NCBI RefSeq assembly: GCF_041435115.1
Contig: NZ_CP108046.1
Span: 4,278,001 to 4,342,000, forward strand
DNA from: Streptomyces sp. NBC_00289
GTDB lineage: Bacteria > Actinomycetota > Actinomycetes > Streptomycetales > Streptomycetaceae
Length of the DNA stretch: 64,000 nt
Direction of reading: 5' to 3'
The position numbers and the translations under genes are program-made. Shown in pieces: positions 1 to 64,000 of the stretch; position 1 is the first letter of the stretch; every line of letters starts with the position of its first letter. A model generated the notes under the pieces. The model was not told the origin of the DNA. It was given only the letters and a program-made list of their open reading frames with translations, and did no database searches.

Positions 1-113
1 CCACCGACGATGTTCGTGCCGTCCGCCAGCATGAGCTTGGTGTGCTTCATGCCCGTGGCACCGGTCATGCCCTGGACGATGACCTTGCTGTCCTTGTTGA
101 GGAAGATAGCCAT
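1..113 (-). CDS. sucD: Succinyl-CoA synthetase alpha subunit (partial, runs off left edge)
   Basis: Alpha subunit of the TCA-cycle enzyme that interconverts succinyl-CoA and succinate with nucleotide phosphorylation; it binds CoA and carries the phosphohistidine. Only the first 37 codons are present. The N-terminus MAIFLNKDSKVIVQG, followed by GMTGATGMKHT, is the family's typical first strand and loop of the CoA-binding Rossmann domain. It starts 21 bp downstream of the sucC stop on the same strand, so the two are clearly co-transcribed. The catalytic histidine region lies outside the window. Confidence 0.93.
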   Translation of the reverse strand, partial: MAIFLNKDSKVIVQGMTGATGMKHTKLMLADGTNIVG

Positions 114-134
114 GGCTGTGTCTGTCCCTCTTCC

Positions 135-1313
135 TTACTTCGCAGCCGCGAGCTCGGCGGCCTTGTCGGCCGCGCCGTCCATGGTGTCCACACGCTGCAC
201 CAGCGGGTGGTTGGCGTCGGAGAGGATCTTGCGACCCAGCTCGGCGTTGTTGCCGTCGAGGCGCACGACGAGGGGCTTGGTGACTTCCTCGCCCTTGTCC
301 TTGAGCAGCTGGAGCGCCTGGACGATGCCGTTGGCGACCTCGTCGCAGGCGGTGATGCCACCGAAGACGTTGACGAACACGGACTTGACGTCCGGGTCGC
401 CGAGGATGATCTCCAGGCCGTTCGCCATGACCGCGGCGGAGGCGCCGCCGCCGATGTCGAGGAAGTTGGCGGGCTTCACGCCACCGTGGTTCTCACCGGC
501 GTACGCGACGACGTCGAGGGTGCTCATGACGAGACCCGCGCCGTTGCCGATGATGCCGACCTCACCGTCGAGCTTGACGTAGTTGAGGTTCTTCTCCTTG
601 GCGGCGGCCTCGAGCGGGTTGGCCGCGGCGTGGTCGACGAGCTCCGCGTGGTCGGGGTGGCGGAAGTCCGCGTTCTCGTCCAGGGAGACCTTGCCGTCGA
701 GGGCGATGACGTCGCCGGAGGCGACCTTCGCCAGCGGGTTGACCTCGACGAGGAGAGCGTCCTCCTCGATGAAGGTCTTCCACAACGTGACCAGCACGTT
801 GACGATCTTGTCGGCGACCTCGGCCGGGAACTTCGCGGCCTCGACGATCTCGCGGGCCTTCTCGGGGGTCACACCCTCGTTGGCGTCGATCGGCGTCTTG
901 GCGACGGCCTCCGGACGGGTGGCCGCCACCTCCTCGATCTCCATGCCGCCCTCGACGGAGGCGATGGAGAGGAAGGTGCGGTTGGTGCGGTCCAGGAGGA
1001 AGGAGACGTAGTACTCCTCCACGATCTCCGGGGCCGTCTCGGCGATCATCACCTTGTGGACCGTGTGGCCCTTGATGTCCATGCCGAGGATGTCCGTCGC
1101 ACGGGCGACGGCCTCGTCCGGGGTGGCGGCGAGCTTCACGCCACCGGCCTTGCCACGGCCGCCGACCTTCACCTGAGCCTTGACTACGGACTTGCCACCG
1201 AGACGCTCAGTGGCTGCGCGGGCCGCCTCAGGCGTGTCGATGACTTCACCGGCCAGCACCGGTACATCGTGCTTGGCGAAGAGGTCCCTCGCCTGGTACT
1301 CGAACAGGTCCAC
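135..1313 (-). CDS. sucC: Succinyl-CoA synthetase beta subunit (ADP-forming)
   Basis: Beta subunit of succinyl-CoA synthetase, carrying the nucleotide-binding ATP-grasp domain. The 392-residue product is of normal family length. It begins [19 protein letters not shown], has the ATP-grasp segment with [16 protein letters not shown] near residue 45, and ends with the CoA-ligase domain ([16 protein letters not shown], then [17 protein letters not shown]). The start is GTG at 1313, preceded by a GGACGGAAG ribosome-binding site. It is the first gene of the sucCD operon and points left. The nearly 1 kb upstream spacer should hold the promoter. Confidence 0.95.
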
Positions 1314-1578
1314 GCGCTTCCGTCCCTATCAGTGATCTCGCGGTTCGTTGTCTGCGTGGGCGTGCCGCGAGGGCAACGTGACGTCCGCCGTCTGTCAGTC
1401 ACAAGGGAGGCGCACACGGTGTCCGAGCGCGCGGCATGTCCGTCTCGCAGGCTATCGCCGCTTGCCGTAGGTCTCTAAATCGCAGGTCACACCTGAGCGG
1501 TGATACCTGTCACATGATGCCGGGATCCATGGCACGGCGTGCCGGAAGCAGGCGAACAGACGGGCGAACGGGGCGGGA

Positions 1579-1608
1579 CCTCACCGGGTTGGGGTTGGCC
1601 CGGTGAGG
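1579..1608. terminator. Perfect 10-bp inverted repeat (terminator-like)
   Basis: CCTCACCGGG at 1579-1588 and CCCGGTGAGG at 1599-1608 form a perfect 10-bp stem with a 10-nt loop. There is no U-tract on either strand, which is common for Streptomyces terminators. It lies downstream of the VWA gene in transcription direction. Confidence 0.45.
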
Positions 1609-1633
1609 CCCCTCGAACAGCCCCTGAGGGCTC

Positions 1634-1674
1634 AGGGCGGGTGAACCCCACCCCAATGGGGATCACCCTGCCCT
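1634..1674. terminator. Long interrupted hairpin (terminator-like)
   Basis: AGGGC-GGGTGA-CCCCA (1634-1650) pairs with TGGGG-TCACCC-GCCCT (1657-1674), with a single mismatch, a single bulge and a 6-nt loop: 16 base pairs in three helical blocks. With the hairpin at 1579-1608 it makes a tandem hairpin pair between the VWA gene and sucC. Confidence 0.5.
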
Positions 1675-1858
1675 TCCGTGAGAAGCCGACCGGACGAACC
1701 GCTGGCTTTCGGCCATCCGGGTCAGGTGCCTCACGGAGTCTGGATGGCGGCGCCGACGGAATGGATACGGCTTCCGAGGCGCGCGCCCGCACTCGTCCGG
1801 AGCTCGCCCGGAACTCGTCGGGAGCTCGCCCAGAACCAGTCGGGAGCTCGTCCGGAGC

Positions 1859-2005
1859 TCAGAGAAGCGTCCGGCTCACCGGTGGGCGCCGGGCGCGCGC
1901 GGGCCTGGAGGTCGAACGCGGTCCCCAGAGGAAGCCGAGTGCGAACAATCCGCCCGCCAGCAGTGCCACGTGCGGCGCACGCCGCCCGGCCGCCGTGCGC
2001 ATCAT
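1859..2005 (-). CDS. Possible small secreted or membrane peptide, perhaps a gene remnant
   Basis: A 48-residue frame beginning MMRTAAGRRAPHVALLAG and continuing GLFALGFLWGP has a basic N-terminus followed by a hydrophobic stretch, like a signal peptide, and GC-rich third positions. After about 30 residues it turns into Arg/Pro-rich sequence and stops. No good ribosome-binding site is visible. It could be the 5' fragment of a decayed secreted-protein gene, or chance. No family was recognised with certainty. Confidence 0.25.
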   Translation of the reverse strand: MMRTAAGRRAPHVALLAGGLFALGFLWGPRSTSRPARARRPPVSRTLL

Positions 2006-2285
2006 GCGCAGAGCGGCACCGGGCAGGGCGGTCGGCCAGACCAAGAGGGGAGATTCCTCGTGTGCGGCGGAACGGAGAAGGCGGAGAGAACAGAGGGAGC
2101 GAAGGGAACAGAGGGAGCGGAGGGAGCGGTGCGGCTACGCACCGCTGACGCGCGCCGATCCTCGCACGGGACTCCGGAGGTTGCGCAAGCCCTTAGTTAC
2201 CGATGGTCAGGCATGTCCGGTTCGTCGGCCTGAGTCCCCATCAGTCAGTGACCCGGCACCCGCGAACACCGCTGCTCCCCCGTCG

Positions 2286-3452
2286 TCACACGGTGTCCGG
2301 TACCGGAAGCGGCCGCTTCTCGATCGCCGCCGCCATCACCTCCGGAAACAGGTCCGGCGTGCAGGCGAAGGCCGGCGCGCCCAGGGCGGCGAGCGCGGCC
2401 GCGTGCTCCCGGTCGTATGCGGGCGCCCCCTCGTCCGACAGCGCGAGCAGCGCCACGAACTGCACCCCCGACGCCTTCATCGCCGCGACCCGCTTGAGCA
2501 TCTCGGCCCGTATGCCCCCTTCGTAGAGGTCGCTGATCAGCACGACCACGGTCTCCGCGGGCCGGGTGATCTGCGACTGGCAGTACGCGAGCGCCCGGTT
2601 GATGTCCGTACCCCCGCCCAACTGCGTGCCGAAGAGGACGTCGACCGGATCGTCGAGCTGGTCGGTGAGATCCACCACCGCCGTGTCGAAGACGACGAGC
2701 CGTGTGTCGATCGACCGCATGGAGGCCAGCACGGCCCCGAACACGGACGCGTAGACGACGGACGCCGCCATCGACCCCGACTGGTCGATGCAGAGGACGA
2801 CCTCCTTCTTCACCGACTGGGAGGCCCGGCCGTAGCCGATGAGCCGCTCCGGCACGATCGTCCGGTACTCCGGCAGGTAGTGCTTGAGGTTGGCCCCGAT
2901 CGTGCGGTTCCAGTCGATGTCGTGGTGGCGTGGCCGGTTGACGCGGGCGCTGCGGTCGAGGGCGCCGGTGAGCGTGGCCCGGGTACGGGTGGCGAGCCGC
3001 TTCTCCAGGTCCTCGACGACCTTGCGCACGACGGCCCGTGCCGTCTCCTTCGTGGTCTCGGGCATCGCCTTGTTGAGTGAGAGCAGCGTGCCGACGAGGT
3101 GCACGTCGGCCTCCACCGCCTCCAGCATCTCCGGTTCGAGCAGCAGGGTGGACAGTCCGAGGCGGTCGATGGCGTCACGCTGCATGACCTGGACGACGGA
3201 GGAGGGGAAGTACGTACGGATGTCCCCGAGCCAGCGCGCCACGGACGGCGCCGAGGCGCCCAGCCCCGCAGAACGGTCCCGCCCGGTCCGTGGCTTGTCC
3301 CCCTTCCCGTAGAGCGCGGCGAGCGCCCCGTCCATCGCGGCGTCCTGCCCCGACAGCGCACAGCCGGTGCCGTCGGCCGCGTCGCCCCCGAGCACGAGCC
3401 GCCAGCGGCGCAGCCGCTCGCGCACCGGGTCCACCGGCTCGGTCGTCGTCAT
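2286..3452 (-). CDS. VWA domain (MIDAS) protein of the MoxR-DUF5682-VWA module
   Basis: A 388-residue soluble protein whose C-terminal half is a von Willebrand factor A domain. The metal-ion-dependent adhesion site is intact: DQSGS at residues 223-227, the Thr in GGGTDIN near 282 and the Asp in ISDLYEGG near 308. The N-terminal 200 residues are helical and family-specific (for example GDIRTYFPSSVVQVMQRDAI). In MoxR-VWA partnerships the ATPase remodels targets presented by the VWA protein; that role is inferred. The ATG overlaps the stop of the upstream DUF5682 gene by four bases (ATGA), indicating translational coupling. The start at 3452 follows from that overlap. Confidence 0.9.
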   Translation of the reverse strand: MTTTEPVDPVRERLRRWRLVLGGDAADGTGCALSGQDAAMDGALAALYGKGDKPRTGRDRSAGLGASAPSVARWLGDIRTYFPSSVVQVMQRDAIDRLGLSTLLLEPEMLEAVEADVHLVGTLLSLNKAMPETTKETARAVVRKVVEDLEKRLATRTRATLTGALDRSARVNRPRHHDIDWNRTIGANLKHYLPEYRTIVPERLIGYGRASQSVKKEVVLCIDQSGSMAASVVYASVFGAVLASMRSIDTRLVVFDTAVVDLTDQLDDPVDVLFGTQLGGGTDINRALAYCQSQITRPAETVVVLISDLYEGGIRAEMLKRVAAMKASGVQFVALLALSDEGAPAYDREHAAALAALGAPAFACTPDLFPEVMAAAIEKRPLPVPDTV

Positions 3453-5961
3453 CTGCCCACCCCTACGAGGTTGTCGTGGTCGAAGACCTCGTCTTCGACG
3501 CCGTCTCTGTCCAGGCCCAGCAGCAGCCGCAGCACCGGCAGCACGGCCTCGGCGCGTCCGGGGTCGAGGTCGGCCGCGAAGCCGGGTATGCCGGAGCGTG
3601 CGGGCGCCACGCCGCCCCGCTCGCCGGGCGCCCGGCGGACCAGCTCGCCCAACGTCCGGCGCACTCCGGGTTCGTACGCCGAGAACGTGCGCCGCAGCAG
3701 GGGCAGCACATCCGTGAAGGCCTCCGCCGGTACGCCGGTGAGCCAGTCGTCGACCAGACCCAGCAGCCGCTCGTCGTGCACGAGCAGCATCCCGCCCCCC
3801 GAGCCGCCCCCGACGAAGCCCTCGATCCACGCGGCCGCGTCCTGCGGCGGTGTCCCCGGCGACAGCACGAGCCCCATGAGCCGCGCCGCGTCGTCCTGCG
3901 CCAACTCCCCGTCGTCGAGCAGCAGTCGTACGGCACGGCCGCGGATGACCCCGGGCACGGTGTCCCGTCCGGTCAGGACCCGCAGCACCGCGTGCCAGCG
4001 TCCGCGCAGGTCGCGCCGGCCGGGTGCGGGGCGCTCGCCCGACCGGTCCGTGGGCCGGCGCTCTCGCGTGGGAGCGTCGTCCAGCAGTCCCACCGCTCCC
4101 TGCACCGCGTCCACATGGCGCCGCATCTCCTCGGCCGCGTCGCTGTCGAGGGCGGCGCAGGCCGGGGGCAGGCCGACGAAGACCCGCTCGGCGAGGCCCG
4201 CGGCGACCTCCGCGAGTGCCTGGGTGTCCGTGCCGCGCACGTCGCCGTAGCGCAGCGAGCGGACCAGCGCGGGCAGGGCCTGGGCGAGGTGGCCGACATC
4301 CGTGTCGAGGGCCGCCCGGTCGGCGAGGACCCGCATCACCACCGGCAGTGCGTCCGGCAGTTCGGCCAGCAGACAGCGTTCGGCGAGCGCGGTGACCTCG
4401 GCGAGACCCTGCGCGGTCACGGCGTCGGCCTCCGCCTTGGCGGTCGCCGCGGTGAGCACGGTCGTCCCCCACACTCCGGCCTCGGCGACCCGCACGGACA
4501 GCTCCGGCTCCCAGCGCAGCCGCCATGTCTCGCGGAACGTGCCCGTGCTGCCGCGCGAGGCGGCCGGTTCGCCCCACGCGACGCCCAGCAGCCGCAGCCG
4601 GTGCAGCATCCTGCTGCGCTCGGCGTCGTTCTCCTTGCGCAGGTCGAGCTCCAACTCGCGCTCCAGCGCCTCGGGTTTGAGGCGCAGCCTGCGCTGGAGC
4701 CGGTCGAGGTCGCGCTGCAACGGCACCGCGGGCGCCGTGCGCGGGACCTCTCCCAGCACGTCTCCCACGACCAGCCGGTCGTGCACCAGGGCCAGCGGCA
4801 CGTCCGAGCCCTCGCACATCACCGCCCGCACGGCGTCGGTGGTCTCGCTCAGGCCCGGCAGCGGGCGGCCGCGCATCGCCGCGAGCGTCTGGGCCAGCCG
4901 CACCGCCTCGATGACGTGCGCGGAGGAGACGAGCCGGTCCTCGGCCCGCAGCAGTCCCGCCACCTTCGTCAGCCACCGCTCGACGGGCCGGTCCGGCGCG
5001 GCGAACAGATGCCCGTACCAGCCGGGCGAGTCGATGCCCGCGCCGTAACCGCTGACCCGGGAGAGCCGGCGGTGCGTCCACGGCACCCATGTCATGTCCG
5101 CTTTGACCTTGGGCAGTCCCTTCAGCAGCGCCCGGTCGGCGGCGACGGCGGTCTTCCGCCGCAGCGCGGGCACGTGCCAGGCACCGCAGACCACGGCCAC
5201 GCCGTCGTCCCCGAACTCGCGCTGTGCGGTCCGCAGCTGGAGCCGCATGTACGCCTCCCGCACGAGGTCCCGGTCGTGTCCGCCGCTGCCGTACCTCTCC
5301 CGCAGCGCCCCCATGGCGTCCTCGAGCACCTCGAACGGTGCGAACGGGTCCCCCCCGGGCCCCGATGCTCGACGACGTCCTCCCACCAGCGCTCGGGATC
5401 GTCGTATCCGGCGGCTTCGGCCAGCACGGCAAGCGGATCGACCCGGACATCGACAGGGGGCGCGGCCCCTTCGTCGCCGGCCTCGCCCGCAGTGCCGTCG
5501 CCCTGATTCCCCGCGGGCTGCGCGGCCTCCTCTCCGGAAGGCCGTGCGGGTGCCACGGGTTGCACAGGCCCCGCGGGCTCGTCCTCCGTCTCCCGTCCCC
5601 AGGCCAGCGTGTGGGTGGCCGGGAGGTCGATGAAGCGTGCCGGGACACCGTGCTCCAGCGCCCAGCGGATCGCGACCCACTCCGGGGAGAACTCGGCCAG
5701 CGGCCAGAAGGCCGAGCGGTCGGGCTCGTCCACGGCGTGGGCCAGGAGGGCGACCGGCGGCCGCATGTCCTCGTCGGCGGCCAGCGGAATGAGGGCGTCG
5801 GCCTCGGGCGGGCCCTCGATCAGCACGACTGCCGGCCGGGCCGCCGCCAGCGCCGCCCGCACGGCCCGCGCCGAACCGGGGCCGTGGTGCCGCACACCGA
5901 GCAGCAGCGGCAGCCCCGCCCCGCCGGCCCGGCGGCCGCCGGACTCGTCAGCGCCCGTCAC
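3449..5961 (-). pseudogene. DUF5682 family protein, frame broken by a 1-nt deletion in a G7 run
   Basis: Two overlapping frames together encode one protein of about 837 residues. The first runs from a GTG at 5961 (ribosome-binding site GGAGAGGAGG) to about 5350. The second continues in another frame to the stop at 3449. The switch point is a seven-G run on the minus strand (5350-5356); an eighth G would restore continuity (RGPGG then DPFAPFEVLE). The N-terminal part has GVRHHGPGS, then AVVLIEGPPEAD, and later VVCGAWHVPAL, spaced like the metal-binding motifs of TraB/TIKI/EreA-like enzymes (inference). The rest is a long helical region. The gene lies between moxR and the VWA gene. It could be an assembly error, a true loss of function, or a rare slippage site. 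Confidence 0.8.
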
Positions 5962-6087
5962 ACCGCCGCCCTCCTCTCCGGGACCAGCTCGAGTCGTCCC
6001 CGACTGCCTTCCGGACCGCTCCGTGTCCACCGGCCGCACGCCCGTATGCCGACGCCCCACCGCGGCGCGTCCCCCCTCGGTTGTCGT

Positions 6088-7218
6088 TCACGCGCTCACC
6101 TCCCGGCAGGCCCGGTAGAAGTCCTTCCAGCCGTCGCGCTCGCGGACGACCGCCTCCAGGTACTCCTGCCAGATGACGCGGTCGGCTGCCGGATCGCGCA
6201 CCACGGCACCGAGGATGCCCGCGGCGACGTCACCGGCCCGCAGCACGCCGTCCCCGAAGTGGGCGGCCAGGGCCAGACCATTGGTGACGACGGAGATCGC
6301 CTCGGCGGTGGACAGGGTGCCGCTGGGCGACTTCACCTTCGTCCGCCCGTCGGAGGTGACGCCGTCGCGCAGCTCTCGGAAGACGGTCACCACACGGCGG
6401 ATCTCGTCCATGCCGTCGGGTGCGGCCGGCAGGTCGAGCGAGGTGCCGAGCTGGTCGACGCGCCGGGAGACGATGTCGACCTCTGCCTCGACGCTCTCCG
6501 GCAGCGGTAGCACCACCGTGTTGAAGCGGCGGCGCAGGGCGCTGGAGAGGTCGTTGACGCCGCGGTCGCGGTCGTTGGCCGTCGCGATCAGGTTGAAGCC
6601 GCGGACCGCCTGCACCTCCTGTCCCAGTTCCGGTATCGGCAGGGTCTTCTCCGACAGGATCGTGATGAGCGTGTCCTGCACGTCGGCCGGGATGCGGGTC
6701 AGCTCCTCGACACGGGCCGTCATCCCCTCCGCCATGGCCCGCATGACCGGGCTGGGCACGAGGGCGTCACGGCTCGGCCCGTGCGCGAGCAGTTGCGCGT
6801 AGTTCCACCCGTACCGGATGGCCTCCTCTGGGGTGCCCGCCGTGCCCTGCACGAGCAGCGTCGAGTCGCCGCTGACCGCCGCGGCCAGGTGCTCGGACAC
6901 CCAGGTCTTCGCCGTGCCGGGCACGCCGAGCAGGAGCAGGGCGCGGTCGGTGGCGAGGGTGGTGACGGCGACCTCGACGAGGCGGCGCGGTCCCACGTAC
7001 TTCGGTGTGATCACCGTGCCGTCGGGCAGCGTGCCGCCGAGCAGATAGGTGGCGACGGCCCAGGGCGACAGTTTCCAGCGGACCGGACGCGGACGGTCGT
7101 CCTGCGCGGCCAGCGCGGCCAGTTCACCGGCGAAGGCGTCCTCGGCGTGCGGCCGCAACGCCTCGGCCGGCTTCTTCTCGCGCACTTCGACGGACTGCGG
7201 TTCCACGGACACAGACAT
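6088..7218 (-). CDS. MoxR/ChlI-type AAA+ ATPase
   Basis: A 376-residue AAA+ ATPase of the MoxR-like group, likely the motor of the module. The Walker A loop GVPGTAKT is at residues 98-105. A Walker B-like segment sits before IPADVQDTLITILSEK, sensor-1 is in NLIATANDRDRG, and an arginine-finger region follows (LSSALRRRFN). The C-terminal helical lid ends EYLEAVVRERDGWKDFYRA. The ATG at 7218 follows GGAGGGGG. It is divergent from the SWIM gene across 157 bp and lies 126 bp upstream of the DUF5682 gene on the same strand, consistent with a moxR-DUF5682-VWA operon. Partner proteins are inferred from position. Confidence 0.92.
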   Translation of the reverse strand: MSVSVEPQSVEVREKKPAEALRPHAEDAFAGELAALAAQDDRPRPVRWKLSPWAVATYLLGGTLPDGTVITPKYVGPRRLVEVAVTTLATDRALLLLGVPGTAKTWVSEHLAAAVSGDSTLLVQGTAGTPEEAIRYGWNYAQLLAHGPSRDALVPSPVMRAMAEGMTARVEELTRIPADVQDTLITILSEKTLPIPELGQEVQAVRGFNLIATANDRDRGVNDLSSALRRRFNTVVLPLPESVEAEVDIVSRRVDQLGTSLDLPAAPDGMDEIRRVVTVFRELRDGVTSDGRTKVKSPSGTLSTAEAISVVTNGLALAAHFGDGVLRAGDVAAGILGAVVRDPAADRVIWQEYLEAVVRERDGWKDFYRACREVSA

Positions 7219-7375
7219 GGCTGAGGCCCCCTCCAGCTCGGCCGGTTCGAATCTGGTGTCCACCGTGCACCACGCCACTGACAATGCGATCCGACCTGCG
7301 AGAACGCACTCGGCAGGCCGCCGCCGGGGCGGCCGGCAGGACCGACTGTCAGTGCCGGGACCTACCTTCGACAGC

Positions 7376-8731
7376 ATGACTCAGCAGGGGGTGCGCTGGA
7401 CTGCGGATCAGGTGCTGGCACTGGCGCCTGACGCCGCCTCACGCAAAGCGGGAAGCAAACTCGGCGCGGCCGGACCGTGGTCCGAGGCGGGCAGTGATGA
7501 CGGGGGGACGGTGTGGGGACTGTGCAAGGGCAGTGGCAGCAAGCCGTATCAGACGGTCATCGACATCGCGGACGCGGCCGGTCCCGCCTACAAGTGCAGT
7601 TGTCCGAGCCGCAAGTTCCCGTGCAAGCACGCGCTCGGGCTGCTGCTGCTCTGGGCGGGCGGGGACGGCGCCGTGCCGTCGGCCCAGCCACCGGACTGGG
7701 CGGAGGAGTGGCTCGGGGGGAGACGCAGGCGGGCGGAGGAGAAACGAGCGGCGGAGGTGTCCGGTTCCCCCTCCGCATCAGGTGATGCGGAGGGAGCGCG
7801 GCGTAGAGCGCAGCGCCGGGCCGAGCGGATCACCGCGGGGGCGGCGGAGCTGGAGCAGCGTCTGGCGGATCTGCTGCGCGGCGGCCTGGCGGGCGCCGAG
7901 CAGGCGGGATACGGACTGTGGGAGGAGACCGCGGCCCGCATGGTCGACGCCCAGGCCCCCGGACTGGCCGCACGCGTGCGGGAGTTGGGTGCCATTCCGT
8001 CGTCCGGGTCCGGCTGGCCGGTGCGTCTGCTGGAGGAGTGCGCGCTGCTGCACCTGCTCGACCAGGGCTGGCTGCGCCGCGAGCGGCTCCCGGACGGCCT
8101 GGCGGCGACGGTCCGTTCCCGCGTCGGCCTGCCCGGTTCGGCGGACGGTCCACCGGTACGGGACCGCTGGCTGGTCCTCTCCCAGTACGACACCGCTGAC
8201 GCGCGCCTGACGACCCGCCGGATCTGGCTGTACGGCGCCGAGTCGGACCGTACGGCACTGCTCCTCTCCTATGGGGCGGCCGGCCGCGCGCCGGAACTCG
8301 CGCTGCCGGTCGGGCTGGCCCTGGAGGCTCAGGTGTCGGCGTATCCGGGGGCCGGGCAGCCGCGGGCGGCCCTGGGCGAGCAGTTCGCGCCGCCCGCACC
8401 GGCGGCGATACGGCCGCCGGGCGTGACGGTCGCCGAAGCGGCGGCGCGCTACGGCGAGGCGCTGCGCGACGACCCGTGGCTGGACTCGGTGCCGGTGACG
8501 CTGGAGGGGGTCGTACCGACTCCGGACGGCGGCTCCTGGCAGCTCGCGGACGCCGACGGGGAGGCGGCACTTCCGCTCACTTCCGTGGCCTGTTCTCGTC
8601 CCGGTCTGTGGCGTCTGGTCTCGCTTTCGGGCGGCGCCCCCGTCACGGTGTTCGGCGAGTGCGGCCACCGGGGCTTCACCCCGTTGACGGCCTGGCCGAC
8701 GGGTGCGGGCGGACCGGTGCCGCTGTGCTGA
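7376..8731 (+). CDS. SWIM zinc-finger domain protein
   Basis: A 451-residue protein with an N-terminal SWIM zinc finger: Cys74-x-Cys76, Cys83-x-His85 in YKCSCPSRKFPCKHALG. SWIM fingers bind DNA or protein. A basic Arg/Glu-rich linker (residues 120-150) leads to an uncharacterised C-terminal domain (for example DRWLVLSQYDTADARLTTRR). It is divergent from the MoxR operon and followed 307 bp later by the DUF5691 gene. TACCTT lies 7 nt before the ATG at 7376, so the message may be leaderless. The linker contains a near-perfect 26-bp palindrome at DNA level (7769-7794). Confidence 0.88.
   Translation: MTQQGVRWTADQVLALAPDAASRKAGSKLGAAGPWSEAGSDDGGTVWGLCKGSGSKPYQTVIDIADAAGPAYKCSCPSRKFPCKHALGLLLLWAGGDGAVPSAQPPDWAEEWLGGRRRRAEEKRAAEVSGSPSASGDAEGARRRAQRRAERITAGAAELEQRLADLLRGGLAGAEQAGYGLWEETAARMVDAQAPGLAARVRELGAIPSSGSGWPVRLLEECALLHLLDQGWLRRERLPDGLAATVRSRVGLPGSADGPPVRDRWLVLSQYDTADARLTTRRIWLYGAESDRTALLLSYGAAGRAPELALPVGLALEAQVSAYPGAGQPRAALGEQFAPPAPAAIRPPGVTVAEAAARYGEALRDDPWLDSVPVTLEGVVPTPDGGSWQLADADGEAALPLTSVACSRPGLWRLVSLSGGAPVTVFGECGHRGFTPLTAWPTGAGGPVPLC
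7769..7794. repeat. 26-bp palindrome inside the SWIM gene
   Basis: CCCTCCGCATCA (7769-7780) and TGATGCGGAGGG (7783-7794) are perfect 12-bp inverted arms around a GG centre. They fall in codons for the flexible linker between the SWIM finger and the C-terminal domain. Confidence 0.6.
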
Positions 8732-9038
8732 GCCGCCCGGCTCATCGCCACCATGCCGCGCCCCACACCGATCATCCGCACCGCGGGCGCCGACACCGGC
8801 CGCCGTGCACGCCTTCGGGAAGCCGGGTGCCGCCGCCCCGTACATCCGGAACAGCGCGTGCACCCCGCACACCGGTCCGCATGCTCCCCGCCCCGACGGC
8901 CCCGACGGCCCCGGCTCCACCGGGTTTCGTACGTCGATCCGCCAGACCTCTCCTGTGCCGTGCATGTCCTCCGCCCCACGGGACACCCGGCGCCGGTGAG
9001 CTTTCCACCACTGCGTCGCACTTGATGGAAGGAATCTC
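8732..9038 (+). other. 307-bp spacer between SWIM and DUF5691 genes
   Basis: No gene or strong hairpin was recognised. The last bases give the DUF5691 gene its ribosome-binding site (GGAAGG, 6 nt before the ATG). Short frames here lack the codon bias of neighbouring genes. Confidence 0.5.
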
Positions 9039-10700
9039 ATGAACAGCACCCCCGCGCCGGGTTCCGTGGGTTCACCCGCTCCGGGCGCCTGGGAGGAGCT
9101 CGTCACCGCCGCCCTGCTCGGGACGGAGCGGCGCACGCCGCCCGGCTGCGAGCCGGGCCGGGAGGCGCCGGTCGCACTGCTCGACGCGGCCGCCGTGGAG
9201 ACCGTACGGCGACGGGCCGGGCTGCGGGCGGCGCGGGCGGCGGAACGTCCACAGCCGGCGCCGGAGGATCCGAGGCCACCGCTGCCCGGCGCGGCGGCCC
9301 GCCGGCTCACGATGCTGCTGGCGGACCGTCCGGGCGCCGGCGGGGGTGGTGGCGGGCGCAGAGGCACGGCACCCGACCTGATGGAGCTGCTTCCGCAGTG
9401 GCTCGCGGCCGCGAACGCCCGGGGTTTCGCGGCGCCGCCGGAAACCGTGCCCGCACTGCTGGACGCTGCCCGGGGTCGTACGGATCTGCGCCCGGCGGCG
9501 CTGTCCTTCGCCGGGCCGCGCGCCGTGTGGCTGGCCCGGCTGAGCCCGGACTGGCGGTTCGCACTGCGGGCCGCACCCGGCGGAGGCACGGCGCTGCCGC
9601 CCGCCGACGACCCGGACCAGGTGCGCGAGCTGTGGCAGGAGGGGCTGTTCGCCGAGCGGGTCGCCCTCCTCGGCGCGCTACGGGCCCGCGAGCCCGTCGC
9701 CGCGCGCGAACTTCTCGCGACGACCTGGGCGACGGAGCGGGCCGAGGACCGGCTGATGTTCCTCGACTCGCTGCGCACCGGCCTGGGCCCGGAGGACGAG
9801 CCGTTCCTGGAGCAGGCACTCGCCGACCGGAGCCGCAACGTACGGGCCACGGCGGCGGAGCTGCTCTCGGCGCTGCCGCAGTCCGCGCTCGCCGGGCGGA
9901 TGGCGGTGCGGGCCGGGGCCTGCGTCGCCCTTGACCGCACGCGGGACACGCCGACCCTCGCCGTCGAGGCACCGCACGAGTGCGACGCGGGCATGGAGCG
10001 TGACGGAGTCGTGGCCAAGGCGCCCACAGGACGGGGCGAACGGTCCTGGTGGCTCGGCCAGTTGGTGGAGGCGGCGCCGCTGGGAACATGGCCCGCCCGG
10101 CTCGGCGGTCGTACGCCGCAGGAGATAGTGGCGCTGCCGGTGACCGACGACTGGCAGGGCGAACTGCACGCGGCCTGGTGCCGGGCGGCCGTGCGACAGC
10201 GGGACGCCGAATGGTCGCGAGCGCTCCTCGGGGCGCCCTCGGCACCGGAGGCCGGCGGCCCTGGAGCGGTGTCCCTGGCGGAGCGCGCCAAGCTGCTCGG
10301 CCGGCTGGTCGCCGCCGAACGGGCCGAGTGGGTGGCCGGGTTCATCGCCACCCATGGCCTTTCCGAGGCGTTTCAGCTGCTCGGGGTGTGCGCTGTGCCG
10401 TGGGCCGAGCCGCTCGGGCGGGCGGTCGTGGACGCGCTCGAAATCGCGCGGGACGCAGGGAGCTATCCATGGAGTTTCAGTGGAGTGATGGGGCTCGCCG
10501 AGCGCTGCCTCGACCCGTCCGAGGCAAGGCGTCTGGACGGGCTGTTGGCGGTGCCCGACGAGCGGGAGGACGCGTCACCAGGGGCCGGGGAGTACTGGGC
10601 GGAGGCGTTCCAGCGCCTGGTCACGACCCTGCGTCTGCGCGGGACGATGGCCGAGGAACTGGCGTCGCCGACCGTCATGGCCCCACCACAGGCTCTCTGA
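9039..10700 (+). CDS. DUF5691 family protein
   Basis: A 553-residue cytoplasmic protein of the DUF5691 family, function unknown. It begins with a Pro/Ser-rich leader, then WEELVTAALLGTERRTPP, a family hallmark. A helical-repeat-like region follows; residues around 265-290 (DRSRNVRATAAELLSALP) resemble a HEAT repeat, suggesting a scaffold. It is on the same strand as the SWIM gene and divergent from the moxR operon. That neighbourhood, rather than any motif, suggests it works with the MoxR/VWA proteins. The ATG start is supported by GGAAGG. The gene is followed by a 45-bp tandem repeat tract. Confidence 0.85.
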   Translation: MNSTPAPGSVGSPAPGAWEELVTAALLGTERRTPPGCEPGREAPVALLDAAAVETVRRRAGLRAARAAERPQPAPEDPRPPLPGAAARRLTMLLADRPGAGGGGGGRRGTAPDLMELLPQWLAAANARGFAAPPETVPALLDAARGRTDLRPAALSFAGPRAVWLARLSPDWRFALRAAPGGGTALPPADDPDQVRELWQEGLFAERVALLGALRAREPVAARELLATTWATERAEDRLMFLDSLRTGLGPEDEPFLEQALADRSRNVRATAAELLSALPQSALAGRMAVRAGACVALDRTRDTPTLAVEAPHECDAGMERDGVVAKAPTGRGERSWWLGQLVEAAPLGTWPARLGGRTPQEIVALPVTDDWQGELHAAWCRAAVRQRDAEWSRALLGAPSAPEAGGPGAVSLAERAKLLGRLVAAERAEWVAGFIATHGLSEAFQLLGVCAVPWAEPLGRAVVDALEIARDAGSYPWSFSGVMGLAERCLDPSEARRLDGLLAVPDEREDASPGAGEYWAEAFQRLVTTLRLRGTMAEELASPTVMAPPQAL

Positions 10701-10811
10701 GCGTCGTCGCCCGAAGCCACTGCGACCGGCCCCACCCGCACGCTGAGGAACCTCGCCCGCAAGCAGCGAACCTGCGGGTGACGCCACGCGAGCGGGATCT
10801 GCCGGACGTGC

Positions 10812-11050
10812 CGCGTGCGCGGGATCTACCGAGCATGCGGGGCCTGCCGGAGACGCCGCGTGCGCGGGATCTGCCTGACGCGCACAACCTGCCGGAGACG
10901 CCGCGCGAGCGGCATCCGCTCACCGCGCCGGACCTGTCGGAGACGCCGCGCGTACGGGACCTGCCGGTCAGCCCCGACGCGCGGGACCTGGCGAAAGTGC
11001 CAGCTGGGCAGAATCTGCCAGAGGGGCCGAATCTGCCAGACGTGCGAGGT
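10812..11050. repeat. 45-bp imperfect tandem repeats and degenerate continuation
   Basis: Units begin at 10812, 10857, 10902 and 10947, each opening CGCG(T/C)G and three ending GGAGACGC; the period is exactly 45 bp. Read in the plus frame that would start near 10778 they give a 15-residue repeat of the form PRARDLP..LPET. Shorter CTGCCAGA-type units continue to about 11050. No gene start or ribosome-binding site supports a protein, so this is listed as a repeat in the 595-bp spacer 10701-11295. Confidence 0.7.
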
Positions 11051-11295
11051 CTGCCAGCCATGCTCGACCCGGCGCTCGTGCCCGACCCGCCACTCGTGCC
11101 GAACGTGCCGCTCGTGCCGGGTATGCCGACCCCACCACTCAAGCCGACCCCGCCGCGCGGCAGACCCCGCCGCGCAAGCAAAGCCCGCCGCGATGGCCGT
11201 CCCCTCCGCAGCTGCCGACCCCGCCGATCGCCCAGTGCACAGCCGACCGTCGGCCTCGAAAGACGCGTGGGGCCGACCCGGGGTCGTCGGAGGGG

Positions 11296-11712
<417 letters not shown>

Positions 11713-12323
11713 CACTGCCTCCATGAAGCGACTGCATTCATCCCTACCGACAGGTACCGAGGTACCCACACCGGCCGGGGAAGTGAACGAACGTTATCGC
11801 CAGCATCCCGCAACCGGCAGTTTCGCGGTGCGGACCGAGGGGGAAATCACACGATGGGACACATCAGCAGCGCACCGTTCCGAGTCTCTGCGACACGCGC
11901 GGCGCGGGCCCCTGTGACGGCACACGGTTCACAGGCTCTCGCGGCACACATGCCACAGCGGGAACACGCGCAACGGGAGCCGCAACGAGGTCGCCGCATC
12001 GCCGCGCCGCAGACCGCGCGTCGTGACAGTGCGGTGCTTCGGCGACTGCACGAAAGGCACGCAGGGCAGGTACGGCACGACAGCGGGGAGCCTCGTCGCC
12101 ACACCGGCAGGGAGTCTCGGCACGTCATCGGCGCATCACCAGCACCACAAGCACCACGGAACCCACAAGAACGGGGAGCATCAAAGGCACCACGCGCCGC
12201 AGACCGCACTCACCTCACACGCGCCCCTCGGGCATCCTCGCCGTCGATCACCCGCGTCGCGGCCTCCCACGAGGGCACACGGGGGACAGAGCCGTCCCCC
12301 TGTGTGCCGACAGGAGGCCGGCC
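11713..12323. other. 611-bp spacer between icmB and the lipase gene
   Basis: The icmB promoter should lie just right of 11712. A plus-strand frame starting ATG at 11854, behind GAGGGGGAA, runs to 12327. Its third-position GC is low for this genome and its sequence is His/Arg-rich without a recognisable fold, so it is not called. The stretch is rich in CAC triplets. Nothing else is supported. Confidence 0.5.
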
Positions 12324-13196
12324 ATGAAGGTCACCGGGGCGGTTCAGCCCTTTCTTCCGCTCTGCCAGCGACTTCTGCCCAGCAGGCTGGCGGGTCTGTC
12401 CGTAGCCCTCCTGAAGGCGACCGCTCTGGAGATCGCGATCCTCGCGGGACACCTCCTGCTGTATCCGTCCGGCATCGCCCAGGAGCGCCGGGCCCCGATC
12501 TCCCCTCTGCCCGCCCCGGAGGGCACGGCGCAGCTCCCGACGGAGGCGAAGCCTCCGGTCGTCCTGCTGCACGGCTTCATCGACAACCGCTCGGTCTTCG
12601 TGCTGCTGCGCCGCAGCCTCGCCCAGCACGGCAGGCAGCAGGTCGAGTCGCTGAACTACTCGCCGCTGACCTGCGACATCCGCACCGCCGCGGAGCTACT
12701 CGGGCGGCACATAGAGGAGATCTGCGCGCGCACGGGCAGCGGGCAGGTCGACATCGTCGGGCACAGCCTCGGCGGACTGATCGCGCGCTACTACGTGCAG
12801 CGCCTCGGCGGGGACCTCCGCGTACGCACGCTGGTGACGCTCGGCACGCCGCACTCCGGCACCCGGGTGGCGCCGCTGGCGAACGCTCACCCGATCGTGC
12901 GCCAGATGCGCCCCGGTTCCGAGTTGCTCGAGGAGCTGACCCGCCCCGCGCCCGGCTGCCGTACGCACTTCGTGAGCTTCTGGAGCGACCTCGACCACCT
13001 GATGGACCCGCTGGAGACCGCCTGCATCGACCACCCCGACCTGTCGGCACAGAACGTCCGGGTGAGCGGGGTCGGACATCTGGCGCTGCCCGTGCACCCC
13101 GCCGTCGCCACCGGGATACGGCAGGTTCTCGACACGGCGCGGACCGAGGCCGAGGCGGAGGCGGACACCCGCGCGGGCGGCCTGACGGTGGCCTGA
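12324..13196 (+). CDS. Alpha/beta-hydrolase lipase/esterase
   Basis: A 290-residue class 2-type lipase or triacylglycerol esterase. The oxyanion-hole strand is VVLLHGFIDNRS (about 79-90). The nucleophile elbow GHSLGG places Ser148. An acidic partner lies in WSDLDHLMDP (Asp222/224) and the catalytic His252 in GVGHLALP. Residues 20-46 are hydrophobic and could be a membrane anchor or signal segment. The ATG at 12324 has a strong CAGGAGG site. It is a single gene between icmB and the M23 peptidase. The substrate is unknown. Confidence 0.88.
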   Translation: MKVTGAVQPFLPLCQRLLPSRLAGLSVALLKATALEIAILAGHLLLYPSGIAQERRAPISPLPAPEGTAQLPTEAKPPVVLLHGFIDNRSVFVLLRRSLAQHGRQQVESLNYSPLTCDIRTAAELLGRHIEEICARTGSGQVDIVGHSLGGLIARYYVQRLGGDLRVRTLVTLGTPHSGTRVAPLANAHPIVRQMRPGSELLEELTRPAPGCRTHFVSFWSDLDHLMDPLETACIDHPDLSAQNVRVSGVGHLALPVHPAVATGIRQVLDTARTEAEAEADTRAGGLTVA

Positions 13197-13474
13197 CCCC
13201 GCACCGGTCACGGCAGCGGCACCGCGCCCCGATCCTCCCTCAGCAACCGACCGCACCCGCCGCCACAGCGGAACAACAGGGCACCGACAGCTCACCAGCA
13301 TCGAACGTTCTTCGAACACAGGGCCAAACCCGCGTCCGCAGTCCCCCGAAACACGGCCGAATGCCCGTTTCCTGCTGGCACGAAACCAGTTGAAGATTGT
13401 CGCGCCCGCGTACCGGCGGGTACAGTCACCGCACTGCTCTGGCAGCCCCTGTTGTCGAGGCGAAAGAGAAGTTG

Positions 13475-14989
13475 GTGAACGATCGTCACCCGTCGGGGAC
13501 CATGACCACCCCGGCTCCGGCTTCCGACGCCGCCTCCGCGCACTATGCGCCCTATGGCGGTCAGGAAGGCCAGTACGGTGACTTCACCGCGTATGACGCC
13601 TATGCCGCGGGCGGCGTCGACCACACCGGTTTCCACTCCCACGGACTCGACGCGGGCGGCCACGCCACCACGACGTTCGAGACCGACCCGCTCTTCGGCA
13701 ACCTCCCGGCGGACGGGCACGGTTCGGGCGCGTACGACACGTCGGCGTGGTCCGACGGCAGTCATCAGAACCTGAACTACGACGCCTACGCGGCTCAGCA
13801 CCACGCCGCCTACGACACCGGGGCGTACGACCACACCACCTGGACCGCCGGACACCAGCCGCTTCCCGCCATCCCGCCGCAGGCCACGGGCCCCGAGGCC
13901 AGCGGCCAGTGGGACGCGAGCGCCTGGCTGCAGCCCGATCAGTCGGGCGCCGAGCCGGCCGACCGGACCCAGCACTGGGAATGGGGCACGCAGGCCTTCG
14001 ACACCGGGGCCTACGACGCGACCCAGTGGAACTCCGACGGCAGCGCCGCCGACATGGCCGGGACGACGGACGACCACGGTCAGCAGGCCGAGCCCTTCGA
14101 GCAGCAGGCCACGGCCACCTTCGAACAGTTCTCGTACGACGAACCCGCCCTGGACGACGGGGAGTTGAGCGCCACGGGCGAGTTGCCCGCCGTGCCTTCA
14201 CTGCTCGACGACCAGGAGGAGACCGCTCCTGGACCGGCCCCCCGCACGGCATCCCGGTCCCGCCGCCGCCCGCCGCCCAAGCGCTCCGCGTTCCTGACGG
14301 TGGCCGTTCCCTCGGCGTGCGTGATGGGGGTCGCGGGAATCGCCGCCGCCTCGGTCGGCACCCTGACCGAGGACAGCAACGACACCTCGACCACCGCGTC
14401 CGACGCGACCGCCGTGCAGCCGTCCGCCGTGAACAACAAGCTGGACACCCAGCTGAAGAGCCTCTCCGCGGGCGCCGACGACTTCGCCGACCGGGCCAGC
14501 CGTACACAGGAACGTATCGACCTCAAGGCGCAGCAGGAAGCCGAGAAGAAGAAGGCGGCGGCGGAGGCGGCCCGTAAGGAGCGGCTGCGTCCCAAGTACG
14601 CGCTCCCGGTGGCGCAGCACGGCCTCAGCGCCTACTTCGGCCAGGCCGGTGTCAACTGGATGTCCGTGCACACCGGCATCGACTTCCCGGTCGCCTACGG
14701 CACCACCGTGATGGCCGCGACCGACGGCACCGTCCGCACCCAGTGGAACAGCGCCTACGGCAACATGTTGATCGTGACCGACAAGGACGGTACGGAGACG
14801 TGGTACTGCCACCTCTCCACCTACCGGGTCGCCTCCGGTACGACGGTCAAGGCGGGCGACCCGATCGCGTACTCGGGGAACTCCGGCAACTCGACCGGCC
14901 CGCACCTGCACTTCGAGGTACGGCCGGCGGGCGGCTCGGCGATCGACCCGCTCCCGTGGCTGCGCAGCCACGGCATCAACCCGTCGTAG
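13475..14989 (+). CDS. Membrane-anchored M23 family peptidoglycan metallopeptidase
   Basis: A 504-residue protein with a long acidic N-terminal region rich in Tyr, Asp and His (about residues 1-245), where motifs such as AYDTGAYD recur. A single membrane segment follows (SAFLTVAVPSACVMGVAGIA), then an Ala/Lys/Glu coiled coil (QQEAEKKKAAAEAARKERL). The C-terminal M23 domain has HTGIDF zinc ligands and HLHFEV. It should cut peptide cross-links in peptidoglycan outside the membrane. The GTG at 13475 is chosen because VNDRHPSG is preceded by AAGAGAAG. A 10-bp terminator follows. Confidence 0.88.
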   Translation: MNDRHPSGTMTTPAPASDAASAHYAPYGGQEGQYGDFTAYDAYAAGGVDHTGFHSHGLDAGGHATTTFETDPLFGNLPADGHGSGAYDTSAWSDGSHQNLNYDAYAAQHHAAYDTGAYDHTTWTAGHQPLPAIPPQATGPEASGQWDASAWLQPDQSGAEPADRTQHWEWGTQAFDTGAYDATQWNSDGSAADMAGTTDDHGQQAEPFEQQATATFEQFSYDEPALDDGELSATGELPAVPSLLDDQEETAPGPAPRTASRSRRRPPPKRSAFLTVAVPSACVMGVAGIAAASVGTLTEDSNDTSTTASDATAVQPSAVNNKLDTQLKSLSAGADDFADRASRTQERIDLKAQQEAEKKKAAAEAARKERLRPKYALPVAQHGLSAYFGQAGVNWMSVHTGIDFPVAYGTTVMAATDGTVRTQWNSAYGNMLIVTDKDGTETWYCHLSTYRVASGTTVKAGDPIAYSGNSGNSTGPHLHFEVRPAGGSAIDPLPWLRSHGINPS

Positions 14990-15002
14990 ACACCGTGCGG
15001 TT

Positions 15003-15032
15003 GAGCCCCCGCTGTCCGGCGGGGGCTCGTTT
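15003..15032. terminator. Bidirectional terminator between M23 peptidase and pcrA
   Basis: GAGCCCCCGC and GCGGGGGCTC form a perfect 10-bp stem with a 6-nt loop followed by GTTT. It sits between two convergent genes whose stops are 52 bp apart. Confidence 0.8.
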
Positions 15033-15041
15033 GCGTGACCG

Positions 15042-17528
15042 CTACAGCTTCTCCACGGGCGCGTACCGCAGCAACAGCCGCTTCGGCTTGGGCTCGCCGA
15101 AGTCGACCGTCGCCTCGGCGTTCGCGCCCATGCCCTTCACCCCGACGACCGTCCCGAGACCGAACTGGTCGTGCGTCACCCGGTCCCCGACCGCCAGTGA
15201 GACCACCGGCTTCTCCGAGGTCCGGCGGGTGGCGAAGCCGGACGCACCGGAGGCCGAGGAGCGGGAGCGGGACGACGACAGGGACGCCGCGACCCCGGAG
15301 GCCGGACCGGAGGGCATCGGTACCGTGGCTCCGGTCCGCTTCCAGTCGACGTGGTGCGGCGGGATCTCCTCCAGGAAACGCGAGGGCGGGTTGTACGACG
15401 GCTGCCCCCACGCGCTGCGCAGCGACGACCGGGTCAGATACAGCCGTTCACGCGCGCGCGTGATGCCGACGTACGCAAGGCGCCGCTCCTCCTCCAGCTC
15501 CTTGGCCTGGCCGAGGGCGCGCATGTGCGGGAAGACGCCGTCCTCCATGCCGGTCAGGAAGACGACCGGGAACTCGAGGCCCTTCGCGGTGTGCAGGGTC
15601 ATCAGGGTGATGACGCCGGAGCCGTCCTCGTCCTCGTCGGGGATCTGGTCGGAGTCGGCGACCAGGGCCACCCGCTCCAGGAACGCGGAGAGCCCGCCCG
15701 CGGCCTCACCCTCACCGGCCTCCTGCTCGAACTCCAGGGCCACGGCGGCGAGTTCCTGGAGGTTCTCGATCCGGGTCTCGTCCTGCGGGTCCGTCGAGGC
15801 CTGCAACTCGGCGAGGTAGCCGGTGCGTTCGAGGATGGCCTCCAGGACGGTGGCCGGTCCGGCGCCCGACTCGACGATCGTACGGAGGTCCTCCATCAGC
15901 GTGTTGAACCGCTTGACGGCGTTGGTGGAGCGCGCGGCCATGCCGTACGCCTCGTCGACCCGCCGCAGGGCCTGCGGGAAGCTGATCTTCTCGCGCTGGG
16001 AGAGGGCGTCGATCATCGCCTCGGCGCGGTCGCCGATGCCCCGCTTCGGCACATTGAGGATCCGGCGCAACGGGACCGAGTCCTCCGGGTTGGCCAGCAC
16101 CCGCAGGTAGGCCAGGACGTCCCGGACCTCCTTGCGCTCGTAGAAGCGGACGCCGCCGACGACCTTGTAGGGCAGGCCGACGCGGATGAAGACCTCTTCG
16201 AAGACACGGGACTGGGCGTTGGTGCGGTAGAAGACGGCGACGTCGCCCGCCTTCGCGTCGCCCGCGTCGGTGAGACGGTCTATCTCGTCGGCGACGAACT
16301 GCGCCTCGTCGTGCTCGGTGTCGGCGACGTAGCCGGTGATGCCGGCACCCGCGCCCGCGTTGGTCCACAGGTTCTTGGGGCGGCGGGACTCGTTGCGCTC
16401 GATGACGGCGTTCGCGGCGGAGAGGATCGTCTGCGTCGAGCGGTAGTTCTGCTCCAGCAGGATCGTCGTCGCGTCCGGGTAGTCCTCCTCGAACTGGAGG
16501 ATGTTGCGGATGGTCGCGCCACGGAACGCGTAGATCGACTGGTCGGCGTCGCCCACGACGCACAGCTCGGCGGGCGGGAGGTCGTGCTCGGCGGGCGGCA
16601 CGTCCACCGGGTGCTCGGCGGTGCCGACGAGTTCCCGGACCAGCGCGTACTGCGCGTGGTTGGTGTCCTGGTACTCGTCCACCAGCACGTGGCGGAAGCG
16701 GCGGCGGTAGTGCTCGGCGACGTCCGGGAAGGCGCGCAGCAGGTTGACCGTCGTCATGATCAGGTCGTCGAAGTCGAGGGCGTTCGCCTCGCGCAGCCGC
16801 GACTGGTACATGGCGTAGGCCTGCGCGAGGGTCTTCTCGAAGCCGTCGGTGGCCTGGGCGGCGAAGTCCTCCTCGTCGACCAGCTCGTTCTTCAGGTTCG
16901 AGATCTTGGCGCTGAACGACTTCGGCGGGTAGCGCTTGGGGTCGAGGTCCAGGTCGCGGCAGACCAGGGCCATCAGACGCTTCGAGTCGGCGGCGTCGTA
17001 GATCGAGAACGAGGAGGTGAAGCCGAGCTTCTTGCTCTCGCGGCGCAGGATGCGCACGCACGCGCTGTGGAAGGTCATCACCCACATCGCGTTCGCGCGC
17101 GGGCCGACGAGCTGCTCGACGCGCTCCTTCATCTCGCCGGCGGCCTTGTTGGTGAAGGTGATCGCGAGGATCTGGCCCGGGTGGACGTTCCGCTCGCCGA
17201 GGAGGTGCGCGATGCGGTGGGTGAGCACGCGGGTCTTGCCGGAGCCGGCACCGGCCACGATGAGCAGCGGGGCGCCGGAGTGGACGACGGCCGCTCGCTG
17301 GTTCTCGTTGAGCCCCGCCAGGAGCGCGGCCGGGTCCACCGGCGGGCGCGGGGCGCCGTCGCGGTAGTACGCGTCCCGGTCCGGGGGCACGTCGAACTTC
17401 CCGCCGAACAGATCGTCCGGAACGGGCTCCGGCACGTGATCGTCCTCGGGCGGCGGCGGGTGTTCTTCCTCGCGGGCCCGTGGGGCCTTGAGGTCCGCCA
17501 GGAAGCTGTCATCAAAGAGGCTGCTCAT
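15042..17528 (-). CDS. pcrA: ATP-dependent DNA helicase UvrD/PcrA
   Basis: An 828-residue superfamily 1A 3'-5' helicase acting in nucleotide-excision repair and removal of recombination intermediates. An acidic N-terminal extension of about 65 residues precedes the Q-motif (LNENQRAAV), then Walker A GAGSGKT at 93-99, motif Ia (ITFTNKAAGEM), motif II DEYQDTN, motif III GDADQSIYAFRGA, motif IV (EQNYRSTQTIL), motif V (TLHTAKGLEFPVVF) and motif VI (YVGITRARERLYL). The C-terminal Tudor-like tail (DRVTHDQFGLGTVVGVKG) is typical of PcrA. The start is ATG at 17528. The gene is transcribed alone. Confidence 0.95.
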   Translation of the reverse strand: MSSLFDDSFLADLKAPRAREEEHPPPPEDDHVPEPVPDDLFGGKFDVPPDRDAYYRDGAPRPPVDPAALLAGLNENQRAAVVHSGAPLLIVAGAGSGKTRVLTHRIAHLLGERNVHPGQILAITFTNKAAGEMKERVEQLVGPRANAMWVMTFHSACVRILRRESKKLGFTSSFSIYDAADSKRLMALVCRDLDLDPKRYPPKSFSAKISNLKNELVDEEDFAAQATDGFEKTLAQAYAMYQSRLREANALDFDDLIMTTVNLLRAFPDVAEHYRRRFRHVLVDEYQDTNHAQYALVRELVGTAEHPVDVPPAEHDLPPAELCVVGDADQSIYAFRGATIRNILQFEEDYPDATTILLEQNYRSTQTILSAANAVIERNESRRPKNLWTNAGAGAGITGYVADTEHDEAQFVADEIDRLTDAGDAKAGDVAVFYRTNAQSRVFEEVFIRVGLPYKVVGGVRFYERKEVRDVLAYLRVLANPEDSVPLRRILNVPKRGIGDRAEAMIDALSQREKISFPQALRRVDEAYGMAARSTNAVKRFNTLMEDLRTIVESGAGPATVLEAILERTGYLAELQASTDPQDETRIENLQELAAVALEFEQEAGEGEAAGGLSAFLERVALVADSDQIPDEDEDGSGVITLMTLHTAKGLEFPVVFLTGMEDGVFPHMRALGQAKELEEERRLAYVGITRARERLYLTRSSLRSAWGQPSYNPPSRFLEEIPPHHVDWKRTGATVPMPSGPASGVAASLSSSRSRSSASGASGFATRRTSEKPVVSLAVGDRVTHDQFGLGTVVGVKGMGANAEATVDFGEPKPKRLLLRYAPVEKL

Positions 17529-17825
17529 CGCTCTCCGAGTTTAGGGTGCCTCACTGACAACCCACCGCCGCCCCGGGAAACATCCCCGTTTACGGCTGCT
17601 CGTCCACGGCGGCCTCGCAGGCCGAGAACCTTCCGAGATTTCGGTCACCTTGCCGGCGAACGACCGGCTGACGTGGAGGTCGCCGTGGCCGTCGAGGCGA
17701 GTCCGGTGGTCGAGCCGGCGCCGGACTTCCTGTCCGGAATCCTGCCGGTCCGCACCGGATCGACCACGCCGAGCGACGCCCTGGCTCAGGTCACGAAAAC
17801 GTATCGGGCATATCGAACATCAACC

Positions 17826-17855
17826 TTCACAGAGGCCACACCAGTTGGCTACCGT
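17826..17855 (+). promoter_or_regulatory. Candidate HrdB-type promoter for the first NlpC/P60 gene
   Basis: TTCACA (17826-17831) and TACCGT (17850-17855) are separated by 18 bp. They would start a transcript near 17862, giving a leader of about 250 nt before the TTG start. Confidence 0.4.
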
Positions 17856-17861
17856 TCCGGA

Positions 17862-18111
17862 CAGACCGTGCGCCCCCACCGGCGAACATCGCCGGGCCGC
17901 GCGGCCTCCCCCGCATCCGGTCCGCCCTCGTGGGCGCCCGGAACCGGGGACCCGCCGAACCCGGGAGGGAACCGGCCCGGCTCCCTTCGCGGGAGAGGGC
18001 CGCGGGGCAACCCTTCCGCAGCACCCGCCCGGCCCCTCCCCAGTGCCCGAACGGCCTGCGGGTACCCCGCCCGCCGACCCGGCGGGCGGAACACGGAAGG
18101 AGTCGCCACCC
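17862..18111 (+). other. Long structured 5' leader of the NlpC/P60 gene
   Basis: A G/C-rich leader with blocks GCCGAACCC, GGGAGGGAACC, GCGGGGCAACCC and TGCCCGAAC in that order. These loosely recall pieces of the ydaO (c-di-AMP) riboswitch that controls some Streptomyces cell-wall hydrolases. The most conserved ydaO blocks (GGGGTGAATC-like and GACAGCT) are not seen, so a riboswitch is only a weak suggestion. The rest of the 17529-18111 spacer holds the pcrA promoter region. Confidence 0.2.
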
Positions 18112-19281
18112 TTGGCGTCACACCGCAAGTCGCGTCCCGCGGGGACGCGCGCAGCAGGCATACGGACCCCCGTCCTCGCCACGGCGGCGCTCACCTCCGT
18201 GGCCCTGCTGTCCCAGACGGCCGACGCCGCTCCACAGGAAGACGGCAGGCCGAGTCTCGAGGAAGTCGAGAAGAAGGTCGACGACCTGTACCGGCAGGCG
18301 GAGTCGGCGACCGAGAAGTACAACGCGGCCAAGGAGAAGACCGCGAAGCAGCGGGCGAACGTCGACGCCCTGCTCGACGACGTCGCCCGGCGCACCCAGA
18401 AGCTCAACGAGGCCCGCGAGGAGCTGGGCTCCTTCGCCGCGGCCCAGTACCGCACCGGGGCCTCCGCTCCGGACACCGCGACCTTCCTACTCGCGGACTC
18501 CCCGCAGGACTACTTCGACCAGAGCCAGCTGATGGGCCGGATGACCAGCCGGCAGAAGAGCGCGGTCGACGACTACGTCACCGAGCAGTCCGCGACGACG
18601 AAGAAGCGCCAGGAGGCCGGGCAGAGCCTCGAGACGCTCACCGACACGCAGGGTGATCTCCAGGCGGCCAAGGCCACCGTCCAGAGGAAGCTCTCGGACG
18701 CGCGCGAGATGCTGTCGAAGCTGACGTCCGAGGAGAAGGCCCGGCTCGCGGCGGCCGAGGAGAAGCGGCAGCAGGAGGCCGCGCGCAAGGCCGCGGAGCT
18801 CGCGCGGCAACAGGAGGAGCAGCGGAAGGCCCAGGAGGAGGCTCGGCAGGAAGACGCCTCCGCGGGGTCGTCCACCACACCCACCTCCCCCTCCCCCTCC
18901 GCGCCCGCCGACTCCACGTACGCCGCCAAGGCGGACAAGGCGCTCGCCTTCGCCCGCGCGCAGATCGGCAAGCCCTACGTCTGGGGTGCCACCGGCCCCG
19001 ACTCCTACGACTGCTCCGGCCTCACCCAGGCAGCCTGGAAGGCCGCCGGCGTCACCCTCCCCCGCACCACCTACGACCAGGTCGACGCCGGCACCACGGT
19101 GCCCCTTTCCGACGCCCAGCCCGGTGACCTGGTCTTCTTCTACGACGACGTCAGCCACGTCGGCGTCTACATCGGCAACGGCATGATGATCCACGCCCCC
19201 AAGCCGGGCGCGTACGTCCGCGAGGAGTCGATCTACTACGACGGCGAGTCGGCGATCCACAGCGTGGTACGACCGGCCTGA
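18112..19281 (+). CDS. Secreted NlpC/P60 endopeptidase with coiled coil (first copy)
   Basis: A 389-residue secreted cell-wall hydrolase that should cleave D-Glu-diaminopimelate bonds in peptidoglycan. The signal peptide (residues 1-43) is basic then hydrophobic and ends TADAAPQ. A long coiled coil (about 50-255) resembles the RipA/CwlO-type regulatory region. An Ala/Lys/Glu stalk and a Ser/Pro/Thr linker follow, then the NlpC/P60 domain with catalytic Cys in YDCSGL, His in SHVGVYIGNG and the third residue in MMIHAPKPG. The start is TTG at 18112 (MASHRKSRP), behind GGAAGGAG. A paralogue lies at 21366. Confidence 0.92.
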   Translation: MASHRKSRPAGTRAAGIRTPVLATAALTSVALLSQTADAAPQEDGRPSLEEVEKKVDDLYRQAESATEKYNAAKEKTAKQRANVDALLDDVARRTQKLNEAREELGSFAAAQYRTGASAPDTATFLLADSPQDYFDQSQLMGRMTSRQKSAVDDYVTEQSATTKKRQEAGQSLETLTDTQGDLQAAKATVQRKLSDAREMLSKLTSEEKARLAAAEEKRQQEAARKAAELARQQEEQRKAQEEARQEDASAGSSTTPTSPSPSAPADSTYAAKADKALAFARAQIGKPYVWGATGPDSYDCSGLTQAAWKAAGVTLPRTTYDQVDAGTTVPLSDAQPGDLVFFYDDVSHVGVYIGNGMMIHAPKPGAYVREESIYYDGESAIHSVVRPA

Positions 19282-19515
19282 ACCGACGGCCCGAGGGCGG
19301 CGGGGCGTGGGGTGACACTCCAGCCCCGCGCCCCGAACCTCACGCCCGCACTCCGCCCCCGCACCCCGCTGTTCCGCGCCGATCCGCGCGTCTGCGCGCC
19401 TGGAGCGCGCGCCCCACGCTCCACGCGCCTTCCCCTTCCGGCGCCCGCGCGTATTTCGGAGCGCCCGCGTGCGTGCCCCGCTCGCGAGGCGTGCGGCGCT
19501 CCTTACCATCGCCCC

Positions 19516-20505
19516 ATGCCCGGCACCGGCACCTCACCCCGCTCCCCCGTCGGCGCCCGGTGGGCCGGGCGTCCGCCGGCGGCCGGCGCCGCCGTGCTGG
19601 CGACCGGCATCCTGTCGGTCGGCCTCGACGCGACGGGGTACGACGTCCTGTCCCGTATCGCCCTGGTGGCGGCCGGCGCCGCCTGGCTGGGCCTGGCCGC
19701 GGACTTCGTCGTACGACTGCTGTGGGACCGGCCGCGGTGGGTGGCGGAGGCGGGCACACCGGGCGCGCTGGTGGCGGTGGCCGCGACCACCGTGCTCGGG
19801 ATCCGTTTCTCCGCGCTGGGGTGGCAACCCCTGGCCGAGGCGCTGCTGGCGCTGGCCGCACTGCTCTGGCCGGTGTTGCTCGTCCTCGTCCTGCGGCACT
19901 GGCGTCGGCGCATGCCCGGGACGGTGTTCCTCGCCTGCGTGGCCACACAGGGGCTCGTGGTGCTCGGCGCCACGCTCGCCGCGGCCGAGGCGACGGCCTG
20001 GCTCGCGCACACCGCGCTCGTCCTGTTCTGGCTCGGGCTGGTGCTCTACGTCCTGGCGCTGACCCGCTTCGACCTCCGGCAGGTCACCGCCGGGGCCGGT
20101 GACCACTGGGTGGCCGGCGGCGCGCTGGGCATCTCGGCGCTCGCCGGATCGAGGCTGATCGTCGCCGACAGCGCGGGCCTGTACCTGTGGAGCGGCGACG
20201 ACGCTCACTTCCTGCGCGCGGTGACCGTCGCGCTGCTGGTGCTCGACCTCGGCTGGTACGCCGTCCTGCTGGTCGCCGAGCTGTGCCGGCCCCGGCCGCG
20301 CTACGACGTGCGGCGGTGGGCGACCGTCTTCCCGATGGGCATGACGGCCGCGGCCACGCTGTCCGTCGCCGACGCCGTGGACGTCCCGTGGCTCAGGACG
20401 CCGGGTCAGGTACTGCTGTGGATCGCGGTGGCGGCCTGGCTGGCCGTCGCCGCGGGGGCGGTCACACAGGCGCGCGCCCGGTTCGGGGCGGCGGCGCGAC
20501 GGTGA
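19516..20505 (+). CDS. TDT/TehA (SLAC1-like) family integral membrane protein
   Basis: A 329-residue, very hydrophobic protein with about ten predicted membrane helices, matching the size and layout of the tellurite-resistance/dicarboxylate transporter family, which includes SLAC1 anion channels. Helices are recognisable from AAGAAVLATGILSVGLDATG onward, with short charged loops. The substrate cannot be inferred. The ATG at 19516 is the first start whose product begins with a short soluble tail before helix 1. It converges with the next gene; the two stop codons are separated by one base. Confidence 0.7.
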   Translation: MPGTGTSPRSPVGARWAGRPPAAGAAVLATGILSVGLDATGYDVLSRIALVAAGAAWLGLAADFVVRLLWDRPRWVAEAGTPGALVAVAATTVLGIRFSALGWQPLAEALLALAALLWPVLLVLVLRHWRRRMPGTVFLACVATQGLVVLGATLAAAEATAWLAHTALVLFWLGLVLYVLALTRFDLRQVTAGAGDHWVAGGALGISALAGSRLIVADSAGLYLWSGDDAHFLRAVTVALLVLDLGWYAVLLVAELCRPRPRYDVRRWATVFPMGMTAAATLSVADAVDVPWLRTPGQVLLWIAVAAWLAVAAGAVTQARARFGAAARR

Positions 20506-20506
20506 C

Positions 20507-20860
20507 TCAGGTCCACAGGACCGCGATGAAGATGTTCGCCGCGGTCAGCAGACCCACCAGGGCGAACAGGTTCCTGTCCACCTTCTCGTCGTCCCGCTTC
20601 ACGTAGACGAGGCCGAGGATCACGATCAGCAGGGCCAGCTTCACACCGATCTTGATGTTGTTGACGGGCTGGTCGTCGGCCTGGTTGAGGCCGACCAGGA
20701 TCACGCCGGTGACCAGCATCGTCAGGGCGCCGTGCAGCATCGCCGGGACGAAGCGGGCGGTGCCCGTGCCCATCGCCTTCAGCTGGGTGAGGAAGCCGCC
20801 GAGGAGCGCGGCGATGCCGACGATGTGCAGGCCGACGAAGAGATGGATGAGTACGTCCAT
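20507..20860 (-). CDS. Small four-helix integral membrane protein
   Basis: A 117-residue protein with four predicted membrane helices (starting MDVLIHLFVGLHIVGIAALL) and a charged KRDDEKVDRN loop before the last one. It has no motif identifying an activity; similar small proteins are conserved in actinomycetes with unknown function. It reads leftwards into the TDT gene, with no room for a separate terminator, so transcripts probably overlap. Confidence 0.8.
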   Translation of the reverse strand: MDVLIHLFVGLHIVGIAALLGGFLTQLKAMGTGTARFVPAMLHGALTMLVTGVILVGLNQADDQPVNNIKIGVKLALLIVILGLVYVKRDDEKVDRNLFALVGLLTAANIFIAVLWT

Positions 20861-21365
20861 GGGGCCGGAGCCTAATCAGCGGCTCGGACGGCGCCCGCAC
20901 CGCCCCACCGCTCACCGTCGGATCGTGCATATATGCGGCCCATAGCACTCCGCGGTCGGAGGACGTCCCGGAATCGCCACATCGGTCATCACACCGCGTG
21001 AAGTCGATGGCCGCGTCGGCACTGCACGGCCACATACGGTCACGCGGCGGTCGTCACCAGGCACTTCCGCACAAGGCGTTACCAAGCCGACACGGTCAGG
21101 TTTAGCGTCCTCCCCCAGGTGACCGGCTCCCCACCGCCGCCCGGGCCAGGGGCGGCAGTCGGCCACCACCGCCGAGAAGATCCGGCGGCGGCCCGCTTCC
21201 CCTGTGCGGTCCGCCGCCGGACGCGTGAACCGCCCCACCGGGCGGCCGTACGTCCGCTCCCCCTGGCGCTCGTACGGCCGGTGAGTCCCGGCAGGGCGGC
21301 CGGTACGTCCGCCGTCCCGGCGTACGTATGGACCAGGCGGTCGTACGAAAGGACGTGCAGTCCAC
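20861..21365. other. 505-bp spacer with repeated GTACG motifs, leader of second NlpC/P60 gene
   Basis: Divergent promoters for the small membrane protein (left) and the NlpC/P60 gene (right) should lie here. TTACCA and TTTAGC near 21080-21105 may be -35/-10 elements for the right-hand gene. Between about 21245 and 21350 CGTAC/GTACG occurs five times, including two near-copies of GGCGGCCGTACGTCCGC. Frames in this stretch lack typical codon bias. Confidence 0.4.
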
Positions 21366-22433
21366 ATGGCAGCGCATCGCAAGCCCCGTCAGCGTTCGGC
21401 AGGCGGCAACACCGTCCGTGCGGCGGCGACGATCGCCCTGGCGGGCGCGGCGACCGCGACGGCGTTCGACGGGGTCGGACACGCGGAACCCGACCTCACG
21501 CCGTCGCAGGTCAAGGCGAAGGTGGACGGGCTGTACCAGGAGGCGGAGACCGCCACCGAGAAGTACAACGGCGCGAAGGAGAAGGCGGGGGCGGCGGAGG
21601 CGCGGCTGAGAACACTGCGGGACGAGGCGGCCCGCAAGGAGGACAAGCTCAACTCCGCCCGCGACGAACTGGGTTCGATGGCGGCGGCGCAGTACCGCGA
21701 CGGCGGCCTGGATCCCTCGCTGCAACTCGCCCTATCCGACGACCCGGACCGGTACCTCGACGGCGCCGAGTTCGCCGAACGCGCGGGCAGCCGGCAGGCC
21801 GCCGCCGTCTCCCGAGTACGCACGCAGCTGCGGGAGATCGAGCAGTTGCGCGGGGCCGCGCACATCGAGCTGGCGACGCTCACGTCGCGGCAGAAGGAAC
21901 TGGCACGGCACAAGAAGACGATCACCGGGAAGCTCGGCGCGGCACGGCAGTTGCTGTCCCGCCTGTCCACGGAGGAACGCGCGCAGGTCACCGGTGGCTC
22001 GGCTGCGGGCCGCGCCTCACGGTTCACGGCGGGGGCGCGGGACAGTCTCGAGGCCCCCGCCTCCGCGACGACCGAGGCGCCCGACTCCCGGGCGGCGGCG
22101 GCCGTGGCCTACGCGTACCAGAAGCTCGGCAGCCCCTACGTATGGGGCGCCACGGGCCCCGACGCCTTCGACTGCTCGGGCCTGATGCTGGCCGCGTACC
22201 GCTCCGCGGGTCTCTCCCTGCCCCGCACGACCTACGCGCAGATCGACACCGGCCGCCGCGTCTCCCGCTCCGAACTGCTCCCGGGCGACCTGGTGTTCTT
22301 CTACTCCGGCATCAGCCACGTCGGCATGTACGTCGGTAACGGACAGATGATCCACGCACCGAACCCGTCGGCTCCGGTACGGCTGGCGCCGATCGACGAG
22401 ATGCCGTTCGCGGGGGCGGCGCGGGTGGCGTAG
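21366..22433 (+). CDS. Secreted NlpC/P60 endopeptidase with coiled coil (second copy)
   Basis: A 355-residue paralogue of the product of 18112-19281 with the same order of parts: signal peptide ending GHAEPD (about residues 1-37), RipA/CwlO-like coiled coil (to about 215), short linker, then NlpC/P60 domain with FDCSGL, ISHVGMYVGNG and MIHAPNPSA. It lacks the long Ala/Lys/Glu stalk of the first copy. It should be exported and cut peptidoglycan stem peptides. The ATG at 21366 follows AAAGGACG. The two copies flank the TDT and four-helix genes, suggesting an old duplication. Confidence 0.92.
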   Translation: MAAHRKPRQRSAGGNTVRAAATIALAGAATATAFDGVGHAEPDLTPSQVKAKVDGLYQEAETATEKYNGAKEKAGAAEARLRTLRDEAARKEDKLNSARDELGSMAAAQYRDGGLDPSLQLALSDDPDRYLDGAEFAERAGSRQAAAVSRVRTQLREIEQLRGAAHIELATLTSRQKELARHKKTITGKLGAARQLLSRLSTEERAQVTGGSAAGRASRFTAGARDSLEAPASATTEAPDSRAAAAVAYAYQKLGSPYVWGATGPDAFDCSGLMLAAYRSAGLSLPRTTYAQIDTGRRVSRSELLPGDLVFFYSGISHVGMYVGNGQMIHAPNPSAPVRLAPIDEMPFAGAARVA

Positions 22434-22472
22434 GGCGGCGGGCAGCCGGAGCGCGCCTTCGCCGCCCCTCGC

Positions 22473-23219
22473 TCAGACCAGCCGCCGAGCCGTGGCCCAC
22501 CGGGTGAGTTCGTGCCGGTTGGACAGCTGGAGTTTCCTGAGGACCGCCGAGACGTGGGACTCGACCGTCTTCACCGAGATGAACAGCTGCTTGGCGATCT
22601 CCTTGTAGGCGTAACCGCGCGCGATGAGCCGCAGCACCTCGCGCTCGCGCTGGGTGAGGCGGTCGAGGTCCTCGTCGACCGGCGGGGCGTCGGTGGAGGC
22701 GAAGGCGTCGAGGACGAAGCCGGCCAGACGCGGGGAGAACACCGCGTCGCCGTCCTGGACCCGGAAGACGGAGTCCACCAGGTCCGTGCCCGTGATCGTC
22801 TTCGTCACGTAGCCGCGGGCGCCGCCGCGGATCACACCGATCACGTCCTCCGCGGCGTCCGAGACGGACAGCGCGAGGAATCGGACCGGCTGCTCGGCGT
22901 CGGCCATCAACGGGGCGCAGCGACGCAGCACTTCGACCCCGCCGCCGCCGGGGAGGTGGACGTCGAGGAGAACCACCTCGGGCCGCGTCGCGGTGATCAC
23001 CGTGACCGCCTGGTCGACGTCGGCGGCCTCACCGACGACCTCCACCCCGGTCTGCTCGGTCTGGCCGATCTCGGCCTGGACTCCCGTACGGAACATGCGG
23101 TGGTCGTCGACGAGGACGACGCGCACATGACGCTCGCCCGCGCCGCCCCCCGCGGAGCCGCCGGTCCCGGCCGTCTCCGCCGCTCCGGTCGTGCCGTTCG
23201 CCTCGGTCGGGTCGCTCAT
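22473..23219 (-). CDS. NarL/LuxR-type two-component response regulator
   Basis: A 248-residue DNA-binding response regulator. After a Gly/Ala/Thr-rich tail of about 30 residues, the receiver domain has the acidic pair in VVLVDDH, the phosphoacceptor Asp86 in LLDVHLPG and the Lys in GYVTKTITG. The C-terminal LuxR-type helix-turn-helix is LTQREREVLRLIARGYAYKE, then VKTVESHVSAVLRKL. Its ATG overlaps the kinase stop by four bases, so the pair is translationally coupled. The unusual N-terminal tail may be real, since the coupled ATG fixes the start. Confidence 0.94.
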   Translation of the reverse strand: MSDPTEANGTTGAAETAGTGGSAGGGAGERHVRVVLVDDHRMFRTGVQAEIGQTEQTGVEVVGEAADVDQAVTVITATRPEVVLLDVHLPGGGGVEVLRRCAPLMADAEQPVRFLALSVSDAAEDVIGVIRGGARGYVTKTITGTDLVDSVFRVQDGDAVFSPRLAGFVLDAFASTDAPPVDEDLDRLTQREREVLRLIARGYAYKEIAKQLFISVKTVESHVSAVLRKLQLSNRHELTRWATARRLV

Positions 23220-24508
23220 GACGTCTTCTCCGCCCTCTCCATCTCCAGCTCGACCTCCGTGCCGCCGTCCGGCACCGCGCGCAGCCGCGCCGTGCCGCCG
23301 TGGCGCTCCATGCGGCCGATGATCGATTCTCTGACGCCCATGCGGTCGGCGGGTATCGAGTCGAGGTCGAACCCGGGACCGCGGTCGCGGACGGACACGA
23401 AGACCGTCCTCCCCTCGACTTCGGCGAAGACCTGTACGGCGCCGCCTTCGCCACCGTACTTGGCGGCGTTCACCATCGCCTCACGTCCGGCCTGCATCTG
23501 TGCGCCGATTCTGTCGTCGAGCGGGCAGTCCCCGACGACGACGACCTCTATGGGGACGCCGTGCTTGTCCTCGACCTCCGCGGCGTTGCGCCGCACGGCG
23601 TCGGCGACGCTGGTCGGTTCGTCCGCCTCGTCCTTGCCGGTGCCCTCCGGTTTGTAGAGCCAGGTGCGCAGGTCCCGCTCCTGGGCGCGGGCGAGACGGC
23701 GGACCTCCGCCGGGCTCTCCGCGTTGCGCTGGATCAGGGTCAGGGTGTGCAGCACCGAGTCGTGGACATGGGCGGCGACCTCCGCGCGCTCCTGGGCGCG
23801 GATGCGCATGAGGCGCTCCTCGGAGAGGTCCTGGGTCATGCGCACCAGATAGGGGCCGGCCAGGAGCGTTATGCCGACGAGGACCGCGAGGGCCGCCTGC
23901 AGGACCGAGCCGAGGTGGGCGGCGGAACCCTGCAGGACGAAGATGCCGGAGACGCCTGCCGTCACCAGCAGCACACCGCCGCCGGAGCGCAGCAGGGTGA
24001 GCGTGCGACGGCGACGGCCGACCTCGACCCAGCGGGCCCGGCGTGCGTTGTCCGCCTGGCGCCAGACCAGGGCGACACCCGCGCCCACGAGGACGGCGGG
24101 CAGGAGGTACGCCTTGGCGCCGCTGCCCAGGTTGACGCTGCTGACGAAGACCATGGCCACGACGACCATGAGGAGCAGGGCGACGATCTGGCCCTTGTCC
24201 GGCTTGCGGGCCACGAGTCTGCGACGGCCGTCGGGCGAGGTCTCGGCGCTGACCAGGCCCGGGGTCCGCTGGTCGCCGACGCCGCCGACGCCGAGCGGCA
24301 CGAAGAACCAGAAGGCCGCGTACAGCAGGGCCCCGAGGCCGTCCGCCATGAACAGGCCGACGAAGACGAGCCGCACCCAGATCACGGGCAGCCCGAGATG
24401 CCCGGCGAGCCCCCGCGCCACGCCACCCAGCCAGCGTCCGTCACTGCTGCGGTAGAGCTTGCGCGGCGGCCGCGGTTCGACGAGTGGCGCTGCTGCGGCT
24501 TCCGGCAT
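23216..24508 (-). CDS. Histidine kinase with N-terminal PspC domain
   Basis: A 430-residue sensor kinase. A PspC domain (about residues 15-75, RKLYRSSDGRWLGGVARGLA) is followed by several membrane helices. The HisKA_3 dimerisation domain has phospho-acceptor His249 in AHVHDSVLHTL, and the HATPase domain has GREAMVNAAKYGG and DRGPGFDLDS. The PspC domain suggests sensing of membrane stress (inference). It is the first gene of the pair with the LuxR-type regulator and is divergent from a PspC membrane protein. The start at 24508 (MPEAAAAP) is the best of several; an ATG at 24544 is possible, and neither has a strong ribosome-binding site. Confidence 0.9.
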   Translation of the reverse strand: MPEAAAAPLVEPRPPRKLYRSSDGRWLGGVARGLAGHLGLPVIWVRLVFVGLFMADGLGALLYAAFWFFVPLGVGGVGDQRTPGLVSAETSPDGRRRLVARKPDKGQIVALLLMVVVAMVFVSSVNLGSGAKAYLLPAVLVGAGVALVWRQADNARRARWVEVGRRRRTLTLLRSGGGVLLVTAGVSGIFVLQGSAAHLGSVLQAALAVLVGITLLAGPYLVRMTQDLSEERLMRIRAQERAEVAAHVHDSVLHTLTLIQRNAESPAEVRRLARAQERDLRTWLYKPEGTGKDEADEPTSVADAVRRNAAEVEDKHGVPIEVVVVGDCPLDDRIGAQMQAGREAMVNAAKYGGEGGAVQVFAEVEGRTVFVSVRDRGPGFDLDSIPADRMGVRESIIGRMERHGGTARLRAVPDGGTEVELEMERAEKTS

Positions 24509-24542
24509 GCCAACGATGGTCACACGGCGGGAGGACCGGAGC

Positions 24543-24643
24543 ATCAGGGTCGACCCCCGAGACTGCCCTGATCTTCGAAGCCGGTGCGGCGGGCAGCCCC
24601 TCGAACGCTCCCCCCGCCCCGGCTCAGGGGCGATATCAGGGTC
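24543..24643. promoter_or_regulatory. Cluster of TCAGGG motifs in the divergent kinase/PspC promoter region
   Basis: ATCAGGGTC at 24543-24551 and again at 24635-24643, CTCAGGGGC at 24623-24631, and the inverse CCCTGAT at 24566-24572, which forms an inverted repeat with the first. They lie between two divergent genes, one of which encodes the sensor of a two-component system. They could be binding sites for its response regulator (inference). Confidence 0.35.
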
Positions 24644-24697
24644 CGGCCAGGGTCGTTCCGACTGCCGCCGGAGCGCCGGGCCCGTCACCATGGACGC

Positions 24698-26152
24698 ATG
24701 ACAGAGCACCAGCACGCCGCGACGGGTCCGGGATCCGGCTCCGGCCCACCCCCTGCCCCGGGCGGCGGGCCGCGGGATGCCACGCCCGCCGCGGCCGGCC
24801 CGGGCGAGGAGAAGGCCACCGCCGGGGGCGGCACCGCGGCCTCGCAACCGGTCGCGCCCGGCGAACCGGGGGTGGCCGGGCCGCCCCACAGCTTCCGGCG
24901 CGACCGGCGGTCGAAGACGCTCGCCGGGGTGTGCGCCGGGCTCGGTCGGCAGTGCGAGATGGATCCGGTGATCTTCCGGATCACGCTCGCCGTGCTCGCC
25001 GCGACCGGCGGCATCGGCCTCATCTTCTACGGGTTCGCCTGGCTGTTCGTCCCGTACGACGACGAGGACGAGAACGAGGTGCGCAAGCTGCTGACCGGCC
25101 GGGTCGACGGCCAGGCCCTGGCCGCCGTGCTGTTCGCGCTGGTCGGCTGCGGTGTGTTCCTGACGATGCTGAGGAACGGCGGGGTGCTGGCCTTCGCCGT
25201 GGTCCTGTCCCTGCTTCTCGCGGGCGCGGGGTACTGGTCCCGGCATCGCGGCGCCCCCGACCCCGACCCGCTGGCCGCCCAGGCCGTCGCGGACGCCCCG
25301 CCGGAGGCCCAGGCGCCGCCCGTGCCCGCCGGCTATCCGTCCTGGTGGCGCGACCCCATCGTCAAGGACGGCACGCACGAGGGCGGCACCGGCTATCTGT
25401 GGGGTCCCCGGGACTCCCGTGACCGCGACATCGCGGCAGCCGTCAGCATCGGCCTCCGCGGGTACGGAAGCAGCCGCGGGGACATGGGCCCCGCGCGCGC
25501 CGGACAGCCGAAGCCGCGCGGTCCTCGCTGGATCGGCGGCTGGGTGTTGCTGATCGCCCTGCTCGCGGGCGGTCTCGGCACCAGCGCGACCTGGGACGAC
25601 CACGCGCTCGGCACCAGCCTGCAGGCCGGGCTGGCCTGCGCGCTCGCCGTCTTCGGTCTGGGTATCGCGGTCAGCGCGTTTCTCGGGCGCACGGGGGCGG
25701 GGTCGGTGTTCCTGGCGATCATCACGGCGGCCCTGCTCGCCGGCGCGGCCGCCCTGCCCGGGAACATCAGCACGCACTGGGTGCGCACGACGTGGCGGCC
25801 CGCCTCGGTGGCGGAGATGCAGCAGAAGTACGACCTCGGCACCGGCGTCGGCACCCTGGACCTGACCCGGCTGGACGTGGCCAAGGGGAAGACGGTGGAG
25901 TCGGAGGTCGAGGTGGGCGTGGGCCGGGTGCGGGTGATCGTGCCGCCGGACCTGAGGGTGAAGCTGCACCTGGACGTGGGAGTGGGCGACATCCAGTTGC
26001 CGGGTGACGACAAGAAGGACGTGGACGTGCAGCCGGGCAGGTACAAGGAGGTGACCCTGTCGCCGACCTCGGGCGCCAAGGCCACGGGCACGCTCGACCT
26101 CGACGTGCAGGTGGGCGTGGGACAGGCGGAGGTGACCCGTGCTACGTCATGA
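24698..26152 (+). CDS. PspC domain membrane protein with LiaF-like C-terminus
   Basis: A 484-residue membrane protein. A Gly/Pro/Ala-rich leader precedes a PspC domain (about residues 64-125, SKTLAGVCAGLGRQCEMDP, ending WLFVPYDDED). More membrane helices follow, then a C-terminal beta-rich region with repeated VGVG units (VEVGVGRVRVIVPPDLRV, LDVGVGDIQLPG) like the LiaF/DUF4097 cell-wall-stress proteins. It is divergent from the PspC histidine kinase, suggesting sensor and accessory protein monitor the same envelope signal. The ATG at 24698 gives MTEHQHAATG. The next gene overlaps its end by 14 bp. Confidence 0.85.
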   Translation: MTEHQHAATGPGSGSGPPPAPGGGPRDATPAAAGPGEEKATAGGGTAASQPVAPGEPGVAGPPHSFRRDRRSKTLAGVCAGLGRQCEMDPVIFRITLAVLAATGGIGLIFYGFAWLFVPYDDEDENEVRKLLTGRVDGQALAAVLFALVGCGVFLTMLRNGGVLAFAVVLSLLLAGAGYWSRHRGAPDPDPLAAQAVADAPPEAQAPPVPAGYPSWWRDPIVKDGTHEGGTGYLWGPRDSRDRDIAAAVSIGLRGYGSSRGDMGPARAGQPKPRGPRWIGGWVLLIALLAGGLGTSATWDDHALGTSLQAGLACALAVFGLGIAVSAFLGRTGAGSVFLAIITAALLAGAAALPGNISTHWVRTTWRPASVAEMQQKYDLGTGVGTLDLTRLDVAKGKTVESEVEVGVGRVRVIVPPDLRVKLHLDVGVGDIQLPGDDKKDVDVQPGRYKEVTLSPTSGAKATGTLDLDVQVGVGQAEVTRATS

Positions 26153-26399
26153 GTTCCAGCCCGGGAAGCTGGTCGCCGGGGCCTTCCTCACCCTCGCCGG
26201 CGTCATCTACGCGGGTGACGCGGGCGGCCTCTGGGAGACCCCGTGGTTCGCGGTGATCCCGATCGTCGTCGGCGGCCTCTGCCTCGCCGGTGCCGTGGGC
26301 TTCCTCGCCGGGGGCATACGCAGACGCCGGGCAGGCCGGGCTGGCAGGGCAGGCGGTCCGGGCGGCCCCGCCGAGGTCCGGCAGGACACGGGAGGCTGA
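26139..26399 (+). CDS. Small two-helix membrane protein
   Basis: An 86-residue protein with two predicted membrane helices (KLVAGAFLTLAGVIYAGDAG and an AVIPIVVGGLCLAGAVGFLA segment) and a basic Gly/Arg tail. The GTG at 26139 has GGAGG seven bases upstream and lies inside the end of the PspC gene, so the two are translationally linked. No known domain was recognised. A hairpin follows at 26464-26481. Confidence 0.75.
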   Translation: MLRHEFQPGKLVAGAFLTLAGVIYAGDAGGLWETPWFAVIPIVVGGLCLAGAVGFLAGGIRRRRAGRAGRAGGPGGPAEVRQDTGG

Positions 26400-26463
26400 C
26401 CGGCCGCGCCCGCTCGGGACACCCCTCGCGGCCCTCGGGGCAGCGCGGACAAAGTGGCCGGCA

Positions 26464-26481
26464 GCTCCCACAGGTGGGAGC
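26464..26481. terminator. Hairpin downstream of the PspC operon
   Basis: GCTCCCAC and GTGGGAGC are perfect arms separated by two bases, 64 bp after the stop of the small membrane gene. There is no T-tract. Confidence 0.45.
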
Positions 26482-26557
26482 CGCCGACCGGTGTCCGCGG
26501 AAGCCGAGTGCTCCGCTGGAAGTGCCGCGATGCGCCGTCGATCGTCCACAGCCCCGA

Positions 26558-26586
26558 CGTAGCTGGTCGCGCAGTTCCGCGCGCCT
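26558..26586. repeat. Copy of a common Streptomyces intergenic element
   Basis: GTAGCTGGTCGCGCAGTTCC followed by GCGCGCC resembles the widely dispersed palindromic element (GGTCGCGCAGTTCCCCGCGCC type) that I remember from many Streptomyces intergenic regions. This copy has diverged by a few bases. Confidence 0.45.
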
Positions 26587-26652
26587 GCCTCCGCGGGCGC
26601 TGCCGAACACGGCGAGGGCGTCGCGACGGGGCGGATGGTGCCTGCCGTGGCG

Positions 26653-27183
26653 CTACCGGAAGCTTCCCGTTCGCCGCCGTCGGCGGTTGCGCAGCGCGGC
26701 GTCCACGGAGAAGACGGAGGCGCCCGCGAGGACGAGAGGGATCCACGCCATCAGGTAGGGGAGATCGTTGCCGTAGTAGTAGGGGTCGGAGGCCCAGCTG
26801 ACGGTCAGCCACAGGCTCAGGGAGATCAGTACACCGCCGAGCGCGGCCAGGCGGGCGAGCAGGCCGATCAGGGTGCCGATGCCGACGGCGAGCTCACCGA
26901 AGGCGATCGCGTACCCGAAGCCGACCGGGCTCTTCAGGGCCATGTCGATCATGGCCGGGATGGCCGCGGTGTCGCGGACCCCGCGCATCATGTCGCCGAC
27001 CGAGCCGGAACCGGAGTCCTTCAGGAACGCGCTGTCGGTGAGTTTGTCCAGGCCGGCGTAGATGAAGGTGACGCCGAGAAAGACGCGTAGCGGGAGCAGC
27101 GCGTAGCGGGTGGCGGTCTCCCGCCAGTCGCCGCCGCCCCCCGCGTAGGGAGTGTGCGTGTCCGTACGAATGCCGTGAGTCAT
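26653..27183 (-). CDS. DoxX family membrane protein
   Basis: A 176-residue four-helix protein of the DoxX family: LLPLRVFLGVTFIYAGLDKL near residue 31, then FGYAIAFGELAVGIGTLIG, and a basic C-terminus (RNRRRRRTGSFR). DoxX proteins are membrane-bound and have been linked to thiol redox or quinone functions; the role here is unknown. The ATG at 27183 is preceded by TGAGGACG. Single gene, converging with the PspC operon. Confidence 0.88.
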   Translation of the reverse strand: MTHGIRTDTHTPYAGGGGDWRETATRYALLPLRVFLGVTFIYAGLDKLTDSAFLKDSGSGSVGDMMRGVRDTAAIPAMIDMALKSPVGFGYAIAFGELAVGIGTLIGLLARLAALGGVLISLSLWLTVSWASDPYYYGNDLPYLMAWIPLVLAGASVFSVDAALRNRRRRRTGSFR

Positions 27184-27338
27184 CGTCCTCAGCCGCCTCT
27201 CGCCCGCCGTACCGTGACTCCTCGAATGACGATACGTACGGGAGGGAAGTTCGGCTCATTCCGGTCCCGGCCAGTTTTTCCGACTTGGTCCGCTTCGACG
27301 CCCGCCGTGCCGACCGGTGGGGCAGGAGAGCCGGTCGG

Positions 27339-28616
27339 TCAGTCCGTCACATCGATCGCGTACCGGTTGGTCTCCACGCCCGCTGCCGTGATCACCTGGA
27401 CCTCCACCCGTCCGGGCTCGACGTCCGCCGGCACCGGCACGGTGAGGACCGCGTCCGTGGGGTTGCTGAAACCGCCGGCGACCGGCACGAGCGGAACATG
27501 CACGTGCACCGCGCCGATGCGTACGACCATCCGCGACAGCCGTTCGGCGGTCTGGGCGCCCGGTGGCACGAAGGCCGCCCCGCGGATCTCGATGTCGTCG
27601 CCGGTGCGGATCGGCGCGTCCAGATCGCCGGCCTCCCGCGAGCGCACCACGGAGAGGATCACCGGCCGGCCTCCCTCGGCGTACTTCCCGGCCACATAGG
27701 TCGCCGCCGACACCAGCACCACCACCGCCAGACCCCAGGGGAGATCGGGCAGTTGGTCGGGCCGCCGGGCCAGCCGTACGGCCGCGAACAGCAGGGTGAC
27801 GGCGCTGATCACGACGTACTGGATGTCGGCGAAGGCCCCGCGGCCCGCGTCGTCGGTCAGCAGGTCGGCGGCCCGTGGCCGGTCCGCGCGCACCTTCTGC
27901 AGGCGCTGTCCCAGCACCCGCAGGCCGACCACCCGCCGTACCAGTACGGCGATCCCGCACACCACGGCGAGTACGGTCACCACGCCGGCGCCCCGGGCCA
28001 GTTCGAGGCCGGTGATCAGCGCGTCGCGCTGCGCGTGTCCGGAGGCCGCCGCGAGACGGCCCACCAGCACGAGCACGGCGTACACGACGAACAGCACCCA
28101 CGCCGCCGCCACCGCGCGGGAGGTGGACAGCCGGTTGTCCTCACCGATCACGGGTGCCAGCGCACCGCCCCGCGCCCGGTGGAACCACGAGGCCGCCGTC
28201 AGCGCACCGGCCACGAGCAGGGCCGCGAGGAGGCCGGCGGTGCGCGCCGTCGACCAGCCGGCGCCGATCGCCGTCAGCGACTGCACCAGGAGCAGCGCGA
28301 GGACCATCGACCACACGGCGAACGCCGTACGGCGCCACAGTCGCGTCAGCCACGCCTCGCCCTCGGCCCGCCCGCGCTCGGCGACGTGTTCCGCGGACTG
28401 CGTCAGTTCCTCCGAGACCCACTGCCGGGAGGCCGAGACCGAGTGGGCCACGGCTGCCGGCAGCCCCTGCCCGGCCGCGAATCCGTCCCGTTTCGAAAGG
28501 AATTCGGCGACTGCCCGCCGATGCCCCGCACGCGCCCCGTGCGGGCAGTCCCCGCAGGTGCAGCCGCCCCCGTGGGCAGCCGCTTCCGCGTTCTGTCTCG
28601 CCTCCTGCACCGCCAC
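27339..28616 (-). CDS. Multi-helix membrane protein with Cys-rich N-terminus and TIG-like C-terminal domain
   Basis: A 425-residue protein. The N-terminus carries a compact Cys cluster (GGGCTCGDCPHG, residues 16-27) that could bind a metal. Residues about 95-320 hold roughly six to seven membrane helices. The last 110 residues are a beta-rich domain (GDDIEIRGAAFVPPG, then GAVHVHVPLVPV and NPTDAVLTVPVPADVEPGRV) resembling an IPT/TIG fold. The start is GTG at 28616; a second GTG at 28610 is possible. It points away from the DUF4429 gene. No substrate or partner can be named. Confidence 0.75.
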   Translation of the reverse strand: MAVQEARQNAEAAAHGGGCTCGDCPHGARAGHRRAVAEFLSKRDGFAAGQGLPAAVAHSVSASRQWVSEELTQSAEHVAERGRAEGEAWLTRLWRRTAFAVWSMVLALLLVQSLTAIGAGWSTARTAGLLAALLVAGALTAASWFHRARGGALAPVIGEDNRLSTSRAVAAAWVLFVVYAVLVLVGRLAAASGHAQRDALITGLELARGAGVVTVLAVVCGIAVLVRRVVGLRVLGQRLQKVRADRPRAADLLTDDAGRGAFADIQYVVISAVTLLFAAVRLARRPDQLPDLPWGLAVVVLVSAATYVAGKYAEGGRPVILSVVRSREAGDLDAPIRTGDDIEIRGAAFVPPGAQTAERLSRMVVRIGAVHVHVPLVPVAGGFSNPTDAVLTVPVPADVEPGRVEVQVITAAGVETNRYAIDVTD

Positions 28617-28805
28617 GCCCGATGCCCGCCTTCCCCGCTACCCTCATGATCGGTGACCCCTGAGAAATCCGGTCACCGCGCGACAAACAACTCCCCCGCG
28701 ATGACAGCGAATTGTGCCCTACGGCACACCGCCCGTGTCCGGCAGGTCTGGTCAGCGCGGGTGAAGTGGCCGCCACCGTGTTGACCTGGCTGCGAGAATC
28801 TGCCC

Positions 28806-29690
28806 ATGGCCGAGATCATCCAGCGTGACGGGACCTGGGCCTTCGACGGCAGCACGGTCCGGATCACGCCGGGACTCCACCGCTCCGTGCCGCTGTTCCG
28901 GCAGACGTACGGAGAGGTCGCCGTGCCGCTGGAGGCCATCTCCGGGGTCGTCTACGAGCCGGAACGCAAGCGGGGCCGGCTGCGGATGCGGCTGCGTGAG
29001 GGCGCGGACCCGCTACTGCAGGCGACCGGTGGCCGGTTGCCCGACCCGGCGGACCCGTACCGGCTGGTCGTGGACGTCGACCGGGCCGGGGTCGCGGAGT
29101 ACGTGGCCGAGGAGATCCGCCACGCCCTGCTCCTGGACCAGATCCCCAAGGAGCCCACCCGGGCCTACCTCCTGCCCGGGCCGCCCGTCCCGGTCTCGGT
29201 CCGTTCGTCCGACGGCACGGTCTCCTTCGACGGCACCCAGGTGCGCATCGACTGGGCCGACACCTCCGACCGCGTCAAACGCGCGACCGGCCCGCGGATC
29301 ATCTCGGTGGCCGACGTGGTCCGGGTCGAGTGGCTGCCCAACTCCGGTTACGAGGACGGCTTCCTGCGCTTCGCGACCCGCGAGACGGCGTTCTCCAAGC
29401 TGCCGCCCGAGAAGGACCCGTACGCGCTGGACCTGTGGGGCAGTATCCGCCGCGACCTGCTCACGGCCCTCGTCGCGACCGCGGTCACGGCCCGCCTTCC
29501 GCACCCCTCCACCCAGGCCGGGGACCACCCCGCGGACCGGCCGCACCCGGCGGCGTCCGTGCCGCCCCCGGCCGACCATCACGACGTACTCCTGCGCCGG
29601 CTGCGGGAACTGGGCGAACTGCACCGGGCCGGGGTGCTGACGGACGAGGAGTTCGCGGCGACGAAGGCCGCGGTGCTACGGGGGTTCTGA
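28806..29690 (+). CDS. DUF4429 protein with C-terminal SHOCT domain
   Basis: A 294-residue cytoplasmic protein with two tandem DUF4429 units: MAEIIQRDGTWAFDGSTVRI at the N-terminus and a second beginning SSDGTVSFDGTQVRIDW near residue 137. A Pro/His-rich linker precedes a C-terminal SHOCT oligomerisation helix pair (LRRLRELGELHRAGVLTDEE). The repeated PH-like fold suggests a lipid- or protein-binding adaptor (inference). The ATG at 28806 lacks a strong ribosome-binding site. It converges with the aldolase gene 32 bp away. Confidence 0.88.
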   Translation: MAEIIQRDGTWAFDGSTVRITPGLHRSVPLFRQTYGEVAVPLEAISGVVYEPERKRGRLRMRLREGADPLLQATGGRLPDPADPYRLVVDVDRAGVAEYVAEEIRHALLLDQIPKEPTRAYLLPGPPVPVSVRSSDGTVSFDGTQVRIDWADTSDRVKRATGPRIISVADVVRVEWLPNSGYEDGFLRFATRETAFSKLPPEKDPYALDLWGSIRRDLLTALVATAVTARLPHPSTQAGDHPADRPHPAASVPPPADHHDVLLRRLRELGELHRAGVLTDEEFAATKAAVLRGF

Positions 29691-29722
29691 CGCGGCGGGC
29701 AAGAAGGCACCCGCACGCACCC

Positions 29723-30517
29723 TCAGCTCAGCAAATCCGGTTCGGTTCGGCTGATGTCCTGCCACAACGGCTGGTAGTTGATCCAGGCGACGAGGTCGCC
29801 GCCCAGTTGCTCCCGGGTCGCGACCGCCGCCTTGTGGTCGATGAGCACCGGGCGCCCGGCCGCCTTCGCCGACAGCTGCACCTGGGAGGAGCGTTCCATG
29901 GACAGGAACCACCAGGCCGCCGCGTCCACCGAGTCGCCGACCGTCAGCAGGCCGTGGTTGCGCAGCACGAGGGCCTTGTGCGAGCTGAGCGCGCTCGCGA
30001 TCCGGCGGCCCTCGACGGCGTCGACGGCGACGCCGGTGTAGGCGTCGTACAGGGCGTGGTCCTCGTAGAACGCGCAGCTCTCCTGCGAGATGGGGTCGAG
30101 CAGGTCGCCGAGTGCGGCGAGGGCCCGGCCGTAGACCGAGTGGCAGTGGGCGACCGCGACGACGTCGGGGCGGGCGGCGTGCACCTGGGCGTGAACGGTG
30201 AACGCCGCCTGGTTGACGTGGTAGCGGCCCTCGATCACCTGCCCGTCCGTGTTGGCGAGGACGAGGTCGCTCACCGTGACGTGCTTGAACGGCATACCGA
30301 ACGGATTGACCCAGAAACAGTCACTGAACTCCGGGTCGCGTGCGGTGATGTGCCCCGACACCCCGTCCTCGAAGCCGCGCGCCCCGAAGATCCGCAGCGC
30401 GCCCGCGAGCCGCTCCTTGCGGTGCCGGCGCTCGTCGTCGACCGAGTCGTGCATCGGCGGCATCGCGAACCGGAGCCGGTCCGTGGGCAGCGGCGGGGGT
30501 GGAGTGGGCCCGGGCAT
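29723..30517 (-). CDS. Class II aldolase/adducin family protein
   Basis: A 264-residue protein of the zinc-dependent class II aldolase (fuculose-phosphate aldolase-like) family. The substrate-binding loop GFEDGVSGHITARDP is near residues 48-62. Metal ligands are in AVAHCHSVYG, with a third His in VLRNHGLLTVGD. A Pro-rich leader precedes it. It could act on a sugar phosphate or be a decarboxylase/adducin-type relative; the sequence does not decide. The ATG at 30517 has GGAGG four bases upstream. It is divergent from the PNPOx-like gene. Confidence 0.88.
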   Translation of the reverse strand: MPGPTPPPPLPTDRLRFAMPPMHDSVDDERRHRKERLAGALRIFGARGFEDGVSGHITARDPEFSDCFWVNPFGMPFKHVTVSDLVLANTDGQVIEGRYHVNQAAFTVHAQVHAARPDVVAVAHCHSVYGRALAALGDLLDPISQESCAFYEDHALYDAYTGVAVDAVEGRRIASALSSHKALVLRNHGLLTVGDSVDAAAWWFLSMERSSQVQLSAKAAGRPVLIDHKAAVATREQLGGDLVAWINYQPLWQDISRTEPDLLS

Positions 30518-30689
30518 AGGTCCTCCAGCACTGGGTTGCTTTACGGGGCGGAAGTTACCGTCGGTCAGCGCAGGAGAACAGGGATGTTATGCAAACATGA
30601 CGTTCGCAACGGAAATGCGGTACGCCGACCGGGACACGCAAGGCCGATACCGGACAGAAGATGTCAGGTATCAGCAGGACACTGACCCC

Positions 30690-31166
30690 ATGAGTCGTAC
30701 GAACTGGGCAGCCTTCGCCGCCGCGGCACCCGAATTCGCCGGAACCGTCGAGAACCGCTTCGGGGCCTTCACCCACCACACCCTCGCGACCCTCCGTAAG
30801 GACGGATCGCCCCGCACCACCGGCCTGGAGGTGCGTTTCCTGCGTGGCGAGCTGTGGCTCGGCATGATGCCGGACTCGCTCAAGGCGCTGGACCTGCGCC
30901 GCGACCCGCGCTTCGCGCTCCAGGCGAACCCCGGGGCCGGCACCGGCATGGGCGGCGGGGACGTGCGGATCAGCGGTCGGGCGATCGAGGTGACGGACGC
31001 GGAGACGAAGGCCGGATACGTGGAAGAGGTGGAACCGCCGGAGCCGTTCCACCTCTTCCGCACCGAGTTGACGGAGGTCGTACGCACCTCTGTCGAGGAC
31101 GACACGTACCTGGTCGTCGAGGTCTGGCGGCCCGGAGCGCCGGTGCGGACGCTCAGGCGGACCTGA
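30690..31166 (+). CDS. Pyridoxamine 5'-phosphate oxidase-like flavin/F420 protein
   Basis: A 158-residue split-barrel protein of the PNPOx-like group, which in actinomycetes includes FMN- or F420-dependent reductases. Typical barrel strands are HHTLATLRKDGSPRTTGLEV (about 30-49) and GELWLGMMPDSLKALDLRRD. The charged DVRISGRAIEV strand and the C-terminal YLVVEVWRPG strand close the barrel. The ATG at 30690 follows CAGCAGGA. Its cofactor and substrate are unknown. It converges with guaA. Confidence 0.85.
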   Translation: MSRTNWAAFAAAAPEFAGTVENRFGAFTHHTLATLRKDGSPRTTGLEVRFLRGELWLGMMPDSLKALDLRRDPRFALQANPGAGTGMGGGDVRISGRAIEVTDAETKAGYVEEVEPPEPFHLFRTELTEVVRTSVEDDTYLVVEVWRPGAPVRTLRRT

Positions 31167-31200
31167 CCCTCACGGCGTGCCTGACCTCACGACGCGGGGG

Positions 31201-32775
<1,575 letters not shown>

Positions 32776-32834
32776 GGTTTGCCTTCCGGCGGTGAGCAAG
32801 GGTGTCTGGGGTCGATTCTACCGGGGGCCGGAGT

Positions 32835-32960
32835 GGGGGTGCCGCCTGCGGGGTTTCGTCCCCTCCGCCCCTCCCCTTCCCGTCCCTGGGGCTGCCGCCC
32901 CGGGCCCCCGCTTCGGCCCGAGGGGCCTCCTCCTCGAACGCCGGACGGGCTGGACGTGCC
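32835..32960. repeat. Copy of a dispersed Streptomyces intergenic repeat
   Basis: The stretch containing GGGGTTTCGTCCCCTCC, CCCTGGGGCTGCCGCCCC, GCTTCGGCCC and AACGCCGGACGGGCTGGA matches, from memory, a GC-rich element found many times in Streptomyces genomes. It contains the strong hairpin GGGGCTGCCGCCCC. It lies just upstream of guaA and of the chorismate mutase promoter. Confidence 0.6.
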
Positions 32961-32971
32961 CGGCCCCCGGG

Positions 32972-33000
32972 TTGGACGGGGACCCGCTCCCGTGCATACT
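32972..33000 (+). promoter_or_regulatory. Promoter for the chorismate mutase leader transcript
   Basis: TTGGAC (32972-32977) and CATACT (32995-33000) are separated by exactly 17 bp. The -10 element ends 7 nt before the leader ATG at 33008, so the transcript would begin at or next to that ATG (leaderless). Confidence 0.65.
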
Positions 33001-33007
33001 GGGCCCC

Positions 33008-33079
33008 ATGCTCACGCACCCGACCTTCCTCTTTACCTATGGCAACCGGCCCACCGGCTGCCATGGTCGTGCTGCTTGA
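33008..33079 (+). CDS. Leader peptide for attenuation of chorismate mutase
   Basis: A 23-residue frame, MLTHPTFLFTYGNRPTGCHG then RAA, with two Phe and one Tyr codon in the run TTC-CTC-TTT-ACC-TAT (33026-33040). TTT and TAT are rare codons in this genome. A small hairpin (GGCA..TGCC, 33041-33062) begins immediately after the Tyr codon, and a 15-bp intrinsic terminator starts 21 bp after the stop. The arrangement is that of a Phe/Tyr-sensing attenuator: stalling at Phe/Tyr codons when these amino acids are scarce would favour an alternative pairing and read-through into chorismate mutase. This is inferred from sequence alone. Confidence 0.75.
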   Translation: MLTHPTFLFTYGNRPTGCHGRAA

Positions 33080-33099
33080 GCAACTGACAAGCGACTTCC

Positions 33100-33142
33100 C
33101 AGGCGCCCCGGGCCGACAAGGCCCGGGGCGCCTGTCGTTTTC
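33100..33142 (+). terminator. Attenuator terminator upstream of chorismate mutase
   Basis: CAGGCGCCCCGGGCC (33100-33114) and GGCCCGGGGCGCCTG (33120-33134) form a perfect 15-bp stem with loop GACAA, followed by TCGTTTTCC. Part of its left arm and loop (GGGCCG, 33110-33115) is complementary to CGGCCC at 33047-33052 in the leader, offering a possible antiterminator. Confidence 0.85.
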
Positions 33143-33188
33143 CCGGGTCCTGCCGTTCCGGGGCAGCCGTCCTCCAAAGGAGCCCCCT

Positions 33189-33470
33189 GTGACCGCGATC
33201 GACGTGACCGGCGCCCGTACCCCCGAGGCCGCCGAGGTGATCGGTGACGCCCGTGCGCGCATCGACGCGCTCGACGACCGGATCATCGGCCTCGTCCACG
33301 AACGGATGGCCGTGTCCGCCGTCATCCAGGACGCCCGGATCGCCTCCGGTGGCCGACGCGTGAACCTCTCCCGCGAGATGGAGGTCCTCGGCCACTACAG
33401 GGAGGCGCTGGACAGGCCCGGCACGTCCCTCGCCATGACGCTCCTCGAGCTGTGCCGCGGTCGCATCTGA
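33189..33470 (+). CDS. Chorismate mutase (AroQ type)
   Basis: A 93-residue all-helical chorismate mutase converting chorismate to prephenate, the first committed step to Phe and Tyr. The AroQ helix 1 pattern is visible in ARARIDALDDRIIGLVHERM (about 21-40), followed by the VSAVIQDARI and REMEVLGHYREAL helices. The GTG at 33189 follows AAAGGAG. It sits downstream of a leader peptide and terminator, matching end-product control by aromatic amino acids. It is a free-standing domain, not fused to dehydratase or dehydrogenase. Confidence 0.88.
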   Translation: MTAIDVTGARTPEAAEVIGDARARIDALDDRIIGLVHERMAVSAVIQDARIASGGRRVNLSREMEVLGHYREALDRPGTSLAMTLLELCRGRI

Positions 33471-33604
33471 GTTCGGGCCCCCTCTCACCCGTACGGCGCG
33501 TGACCGCGGCGTGAACCCCTTCGTTGGTCCCGGTGTCCGTGCCAGCCAGGGGCGGGCCCGAAAGAACCACGCGTGGCTCACTGGGGCGATGAGACGTACG
33601 GGTC

Positions 33605-33814
33605 GTGCCGTACGTCGTGGGACCTCGTCCCGGACAAGTGACCGGACGGCAGGGGACAGCAGCCCGGTCACCCAAGAGAACGGTCGGCTCCGGGGACGCC
33701 CGGGGCCGCCCGGCGGACACCACCCAGACCCGCAAGAGGCCCGGCCGGCCGAAGGCATCGGACAAGCGGCGCACCCCCCCGGCGCCGCTCCCCCAGGCAC
33801 CGGCGCTGCCCTGA
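33605..33814 (+). CDS. Possible small basic protein with AT-hook-like motif
   Basis: A 69-residue frame whose second half has GC-rich third positions and the sequence TQTRKRPGRPKASDKRR, containing a KRPGRPK core like an AT-hook, then a Pro-rich tail. A strong hairpin follows 15 bp after the stop, supporting transcription. The start is uncertain (GTG at 33605 or 33638) and no good ribosome-binding site is visible. It could be a small DNA-binding protein or an accidental frame. It lies in the 643-bp spacer 33471-34113. Confidence 0.4.
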   Translation: MPYVVGPRPGQVTGRQGTAARSPKRTVGSGDARGRPADTTQTRKRPGRPKASDKRRTPPAPLPQAPALP

Positions 33815-33829
33815 CGTCGGTGCTGACGA

Positions 33830-33868
33830 GCGAAGGGCCCCGCGGCTCCGCCCCGCGGGGCCCTTCGC
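33830..33868. terminator. 16-bp perfect hairpin downstream of the small basic ORF
   Basis: GCGAAGGGCCCCGCGG (33830-33845) and CCGCGGGGCCCTTCGC (33853-33868) pair perfectly around a 7-nt loop. It may terminate the chorismate mutase/small ORF transcript and the leftward GMC operon has its own end nearby. Confidence 0.75.
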
Positions 33869-34113
33869 ATGCCCGCGCACCTTCCCGCGCCCCGCCCATA
33901 CCCGGGCTCGTTCGCGTGCCCGTTCGCCGGGCCGGGTTCGCTTGGTCCGAACCTTCGAGAATTTCTGTGAGTGCGAACACAACCATTCACACTCGTCACG
34001 GATCAAACCCTGTGAACCAGGGGCCACACCCCTCGGAGAAGGACCTGCGCTCGGAGGGGGGCGCAGGTCCTTCTTCATGCCCGGCCCCGGCTCCGGGCCT
34101 ACTTGCTTCGGGC

Positions 34114-35928
34114 CTACTTCTTCGGCGGTACCGCCGGCATCCCCAGGAACGGCAGCCGCAGCGCGCCGAACGCCTCCGCGGGGACGGCCGGCGTCTTGGG
34201 CTCGACCGGCTGAAGGCGTTCGTAGGCCGCCGCCTGCGCCGGCCGCGGGTCGGTCTCGCCCTTGTTCGGCCAGTACGACATCGCCCGCTCGGCCTGGGCG
34301 GTGATCGTCAGGGACGGATTCACTCCCAGGTTCGCCGAGACCGCGGCGCCGTCGACGACCGAGATGCCGGAGTGTCCGTACAGGCGGTGGTACGGGTCGA
34401 TCACGCCGGTCTCGCGGGACGAACCGATCGGACAGCCGCCGAGGAAGTGGGCGGTGAGCGGGGTGCCCATCAGCTCGCCCACGTTCGAGCCGGCGAAGCC
34501 GTTGATCTCGGCGGCGATGGCGGAGGCGCCCTCGGAGGCGGCCTTGATCTGCTTGGGGTTCGGTGAGCCGTGGCCCTGCCTGGCCGTCAGCAGTCCCTTG
34601 CCCACGCCGTCCGGCTTGAGATGGGTCGTCAGGGAGTTGTCCAGGGACTGCATCACCAGACCGATGATGGTCCGCTCGGACCAGCGGCGGTTGGAGAGGG
34701 AGCGCAGGACCAGGACGGGGTGCCGCGCGGCATTGCGCAGCCAGGCCGCGGCCCGTGAGGTGCCCTCCGCGTACGGGACCTGGAGGATCGACAGGCCGCC
34801 CATCGAGTTGGAGCCCTTGCCGTAGCGGACCGGCTCGATGTGGGTGTTCGCGTCGGGGTGGATCGAGGAGGTGATGGCGACCCCGCGGGTGAAGTCGGCC
34901 TTCGGTTCGCCGGTGGCCCTGCGGTAGCGCCGGTCGCTGGTCTGCGCGCCCACCAGCGCCTCGGAGTTGGTGCGGGTCAGCTCGCCCAGCCGGTCCGAGA
35001 CGTGAGGGAGCTGGCCGCCCGCCTTCATGCGGTGCAGCAGGGTCTGGGTGCCGTAGGTGCCGGCGGCGAGGACGACCCGGCGGGCCTTGTAGGTCCGGCC
35101 CCGTCCCTTGCGGCGGTCGTCGGTGGGGAGGGTGGCCACGGCGTAGCCGCCCTGTGAGTCGTCGGTGACCGACACGACCGTGGTCAGCGGGTGCACGACC
35201 GCCCCCGCCTTCTCGGCGAGGTACAGGTAGTTCTCGTTGAGGGTGTTCTTCGCGCCGTGCCGGCAGCCGGTCATGCACTCGCCGCACTCGGTGCAGGCCT
35301 TGCGGTCGGGGCCCGCGCCCCCGAAGTAGGGGTCCGCGACCCGCTCGCCGGGCGTCGCCCGCACCGTCTTGTCGGCGTCCTCGCCGTCGCCGAAGAACAC
35401 CCCGACCGGCGCCATGTGGAAGGTGTCGCCGACGCCCATCCGCTCGGCGGCCGCCTTGAGGTGGACGTCGGACGGCGTCATGGTCGGGTTGAGCCGTACG
35501 CCGAGCATGCGCCGCGCCTGGTCGTAGTACGGCTCCAGCTCCGCCTGCCAGTCCGTGATGTCACGCCACTGCGGGTCCTCGAAGAACGGCTTCGGCGGTA
35601 CGTAGAGGGTGTTGGCGTAGTTGAGGGAGCCGCCGCCGACGCCCGCGCCCGCCAGGACCATGACGTTGCCCAGCAGGTGGATGCGCTGGAGGCCGTACAT
35701 GCCGAGCCTGGGCGCCCAGAGGTAGTTCTTCAGGTCCCAGGAGTTCTTGGGCAGCGTGCCGGGGGTGAAGCGGCGGCCCGCCTCCAGCACACCGACCCGG
35801 TAGCCCTTCTCCGTCAGGCGCAGGGCGGTGACGGAACCGCCGAAGCCCGAGCCGACGACGATGACGTCGTAGTCATGGTCGCGGCCGTCGTCCTCGCCCT
35901 GGTCGCGGACGGAGTTCTCCTGTGACAC
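34114..35928 (-). CDS. GMC-type FAD oxidoreductase, cholesterol-oxidase-like
   Basis: A 604-residue flavoenzyme. The FAD-binding Rossmann motif VIVVGSGFGGSVTALRL (about residues 22-38) is followed by the second FAD-binding segment LAGAGVGGGSLNYANT. A Cys-rich segment CTECGECMTGCRHGAKNTL (around 215-233) resembles a ferredoxin-type cluster-binding site found in one branch of cholesterol-oxidase-like proteins. The C-terminal GMC region has FLGGCPIGSS and GLNPSLTI-like sequence (NLGVNPSLTITAQAERA). There is no export signal. The GTG at 35928 follows GAGGAG. It follows the SSADH gene by 58 bp on the same strand. Confidence 0.85.
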   Translation of the reverse strand: MSQENSVRDQGEDDGRDHDYDVIVVGSGFGGSVTALRLTEKGYRVGVLEAGRRFTPGTLPKNSWDLKNYLWAPRLGMYGLQRIHLLGNVMVLAGAGVGGGSLNYANTLYVPPKPFFEDPQWRDITDWQAELEPYYDQARRMLGVRLNPTMTPSDVHLKAAAERMGVGDTFHMAPVGVFFGDGEDADKTVRATPGERVADPYFGGAGPDRKACTECGECMTGCRHGAKNTLNENYLYLAEKAGAVVHPLTTVVSVTDDSQGGYAVATLPTDDRRKGRGRTYKARRVVLAAGTYGTQTLLHRMKAGGQLPHVSDRLGELTRTNSEALVGAQTSDRRYRRATGEPKADFTRGVAITSSIHPDANTHIEPVRYGKGSNSMGGLSILQVPYAEGTSRAAAWLRNAARHPVLVLRSLSNRRWSERTIIGLVMQSLDNSLTTHLKPDGVGKGLLTARQGHGSPNPKQIKAASEGASAIAAEINGFAGSNVGELMGTPLTAHFLGGCPIGSSRETGVIDPYHRLYGHSGISVVDGAAVSANLGVNPSLTITAQAERAMSYWPNKGETDPRPAQAAAYERLQPVEPKTPAVPAEAFGALRLPFLGMPAVPPKK

Positions 35929-35986
35929 GTGCTCTCCTCGTTGAGAACGGGTGCTGCCCGGGCCGGCAGGACCGGCCCGGCAGGGC

Positions 35987-37600
35987 CTAGCGGAAGCGGA
36001 ACGCCTTCATCAGTCGCAGACTCCGGCTCATGAACGCCGCGTACTTCTCGTCGTCCATGCCCATGGACGGAGCCATCGGCAACAGCCGCTGCTGCGCGAC
36101 CGTCTGTGCCTCGGTGTACTTGAGGATGCCCTCGGAGCCGTGCCGGCGTCCGAGGCCGGAGTCCTTCATGCCGCCCATCGGCGACTGGACGCTGCCGTAC
36201 GCGGGCGCGTAGCCCTCGTTGACGTTCACCGTCCCCGTGCGCAGGCGGGAGGCGACCTCGCGACCGCGCCGGCCGTCCTTCGTCCAGACCGAGGAGTTCA
36301 GGCCGTACGGCGTGGAGTTGGCGAGCTCGACCGCCTCGTCCTCGGTCGTGAAGCGGTAGATCGACACGACCGGGCCGAAGGTCTCCTCGGAGCAGACCGA
36401 CATGGGGGCCTCGACGCCGTCGAGGATGGTCGGCTCGAAGAAGTAGGGGCCGATGTCCGGGCGGGCGACGCCGCCGGCGACGAGCCTGGCGCCCTTGGCG
36501 ACCGCCTCGTCGACGTGCCGGGTGACCGTCTCCAGCTGGCGTTCGCCCACCAGCGAGCCCATGTCGGCGCCGTAGGCGAGGGAGGTGCCGAGCCGCATCG
36601 CCTTCGTGCGGGCGGCGAAGCGCTCGAGGAAGGCGTCCGCGATCGACTCGTGGACGTACAACCGCTCGATGGAGATGCACAGTTGGCCGGCGGAGGAGAA
36701 GCAGGCGCGGACCGCTCCCGCGGCCGCCTTCTCGATGTCGGCGTCCTCGAGCACCACCATGGCGTTCTTGCCGCCCAGTTCGAGGGAGACACCGATCAGG
36801 CGGGCGGCCGCGCCCTGGGCGACCTCGCGGCCGGTGCGGGTGGAGCCGGTGAAGGAGACGTAGTCGGCGTGCCGGACGATCTCCGGGCCCACGACGGGGC
36901 CCTCGCCGAGGACGACCTGGAAGACGTCGGCGGGCAGACCGGCCTCGATCAGCAGGTCCCGCGCCCACAGGGCGGTCAGGCAGGTCTCCGTGTCCGGCTT
37001 CATGACGACGGCGTTGCCCGCGACGAAGGCCGGCAGCGCGTCGCCGACCGACAGCTCCAGCGGGTAGTTCCAGGGCGCTATCTGGCCGACGACTCCGCGC
37101 GGGTGGCGCAGTTCGGTGACCTTCGTGAGGGTCGGGACGGCGCCGGCGTGCCGCTTGGGCCTGAGATAGGCAGGGGCCCTGCGGCCGTAGTGGCGGGCCG
37201 CGACGGCCACGGCCTGGACCTCCTCATGGGCGTGCAGCCGCGCCTTGCCGGTCTCCAGCTGGATCAGGTCGAGCACCTCGGCCTGGCGCTCCAGCACCAG
37301 GTCGTGGAAGCGCAACAGGACGGCGGCGCGCTGCCGTACCGGTGTCCGCGCCCACACCTGCTGGGCCGCGCGGGCCGACTCGTAGGCCTTCTGTACGTCC
37401 TCGGGCGTGGACTCGGGCAGGTCGGCCAGCTTCTCGCCGGTGAACGGCGAGTGGTTGGCGGTCCGTCCGGAGCCGACGACTCCCTTGGTCAGCTGGGCGA
37501 CCAGCTCGGGGGTCACCACGTCGGCGGCGGTACGAGCGCCCTCCGGAGCGGGGGCGAGAGGATTGGTGCCGGTCTTGGCCGGGGCCTGCGCGTCCGTCAT
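35987..37600 (-). CDS. gabD2: Succinate-semialdehyde dehydrogenase (NAD(P)+)
   Basis: A 537-residue aldehyde dehydrogenase closest in pattern to the GabD2 group. It should oxidise succinate semialdehyde to succinate, feeding the TCA cycle. Typical elements: PWNYPLELSVGDALPAFVAG, the Glu motif LELGGKNAM, catalytic Cys in SAGQLCISIER and the C-terminal NVNEGYAPAYGSVQSPMGG. The ATG at 37600 starts MTDAQAPAKTG. It is upstream of the GMC oxidoreductase gene in the same direction (58 bp), suggesting co-transcription. Specificity among related aldehydes is not proven by sequence. Confidence 0.88.
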   Translation of the reverse strand: MTDAQAPAKTGTNPLAPAPEGARTAADVVTPELVAQLTKGVVGSGRTANHSPFTGEKLADLPESTPEDVQKAYESARAAQQVWARTPVRQRAAVLLRFHDLVLERQAEVLDLIQLETGKARLHAHEEVQAVAVAARHYGRRAPAYLRPKRHAGAVPTLTKVTELRHPRGVVGQIAPWNYPLELSVGDALPAFVAGNAVVMKPDTETCLTALWARDLLIEAGLPADVFQVVLGEGPVVGPEIVRHADYVSFTGSTRTGREVAQGAAARLIGVSLELGGKNAMVVLEDADIEKAAAGAVRACFSSAGQLCISIERLYVHESIADAFLERFAARTKAMRLGTSLAYGADMGSLVGERQLETVTRHVDEAVAKGARLVAGGVARPDIGPYFFEPTILDGVEAPMSVCSEETFGPVVSIYRFTTEDEAVELANSTPYGLNSSVWTKDGRRGREVASRLRTGTVNVNEGYAPAYGSVQSPMGGMKDSGLGRRHGSEGILKYTEAQTVAQQRLLPMAPSMGMDDEKYAAFMSRSLRLMKAFRFR

Positions 37601-37753
37601 GAGCCGCAGGGTATGCCGGGGCGGAGACTTTGGGTACCCGTCGGTAATCGGGATTCACCGGGTGCACACATGACGCCAGTGGTCACTGGCAACAAACTCG
37701 CTGATCAGCCTGTTGTTCGGGGAACGCGGGGTCCGGGAGCGGCGGCCCCCGAT

Positions 37754-39451
37754 TCATCCGCCTCCGGCACCCGTGATCCCGAGCCGACCGCGGGCTCCCT
37801 TGAACACGGCCGTGCCCTTCTTCTCGTCCGGCGTGCCCTTGGGCATGTCCACGCGCAGCTCGTACATGCCGCTGTCGGCGGTGAGGACGAACAACTGCAT
37901 GACGCGCGTCGGGGACTCGTCCATGCCGTAGGTCGTGTCGGCGAGGGCCGCCCGGTAGCCGTGGAAGGAGGTGGCGGTCGTCTGCGTACGCGCGTCGCCG
38001 TCGTAGGCGTTCCAGGTGCCGTGCGCCTTCTGCGCCTCGCCCATGGGCGAGCCGGGGGCCTTCGCCCACTGGGTGAGGCGGACCTGGACGGTGTCGTCGA
38101 GGTCGTAGACCACCAGCCTGGGCTGATCAGTCGCACTGCCTTCCCTGGCGGTCTCCTGGTACCCGGCGGGGAGGGTCAGAACGGCACCCATCGCCTTCTC
38201 GGTGTGGGAGATCCACGGGGTTGCGGTGGAGGCGGAATCGGAAGGGGGTACGGCGGCGGGGGCGGAGGTGCGGGTGGGGGTCGGGGTCGGCTTCGTGGTC
38301 GAGCCGCTTTCGGTCTCCGTGAGGTAGGAGGACGTGCCCAGCCAGACGCCGCCGAGGAGGAGGGCGCCGAGCACGACGGCGACCGCGGGGGCGGGGGCGG
38401 TGTTGCGGAGAAGGCGGCGGATTGGCTTCGGGGTGGGGGCTTGGGTGGGAATGGGGGTGGGTATTGGCTCCGGCTCCGGCTCGCGATCCGGCTCCGGCTG
38501 CGGCTTTCGCTCCGGTGCTCCCAGCCGTACGGTCCCCACGTCGTCCGCGAACTCCCGCAGCCCTGAGGCGTCCTGCGTGTCCGTCACGTCCTGTGGGAGC
38601 GTGTCCGGCACCGGCCACCCCTCGGCCACCGCCTCCAGGACCGCGTCGACCTCCTCCGCGCCGGGCCGGCGCTCGGGGTCCTTCGCCAGCAGCCGCACCA
38701 CGAGCGGTCTGAGCGGTCCCGCCTGCTTCGGCTCGGGCGGGTCGGCGGCGAGGATCGCGGCGAGCGTGGACTCCAGGGTCGTACGGCGGAACGGGGACCA
38801 GCCCTCGACCGCGGCGTACAGGAGGACGCCCAGGGACCACAGGTCGGAGGCGGGGCCGGCGCCGCGGCCCGACATCCGCTCGGGGGCGATGAACTCGAGC
38901 GAGCCGACGAACTCGCCGCTCATGGTGAGGGACTCCTCGCCCTGGATGTGGGCGATGCCGAAGTCGGTGAGGACGACCCGGTCGTGCGCGCCGAGCAGGA
39001 CGTTGGCCGGCTTCACGTCGCGGTGCACGATGCCGACGGCGTGCGCGGCGCGCAGGGCGCCGAGGACGGCGCGGCCGATCCGGGCGGACTCGGCGGGCGG
39101 GACGGCCCCACGTCGGAGCAGCTCGTGCAGGGACTCGCCGCGGACCAGCTCCATGACGATCCAGGGCAGTCCGTCCTCGACGACGACGTCGTGGATGGAG
39201 ACGGCGGCGGGATGGTCGACGCGGGCGGCGGCGCGGGCCTCACGGTAGAGCCGGTGCGCGGCCCGCTGGTGGCTCTCGTCCTCCGGGTCACCCGGCAACC
39301 GCGGTTGTTTGACGGCGACTTCGCGCTCCACCCGGTTGTCGAGCGCCCGCCAGACCGTGCCCATGCCGCCGGAGCCGATGCGCTCGACCAGCCGGTAGCG
39401 CCCGCCGATCACCCGGCCCCTGGGGCCACCGCCTGCCCCGCCGTTGCTCAT
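37754..39451 (-). CDS. Membrane-anchored Ser/Thr protein kinase (cluster member 1)
   Basis: A 565-residue receptor-type kinase. The catalytic domain (about 18-280) has GSGGMG glycine loop (27-32), VAVK with Lys48, HRDVKPAN (143-150), DFG (163-165) and APE. A Pro/Glu-rich linker (repeated PEPEP and PTP) leads to one membrane helix (about 354-373). The extracytoplasmic region (about 400-565) has a beta-rich module (GAVLTLPAGYQETAR, then RLVVYDLDDTVQVRLTQW) like that in the neighbouring kinases. The ATG at 39451 gives MSNGGAGGG. The extracellular part presumably senses an envelope signal. Confidence 0.92.
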   Translation of the reverse strand: MSNGGAGGGPRGRVIGGRYRLVERIGSGGMGTVWRALDNRVEREVAVKQPRLPGDPEDESHQRAAHRLYREARAAARVDHPAAVSIHDVVVEDGLPWIVMELVRGESLHELLRRGAVPPAESARIGRAVLGALRAAHAVGIVHRDVKPANVLLGAHDRVVLTDFGIAHIQGEESLTMSGEFVGSLEFIAPERMSGRGAGPASDLWSLGVLLYAAVEGWSPFRRTTLESTLAAILAADPPEPKQAGPLRPLVVRLLAKDPERRPGAEEVDAVLEAVAEGWPVPDTLPQDVTDTQDASGLREFADDVGTVRLGAPERKPQPEPDREPEPEPIPTPIPTQAPTPKPIRRLLRNTAPAPAVAVVLGALLLGGVWLGTSSYLTETESGSTTKPTPTPTRTSAPAAVPPSDSASTATPWISHTEKAMGAVLTLPAGYQETAREGSATDQPRLVVYDLDDTVQVRLTQWAKAPGSPMGEAQKAHGTWNAYDGDARTQTTATSFHGYRAALADTTYGMDESPTRVMQLFVLTADSGMYELRVDMPKGTPDEKKGTAVFKGARGRLGITGAGGG

Positions 39452-39493
39452 GCCCCATGACTACCGTGCGAGGCGCCTTCTTGTCGACGTGGG

Positions 39494-40396
39494 TCAGCCC
39501 TTCCACCGCCCCAGCGTGAGCGCCCCACGCTCGCGCCGAACCTCCACCACGCCCGTCCCCGCGAAATGTGCCGGGATCACCGACTCCTGCTGGTCGGCCG
39601 CCCGTTCCAGGACCCGCTGTCGGCTTGCGGCGGCCTGCCGCGGGTCGAGGCAGAAGCAGCTGCTGCACTCGGGATGCAGGATCTGCACCGGGCTGTGCAG
39701 CAGGTCCCCGACGAAAGCGGCTCGCTCGCCGCGCGAGGAGAGGCGCAGTACGGCGGAACCGGGGGTGTGACCGGGAGCGGATTCCAGGGTGAGGTGCTCG
39801 TCGATCCGGTGCTCCCCGTCCCACAGTTCGGCCTGCCCGGCCCGGTGCACGGGGGCGATGCTGTCCTCGTAGATCAGCCGGTCGTCGGGGCGTACCCCGC
39901 CGCCGTAGCCGCCCTCGGGGCCGAAGTGGGTGTCGTCGGCGGCCGGGAGGAGGTAGCGGGCGTTCGGGAACATGGGCACCCACTCCCCGTCCGCGTCACG
40001 GGTGTTCCAGCCGACGTGGTCGCCGTGAATGTGTGTGTTGACGACGACGTCGACGTCCTCGGGGCGTACCCCGGCCCGCGCGAGACGGCCCGGGAAGTCG
40101 CCCGCCTGGTGGTGGAAGAGCGGGTTGCCGGGCCGGTCGCGTCCGTTGCCGACCCCGGTGTCCACCAGCACGGTCCGCCCGGCGCTGCGCACCACCCAGG
40201 TCTGCAGCGCCACCACGGCACGGTCACTTTCGGGGTCCCAGTGGTCGGGTGCCAACCGGTCCCGGTTGTCCTCCCACACGTCGGAGGCGCAGCCCGGAAC
40301 GAGGTCACGGGCGGGCACGAACGGCACCTGCCACTCGACGACCCGGACGATCTCGACATCACCGATCACGAAGCTCTGTACGGTCTCATCAGCCAT
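39494..40396 (-). CDS. MBL-fold metallo-hydrolase
   Basis: A 300-residue metallo-beta-lactamase-fold enzyme. The zinc motif HxHxDH is in NTHIHGDHVGW (about residue 120), a further His in SAPGHTPGSAVL, a bridging Asp in AAFVGDLLHSP and the last His in VIPAHFAG. The layout fits the lactonase/AttM-like or general hydrolase branch; the substrate is unknown. The ATG at 40396 (MADETVQSF) is preferred over the in-frame GTG six bases earlier. It is divergent from the AraC gene with 105 bp between, so it may be that regulator's target. Confidence 0.88.
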   Translation of the reverse strand: MADETVQSFVIGDVEIVRVVEWQVPFVPARDLVPGCASDVWEDNRDRLAPDHWDPESDRAVVALQTWVVRSAGRTVLVDTGVGNGRDRPGNPLFHHQAGDFPGRLARAGVRPEDVDVVVNTHIHGDHVGWNTRDADGEWVPMFPNARYLLPAADDTHFGPEGGYGGGVRPDDRLIYEDSIAPVHRAGQAELWDGEHRIDEHLTLESAPGHTPGSAVLRLSSRGERAAFVGDLLHSPVQILHPECSSCFCLDPRQAAASRQRVLERAADQQESVIPAHFAGTGVVEVRRERGALTLGRWKG

Positions 40397-40501
40397 GCCC
40401 ACAAGTCTAGGGATCTCGGCTGAGCATTTCGATGACTGATCTGCTCCGCCGAATACGCGAGCGTCTCATCATCGGCTGACGACGAGGTTAGGCTGTCTCT
40501 C

Positions 40502-41428
40502 ATGGACGTGGTGAGTGACGCGATCTCCGCCGTACGCACCGGGCGCCCCTCCTCGAACCGGCTGACGGTGCGAGGGAGCTGGTGCACCCGGCTCGCCCCG
40601 TACGAGGGCGCCGGCTTCCACGTCGTCCTCTCGGGCGGCTGCTCGTTGCTGCCGGACGGGGGCGGCGAGCCGGTGACGCTGGGCGCGGGCGACGTCGTAC
40701 TCCTGCCGCACGGGGCCGGACACGTGCTCGCCGACGGACCCGTGGACGCGGCGCGGGCGGAACGGGCGGTGCCGTTCGAGTCGCTGACCGGCCCCGTCGG
40801 GTCCCTGCGCGGGGAGGGCCGGGAGGCGGAGCTGCTGTGCGGCAAGTACCGCCTCGACCGCAGCCGGGTGCACCCGCTGCTCGCGGAGCTGCCACAGGTC
40901 GTCCACCTGCCCAACCGGGTCGGCGCGGACCCCGAACTCCGGTACGCGGTCGACCTGTTGGCACGGGAGCTGGACGAGCGGCGGCCGGGCGCGTGCCTGG
41001 CGCTGCCGAGCCTGCTCGACCTGCTCCTCGTCTACATGGTCCGCGCGTGGATGGCGCGGGCACGGACGGGCGCGTGGCCCGGCGTGCTGAGCGACCCGGT
41101 GACGACGGCCGCGCTGCGGGCCCTGCACACCGACCCGGCCGCGCCGTGGACCATCGACCGCCTGGCCGCCGAGGCCGGCGTCTCCCGCGCGACCCTCTCC
41201 CGCCGCTTCACCTCACTCGTGGGCCGCCCGCCCATGGCCTACCTGACCTGGTGGCGCCTGACCCTGTCGGCCACCCGCCTCCGCGACTCGGACGCCCCCC
41301 TGGCGACCGTGGCCCGGGAGGCGGGATACGGCAGCCCGTACGCCCTGTCGCACGCGTTCAGCCGCGAGTTCGGGGTGACGCCGGGGCGGTACCGGGAGCT
41401 GGCGGTGAACCGGGGGCGGGAGGCGTAG
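40502..41428 (+). CDS. AraC family transcriptional regulator with cupin domain
   Basis: A 308-residue regulator. The N-terminal half is a cupin-like ligand-binding domain (GGCSLLPDGGGEPVTLGAGD, then VVLLPHGAGHVL). The C-terminal AraC double helix-turn-helix is in WTIDRLAAEAGVSRATLSRR and ATVAREAGYGSPYALSHAFS, followed by the family signature FGVTPGRYREL. It is divergent from the MBL hydrolase gene, the most likely target. The ATG is at 40502. Confidence 0.92.
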   Translation: MDVVSDAISAVRTGRPSSNRLTVRGSWCTRLAPYEGAGFHVVLSGGCSLLPDGGGEPVTLGAGDVVLLPHGAGHVLADGPVDAARAERAVPFESLTGPVGSLRGEGREAELLCGKYRLDRSRVHPLLAELPQVVHLPNRVGADPELRYAVDLLARELDERRPGACLALPSLLDLLLVYMVRAWMARARTGAWPGVLSDPVTTAALRALHTDPAAPWTIDRLAAEAGVSRATLSRRFTSLVGRPPMAYLTWWRLTLSATRLRDSDAPLATVAREAGYGSPYALSHAFSREFGVTPGRYRELAVNRGREA

Positions 41429-41506
41429 CGCCGGCCCCCTGCCTTTCATCCGTGGTTGTGCCTTCGCGGCTCCGTTCAACCGCGGTTTCCTGCCTCGCGG
41501 TTCGGT

Positions 41507-43186
41507 TCAGCCGCGGACGAAGGTGTCCACCGCCACGTCGAAGTACTCCTTCGCCTCCCGCACCTTGCCGACCGGGGCCGACACCCACACGTCGTACAGC
41601 CGGCCGTTCTCCTCCCAGCACAGGTCGTAGGTGTGCCGGGGGCCCTCCGCCGTGCTGAAGCCGTTCCAGGTGAACTCCCAGAGGGCGGCCGCACCGGTGC
41701 GGTGGGTGGTCTCCGTGACCCGGCCGTCGTGGTAACCGGGGTTGGACGAGGGGCCGTCGGCCGCCGCCCGTCGCATCACCCCGAGCGGGCCGCCGGGTTG
41801 GGGGTCGGCGATCTTGATGCCCAGGCGGAAGGCCTTCCCCGGCGACAGGTAGAAGACGCGCTCCCCCTGCGGCTCGCGGGTGAAGCCGTCGGGGACGGCG
41901 AGTGTGAAGCCGGCGGGGTCCTTGGCGGTGCGGTAGCCCGAGGGCGCGGGCGAGTGGGGGGTTCGGTCGCTCGCGCCGGCGCCGGTACCCGTACCGGTAC
42001 CGGCCGTGGCCGACCGGCTGGAGTTCGTCGCGGGGGACGCCCCGGACGGCTGCCCGGAGGGTCGCGCGGGCCGGCTCACGGGTGAGCTCGCCGACGTCAC
42101 CGACGCCCCCGGCCCCGAACTCGTCGGCGTGCCACCCCCGCCACCTCCGTCCCGGTTCACCAGGAGGGCCGCCGCGGAGACCCCCGCGCCCGCCATCGCG
42201 GCGACCAGCAGCGCGGCCACCAGCACCCCCCTGGTGGAGTACGTCTTGTTGGGCGGTACCGGTTCCGCGGCGGTCGGCGCGGGCTCCCGCCGGGGTACGT
42301 CCAGCCGCGTCGGCGTGTACCCGGGCGGTGACGTCGGCATCCGGCCCGTGTCCCGGAAGGCGCGCAGCATCCGTTCTGCCTGAGCCGCGTCCAGCCGTCG
42401 CTCCGGATCGCGCTCCAGCAGCCCCCGTACGACGGGAAGGAGCGGTCCGGCCTGCACGGGCGGGCGGATCTCGTCGAAGACCACCGCGTGCAGGATGCCG
42501 CCCAACGAGTCGCGGCGGAACGGCGATTCGCCGCTCAGGACCGTGCACAGCAGCGCGCCCAGCGACCACAGGTCGGACTCCGGGCCGGTCCTCGCCCCGG
42601 ACATCCGCTCGGGCGCGGTGTACTCGGGGGAGCCGACGAAGGATCCGGTCTCGGTGAGCGTGGTGGCTCCGGCGACCTGGGCGATACCGAAGTCGGTCAG
42701 GACGACCCGGTCGGTGTCGGCTTCCAGCAGGACGTTCGCGGGCTTGATGTCACGGTGCAGGACTCCCGCCGCGTGCGCCGTGCGCAGCGCGCTCAACAGG
42801 CCGATGCCGATGCGGGCTGCCTCGGCGGCGTCGACCGGGCCGCGCGCGGAGACGCGGTCGGCGAGCGAGCCGCCGCCGATCAGGTCCATGACGATGTAGG
42901 GGCGTTCGTCGTGCTCGACGACGTCGTGGACCACGATGATGTGCGGGTGGCGCAACTGCGCGACCGCACGCGCCTCGCGGAGGGTACGGTCGCGTTGCCG
43001 CCGCGCCTCCTCCTCGGAGAGCGTGTCGTCGAGGGGGATCTCCTTGACCGCCACCTGCCTGCCGAGCAGTTGGTCGGTGGCACGCCACACCACGCCCATG
43101 CCGCCGCGCCCGAGCCGCTTCTCCAGCCGGTAACGCCCTGCGATGACGCGGGCGCTGTCCCCCTCGGTCCCCATGCGCCCCATCAT
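41507..43186 (-). CDS. Membrane-anchored Ser/Thr protein kinase (cluster member 2)
   Basis: A 559-residue kinase. Catalytic motifs: GRGGMG (26-31), VAVK with Lys48, HRDIKPAN (144-151), DFG (165-167), and PERMSG in the activation segment. After a linker there is one membrane helix (RGVLVAALLVAAMAGAGVSA), a Gly/Ser/Thr-rich stalk, and a C-terminal module (RTAKDPAGFTLAVPDGFTRE, then RVFYLSPGKAFRLGIKI) shared with its neighbours. The start could be ATG 43186 or ATG 43174 (MGTEGDSARV); the kinase domain is unaffected. Confidence 0.92.
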   Translation of the reverse strand: MMGRMGTEGDSARVIAGRYRLEKRLGRGGMGVVWRATDQLLGRQVAVKEIPLDDTLSEEEARRQRDRTLREARAVAQLRHPHIIVVHDVVEHDERPYIVMDLIGGGSLADRVSARGPVDAAEAARIGIGLLSALRTAHAAGVLHRDIKPANVLLEADTDRVVLTDFGIAQVAGATTLTETGSFVGSPEYTAPERMSGARTGPESDLWSLGALLCTVLSGESPFRRDSLGGILHAVVFDEIRPPVQAGPLLPVVRGLLERDPERRLDAAQAERMLRAFRDTGRMPTSPPGYTPTRLDVPRREPAPTAAEPVPPNKTYSTRGVLVAALLVAAMAGAGVSAAALLVNRDGGGGGGTPTSSGPGASVTSASSPVSRPARPSGQPSGASPATNSSRSATAGTGTGTGAGASDRTPHSPAPSGYRTAKDPAGFTLAVPDGFTREPQGERVFYLSPGKAFRLGIKIADPQPGGPLGVMRRAAADGPSSNPGYHDGRVTETTHRTGAAALWEFTWNGFSTAEGPRHTYDLCWEENGRLYDVWVSAPVGKVREAKEYFDVAVDTFVRG

Positions 43187-43255
43187 GCCGCACCGGACGG
43201 ACCGCCTCCGGGTCGGCGACCGGCCAACTCCGCGGCAGCGGGCGGCAGGCTGTCG

Positions 43256-45055
43256 TCAGGAGCTCTGCGGCTGCCAGCCCTGCAGTACCGCCGTGAACTG
43301 TCGGCGCGTGGTCGCCCAGTCCGCCGCGGGCGAGGACATGTAGATCGCGTACTCGACGCCGTCCCGGGCCACGTACGTCTCCTCGACGGCCCGGCGCGGC
43401 CCCGGGAAGGAGGTGTCCTTGGCCAGCGCGGTCCACGTGTACTCCCACCGTGAGCCGTCGCGGTCCCGGTAGAGGTTCTTCTCCAGCGACACCCGGTTGT
43501 AGTCGAGCAGCCGCACCCGCAACTGCTCGTCCAGGTCCAACTGGTGCTGATACCCGTCGGCGAAGTCCGGCGAGGGATCGACGGCGATGCGGACGAAGTG
43601 CTCCCCGCCGTCGGGCGTGTAGTCGATCTGCTCGATGCCGCCCTTGACGCTGGCGACCTCCCGCTTCCAGCCCTTGGGCAGATAGAGGCTGAAGCCCGCG
43701 GGATCATCCACCTTGACCCAGCTCGCGGGAACGGTGCCGGGGGTCGTCGTGCTGCCGTCCGTCGCCCCGGGCGACGGGCCGGTGCTCCGGCTGGGCTCCG
43801 GCGAGACGCTCGCGTTGTCCTGCTCGCGCTTCGCTTCCCACGCCTGCAGCCCGACCACCGTGCCCCCGCCGACGAGCGCGGCGACGACGATGACGAGCGC
43901 CCGGGTGCGCCACCGGCGCCGTCCGGGCGGCGCCTCGGGACCGACGGCCGTCGCCGACGTCACCGACCCGTAGGGGGCGCCGGAAGCCGGGTGGTACGCC
44001 GTCGAGGCCCCGGGGTACGGCGTCGATGTCGCCGAAGGGTACGGCGTCCCGGTCGCGGAGGGATAGGGCGTCCCGGTTGCGGGGGAATACGGCGAGGCGG
44101 TTCCGGAGGGGAACGGCGACGCGGCCGCCGGCCCCGGCCCCATGGGCGGCCCGGTGAGCCCGGTGCGGGAGTCCGGTTCGTGGTGGGGACCGCCGTACTG
44201 CGTCCGCACGTACGCCTGCGCCTCGTGCGGCCGGCGCCCCTCCGCCGCCTGGGCGAGCAGGTGCTCGGCCGCGGAGGCGTCGGGCCGTGCGGCGGGGTCC
44301 TTGTGCAGCAGCGCGGCGATGACGGGCGCGAGCGGACCGGCATGGCTCGGCTCCGCGGCCTCCTCCTCGACCACGGCCTGCATGGTGGTCAGCGGCGAGG
44401 TGCGGCGGAACGGCGACCTGCCCTCGACCGCCGTGTACAGCGTGGCGCCGAGCGCCCACAGGTCCGAGGACGCTCCCGGATCGTGCCCGCGGACCCGCTC
44501 GGGGGCGAGGTAGTCGACCGAGCCGACGACCTCTCCCGTACGGGTGATGGTGGTGTCGCCCTCGATCTGTGCGATGCCGAAGTCGGTGAGGAGCACGCGT
44601 CCGTCGTGGCCCAGGAGCACGTTGCCGGGCTTCACGTCGCGGTGCAGCACGCCGGCCGCGTGGGCGGCGCGCAGCGCGCGCAGCACCCACAGTCCGATGC
44701 GCGCGGCCTCCGTCGGCTCGACGCGCCCGCGCTCCTTGACCGCGTCGGCCAGCGAGTGGCCCTCGACCAGTTCCATCACGATCCACGGCCGACCGTCGTG
44801 CTCGAGCACGTCGTGCACGGTGACGACCGCGGAGTGATTGATCCGAGCCGCGGCACGCGCCTCCGCGCGGGTGCGGGCGAGCAGCCTGGGCCGGTCACTT
44901 TCGGACACATAGAGGGCGGCGGTCAGCTCCTTGATCGCGACGGCCCGGTGCAGCACCTCATCGTGCGCACGCCACACCCGGCCCATGCCGCCGCTGCCGA
45001 TCGCCTCGGCGAGCCGATAGCGCCCCGCGAGGAGCAGGCCCTGCATCTGATTCAC
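43256..45055 (-). CDS. Membrane-anchored Ser/Thr protein kinase (cluster member 3)
   Basis: A 599-residue kinase. Motifs: GSGGMG (20-25), VAIK with Lys42, HRDVKPGN (138-145), DFG (158-160) and PERVRG. The linker has a repeated (S/A)TGTPYPSAT-type sequence (about 325-365), reflecting a short tandem DNA repeat near 44000-44110. A membrane helix (ALVIVVAALVGGGTVVGLQ) precedes the extracytoplasmic module DPAGFSLYLPKGWKREV, ending in VLQGWQPQSS. The GTG at 45055 is chosen because VNQMQGLLLAGRYRL starts just before the kinase domain behind GCGGGG; ATG 45046 is an alternative. Confidence 0.92.
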   Translation of the reverse strand: MNQMQGLLLAGRYRLAEAIGSGGMGRVWRAHDEVLHRAVAIKELTAALYVSESDRPRLLARTRAEARAAARINHSAVVTVHDVLEHDGRPWIVMELVEGHSLADAVKERGRVEPTEAARIGLWVLRALRAAHAAGVLHRDVKPGNVLLGHDGRVLLTDFGIAQIEGDTTITRTGEVVGSVDYLAPERVRGHDPGASSDLWALGATLYTAVEGRSPFRRTSPLTTMQAVVEEEAAEPSHAGPLAPVIAALLHKDPAARPDASAAEHLLAQAAEGRRPHEAQAYVRTQYGGPHHEPDSRTGLTGPPMGPGPAAASPFPSGTASPYSPATGTPYPSATGTPYPSATSTPYPGASTAYHPASGAPYGSVTSATAVGPEAPPGRRRWRTRALVIVVAALVGGGTVVGLQAWEAKREQDNASVSPEPSRSTGPSPGATDGSTTTPGTVPASWVKVDDPAGFSLYLPKGWKREVASVKGGIEQIDYTPDGGEHFVRIAVDPSPDFADGYQHQLDLDEQLRVRLLDYNRVSLEKNLYRDRDGSRWEYTWTALAKDTSFPGPRRAVEETYVARDGVEYAIYMSSPAADWATTRRQFTAVLQGWQPQSS

Positions 45056-45220
45056 GTTGCCCCGCAATGCTCTTGACTGAGTCAGATTAAGGAGCGCCAC
45101 GCGCCGAGGGGAACCAGGGGGCGCCAAGGAGACCGCACTGTGACGGTTGTCGCTTCCCGCGCCGGGAGTAAACCGTCGGCGCCTTCGCTGCGTACCGTCA
45201 CGCCTGGAGCAGGCGAATCG

Positions 45221-48103
45221 TCAGCCGGTGACCTGATATGTCGCCGACGCCTGCTCGTACAGCCGTGTCACCTCGTCCCGTTCGGCCTCCGGTCCGCGCA
45301 CCTGCACCACGTGGTACTTGCCGTCGACGAGCAGTGCCAGGTTGCGCACGAACAGCTCCCGCCCGTCGTCTCCGGTCCAGGTGAACTGCCCCTCCGCCAT
45401 GGTCCGTCCGCCCACCTGAATGGTTTTCAGGCCGGTGGCGGTGGCCCAGCTGGAGTCGCGGTACGGCTGGAGTTCGCGCTCCTTCTCCCGCTGGTACACC
45501 ATCGGATCGCTGCCGCCGGCCGCCGCCGAGTCCCGGCCCGACACGACGATGAGCTCGAAGTCGCCGTGCGTGTAGAGCACCTGACCGCGCCCGTTCTCCG
45601 GCGTGCGGTTCCAGCCGTTGGCCACGGCGACCCGGAAGCCCGCGGGGTCGTCGCGCAGCGTGAACCCGTCGGCGAGCTCCGGGCCGGTGGTCTGCGTCTC
45701 GGCCGAACCGGCCGAGTTCGAGGGGCTGGTCGACGGCTGCGGCGAGGTCTGGTCCGGCCGGGGCTCACTGCTCGCCTCGGGGGACTGAGCGGGCGCCTGA
45801 CCGGCGGCCCCGGTCGATCCCGTCCGGTCCGCGCCGTTCGTGTCGTCCGGGTCGGCCTTCGGCATGAAGAACATGGCGTACGCGATCGCCGCGGCCAGCG
45901 CGAGCAGGATCAGCACGATCAGGGTGCGGCCGAGGCTGCGCGGTGAACGGACCTCCTCCCGGGCCCGCTTGTGCCGGCCGTGCGCACTGGTCGCGGGCAG
46001 CTTGGCGCGCCGCCTGCGCACCAGCTCGCCCCGGCGGCGCACGATGGGCAGCCGGCTCGCGTCGACGGGCGGAGCCACCACGACGTGCGCGCCCGCCTCC
46101 GGCTCGGGCGCCGACCGGACCAGCGAACGCAACCAGCCGCGCAGCTCCTCGAAGTCGAGCCGTTCCGTCGGGTCCTGACGCAGCAGCGACTCCACGACCG
46201 GCCGGAGCGGTCCGCACTCCTCGGCGAACGCGGGCGGCTCGGCGCACACCAGCTGCACCAGCTCGGCGGTCGACTCCTCCGGGTACGGCGCATGCCCCTG
46301 TACGGCCCGGAAGAGCAGCGCGCCGAGCGCCCACAGGTCGGTCGCCGGCCCGATGGGCGCGGCCAGCTGCCAGTTCTCGTGCACGGGCCCCGCCTGCTCG
46401 GGCGCCCACCGCTCGGTCACGGGTCCGACGACGGCCATCCGCGCCTGCCTCGCCCGTTCGGCCGCCAACGCGGTGGCCGGCCCCCGCCGCACGGGAGCCT
46501 CGGCGGCCAGCTCCTCCCAGCGGGTGGGGCCACCGGGGGCGGGCGTCCCGCCGAGACCGGCGGCGGGGACAGGGGCAGGGGCGGAGGCGTGGGCGGGGCC
46601 GCCGGTCGGAGGGGTGGCGCCGAAGCCCGGTGCCGCCGGGTGTCCCAGGACGGGACCGTGGCCCGGGGCGGCGAGACCGTTGCTCCCGGCCGGCAGCGCC
46701 GTACGTCCCGTGACGCCCGGGGCGTAGCCCCCGGCCGACGGTGGTGAGGCCTCGGCCCCGCCACGCGGCGCGGCACCGTGCCAGGGGGTGGCGCGCACGC
46801 CGTAGGGGTCGGCGATCTGGCCGGGGGGCGTGGCACCCGGCGCCCGCTCCACACCGGTCCCGGGGGCGTACGGCGACTGCGCCGAGCCGTCACCCTGGGC
46901 AGCGGGGCCGTCGGAGGCGGGCCGGGCTCCGGGCAGTGCCGTCCGCCCGCTCTGCTGCGCCTCCTGGACCCGGGCCGCGGCCCGCGCTCCCGCGCGATAT
47001 GCGGCGATCGCTCCGGCCCGCGCCGCCCGGATGTCGCCGCCGCCGTCGGGCTCCCGGCGGGCGAGCGCGCCCGACCCGGCCGCTCCGGTCGCCGCTTCCG
47101 GCCCCGCAGCGGGCAGTCCCCCGGCCGCACGCGCCTCGATGGCCGCCCGCCGGGCAGCCTCGGGATCCACCTGCCCGCCACCAGGGCCGGCGACGGATCC
47201 CGTACCCGCGCCCGTACTCGAGCCGGCGAAGGGTCCGGGGCGTGGGCCGGTGCCGGGCGCGCCGCCGGAACCGAGCGCGATGGCAGACCCGGGCGCGCCA
47301 CCTGTCGTGCGAGCGCCACCGGACGTAGGCACGCCACCCACGCCCGGCGGTCGAGTGCCCGGCACGGAAGGGCCGGGAGGGCCGGGCGCGCCACCGGAAG
47401 CCTGGTCACGGCCCCCACCGAACCCCGCGCCCCCGCCACCGGTGTCCGCGCCCCACTCGCTGTCCGGGGCCGGCACCGGGTCGTACCCGCACAGCGCTTC
47501 CTCCGCCGCTCCGACCGCGAGGCCGGTCAGCATCACCCGGCCGTCGTCGCAGACGAGCACCGTGCGTGCCGTGACGTTGCGGTGCACCCAGCCGTGGGCG
47601 TGCAGCACCCGCAGCGCCATGAGGACGTCGGAGGCCACCTCGGCCGCCCGGTACGGCGTCAGCGGCTTCTCGGCGAGGAACGCCGCCAGTGACCGCGCGG
47701 CCACCCACTCACTGACTATCCAGAGCGAACCGCCCTCGGCGAACACGTCGAAGACCTGGTCGAGCCGGGGGTGGTCGGGAATCCGGGCCGCGGCCTGCGC
47801 GGCCTCGACGGCCCGCCGGACAGCGGGGTCGGTGGGCCGGCGGGTGCTCGCCCGCATCGCGGCGGACCGCCGCGCGCCCCGGTCCCGTGCGTCGCGCGGA
47901 TCCCGCGCGGTGAAACCGTCCGGCAGACCCTCCGCGTCGAGCACCTCCGCCTCGACGACCTCCGGCAACGGCACCTGCCTGACGAAGACTTCCTGGCCGC
48001 TGTAGGTGTCGAAGGCCCGGCTCTCGGTGAGTTCGTACTCGTCGGAGGGCGGCAGCGGCAGGCGGTAGCGGTCGGCGAGCACCCGACCCGCATAGTCGTC
48101 CAC
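45221..48103 (-). CDS. Pseudokinase of the Ser/Thr kinase cluster with giant insertion
   Basis: A 960-residue protein. A kinase N-lobe and helix region (residues about 10-200) is present but the key residues are lost: no glycine loop, Arg42 where the ATP-binding Lys should be (VFVRQV), HRN at 174-176 instead of HRD, and TGL at 193-195 instead of DFG. A Pro/Gly/Ala-rich insertion of about 355 residues follows. The C-lobe then resumes (WAPEQA near 564, DLWALGALLFRAVQGHAPYP, LLRQDPTERL). One membrane helix (IVLILLALAAAIAYAMFF) and the shared module (DDPAGFRVAVANGWNRTPE) complete it. The GTG at 48103 has GGAGG four bases upstream. It probably works as a scaffold or regulator of neighbouring kinases (inference). 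Confidence 0.88.
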   Translation of the reverse strand: MDDYAGRVLADRYRLPLPPSDEYELTESRAFDTYSGQEVFVRQVPLPEVVEAEVLDAEGLPDGFTARDPRDARDRGARRSAAMRASTRRPTDPAVRRAVEAAQAAARIPDHPRLDQVFDVFAEGGSLWIVSEWVAARSLAAFLAEKPLTPYRAAEVASDVLMALRVLHAHGWVHRNVTARTVLVCDDGRVMLTGLAVGAAEEALCGYDPVPAPDSEWGADTGGGGAGFGGGRDQASGGAPGPPGPSVPGTRPPGVGGVPTSGGARTTGGAPGSAIALGSGGAPGTGPRPGPFAGSSTGAGTGSVAGPGGGQVDPEAARRAAIEARAAGGLPAAGPEAATGAAGSGALARREPDGGGDIRAARAGAIAAYRAGARAAARVQEAQQSGRTALPGARPASDGPAAQGDGSAQSPYAPGTGVERAPGATPPGQIADPYGVRATPWHGAAPRGGAEASPPSAGGYAPGVTGRTALPAGSNGLAAPGHGPVLGHPAAPGFGATPPTGGPAHASAPAPVPAAGLGGTPAPGGPTRWEELAAEAPVRRGPATALAAERARQARMAVVGPVTERWAPEQAGPVHENWQLAAPIGPATDLWALGALLFRAVQGHAPYPEESTAELVQLVCAEPPAFAEECGPLRPVVESLLRQDPTERLDFEELRGWLRSLVRSAPEPEAGAHVVVAPPVDASRLPIVRRRGELVRRRRAKLPATSAHGRHKRAREEVRSPRSLGRTLIVLILLALAAAIAYAMFFMPKADPDDTNGADRTGSTGAAGQAPAQSPEASSEPRPDQTSPQPSTSPSNSAGSAETQTTGPELADGFTLRDDPAGFRVAVANGWNRTPENGRGQVLYTHGDFELIVVSGRDSAAAGGSDPMVYQREKERELQPYRDSSWATATGLKTIQVGGRTMAEGQFTWTGDDGRELFVRNLALLVDGKYHVVQVRGPEAERDEVTRLYEQASATYQVTG

Positions 48104-48265
48104 GTTGCCTCCCCCGGCCGCCCGACTGGTCAATTCCGTTCGTGTCGCGACCCGTTCCGCATCCACGTGGATGCGTACGGTCCGCGAACATTCACGATAC
48201 GTGCCGGAGGCAACCTGCAAAGAGGGGATGCCGGATCTCGCGGCCCAAACGCGGGACCGCTCCCC

Positions 48266-50449
48266 TCACGACTTCGGTGTGAAGGTCTCCGTCAGGGTCC
48301 GCCAGGTGTCCTTGCGCACCTCGGTGCCCCACTTCGCGGCTTTCGCCGTGTACATGAGGGCGTAGCCGAGATGGTCGTTGACGACGAACCCACGGTCGAT
48401 CGTGCGGTACCTGGTCCCGCCCTCCGTGTAGGTGAACTCCCAGTCGGCCGTGTTCCAGCCCCTGTAGTTCACCTTCTCTATTCGGATCTTCTTGTACTGC
48501 GAGCGCACCATGTAGCGCTCCTGGTTCGTCCAGTCGGCCACCGGGTCGCCCTTCGGCGTGGAGGTCCAGGCGACCAGCAGCCTCTGCCCGTCGGGTCCGG
48601 TGAAACGATCCCCCGCCGAGCCGGTGGACTGGTACTTCCACCCCTTCGGCAGCCCGATCGAGTACCCCTGACCACCCCGGTACGTCGACGCCGTCCCGCT
48701 GCCGGAACCGCCGGTGCCGTCCGCCTCCGCACCGCTGCCGCCGGACGGGCTCGCCTCGGTCTTCGAGGTGTCCTCCGACCCGGAGTCGCCCGAGGCGGCG
48801 GAGCCGGACTCGGCCGCCGACCCGCTGGTTCCGGCGGAGGTGTTCTTGTCCTCCTTGGTGGCGGCACTCTCGCTGGCCCGCGCGGTGACCTTGGCACCAC
48901 CGCCGCTGCTCTTGGCCCCCTTCGAACCGTCGTCGTCCCCACCGAGCGTCAGTGCCAGCACGGTGCCGATCACGGCGAGCGCCACGACCACCGCGATGAT
49001 CACCAGCGTCCTGCGGGGCACCACGTCGGTGAGCGGCGCCCTGGGCACGGAGCGCGGCGGCAGATCCGGCGGCGTCATCACCGGCCACCCGGAACTCCGC
49101 CCGTTCGTGGGCGCGTTCGCGGCGCTGGTGGTGCTCGTGGCGTTCGCGCCCGCCGCGGCGCTCGCGGTGTCCGAGCCCTTCGCCGTCGTTCCCCGCGCGC
49201 CTCGCTCGCGGGCCGCGGGCACCCGGCCCGAACCGGACTCGCCCGCTGCCGTTCCGGCGCCCGCACCCGCTCCGGGCCCTGACGCCGACCCCGTGGTCGT
49301 GTCCGGCTTCCCGCTTCCGGCCGTCTCCTTCGCGCCCGCCGACCCGGCACCACCGGAACCCGAGACGGCCGTCCCGCTCCCGGACCTGGCGCGTGTCGCG
49401 GCCGCCGAACCGGCCGCCGCTCCGGCTGCCTTCCGCATGGAACGCAGGGCCCCGCGGAACCGCTCGCCGGCCTCCTCGCCCCGCTTGCTCCCGGTGCCGG
49501 CCGAACTCCCCTTGCCGGACCGCTCGCCCGGCTGTGCGGGCAGCGGCACGACCCTGGTCGCGTCCACCGGCTCCGGCTCGACGACCTTGGTCTCGGGCGC
49601 GTGCAGCACCGCGTTGAGCATCGCCCGCGCACCGGCGTCGTCGAGCCGCTGCTCGGGATCCTTGGTGAGCAGTCCGTAGATGACGTCCTTCAGCGGCCCC
49701 GCGTTCTTCGGCTCGCCGAGCGGTTCGGTCATCACCGCCGTGAGCGTCGCGATCGCCGAGCCCTTGTCGTACGGCGGCGCTCCCTCGACCGCCGCGTACA
49801 ACAGCCCGCCCAGCGACCACAGGTCGGCCGCCGGGCCCGGCTTGTGACCCCGGGCGCGTTCCGGCGAGATGTAGGAGGGCGCGCCGACGAGCATGCCGGT
49901 CGACGTGATGGACGGGTCGCCCTCGACCTGCGCGATGCCGAAGTCGGTGAGCACGACCCGGCCGTCCTCGGAGATCAGCACGTTCGACGGCTTCACGTCA
50001 CGGTGCAGAATGCCCTCGCGGTGCGCGGACCGCAGCACGTCGAGGATCGCGAGCCCGACCTCCGCCGCGCGCCTGGGCTCCAGGAGGCCGTCCTCCCGGA
50101 TGGCCTCGGCGAGCGACTTGCCCTCGACCAGTTCCATCACGATCCACGGCCGGTCGTCCTCCTCGACCACGTCGAAGACCGTCACCGCGCTGTTGTTGCG
50201 GATCCGCGCGATCGCCTTGGCCTCGCGCAGCGTGCGCGTGATCAGGCGCCGTTTCTCGTCCTCGTCGATGCTGGACGGGAACCGCAACTCCTTCACGGCG
50301 ACCGTCCGGCCCAGGGTCTCGTCCTCGGCTCGCCACACCGTGCCCATGCCGCCGCGGCCCAGCACTTCTCCCAGCCGGTACCGCCCGGCGAGGAGACGCT
50401 TGCTCTTGTCCTGCCGGGATGCCGCCCCCGCCCGCTCCGCCTCCGACAT
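48266..50449 (-). CDS. Membrane-anchored Ser/Thr protein kinase (cluster member 5)
   Basis: A 727-residue kinase. Motifs: GRGGMG (31-36), VAVK with Lys53, HRDVKPSN (149-156), DFG (169-171), SPERARG. A low-complexity Gly/Ala/Ser/Thr linker of about 200 residues leads to a membrane helix (TLVIIAVVVALAVIGTVLAL), a second Ser/Gly-rich stalk and the C-terminal module (RGGQGYSIGLPKGWKYQSTG, then RFTGPDGQRLLVAWTS). The ATG at 50449 follows GAGGGGACGC. It is the most upstream kinase of the run. Confidence 0.92.
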   Translation of the reverse strand: MSEAERAGAASRQDKSKRLLAGRYRLGEVLGRGGMGTVWRAEDETLGRTVAVKELRFPSSIDEDEKRRLITRTLREAKAIARIRNNSAVTVFDVVEEDDRPWIVMELVEGKSLAEAIREDGLLEPRRAAEVGLAILDVLRSAHREGILHRDVKPSNVLISEDGRVVLTDFGIAQVEGDPSITSTGMLVGAPSYISPERARGHKPGPAADLWSLGGLLYAAVEGAPPYDKGSAIATLTAVMTEPLGEPKNAGPLKDVIYGLLTKDPEQRLDDAGARAMLNAVLHAPETKVVEPEPVDATRVVPLPAQPGERSGKGSSAGTGSKRGEEAGERFRGALRSMRKAAGAAAGSAAATRARSGSGTAVSGSGGAGSAGAKETAGSGKPDTTTGSASGPGAGAGAGTAAGESGSGRVPAARERGARGTTAKGSDTASAAAGANATSTTSAANAPTNGRSSGWPVMTPPDLPPRSVPRAPLTDVVPRRTLVIIAVVVALAVIGTVLALTLGGDDDGSKGAKSSGGGAKVTARASESAATKEDKNTSAGTSGSAAESGSAASGDSGSEDTSKTEASPSGGSGAEADGTGGSGSGTASTYRGGQGYSIGLPKGWKYQSTGSAGDRFTGPDGQRLLVAWTSTPKGDPVADWTNQERYMVRSQYKKIRIEKVNYRGWNTADWEFTYTEGGTRYRTIDRGFVVNDHLGYALMYTAKAAKWGTEVRKDTWRTLTETFTPKS

Positions 50450-50671
50450 GCGTCCCCTCATGCAACCCGCCCTGACAGAGCCTCCATTGTCTCTCACCCG
50501 ACAAGTGCCCGACGCCCAGGGTGCCTCTCGCCGCACCCGGGGCCCCCTGAAGGCCCGCGAGTCCGCCGGCCTGCGGCTCCGCGGCGCCCGGGTGGCCACG
50601 TGCCGGGGGCCCCGTGGGCCTCGTCTTCCGCGGCCCTGCATGATGGACCGCGACAAGGGAGGGCTCCCGCG

Positions 50672-51736
50672 ATGCCGCCGCTCAGGCCACTTCGGCGGCT
50701 ACGGCCGTTCCTGGTCGTACCCGTGTCCCTGGCACTGCTCTGGTCGGCCTCGACCGGCTCGCGGGCGGCACCTCCCGCGCCGGCCCCGGACACGGTCCTG
50801 CCGCTGCTGGTCTCGCGTGGAGGCGCCCCCGCCGCGGCCCTGCTGGCCCGTGAGGGGACCGCCACCCGTTTCGCCCGGGCAGGTGACGGGATGTCCCGTG
50901 CCGACCACTTCCGGGCGGGCAGCGTCACGAAGACCTTCCTCGCGACGGTGGTCCTGCAACTGGCCGACGAAAAGCGGCTGTCGCTGTCGGCCCCGGTGGA
51001 GCGGTATCTGCCGGGTCTGGTGCGAGGAGCGGGCAACGACGGCCGCGCGCTGACCCTGCGCGCCCTGCTCACCCACACCAGCGGCCTTTACGACTTCACC
51101 GCGGACACCGGGGGCACCGTCCCCGTGTCCCCCCTCCAGGCTGTACGCCTCGCTCTCACCCACCCTCCGGCCGACCGCGGCCGCTACTCCTACTCGAACA
51201 CCAACTACGTCCTGCTCGGCCTGGTCGTCGAGCAGGTCACCGGCCGCTCGTTCGCCACCGAGGCCGAGCGCCGCATCCTCGCTCCCCTGCGTCTGACGGG
51301 CACCTCCTTCCCCGGCTCCCGCACCACTCTTCCCTTCCCGCACGGCCGCGCCTATGCCGCCGACGGCTCCGACGTCACCGACCTCGATCCGCGGGTGGCC
51401 GGCGCCGCGGGCGAGCTGGTGACCACGCTTGCCGACCTGGACCGCTTCTACGCGGCCCTGCTCGGCGGCGAACTGCTGCCCCCGCGCCGGCTGCGCGAGA
51501 TGCTCGACACCCGTACCGCACACGGCTCGTACGGCATGGGCCTGTTTCCCCTGAAGCTGCCGTGCGGCATCACGGTGTGGGGGCACAACGGACGCATCAC
51601 CGGCAGCTACGTGCGCACCGCAGCCACCGTCGACGGCCGTCGTGTCCTCACCTTCCGCGTGAACACGGACACGGTCGCGGACCCCGGACTCGAACCCCGG
51701 CTCCTCACCGCCGAGTTCTGCCCCCGCACCTCGTAG
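50672..51736 (+). CDS. Secreted serine beta-lactamase/D-Ala-D-Ala carboxypeptidase-like hydrolase
   Basis: A 354-residue class C-like penicillin-binding enzyme. A signal peptide (residues 1-33) ends GSRAAPP. The nucleophile motif SVTK places Ser84 and Lys87. The YSNTNY motif gives the Tyr-x-Asn pair, and WGHNGRITG is the third (KTG-like) box. The fold covers DD-carboxypeptidases, esterases and beta-lactamases; which applies is not decided by sequence. The ATG at 50672 is behind GGGAGGG. It is divergent from the kinase cluster. A hairpin (51802-51820) follows. Confidence 0.9.
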   Translation: MPPLRPLRRLRPFLVVPVSLALLWSASTGSRAAPPAPAPDTVLPLLVSRGGAPAAALLAREGTATRFARAGDGMSRADHFRAGSVTKTFLATVVLQLADEKRLSLSAPVERYLPGLVRGAGNDGRALTLRALLTHTSGLYDFTADTGGTVPVSPLQAVRLALTHPPADRGRYSYSNTNYVLLGLVVEQVTGRSFATEAERRILAPLRLTGTSFPGSRTTLPFPHGRAYAADGSDVTDLDPRVAGAAGELVTTLADLDRFYAALLGGELLPPRRLREMLDTRTAHGSYGMGLFPLKLPCGITVWGHNGRITGSYVRTAATVDGRRVLTFRVNTDTVADPGLEPRLLTAEFCPRTS

Positions 51737-51801
51737 AACGAGCGGGTTCCGAACGAAGATCCCGGCAGGAGACACTCGTTCGAGTGACGTCCGGCCGACC
51801 A

Positions 51802-51820
51802 CTCCGGCGACTCGCCGGAG
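51802..51820 (+). terminator. Hairpin downstream of the serine hydrolase gene
   Basis: CTCCGGC (51802-51808) and GCCGGAG (51814-51820) pair around GACTC, 66 bp after the stop. A second palindrome (CACTCG-TT-CGAGTG) lies just before it. Confidence 0.45.
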
Positions 51821-51824
51821 CGAC

Positions 51825-51920
51825 TGAGCCCTGAGCCCTGAGCCCTGAGCCTTGAACCCCAAGCCCAGGCCCAAGCCCAGGCCCAGGCCCAAGCCGCAAG
51901 CCCCAAGCTCAAGCCCCAAG
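51825..51920. repeat. Simple-sequence repeats (TGAGCCC and AAGCCCAGGCCC types)
   Basis: TGAGCCC is repeated four times from about 51825, followed by alternating AAGCCC and AGGCCC units to about 51920. The tract lies between the serine hydrolase and glpD stops, which converge. Such tracts change length by slippage. Confidence 0.75.
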
Positions 51921-51956
51921 TGGCGGAGTGCCACTGCCGCCACCGAGCTGACCGCC

Positions 51957-53663
51957 CTACAACTGCGCGATGTCGGGCGCCCCCAGCCGCGCCGCGTCAG
52001 CCGTCAGGTCGTCGGGCTGGCGCTGCGACTCCCGTTCCGCCTCCACCCGCTTCTCGTAGTGCTCGACCTCGCGCTCGATCTGGTCCTTGTCCCAGCCGAG
52101 CACCGGCGCCATCAGTTCGGCGGCCTCCCGCGCGCTGCGCGTTCCCCGGTCGAAGGTCTCGATCGAGATGCGGGTGCGGCGGGTCAGCACGTCGTCCAGG
52201 TGCCGGGCCCCCTCGTGCGAGGCGGCGTACACGATCTCGGCGCGCAGATAGTCGTCGGCCGCCTGGAGCGGCTCGCCCAGCGAGGCGTCCGCGGCGATGA
52301 GCTCGAGGATCTCCTCCGTCAACGTCCCGAACCGGTTCAACAGGTGCTCCACGCGCACCACATGCAGCCCGGTCCGCGCGGCGATGCGCGCTCGCGCGTT
52401 CCACAGCGCCCGGTACCCCTCGGCGCCGAGCAGTGGCACGTCCTCGGTGACGCATTCGGCGACGCGCATGTCGAGTCCGTGCACGGCGGCGTCCACCGCG
52501 TCCTTGGCCATCACCCGGTACGTCGTGTACTTGCCGCCCGCCACGACGACGAGCCCCGGCACCGGATGCGCCACGATGTGTTCGCGCGACAGTTTGCTGG
52601 TGGCGTCGGACTCGCCGGCCAGCAGCGGGCGCAGACCCGCGTACACGCCCTGCACGTCGTCCCTGGTCAGCGGCACCGCGAGGACCGAGTTCACGTGTTC
52701 CAGGAGGTAGTCGATGTCGGCGCTGGACGCGGCGGGGTGTGCCTTGTCGAGGTCCCAGTCGGTGTCCGTCGTCCCGACGATCCAGTGGCGGCCCCACGGG
52801 ATGACGAACAGGACGGACTTCTCGGTGCGCAGGATCAGCCCGGTGGTCGAGTGGATGCGGTCCTTGGGGACGACGAGGTGGATGCCCTTGGACGCCCGTA
52901 CGTGGAACTGGCCCCGCTCTCCGACCATGCCCTGGGTGTCGTCGGTCCAGACACCCGTGGCGTTCACGACCTGCTTGGCCCGGATCTCGTACTCGCCGCC
53001 GCCCTCGACGTCCTGCACGCGGGCCCCGACGACGCGCTCGCCCTCGCGCAGGAACCCGGTCACGCGCGCGCGGTTGGCGACATGGGCGCCGTACGACGAG
53101 GCGGTGCGCACCAGGTTCGCCACATAGCGGGCGTCGTCCATCTGGGCGTCGTAGTACTGCAGCGCGCCGACCAGCGCGTCCTTCTTCAAGGCGGGGGCGA
53201 CGCGCAGGGCGTGACGGCGGCTCAGGTGACGGTGCAGGGGGAGACCGCGCCCGTGGCCGCGGGCCATCGACATGGCGTCGTAGAGCGCGACGCCCGAGCC
53301 GGCGTACAGGCGCTCCCAGCCCTTGTGCTGCAAGGGGTACAGGAACGGCACCGGCTTCACCAGGTGCGGGGCGAGCCGCTCCAGCAGCAGGCCGCGCTCC
53401 TTCAGCGCCTCCCGTACGAGCGCGAAGTCGAGCATCTCCAGATATCGCAGGCCGCCGTGGATGAGCTTGCTGGACCTGCTGGAGGTGCCGGACGCCCAGT
53501 CACGCGCCTCTACCAGTCCCGTGGACAGACCGCGGGTCACGGAGTCGAGGGCGGTGCCCGCACCGACCACGCCCGCGCCCACGACCAGCACGTCCAGTTC
53601 TCGCTCGGCCATTGCCGCGAGTGACTCGGCGCGCTGCGCCGGCCCGAGTGTCGCTGTCCTCAC
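51957..53663 (-). CDS. glpD: Aerobic glycerol-3-phosphate dehydrogenase
   Basis: A 568-residue FAD enzyme oxidising glycerol 3-phosphate to dihydroxyacetone phosphate at the membrane, passing electrons to quinones. The FAD-binding motif VLVVGAGVVGAGTALD is near residues 25-40, with SSKLIHGGLRYLE soon after. GTTDTDWD and GLRPLLAGESDATSKLSREH are family blocks. The C-terminal DAO_C domain includes VRVEHLLNRFGTLTEEILEL. The GTG at 53663 has GGGAGG. No glycerol facilitator or kinase gene is next to it, so it may serve phospholipid turnover. Confidence 0.93.
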   Translation of the reverse strand: MRTATLGPAQRAESLAAMAERELDVLVVGAGVVGAGTALDSVTRGLSTGLVEARDWASGTSSRSSKLIHGGLRYLEMLDFALVREALKERGLLLERLAPHLVKPVPFLYPLQHKGWERLYAGSGVALYDAMSMARGHGRGLPLHRHLSRRHALRVAPALKKDALVGALQYYDAQMDDARYVANLVRTASSYGAHVANRARVTGFLREGERVVGARVQDVEGGGEYEIRAKQVVNATGVWTDDTQGMVGERGQFHVRASKGIHLVVPKDRIHSTTGLILRTEKSVLFVIPWGRHWIVGTTDTDWDLDKAHPAASSADIDYLLEHVNSVLAVPLTRDDVQGVYAGLRPLLAGESDATSKLSREHIVAHPVPGLVVVAGGKYTTYRVMAKDAVDAAVHGLDMRVAECVTEDVPLLGAEGYRALWNARARIAARTGLHVVRVEHLLNRFGTLTEEILELIAADASLGEPLQAADDYLRAEIVYAASHEGARHLDDVLTRRTRISIETFDRGTRSAREAAELMAPVLGWDKDQIEREVEHYEKRVEAERESQRQPDDLTADAARLGAPDIAQL

Positions 53664-53933
53664 CGCTGCCTCCCGCTGTCGGTCGCGCCGGCCGCACCCG
53701 TGAGGTGAGACCCGTGCCGTTTCCCCCTGCCCAAATTCTGACCGGCTTGACCTGCTTCAGCCACTACTCGCCCCCAGCCTGTGGACAACCGCCACCGACC
53801 CGCGGGACGACACAGCCGACCAATCCCACATAACGGTCATATTTACTCCTAGTCTGACATTGCGCTCGCCCATCCTGTCCACTGGGCTTGCGCACCTGTC
53901 CCGCTTCGGTTACTGGGAAGGACGGCCCACGCC

Positions 53934-55142
53934 ATGCCCGCAGATCTCGCCGTCATCGGACTCGGCCCGTACGGCCTGCCCCTGGCCCAAGCCGCCGTCG
54001 CCGCCGGCGTCTCGACCCTCGGGTACAAGACCGGCCCCGAGGCCGGCGGCCTCAGCCCCGCAGAACTGCGCCGGATGCTCTCGGGGGGTTTCCGGCAGAC
54101 CACCAACCCGGCAGAGCTCGGCCGGGTGCGCACGGCGGTCATCTGCGCCCCGACGTCGCGGGGCGCGGACGGCGGGCTCGACCTGAGCCAGGTGCGGACG
54201 GCCGCCCGCACCCTGGCCGCACACCTGCGCCCGCACACCACGGTGATCCTCGAGTCACCTGTGTACCCGGGGACCACGGAGGAAATCCTGCGCCCCCTCC
54301 TGGAAAGGGGTTCGGGCCTGCGGGCCGGCCGCGACTTCCACCTCGCCTGCTCGCCCAGCCGCGTCGATCCCGGCAACCGCGACTTCAGCCACGCCAACAC
54401 CCCGCAGGTCATCGGTGGCCTCACCCCCGCCTGCACCGAGTCGGCGGCCGCCTTCTACGGCCGCCTCACCGACAAGGTGGTACGCGCGCGTGGACCCCGC
54501 GAAGCGGAGACCGTGCAACTCCTGGAGACCAACTACCGGCACGTCAACATCGCCCTCGTCAACGAGATGGCCGTGCTCTGCCACGACCTGGGCGTGGACC
54601 TCTGGGACGTCATCCGCTGCGCGGAGACCAAGCCGTTCGGTTTCGAGGCGTTCCGTCCGGGCCCCGGCGTCGGCGGCCACGCCGTCCCCCAGGACCTGAC
54701 CGGCCACGGGGGGCGCACCCTGCGCATGGTCGAACTGGCCCAGCAGGTCAACGACCAGATGCCCCGGTACGTCATCCAGCGCGCCGCGACCCTGTTGAAC
54801 GAGCACGGAAAGTCCGCCCGCGGCGCCCGCGTGCTGCTCCTCGGCGTCACCTACAAGCCCGACCTCGCCGACCAGCAGAGCACCCCCGCCCAGGAGATCG
54901 CGACCCGGCTGATCGAGCTGGGCGCCTCCGTCAGCTACCACGACCCGCACGTTCCGTCCTGGAGCGTCCTGGACCGCCCGGTCCCGCGCGTCGACTCCCT
55001 CTACGACGCCGCCGCCGACGCGGACCTGACGATCCTGCTCCAGCCGCACCGCACCTACGACCTCCAGGGCCTGTCGGTGAAGGCCCAGCTCCTGCTGGAC
55101 ACCCGTGGCGCCACCCCGACAGGAGCCGCCCACCGGCTCTGA
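53934..55142 (+). CDS. Nucleotide-sugar dehydrogenase family protein lacking catalytic residues
   Basis: A 402-residue UDP-glucose/UDP-ManNAc dehydrogenase homologue. The N-terminal NAD motif GLGPYGLPLA (9-18) and the dimerisation helix (LETNYRHVNIALVNEM, 197-212) are kept. The Cys that forms the thioester intermediate is replaced: GPGVGGHAVPQD has Ala250 where the family has Cys. The usual Glu in SPERVDPG is Ser142 (SPSRVDPG). The C-terminal substrate domain (LLGVTYKPDLADQQSTPAQE) is present. It may have lost oxidase activity and act as a sensor or binding protein. Single gene on the plus strand. Confidence 0.85.
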   Translation: MPADLAVIGLGPYGLPLAQAAVAAGVSTLGYKTGPEAGGLSPAELRRMLSGGFRQTTNPAELGRVRTAVICAPTSRGADGGLDLSQVRTAARTLAAHLRPHTTVILESPVYPGTTEEILRPLLERGSGLRAGRDFHLACSPSRVDPGNRDFSHANTPQVIGGLTPACTESAAAFYGRLTDKVVRARGPREAETVQLLETNYRHVNIALVNEMAVLCHDLGVDLWDVIRCAETKPFGFEAFRPGPGVGGHAVPQDLTGHGGRTLRMVELAQQVNDQMPRYVIQRAATLLNEHGKSARGARVLLLGVTYKPDLADQQSTPAQEIATRLIELGASVSYHDPHVPSWSVLDRPVPRVDSLYDAAADADLTILLQPHRTYDLQGLSVKAQLLLDTRGATPTGAAHRL

Positions 55143-55250
55143 CCGGGTTCTCTACGGAGTGACCGGTTCGACCGGGTGTCCCTACGGGGCGACCGGCTCT
55201 GACCAGGGTCGTCCCCGGTCGACCGGCCCTTGACGGGAGTTGTCCACGGA
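55132..55250. repeat. 30-bp tandem repeats overlapping the dehydrogenase stop codon
   Basis: Units start at 55132, 55162, 55192 and 55222, each opening ACCGG(C/T) with further shared GACCGGG and TACGG blocks. The exact 30-bp period begins within the last codons of the dehydrogenase gene and includes its TGA. The rest of the 333-bp spacer (55143-55475) is unremarkable. Confidence 0.7.
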
Positions 55251-55475
55251 TACCGCACCAGTTTCCGATGACCTCCCGGAGGGCTCCGCGCAGATGGATT
55301 CGCCCCGCGCCCTCCCGCGTTCCCCCCGCGCACTCCTGCCGGGCCGGGCCCGGAATTCCCCGCGTAATCCCTGGTGAAGAGGGTGGCCGCGCCTGCTAGT
55401 CTTCGGCGTCTTGTCGCACACTCGTGCGCACACACCACACCATTCGTCACTTCAGTCCCGTGGGGGGATCCTGTC

Positions 55476-56033
55476 ATGACCCAGTCAGCTCCGCCGCCGT
55501 CCGACGGCAACCCGTTCGCCCAGCAGCCCGCCGCCGGCGCCCCGCAGCCCACCGACGGCAACCCCTACGCCCAGCAGCCGGGCGCCGCCCTGCCGCCTCC
55601 GGCCCCGTTCGTGCCCGCGGCCGCTCCGGCCCGTACCAACCTCGCCCTGGGCCTGGTCGTCGCCGTCGTCGTGGCCCTGGTCACCGCGGGCATCTACGGC
55701 GGCATCGTCGGCGCCACCGAGTACGAGATCGGCTACGCGGCTGTCGGCGTCGGCTTCCTCATCGGCTTCGCGGCGGGCAAGATCGGCGGCACCAACCCGG
55801 TGCTGCCCGTGGTCAGCGCCCTGCTGTCGCTGGGCGCCGTCTACCTCGGCCAGCTCATCGGCATCGCGATGATCGGCGCCGACGAGCTCGGCGTCTCCGC
55901 GACCTCGCTGTTCACCGAGCACTTCGACTTGCTGACCGAGGGCTGGAGCGAGACGGCCGACGCGATGACCTACCTGTTCCTCGCCATCGGCGCGTTCGCC
56001 GCGTTCTCCGGCGCGAAGAAGGCCGCGCTGTAA
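55476..56033 (+). CDS. Integral membrane protein with Pro/Gln-rich N-terminus
   Basis: A 185-residue protein. A disordered leader (QSAPPPSDGNPFAQQPAAG and the related DGNPYAQQPG) precedes four predicted membrane helices (NLALGLVVAVVVALVTAGIY, IGYAAVGVGFLIGFAAG, and two near the end). Streptomyces encode many such proteins; no activity can be assigned. The ATG at 55476 follows a run of Gs (TGGGGGGATC). A strong terminator separates it from guaB3, which converges on it. Confidence 0.8.
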   Translation: MTQSAPPPSDGNPFAQQPAAGAPQPTDGNPYAQQPGAALPPPAPFVPAAAPARTNLALGLVVAVVVALVTAGIYGGIVGATEYEIGYAAVGVGFLIGFAAGKIGGTNPVLPVVSALLSLGAVYLGQLIGIAMIGADELGVSATSLFTEHFDLLTEGWSETADAMTYLFLAIGAFAAFSGAKKAAL

Positions 56034-56084
56034 TCACGCGGGTGTCGCGTGCACACGCAGGCCACGCGCAGCGCGCGACCGCGC

Positions 56085-56121
56085 GAAGGGGCCCGTCCAC
56101 CTCACGGTGGCGGGCCCCTTC
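56085..56121. terminator. Bidirectional terminator before guaB3
   Basis: GAAGGGGCCCG (56085-56095) pairs with CGGGCCCCTTC (56111-56121), with an inner CCACC/GGTGG stem. It lies between two converging genes. Confidence 0.8.
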
Positions 56122-56134
56122 GACGTCGTACGGC

Positions 56135-57259
56135 CTATCGCTTGTGCTGCGAGTCCGCCACCGTCACCTCGACGCGCTGGAACTCCTTGAGCTCGCTGTA
56201 GCCGGTGGTGGCCATGGCGCGGCGCAGGGCGCCGAAGAAGTTCATGGAGCCGTCCGGGATGTGGGACGGGCCGGTGAGGACCTCCTCGATGGTGCCGACC
56301 GTGCCCAGGTCGACCTTCTTGCCGCGCGGCAGCTCCTCGTTGACCGCCTCCATGCCCCAGTGGTGGCCCCTGCCGGGCGCGTCGGTGGCGCGCGCGAGCG
56401 GGGAGCCCATCATCACGGAGTCGGCGCCGCAGGCGATCGCCTTGGGCAGGTCGCCGGACCAGCCGACACCGCCGTCCGCGATCACGTGCACGTACCGGCC
56501 GCCGGACTCGTCCATGTAGTCGCGGCGGGCCGCGGCCACATCGGCCACCGCGGTGGCCATCGGGACCTGGATGCCCAGCACGTTGCGCGTGGTGTGCGCG
56601 GCGCCGCCGCCGAAGCCGACCAGGACGCCCGCCGCGCCCGTGCGCATCAGGTGCAGGGCCGCGGTGTACGTGGCGCAGCCGCCGACGATCACCGGGACGT
56701 CGAGCTCGTAGATGAACTGCTTCAGGTTCAGCGGCTCGTGCGAACCGGAGACGTGCTCCGCCGACACGGTCGTACCGCGGATGACGAAGATGTCCACGCC
56801 CGCGTCCACGACGGCCTTGGAGAACTGCGCCGTGCGCTGCGGGGAGAGCGCGGCCGCGGTGACCACGCCCGAGTCGCGCACCTCCTTGATGCGCGCGCCG
56901 ATCAGCTCCTCCTTGATGGGGGCGGAGTAGATCTCCTGGAGACGGCGGGTCGCGGTGTCCACGTCCAGCCCGGCGATCTCGTCGAGCAGCGGCTGCGGGT
57001 CCTCGTACCGCGTCCACAGGCCTTCGAGGTTCAGTACGCCGAGGCCACCGAGCTCACCGATACGGATCGCGGTGGCGGGCGAGACGACCGAGTCCATGGG
57101 GGCGGCCAGGAAGGGCAGCTCGAAGCGGTAGGCGTCGATCTGCCAGGCGATCGAGACCTCCTTCGGGTCCCGCGTACGGCGGCTGGGGACGACGGCGATG
57201 TCGTCGAAGGCGTACGCCCGGCGGCCGCGCTTGCCGCGCCCGATCTCGATCTCAGTCAC
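56135..57259 (-). CDS. guaB3: GuaB3 family IMP dehydrogenase-related protein
   Basis: A 374-residue member of the IMPDH/GMPR superfamily without the CBS pair found in GuaB. It has the FDDIAVVPSRRT opening, the LAAPMDSVVSP loop and a phosphate-binding loop. At the active-site loop, where IMPDH has GPGSICTTR, this protein reads GGGAAHTTRNVLG, with His222 in place of the catalytic Cys, so ordinary IMPDH chemistry is doubtful. The function of actinobacterial GuaB3 is not settled to my knowledge. It follows guaB by 115 bp in the same direction; ATG at 57259. Confidence 0.9.
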   Translation of the reverse strand: MTEIEIGRGKRGRRAYAFDDIAVVPSRRTRDPKEVSIAWQIDAYRFELPFLAAPMDSVVSPATAIRIGELGGLGVLNLEGLWTRYEDPQPLLDEIAGLDVDTATRRLQEIYSAPIKEELIGARIKEVRDSGVVTAAALSPQRTAQFSKAVVDAGVDIFVIRGTTVSAEHVSGSHEPLNLKQFIYELDVPVIVGGCATYTAALHLMRTGAAGVLVGFGGGAAHTTRNVLGIQVPMATAVADVAAARRDYMDESGGRYVHVIADGGVGWSGDLPKAIACGADSVMMGSPLARATDAPGRGHHWGMEAVNEELPRGKKVDLGTVGTIEEVLTGPSHIPDGSMNFFGALRRAMATTGYSELKEFQRVEVTVADSQHKR

Positions 57260-57374
57260 GTGTGTGGCCTTTCCCTCTGCGTTTCAGCGTCTCCCAGTAT
57301 CGCCGACGGGTACGACAAGGGCGGCCCCGGTGACCCCGGAGCCGCCCTCGGCATGCCTCACGCGCGCGTGGGGG

Positions 57375-59206
<1,832 letters not shown>

Positions 59207-59887
59207 CTACTGCTCGGCCAGGGCCCGCAGCCGGCTCAGCGCCCGGTGCTGCGCCACCCGGACCGCGCCCGGTGACATTCCCAACATCTGGCCGGTCTCC
59301 TCGGCCGTGAGGCCCACCGCGATGCGGAGCAGAAGCAGCTCGCGCTGGTTCTCGGGGAGGTTGGCCAGCAGTTTCTTGGCCCATTCGGCGTCGCTGCTCA
59401 GCAGGGCCCGCTCCTCGGGGCCCAGCGAGTCGTCGGGGCGCTCGGGCATCTCGTCCGAGGGAACCGCCGTCGAGCCCGGGTGACGCATCGCCGCCCGCTG
59501 GAGGTCGGCGACCTTGTGCGCGGCGATGGCGAAGACGAACGCCTCGAAGGGGCGCCCGGTGTCCTTGTAGCGCGGCAGGGCGAGGAGGACCGCGACGCAG
59601 ACCTCCTGGGCCAGGTCCTCCACGAAGTGCCGCGCGTCGCCCGGGAGCCGGGACAGACGGGTGCGGCAGTAGCGCAGCGCGAGGGGGTGTACATGGGCGA
59701 GCAGGTCGTGCGTCGCCTGCTCGTCCCCGTCGACGGCACGATGGACGAGCGAACCGATCGCCCCTTGGGCAGGGGCCGCCGCCTCATCGTCGCGCATCGG
59801 TCCATGGTGCCTTGGCGGCGTGTGCTCCGTGGCACCGCGCCCGTCGTTGTGCACTGAAGCGTTATGAGCAGGTGCGCCGGCACTCAT
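59207..59887 (-). CDS. shbA: ECF sigma factor of the SigD/ShbA type
   Basis: A 226-residue extracytoplasmic-function sigma factor. Region 2 is in [20 protein letters not shown] and [16 protein letters not shown] (about 75-110), region 4 in [20 protein letters not shown] and [19 protein letters not shown] at the C-terminus. The gene order (sigma factor beside guaB, guaB3, bldM, whiD) matches the Streptomyces ShbA/SigD locus; ShbA of S. griseus directs transcription of hrdB, so this may be a near-essential regulator. The ATG at 59887 has GGGGAGGG; an internal ATG at 59797 (MRDDEAAAP) is an alternative. No anti-sigma gene is adjacent. Confidence 0.88.
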
Positions 59888-60224
59888 TCCCTGCGCCCTC
59901 CCCTTCCGCTCGACCGACTCGTTCCCGAGGAACTCCACACCTCAAGGATGCGGCATCCGCGGCGAAACGAGCAGCGGGCAGCCGGTGGGCCCGTTTGCCA
60001 CCCCCGCCCACCTTGCGGTAGGCGGGGATTCGTCGACGTTCCGAACCCTCACCGGGGCACAGCGAACGCCCCAGGTTCTGTCTGCCGATTCCCGCCGGGT
60101 GGACGCCGACCGCCGATCCGACGCCAAGGGCCGGACACGTCGCGAGGCGGACGGGAAGGTGACGGCAGGGCCCACGTCCTGTCGCCCCGTTCCCGCGCGA
60201 GGCGGACGGGAGGTGACGGCAGGT
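59888..60224. repeat. Spacer after bldM with a hairpin and a 28-bp direct repeat
   Basis: CCCCGCC/GGCGGGG (60002-60027) can form a hairpin. The sequence around GAGGCGGACGGG-AGGTGACGGCAGG occurs twice, at 60141-60169 and 60196-60223, differing by a single base, and the second ends next to the bldM stop. No gene is supported in the 337 bp. Confidence 0.55.
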
Positions 60225-60836
60225 CTAGCGGACCAGACCCCACCGGAACCCGAGCGCCACGGCGTGGGCCCGGTCCGAGGCGCCGAGCTTCTTGAAGAGC
60301 CGCCGGGCGTGCGTCTTGACGGTGTCCTCGGAGAGGAACAGCTCACGGCCGATCTCCGCGTTGGAGCGGCCGTGGCTCATGCCCTCGAGGACCTGGATCT
60401 CACGCGCGGTGAGCGTGGGCGCGGCGCCCATCTCCGCCGAGCGCAGCCGGCGCGGGGCGAGCCGCCAGGTCGGGTCGGCCAGGGCCTGCGTGACGGTGGC
60501 CCGCAACTCCGCGCGGGAGGCGTCCTTGTGCAGGTACCCGCGCGCGCCGGCGGCCACGGCGAGCGCGACACCGTCGAGGTCCTCGGCGACCGTCAGCATG
60601 ATGATGCGGGCGCCGGGGTCCGCGGACAGCAGCCGTCGGACGGTCTCGACGCCGCCCAGCCCGGGCATGCGTACGTCCATCAGAATGAGGTCCGAGCGGT
60701 CGGCGCCCCAACGGCGGAGGACCTCCTCGCCGTTGGCCGCCGTCGTCACACGCTCGACGCCGGGCACGGTCGCGACCGCGCGGCGGAGCGCCTCTCGGGC
60801 AAGCGGGGAGTCGTCGCAGACGAGGACGGATGTCAT
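60225..60836 (-). CDS. bldM: BldM, atypical response regulator controlling development
   Basis: A 203-residue NarL/FixJ-type regulator required for aerial mycelium and spore formation in Streptomyces. The receiver domain starts MTSVLVCDDSPLAREAL with the Asp at residue 54 in ILMDVRMPG; work on S. coelicolor BldM showed this Asp is dispensable. The DNA-binding helix-turn-helix is LTAREIQVLEGMSHGRSNAE, then EDTVKTHARRLFKKLGA. It forms homodimers and heterodimers with WhiI at different promoters (known). The ATG at 60836 has GGAGGG. whiD is divergent from it, and a SigBldN-type promoter lies upstream. Confidence 0.95.
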   Translation of the reverse strand: MTSVLVCDDSPLAREALRRAVATVPGVERVTTAANGEEVLRRWGADRSDLILMDVRMPGLGGVETVRRLLSADPGARIIMLTVAEDLDGVALAVAAGARGYLHKDASRAELRATVTQALADPTWRLAPRRLRSAEMGAAPTLTAREIQVLEGMSHGRSNAEIGRELFLSEDTVKTHARRLFKKLGASDRAHAVALGFRWGLVR

Positions 60837-61217
60837 GGCCGCCCTCCGCAGCTGATGCACGTCACCTTGAGCCTCCAGGCTGGTACGAAATCTTCACCTG
60901 TGCGGTCGACCGTCTCGGACGCCTGCCCGAGCACTTGTTGCTTCAACCGCCTCCGCACTCTCAACGATGGTCACTCGAAAGAGTTACGGGGCTGAGTGTC
61001 ATCTTCGGCACTCTACGTGAGGGCGCGGACACGGTGCAGACATGCGCGGCGGACTCCCCATCTTTCATCACAAGACATGCCCCATTTAGCCGTTTTTCTT
61101 CCCATTTTTTGGTGTCTAAGGCTAGATTCGCAATGAGTCATATTTTCATCTCCTTAGATCGTAGATGTACGGTCGTGGACACCGTATCCGCCCAGAACGG
61201 CTACAAGGGGTCACGCA
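60837..61217. promoter_or_regulatory. Divergent bldM/whiD regulatory region
   Basis: An unusually AT-rich 381 bp between two developmental genes. It holds the bldM promoter (described separately), an inverted repeat GAGTGTC..CACTC at 60994-61013, an imperfect palindrome TCACTC-GAAA-GAGTTA at 60971-60986 inside the bldM promoter spacer, and AT-rich tracts (for example 61080-61160) that may contain whiD promoters. No protein is predicted. Confidence 0.5.
60961..60988 (-). promoter_or_regulatory. SigBldN-type promoter of bldM
   Basis: On the minus strand CGTAAC (60988-60983) and CGTTGA (60966-60961) are separated by 16 bp. They match the -35 and -10 elements I remember for the SigBldN-dependent bldM promoter. 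The start would lie near 60954, a 5' leader of about 118 nt. Confidence 0.7.
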
Positions 61218-61547
61218 ATGGCAGATTTCTCCCGCCTTCCAGGACCGAACGCGGACCTGTGGGACTGGCAGCTCCTGGCTGCCTGCCGCGGGGTGGACAG
61301 CTCGCTCTTCTTCCATCCGGAGGGCGAGCGCGGTGCGGCTCGGAGTGCTCGCGAGAACTCGGCCAAGGAGGTCTGCATGAGGTGCCCGGTACGGGCGCAG
61401 TGCGCGGCTCACGCCCTGGCGGTGCGCGAGCCGTACGGCGTGTGGGGCGGCCTGACCGAGGACGAGCGCGAAGAGCTCATGGGCAGGGCACGAAACCGGC
61501 TGGTCGCGGCGTCCGCCGGCGGCGGCGATGCCGCTTCGAACAACTGA
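61218..61547 (+). CDS. whiD: WhiD, WhiB-like [4Fe-4S] regulator of sporulation
   Basis: A 109-residue WhiB-family protein needed for late sporulation in Streptomyces. The four cluster-binding cysteines are Cys23, Cys53, Cys56 and Cys62 (CRGVDS, then EVCMRCPVRAQC). The GVWGG turn follows at 74-78, and the basic tail is ARNRLVAASAGG. The first 60 residues are near-identical to WhiD as I recall it. The ATG at 61218 is preceded by AAGGGG. A strong terminator follows. It should respond to nitric oxide or oxygen through its cluster and bind HrdB. Confidence 0.95.
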   Translation: MADFSRLPGPNADLWDWQLLAACRGVDSSLFFHPEGERGAARSARENSAKEVCMRCPVRAQCAAHALAVREPYGVWGGLTEDEREELMGRARNRLVAASAGGGDAASNN

Positions 61548-61566
61548 AGGAACGTTTCTGCTGGCC

Positions 61567-61594
61567 GGGCACGCATACGCGTGCCCTTATTTTT
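61567..61594 (+). terminator. Intrinsic terminator of whiD
   Basis: GGGCACGC (61567-61574) pairs with GCGTGCCC (61579-61586) around ATAC, followed by TTATTTTT. It overlaps the 3' end of the converging LysR gene. Confidence 0.85.
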
Positions 61595-62549
61595 GGCCCG
61601 GGACCTGGCCCTGGACCTGGCCCGAGTCCTGTCGCGGACCACGGCCCGTGTCCTGTCGCGCCGACGCCCGCGCCAGCTGCTCCAGCGTCGCCGCCACCGC
61701 CGGCACCTGCGCCAGATCGGGCAGCGTGAGGGCGACGATCTCCCGCCGCACCGCCGGCTCCAGTGTCACCGTGCGCGCGCCCCGCGGTCGTACGGACTCG
61801 ACGGCGAGCTGGGGCAGGACGGCGACGCCGAGACCGGCGCTCACCAGGCCGACGACCGCCGGATAGTCGTCGGTCGCGAAGTCGATGCGGGGCGTGAAGC
61901 CGGCCCCCTCGCACACCTCGACCAACTGCCCACGGCAGCGCGGGCAGCCCGCGATCCACGGTTCCCCGGCGAGTTCGCCGATGGCGACGGACTCCGCGCG
62001 CGCGAGCCGGTGCCGCTCGGGCACGAGCGCGACGAGCCGGTCGGTCAGCAGCGGTCGTACGACGAGGTCGTCCCACTCCTCCGTGGCCGCCGCCCGCTCG
62101 TAGCGGAAGGCGAGTGCCACGTCGCAGTCGCCCGCGCGGAGCAGGTCGACGGAGGCCGGCGGCTCGGCCTCCTCCAGCGAGACCCGGGTGCCGGGATGCG
62201 CGGCGCGCAGGGCGGCGAGGGCGGTCGGTACGAGGGTGGAACTGCCGCTGGGAAAGGAGACGAGCCGCACCCGCCCGGCGCGCAGCCCCGCGATGGCGGC
62301 GACCTCCTCCTCCGCGGCGGTCAGCCCGGAGAGGATTCCGGCGGCGTGCCTGACCAGCGCCTGACCGGCCTGCGTCAACCGCATCTCGCGTCCGGTGCGG
62401 ATCAGCAGGGGGGTGCCCACCGAGGCTTCCAGGGCCTTCATCTGCTGGCTGACGGCGGGCTGGGTGCAGCCCAGCTCGCGTCCCGCCGCCGAGAAGGAGC
62501 CGGTGGTGGCGACGGCGCGCAGCACACGCAGATGACGGGCTTCGATCAC
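61587..62549 (-). CDS. LysR family transcriptional regulator
   Basis: A 320-residue regulator. The N-terminal winged helix-turn-helix is RHLRVLRAVATTGSFSAAGR and LGCTQPAVSQQMKALEASVG. The two-lobed effector domain runs from about residue 90 (GRVRLVSFPSGSSTLVPTAL) and keeps the GLGVAVLPQLAVE segment near the end. The Gln/Gly-rich tail (RQDSGQVQGQVPGQ) comes from a short repeat and overlaps the whiD terminator. The start is GTG at 62549 with GGAAGG directly against it, so it may be read without a normal ribosome-binding site. It is divergent from the MOSC gene. Confidence 0.9.
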   Translation of the reverse strand: MIEARHLRVLRAVATTGSFSAAGRELGCTQPAVSQQMKALEASVGTPLLIRTGREMRLTQAGQALVRHAAGILSGLTAAEEEVAAIAGLRAGRVRLVSFPSGSSTLVPTALAALRAAHPGTRVSLEEAEPPASVDLLRAGDCDVALAFRYERAAATEEWDDLVVRPLLTDRLVALVPERHRLARAESVAIGELAGEPWIAGCPRCRGQLVEVCEGAGFTPRIDFATDDYPAVVGLVSAGLGVAVLPQLAVESVRPRGARTVTLEPAVRREIVALTLPDLAQVPAVAATLEQLARASARQDTGRGPRQDSGQVQGQVPGQK

Positions 62550-62629
62550 CCTTCCATGATAAGCGAGCCTTTGGTACGACGCCGAATATCCCGTCGACAC
62601 TTTGACTCACCGTCGCCTACCGTGCGGCC

Positions 62630-63298
62630 ATGAAGCTTCTGTCTGTGAACCTGGGCCGGGCGCGGGCCGTGCCGTACACGGACCAGCCGGAGGGGCTGAC
62701 CGCCATCGACAAGCGGCCCGCCGACGGGCCGGTACGGGTGGCGGCCCCCGGTCCCAAGGGGATCGGGAGGAGCGGTCTGGCTGGCGACACGGTGAGCGAC
62801 ACGCGCCACCACGGCGGCGACGACCAGGCCGTGTACGCCGTGGCGCGCGAGGACCTGGACGACTGGGAACGCGAGTTGGGGCGGCCGCTGGCGAGCGGCT
62901 CGTTCGGCGAGAACCTGACGACCGCGGGCCTGGACGTGTCCGGCGCGCTGATCGGCGAGCGCTGGCGGATCGGCTCCGGAGTGGTCCTCGAGGTCACCTG
63001 CGGGCGGATTCCCTGCCGTACCTTCCAGGGCCATCTGGATGAGCCGAGGTGGGTGAAGCGGTTCACGCGGAAGGGTGCGCCGGGCGCGTACCTGCGGGTG
63101 ATACAGCCAGGCGAGATAGGTGCCGGGGACCCCGTGGAGATCGTGCACCGGCCGGACCACGACGTGACGGTGGCGCTCCAGTTCCGGGCGGTCACCACCG
63201 AGCGGGAACTGCTGCCGCGGCTGCTCGTGGCGGGTGCGGCGCTGCATCCCGAATCGCTGGCGGCGGCGCGGGCGTACGTGGAGAGGTACGGGTCCTGA
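62630..63298 (+). CDS. MOSC domain protein
   Basis: A 222-residue MOSC (molybdenum-cofactor sulfurase C-terminal) domain protein of the YiiM type. These bind or transfer sulfur to molybdenum cofactor and can detoxify hydroxylated compounds. Family blocks: HHGGDDQAVYAVAREDLDDW, the SFGENLTTAGLDVSGALIG strand and CGRIPCRTFQGHL, with a Cys pair near residues 124-129. TCGACA-18 bp-TACCGT ends 6 nt before the ATG at 62630, suggesting a leaderless message. The divergent LysR gene may regulate it. Confidence 0.9.
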   Translation: MKLLSVNLGRARAVPYTDQPEGLTAIDKRPADGPVRVAAPGPKGIGRSGLAGDTVSDTRHHGGDDQAVYAVAREDLDDWERELGRPLASGSFGENLTTAGLDVSGALIGERWRIGSGVVLEVTCGRIPCRTFQGHLDEPRWVKRFTRKGAPGAYLRVIQPGEIGAGDPVEIVHRPDHDVTVALQFRAVTTERELLPRLLVAGAALHPESLAAARAYVERYGS

Positions 63299-63395
63299 CC
63301 GGGTCGCACGGGACATCTTCCGGCCGGGTCCGCACTGATGGGGAGGCCCTGTGCAGTGACCGGACGTGATCGGTCCGGGTCACTAACCTTGCGCC

Positions 63396-64000
63396 ATGAC
63401 AACAGCATTGATCACGGGATCGACCGCGGGCATCGGTGCCGCGTTCGCGCGACGGCTCGCGGCTGACGGGCACAACCTCGTCCTGGTGGCACGGGACACC
63501 AAGCGGCTCGGGGAGCAGGCGACCGAGCTGCACGACCGGCACGGCATCGAGGCGGAGGTGCTGACCGCCGACCTCGCGACGGACGACGGCATCGAGACGG
63601 TGGCAGCCCGCCTCGCCGACCGCCGAAACCCGGTGGACCTGCTGGTCAACAACGCCGGCTTCGGCAACAAGGGCCGCTACCTCGACGTGTCCATGGCCGA
63701 CGAGCTCAAGATGCTCAAGGTGCACTGCGAGGCGGTGCTTCGGCTGACGTCGGCGGCGACGGAGGCGATGCGGGAGCGGGGCCGGGGCGGGGTCGTCAAC
63801 GTCGCGTCCGTGGCCGCCTTCGTGCCGCGCGGGACGTACGGCGCGTCCAAGGCCTGGGTCGTGCAGTTCACGCAGGGCGCGGCGCGGGACCTGGTCGGCA
63901 CCGGGGTGCGGCTGATGGCGCTGTGCCCCGGCTTCGTGCGTACGGAGTTCCACGAGCGGGCCGGGATGGGCACGGACAACATCCCCGGCTGGATGTGGCT
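63396..64000 (+). CDS. Short-chain dehydrogenase/reductase (partial, runs off right edge)
   Basis: The first 201 residues of an SDR. The NAD(P)-binding motif ITGSTAGIGAAFARRL is at the start, followed by LLVNNAGFGNKG. The catalytic Ser is in VNVASVAAFV and the Tyr-x-x-x-Lys pair in RGTYGASKAWVVQ. The PGFVRTEF turn follows. Substrate unknown. The ATG is at 63396, 97 bp after the MOSC stop, so the two may be co-transcribed. Confidence 0.9.
   Translation, partial: MTTALITGSTAGIGAAFARRLAADGHNLVLVARDTKRLGEQATELHDRHGIEAEVLTADLATDDGIETVAARLADRRNPVDLLVNNAGFGNKGRYLDVSMADELKMLKVHCEAVLRLTSAATEAMRERGRGGVVNVASVAAFVPRGTYGASKAWVVQFTQGAARDLVGTGVRLMALCPGFVRTEFHERAGMGTDNIPGWMW

What the first reader, a model, noticed from the sequence alone, without database searches (positions are those of the whole stretch)
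33008..33188. Aromatic amino-acid attenuator in front of chorismate mutase
A 23-codon leader with TTC-CTC-TTT-ACC-TAT, including rare TTT and TAT codons, is followed directly by a hairpin and then a perfect 15-bp terminator with a T-tract, then chorismate mutase. CGGCCC in the leader can pair with GGGCCG of the terminator, giving a plausible antiterminator. This is a textbook ribosome-mediated attenuator layout for Phe/Tyr in a Streptomyces gene where I do not recall one being described.
Basis: partly seen in the sequence, partly recalled or inferred. Interest (0 to 1): 0.76.

Follow-up and report, generated by a model that had tools for sequence, protein, structure and literature searches.

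The report
Phe/Tyr attenuator before chorismate mutase
A short leader reading frame with phenylalanine and tyrosine codons, a leader hairpin, a competing antiterminator and a terminator lie in front of the chorismate mutase gene and are conserved across the streptomycete family, so the cell very probably senses shortage of these amino acids by ribosome stalling and then lets the gene be transcribed.

Summary
A 23-codon ORF (33008-33079, MLTHPTFLFTYGNRPTGCHGRAA*) starts 7 nt after a conserved CATACT box, as on a leaderless mRNA. Its TTC, TTT and TAT codons stand just before an in-ORF hairpin (P1); a 15-bp terminator (33100-33134) and chorismate mutase (33189-33470) follow. The leader core lies upstream of chorismate mutase in 128 of 129 relatives read; the 129th contig is cut short. 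A covariance model hits once per genome in 213 of 227 family genomes with a chorismate mutase match and 0 of 70 without. P2, terminator and antiterminator show compensatory changes. Aromatic leaders also precede chorismate mutase in five other actinomycete families and DAHP synthase in a sixth. Ten searches of an open-licence library gave no report of a chorismate mutase attenuator in actinomycetes; the closest case is C. glutamicum aroR-aroF. No expression data were available. Verdict: new member of a known kind, very likely working.

The parts
32972..33000 (+). Promoter-like pair TTGGAC (32972-32977), 17 nt, CATACT (32995-33000); 7 nt before the leader ATG, so a leaderless transcript is predicted
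   Evidence: Read from the sequence. In 129 leaders (128 relatives plus window) the box is CATACT 114, CATAAT 9, GTACAC 3, TATACT 2, none 1; an in-frame start codon lies 6-8 nt downstream in 128 of the 128 with a box; TTG[GA] lies at -35 distance in 90 of 128. The strict E. coli-type scan finds no promoter here.
33008..33079 (+). Leader peptide ORF, MLTHPTFLFTYGNRPTGCHGRAA, stop TGA
   Evidence: leader found in 79 of 80 relatives (L079 contig is cut) and 49 of 49 further loci; same strand and 127-347 nt before the chorismate mutase start in 128 of 129.
33026..33040 (+). Regulatory codons TTC (Phe7), CTC, TTT (Phe9), ACC, TAT (Tyr11)
   Evidence: TTC 78/80, TTT 80/80, TAT 80/80. both synonyms allowed: 70 of 96 listed rows are TTT+TAT (leader type); of the other 26, 25 are TTC+TAC and one TTT+TAC (counted by eye).
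33035..33067 (+). Hairpin P1 (segment 1:2): ACC-U-AUGGC pairs GCCAU-GGU, inner CCGG:CCGG; starts at the Tyr codon, inside the ORF
   Evidence: 98.8% of cells paired in 40 sequences, 5 of 8 pairs invariant, no change on both sides.
33071..33095 (+). Hairpin P2, over the leader stop codon; apical stem of the antiterminator
   Evidence: Changes on both sides in 4 of 5 pairs; GCUUG/CAAGC replaced by GUCUG/CAGAC, GCGUG/CACGC or GCUCG/CGAGC in relatives.
33047..33115 (+). Antiterminator: 33047-52:33110-115, 33056-58:33105-107, 33060-62:33102-104, 33064-66:33099-101, capped by P2
33100..33143 (+). Intrinsic terminator, 15-bp stem 33100-33134, loop GACAA, tail TCGTTTTCC
   Evidence: changes on both sides in 5 of 15 pairs.
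33176..33182 (+). Shine-Dalgarno AAAGGAG of chorismate mutase
   Evidence: Read from the sequence.
33189..33470 (+). Chorismate mutase (AroQ type), 93 aa, start GTG
   Evidence: nearest solved structures are Rv0948c-type chorismate mutases.

Best explanation
It is a ribosome-mediated transcription attenuator that controls chorismate mutase in response to charged tRNA-Phe and tRNA-Tyr. Transcription starts at or next to the leader ATG and ribosomes load on the leaderless end. With enough Phe and Tyr the ribosome passes codons 7-11, P1 can form, the 5' arm of the terminator stays free and transcription stops near 33140. When Phe or Tyr is short the ribosome stalls at UUC, UUU or UAU and covers the 5' arm of P1; the leader segment 33047-33066 then pairs with the 5' arm of the terminator, capped by P2, and RNA polymerase reads into chorismate mutase. 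Shown here: ORF, codons, hairpins, their conservation and compensatory changes, one model hit per genome and tight co-occurrence with the enzyme gene. Inferred: start site, translation, stalling, premature termination, amino acid response.
For: Codon conservation. One model hit per genome in 213 of 297 family genomes, 15 of 17 genera; crossed by eye these are 213 of 227 genomes with a chorismate mutase match and 0 of 70 without. Ribosome-mask folding of the window: antiterminator occupancy 0.79 at Phe7, 0.82 at Phe9, 0.61 at Tyr11, 0.00 at codons 13-20; P1 0.99 without ribosome. In 104 distinct family sequences: mean 0.89 (minimum 0.75) at Phe9, 0.68 at Tyr11, 0.03 three codons later. Shuffling the leader lowers occupancy from a mean of 0.86 (75 cases) to 0.36 (500 shuffles of 25 cases; 8% of them reach 0.75). 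Native leader/terminator pairs are stronger on average than re-dealt pairs, 0 of 1000 shuffles as good. Compensatory changes exceed column shuffles for the antiterminator on four of five measures and for P1/P2/terminator on five of five (near-zero counts of shuffles, but 10 of 500 for one antiterminator measure). The enzyme makes the common precursor of the two amino acids coded in the leader (established pathway knowledge).
Against: No RNA or expression data. T-tract weak. The folding is equilibrium and uses an assumed footprint (17 nt before to 12 nt after the first A-site base). Without any ribosome 39 of 104 sequences already show antiterminator occupancy of 0.2 or more, and with the ribosome at the stop codon the mean is still 0.57, only 13 of 104 below 0.4; the window itself is better behaved (0.00 and 0.25), although codons 2-6 also give 0.59-0.66. 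In one search one measure, further pair types, is reached by 86 of 500 shuffles, and the outer antiterminator helix is paired in only 78.2% of cells since the pairing shifts by a base between lineages. In one search leaders of the GGACC group pair slightly better with GGGCC-type arms (-25.11) than with their own (-24.38). The shuffles do not remove relatedness. P1 has no compensatory pair. Codon changes of the S. coelicolor ilvB leader had no regulatory effect in earlier work (PMC1262725, text read), so a convincing leader need not act by classical attenuation.
Confidence: 0.9

Rival explanations
1. A conserved intrinsic terminator that only sets a constitutive fraction of read-through; the ORF is incidental.
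For: The terminator core is nearly invariant; generic terminators of this shape are common in actinomycete genomes, as partial model hits at positions 75-109 show.
Against: Does not explain the conserved Phe/Tyr codons, the in-frame start codon 6-8 nt after the -10 box, P1, P2 and the antiterminator. guaA is divergent, so there is no upstream gene on this strand close by to insulate against.
Confidence: 0.04
2. Translational rather than transcriptional attenuation, or a Rho-dependent version, with the same leader sensing Phe/Tyr.
For: The T-tract is weak. In the window the GGAG of the chorismate mutase Shine-Dalgarno pairs with CUCC just before it inside a stem downstream of the terminator. 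Cysteine genes of M. smegmatis are said to be under translation attenuation (passage in PMC13236596).
Against: A GC-rich hairpin of at least 13 pairs with a T-containing tail sits between leader and gene in most relatives parsed. CUCC within 14 nt before GGAG occurs in only 8 of 105 relatives with GGAG near the start, and the Shine-Dalgarno begins 42 nt after the terminator stem, outside the competing structures.
Confidence: 0.04
3. A small-molecule or protein-binding RNA element, or a stand-alone small RNA; the conserved UUUACCUAUGGC would be a binding site.
For: The UUU third base is invariant in 80 of 80 though unpaired in the models; the core is conserved beyond what codon identity needs.
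Against: No Rfam family at gathering threshold anywhere in the window, only far sub-threshold matches here. Codon content shifts between Phe, Tyr and Trp across families while staying aromatic, as expected for codon sensing.
Confidence: 0.02

Closest known systems
Corynebacterium glutamicum aroR-aroF attenuator (Neshat et al. 2014, not read; described in passages of PMC11802643, and PMC4046766)
   Same: Actinomycete leader peptide with Phe-Tyr-Phe before a shikimate-pathway gene; stalling raises transcription under Phe limitation.
   Different: Controls DAHP synthase, not chorismate mutase; reported to respond to Phe and not Tyr; its RNA structures were not compared here.
Escherichia coli pheL-pheA attenuator (passage in PMC11802643)
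   Same: Phe-sensing leader before an enzyme with chorismate mutase activity; same mechanism class.
   Different: Bifunctional enzyme; leader with a ribosome-binding site and many Phe codons (recalled); no Rfam leader family matches here.
Streptomyces trpL1-trpE, trpL2-trpS, leuL, ilvL and others (passages of PMC8079986 with Table 4; PMC1262725, part 1 of 3 and passages)
   Same: Mostly leaderless leader peptides; several with GC-rich terminators; trp elements share GGCC-type competing triples.
   Different: Other amino acids. The 8 leaders listed for S. lividans include none at chorismate mutase; the 2005 survey states that no conserved RNA structures were seen upstream of Phe or Tyr operons in Actinobacteria.
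Mycobacterium tuberculosis ilvB1 uORF attenuator (passages of PMC13236596)
   Same: Actinobacterial uORF with regulatory codons, antiterminator and terminator, with footprint-masking logic.
   Different: Branched-chain amino acids; different gene.

Membership tests
Ribosome-mediated transcription attenuator (trp/phe type) | Short leader ORF with codons for the end product of the controlled pathway | tested here: met
Ribosome-mediated transcription attenuator (trp/phe type) | Intrinsic terminator between leader and structural gene | tested here: met
   T-tract weak
Ribosome-mediated transcription attenuator (trp/phe type) | Antiterminator exclusive with terminator, released by a stall at the regulatory codons | tested here: met
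   By folding only; compensatory changes. Occupancy at the stop codon is not low in relatives
Ribosome-mediated transcription attenuator (trp/phe type) | Leader is translated | tested here: inconclusive
   In-frame start at a fixed distance from the -10 box and conserved codons argue for it; no ribosome data
Ribosome-mediated transcription attenuator (trp/phe type) | Premature RNA ends at the terminator and read-through rises on starvation | not testable with these tools
   Needs Term-seq and reporters
C. glutamicum aroR-aroF type | Controls DAHP synthase | tested here: not met
   Gene here is chorismate mutase; DAHP synthase leaders were seen in family f17
Rfam leader and riboswitch families | Match at gathering score | tested here: not met
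   0 matches in the 64-kb window

The most novel reading that the evidence does not exclude
The element is one branch of a class-wide aromatic-attenuator regulon of actinomycetes with a recurring leader core (FxFTYG, FFYG, FYGYRP, FWYGDGP) that guards chorismate mutase in some families (streptomycetes, a Mycobacterium-like genus, f31, f35, f37, f46) and its partner DAHP synthase in others (f17, corynebacteria), so that aromatic flow is set by ribosome stalling at one or the other member of this enzyme pair.
Probability: 0.45. Interest if true: 0.66.

Novelty: new member of a known kind. Interest (0 to 1): 0.52.

Why it matters
It gives streptomycetes a concrete, testable mechanism for Phe/Tyr control of the chorismate branch point, where a 2005 survey saw none and the S. 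lividans list of leaders has none. Chorismate, prephenate and Tyr feed many antibiotics (general knowledge), so deleting the terminator is a simple engineering handle. The conserved rare UUU and UAU codons also make the role of synonymous codon choice in stalling testable.

Tried and rejected
Considered and rejected: constitutive terminator, riboswitch or small RNA, translational attenuation (see rivals). Class-wide model hits (158 of 394 genomes at E<=0.001) were not taken at face value: of 20 places outside the family that I fetched from its list, 12 had an aromatic leader (2 before chorismate mutase, 10 before DAHP synthase) and 8 (L165, L166, L167, L168, L169, L171, L174, L177) showed no such leader and look like plain terminators; L171 is the opposite strand of a DAHP synthase attenuator region (L251). 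The remaining hits were not sorted.

The 14 family genomes with a chorismate mutase match but no model hit: G220's gene lies at base 105 of its contig; two of four in genus g5 and G238 carry a diverged leader and terminator that the model missed at the 1e-9 cut-off (MSSFDVTRSFSYGTG..., MSSFGVTRSFSYGTG..., MLRHARLFTYGTG...); G209 of g14 shows none; two g5 and seven g14 genomes were not read. In one search no leader was seen in f18 (0 of 12) or f12 (0 of 1), and the enzyme motif was not located in 3 loci (f14 two, f21 one). In a broad f4 sample only 6 of 30 chorismate mutase loci have the core, one of them (L284) probably chance, against 16 of 21 best-scoring f4 loci. The search patterns required TTTA[CT]CTATGG, so codon conservation is claimed only. 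The set of 128 is 127 relatives plus the window's own locus L081; L079 (cut) and L127 (imperfect terminator stem) are not in it. The single occupancy of 0.00 is L127, whose terminator was mis-parsed; the other 74 are 0.70 or more.

Searches used narrower parsers (one search missed loci that lay on the other strand); searches replaced them. An antiterminator string was one base off in the outer helix and was corrected before use.

Full report
What is there. On the + strand, next to the divergent guaA (31201-32799), the window holds a promoter-like pair (TTGGAC, 17 nt, CATACT), a 23-codon ORF that begins 7 nt after CATACT, a hairpin inside that ORF starting at its Tyr codon, a 15-bp terminator and a 93-aa chorismate mutase. 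The whole stretch folds far better than shuffles (z -5.73).

Conservation. A scan of GTDB species genomes with the protein kept the best 80 loci, nearly all named Streptomyces. A leader with an F[T/I]YG core was found upstream in 79 of 80; the remaining contig is cut 140 bases upstream. Relative to Tyr, the codons are TTC 78/80, TTT 80/80, TAT 80/80 and GGC 80/80 (window included). In 49 further loci of the family, 20 of them chosen for divergence, the core was present in 49 of 49, always as TTTACCTATGG although both synonyms were allowed. In 128 of these 129 relatives it is on the same strand, 127-347 nt before the chorismate mutase start; L079 is the exception. A pattern that allows either synonym at each place, run on 99 genomes of the order, listed 96 places: 70 are TTT+TAT, and of the other 26, 25 are TTC+TAC and one TTT+TAC (counted by eye). 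So the rare synonyms look selected. The third base of UAU pairs in P1; that of UUU is unpaired in the models and is unexplained. Two family genomes (G261, G212) have His or Phe in place of the Tyr.

Promoter. In 129 leaders (128 relatives plus the window) the box before the start codon is CATACT in 114, CATAAT 9, GTACAC 3, TATACT 2, none 1, and an in-frame ATG or GTG follows at 6-8 nt in all 128 with a box. This fits a leaderless leader mRNA, as described for most other S. lividans leaders (PMC8079986, passages), and supports the reading frame.

Competing structures. The nascent RNA folds in two ways. With the full 5' end P1 forms. When the 5' side of P1 is removed or shortened, 33047-33066 pairs with the 5' arm of the terminator, closed by P2 over the leader stop codon. 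All 68 distinct sequences (from 127 relatives and the own locus) fold this way when the RNA 5' of the Gly codon is left out, with at least 10 of 14 terminator-arm bases paired to the leader; their mean z is -2.54, the weakest -0.6. In divergent genera the sequence changes but the pairing stays, for example UGGUCC:GGACCG for CGGCCC:GGGCCG and several P2 versions. Counts on 40 sequences: antiterminator 88.9% of cells paired, 15 cells changed on both sides against 3.1 in shuffles, though 86 of 500 shuffles reach its number of further pair types; P1+P2+terminator 96.1%, 28 cells against 7.3, with no both-sided change in P1. Native arm pairs average -26.59 kcal/mol against -25.54 (sd 0.23) for re-dealt partners, 0 of 1000 as good; but leaders of the GGACC group do slightly better with GGGCC-type arms than with their own. 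Relatedness of the species is not removed by these controls.

Ribosome position. Masking a ribosome footprint codon by codon, the window's antiterminator occupancy is 0.79-0.82 with the A-site at codons 7-10, 0.61 at Tyr11, 0.59 at codon 12, zero at codons 13-20 and 0.21-0.31 from codon 21 to the stop. Codons 2-6 give 0.59-0.66, so a ribosome held at the start would also favour read-through. In 104 distinct family sequences the means are 0.86 (Phe7), 0.89 (Phe9), 0.68 (Tyr11), 0.03 (three codons on), 0.00 (seven on), 0.57 (stop) and 0.29 (no ribosome). The last two are against a perfectly clean switch: 39 of 104 reach 0.2 or more without a ribosome, and only 13 of 104 fall below 0.4 at the stop. 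Kinetics, which should favour P1 as the first hairpin made, is not modelled. With shuffled leaders the occupancy is 0.36 on average against 0.86 (74 of 75 cases at 0.70 or more).

Distribution. A covariance model at E<=1e-9 gives one match in each of 213 of 297 family genomes, 15 of 17 genera. Crossed by eye with the protein search on the same genomes, 213 of 227 genomes with a chorismate mutase match have it and 0 of 70 without do. Of the 14 exceptions one is a contig end, three that I read carry a diverged leader, one that I read shows none, and nine were not read. In the own genome there is one full match (144.2 bits); the other 21 listed, at 33.7 bits and below, were not examined one by one.

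Beyond the family. Two f37 genomes have YFYYG and FFYYG leaders plus a terminator before chorismate mutase. Reading 47 more upstream regions, aromatic leaders were seen before chorismate mutase in f31 (2 of 2), f35 (1 of 1), f46 (1 of 1) and f4 (16 of 21 best-scoring loci, mostly FFYGYR), but in 0 of 12 f18 and 0 of 1 f12 loci. The enzyme of one f4 locus is close to Rv0948c, so f4 is Mycobacterium-like; across f4 genera only 6 of 30 loci have the core. In f17, 29 of 30 DAHP synthase loci carry a leader, mostly of the FWRFYGYRP or FWYGDGP type, 28 of the 29 with a hairpin of 11 or more pairs. Mask folding of 13 of these is mixed: L185 peaks only at the aromatic codons; L158, L220, L221, L222, L196 and L203 are highest there but are also well above zero elsewhere; L223 is higher at its stop codon; L159 and the four f17 cases are already at 0.68-0.81 without a ribosome.

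Comparison with print. Ten searches of an open-licence full-text library listed no report of a chorismate mutase attenuator in actinomycetes; I read passages or parts of seven papers, and the library lacks most subscription papers. Neshat 2014 was not looked up; D'Halluin 2023 is not held. The mechanism is textbook and an aromatic attenuator is known at C. glutamicum aroF, so this is a new member of a known kind. What appears new is the gene, the depth of conservation, the fixed rare codons, and the recurrence across two partner enzymes.

Verdict. Very likely a functional Phe/Tyr transcription attenuator (0.9); transcription start, stalling, termination and response remain to be shown.

Noticed in passing
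L234-L263, L160-L164, L170, L172, L173, L175, L176: DAHP synthase genes of family f17 carry aromatic leader peptides (mostly FWRFYGYRP or FWYGDGP), 29 of 30 loci, 28 of those 29 with a hairpin of 11 or more pairs.
   Followed up: partly
L185-L205, L264-L293: Chorismate mutase of a Mycobacterium-like genus is preceded by a leader such as MQRRFFYGYRPAVPVV with a hairpin and terminator-like stem; rare in other genera of that family.
   Followed up: partly
33034: Third base of the Phe9 codon UUU is invariant in 80 of 80 although unpaired in the P1, antiterminator and terminator models; Phe7 is the common TTC in 78 of 80.
   Followed up: no
L182, L183: In two genomes of the genus (G261, G212) the Tyr codon of the leader is replaced by His or Phe (FWFGHGTG, FWFTFGTG) and the chorismate mutase match downstream is weak.
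   Followed up: partly
33146-33200: A second stem between terminator and chorismate mutase start appears in the minimum-energy fold and pairs the GGAG of the Shine-Dalgarno with CUCC; that CUCC is found in only 8 of 105 relatives with GGAG near the start.
   Followed up: partly
34114-37600, - strand: Downstream on the other strand lie a cholesterol-oxidase-like GMC enzyme (548 bits, below the 850-bit cut-off) and a succinic semialdehyde dehydrogenase.
   Followed up: no
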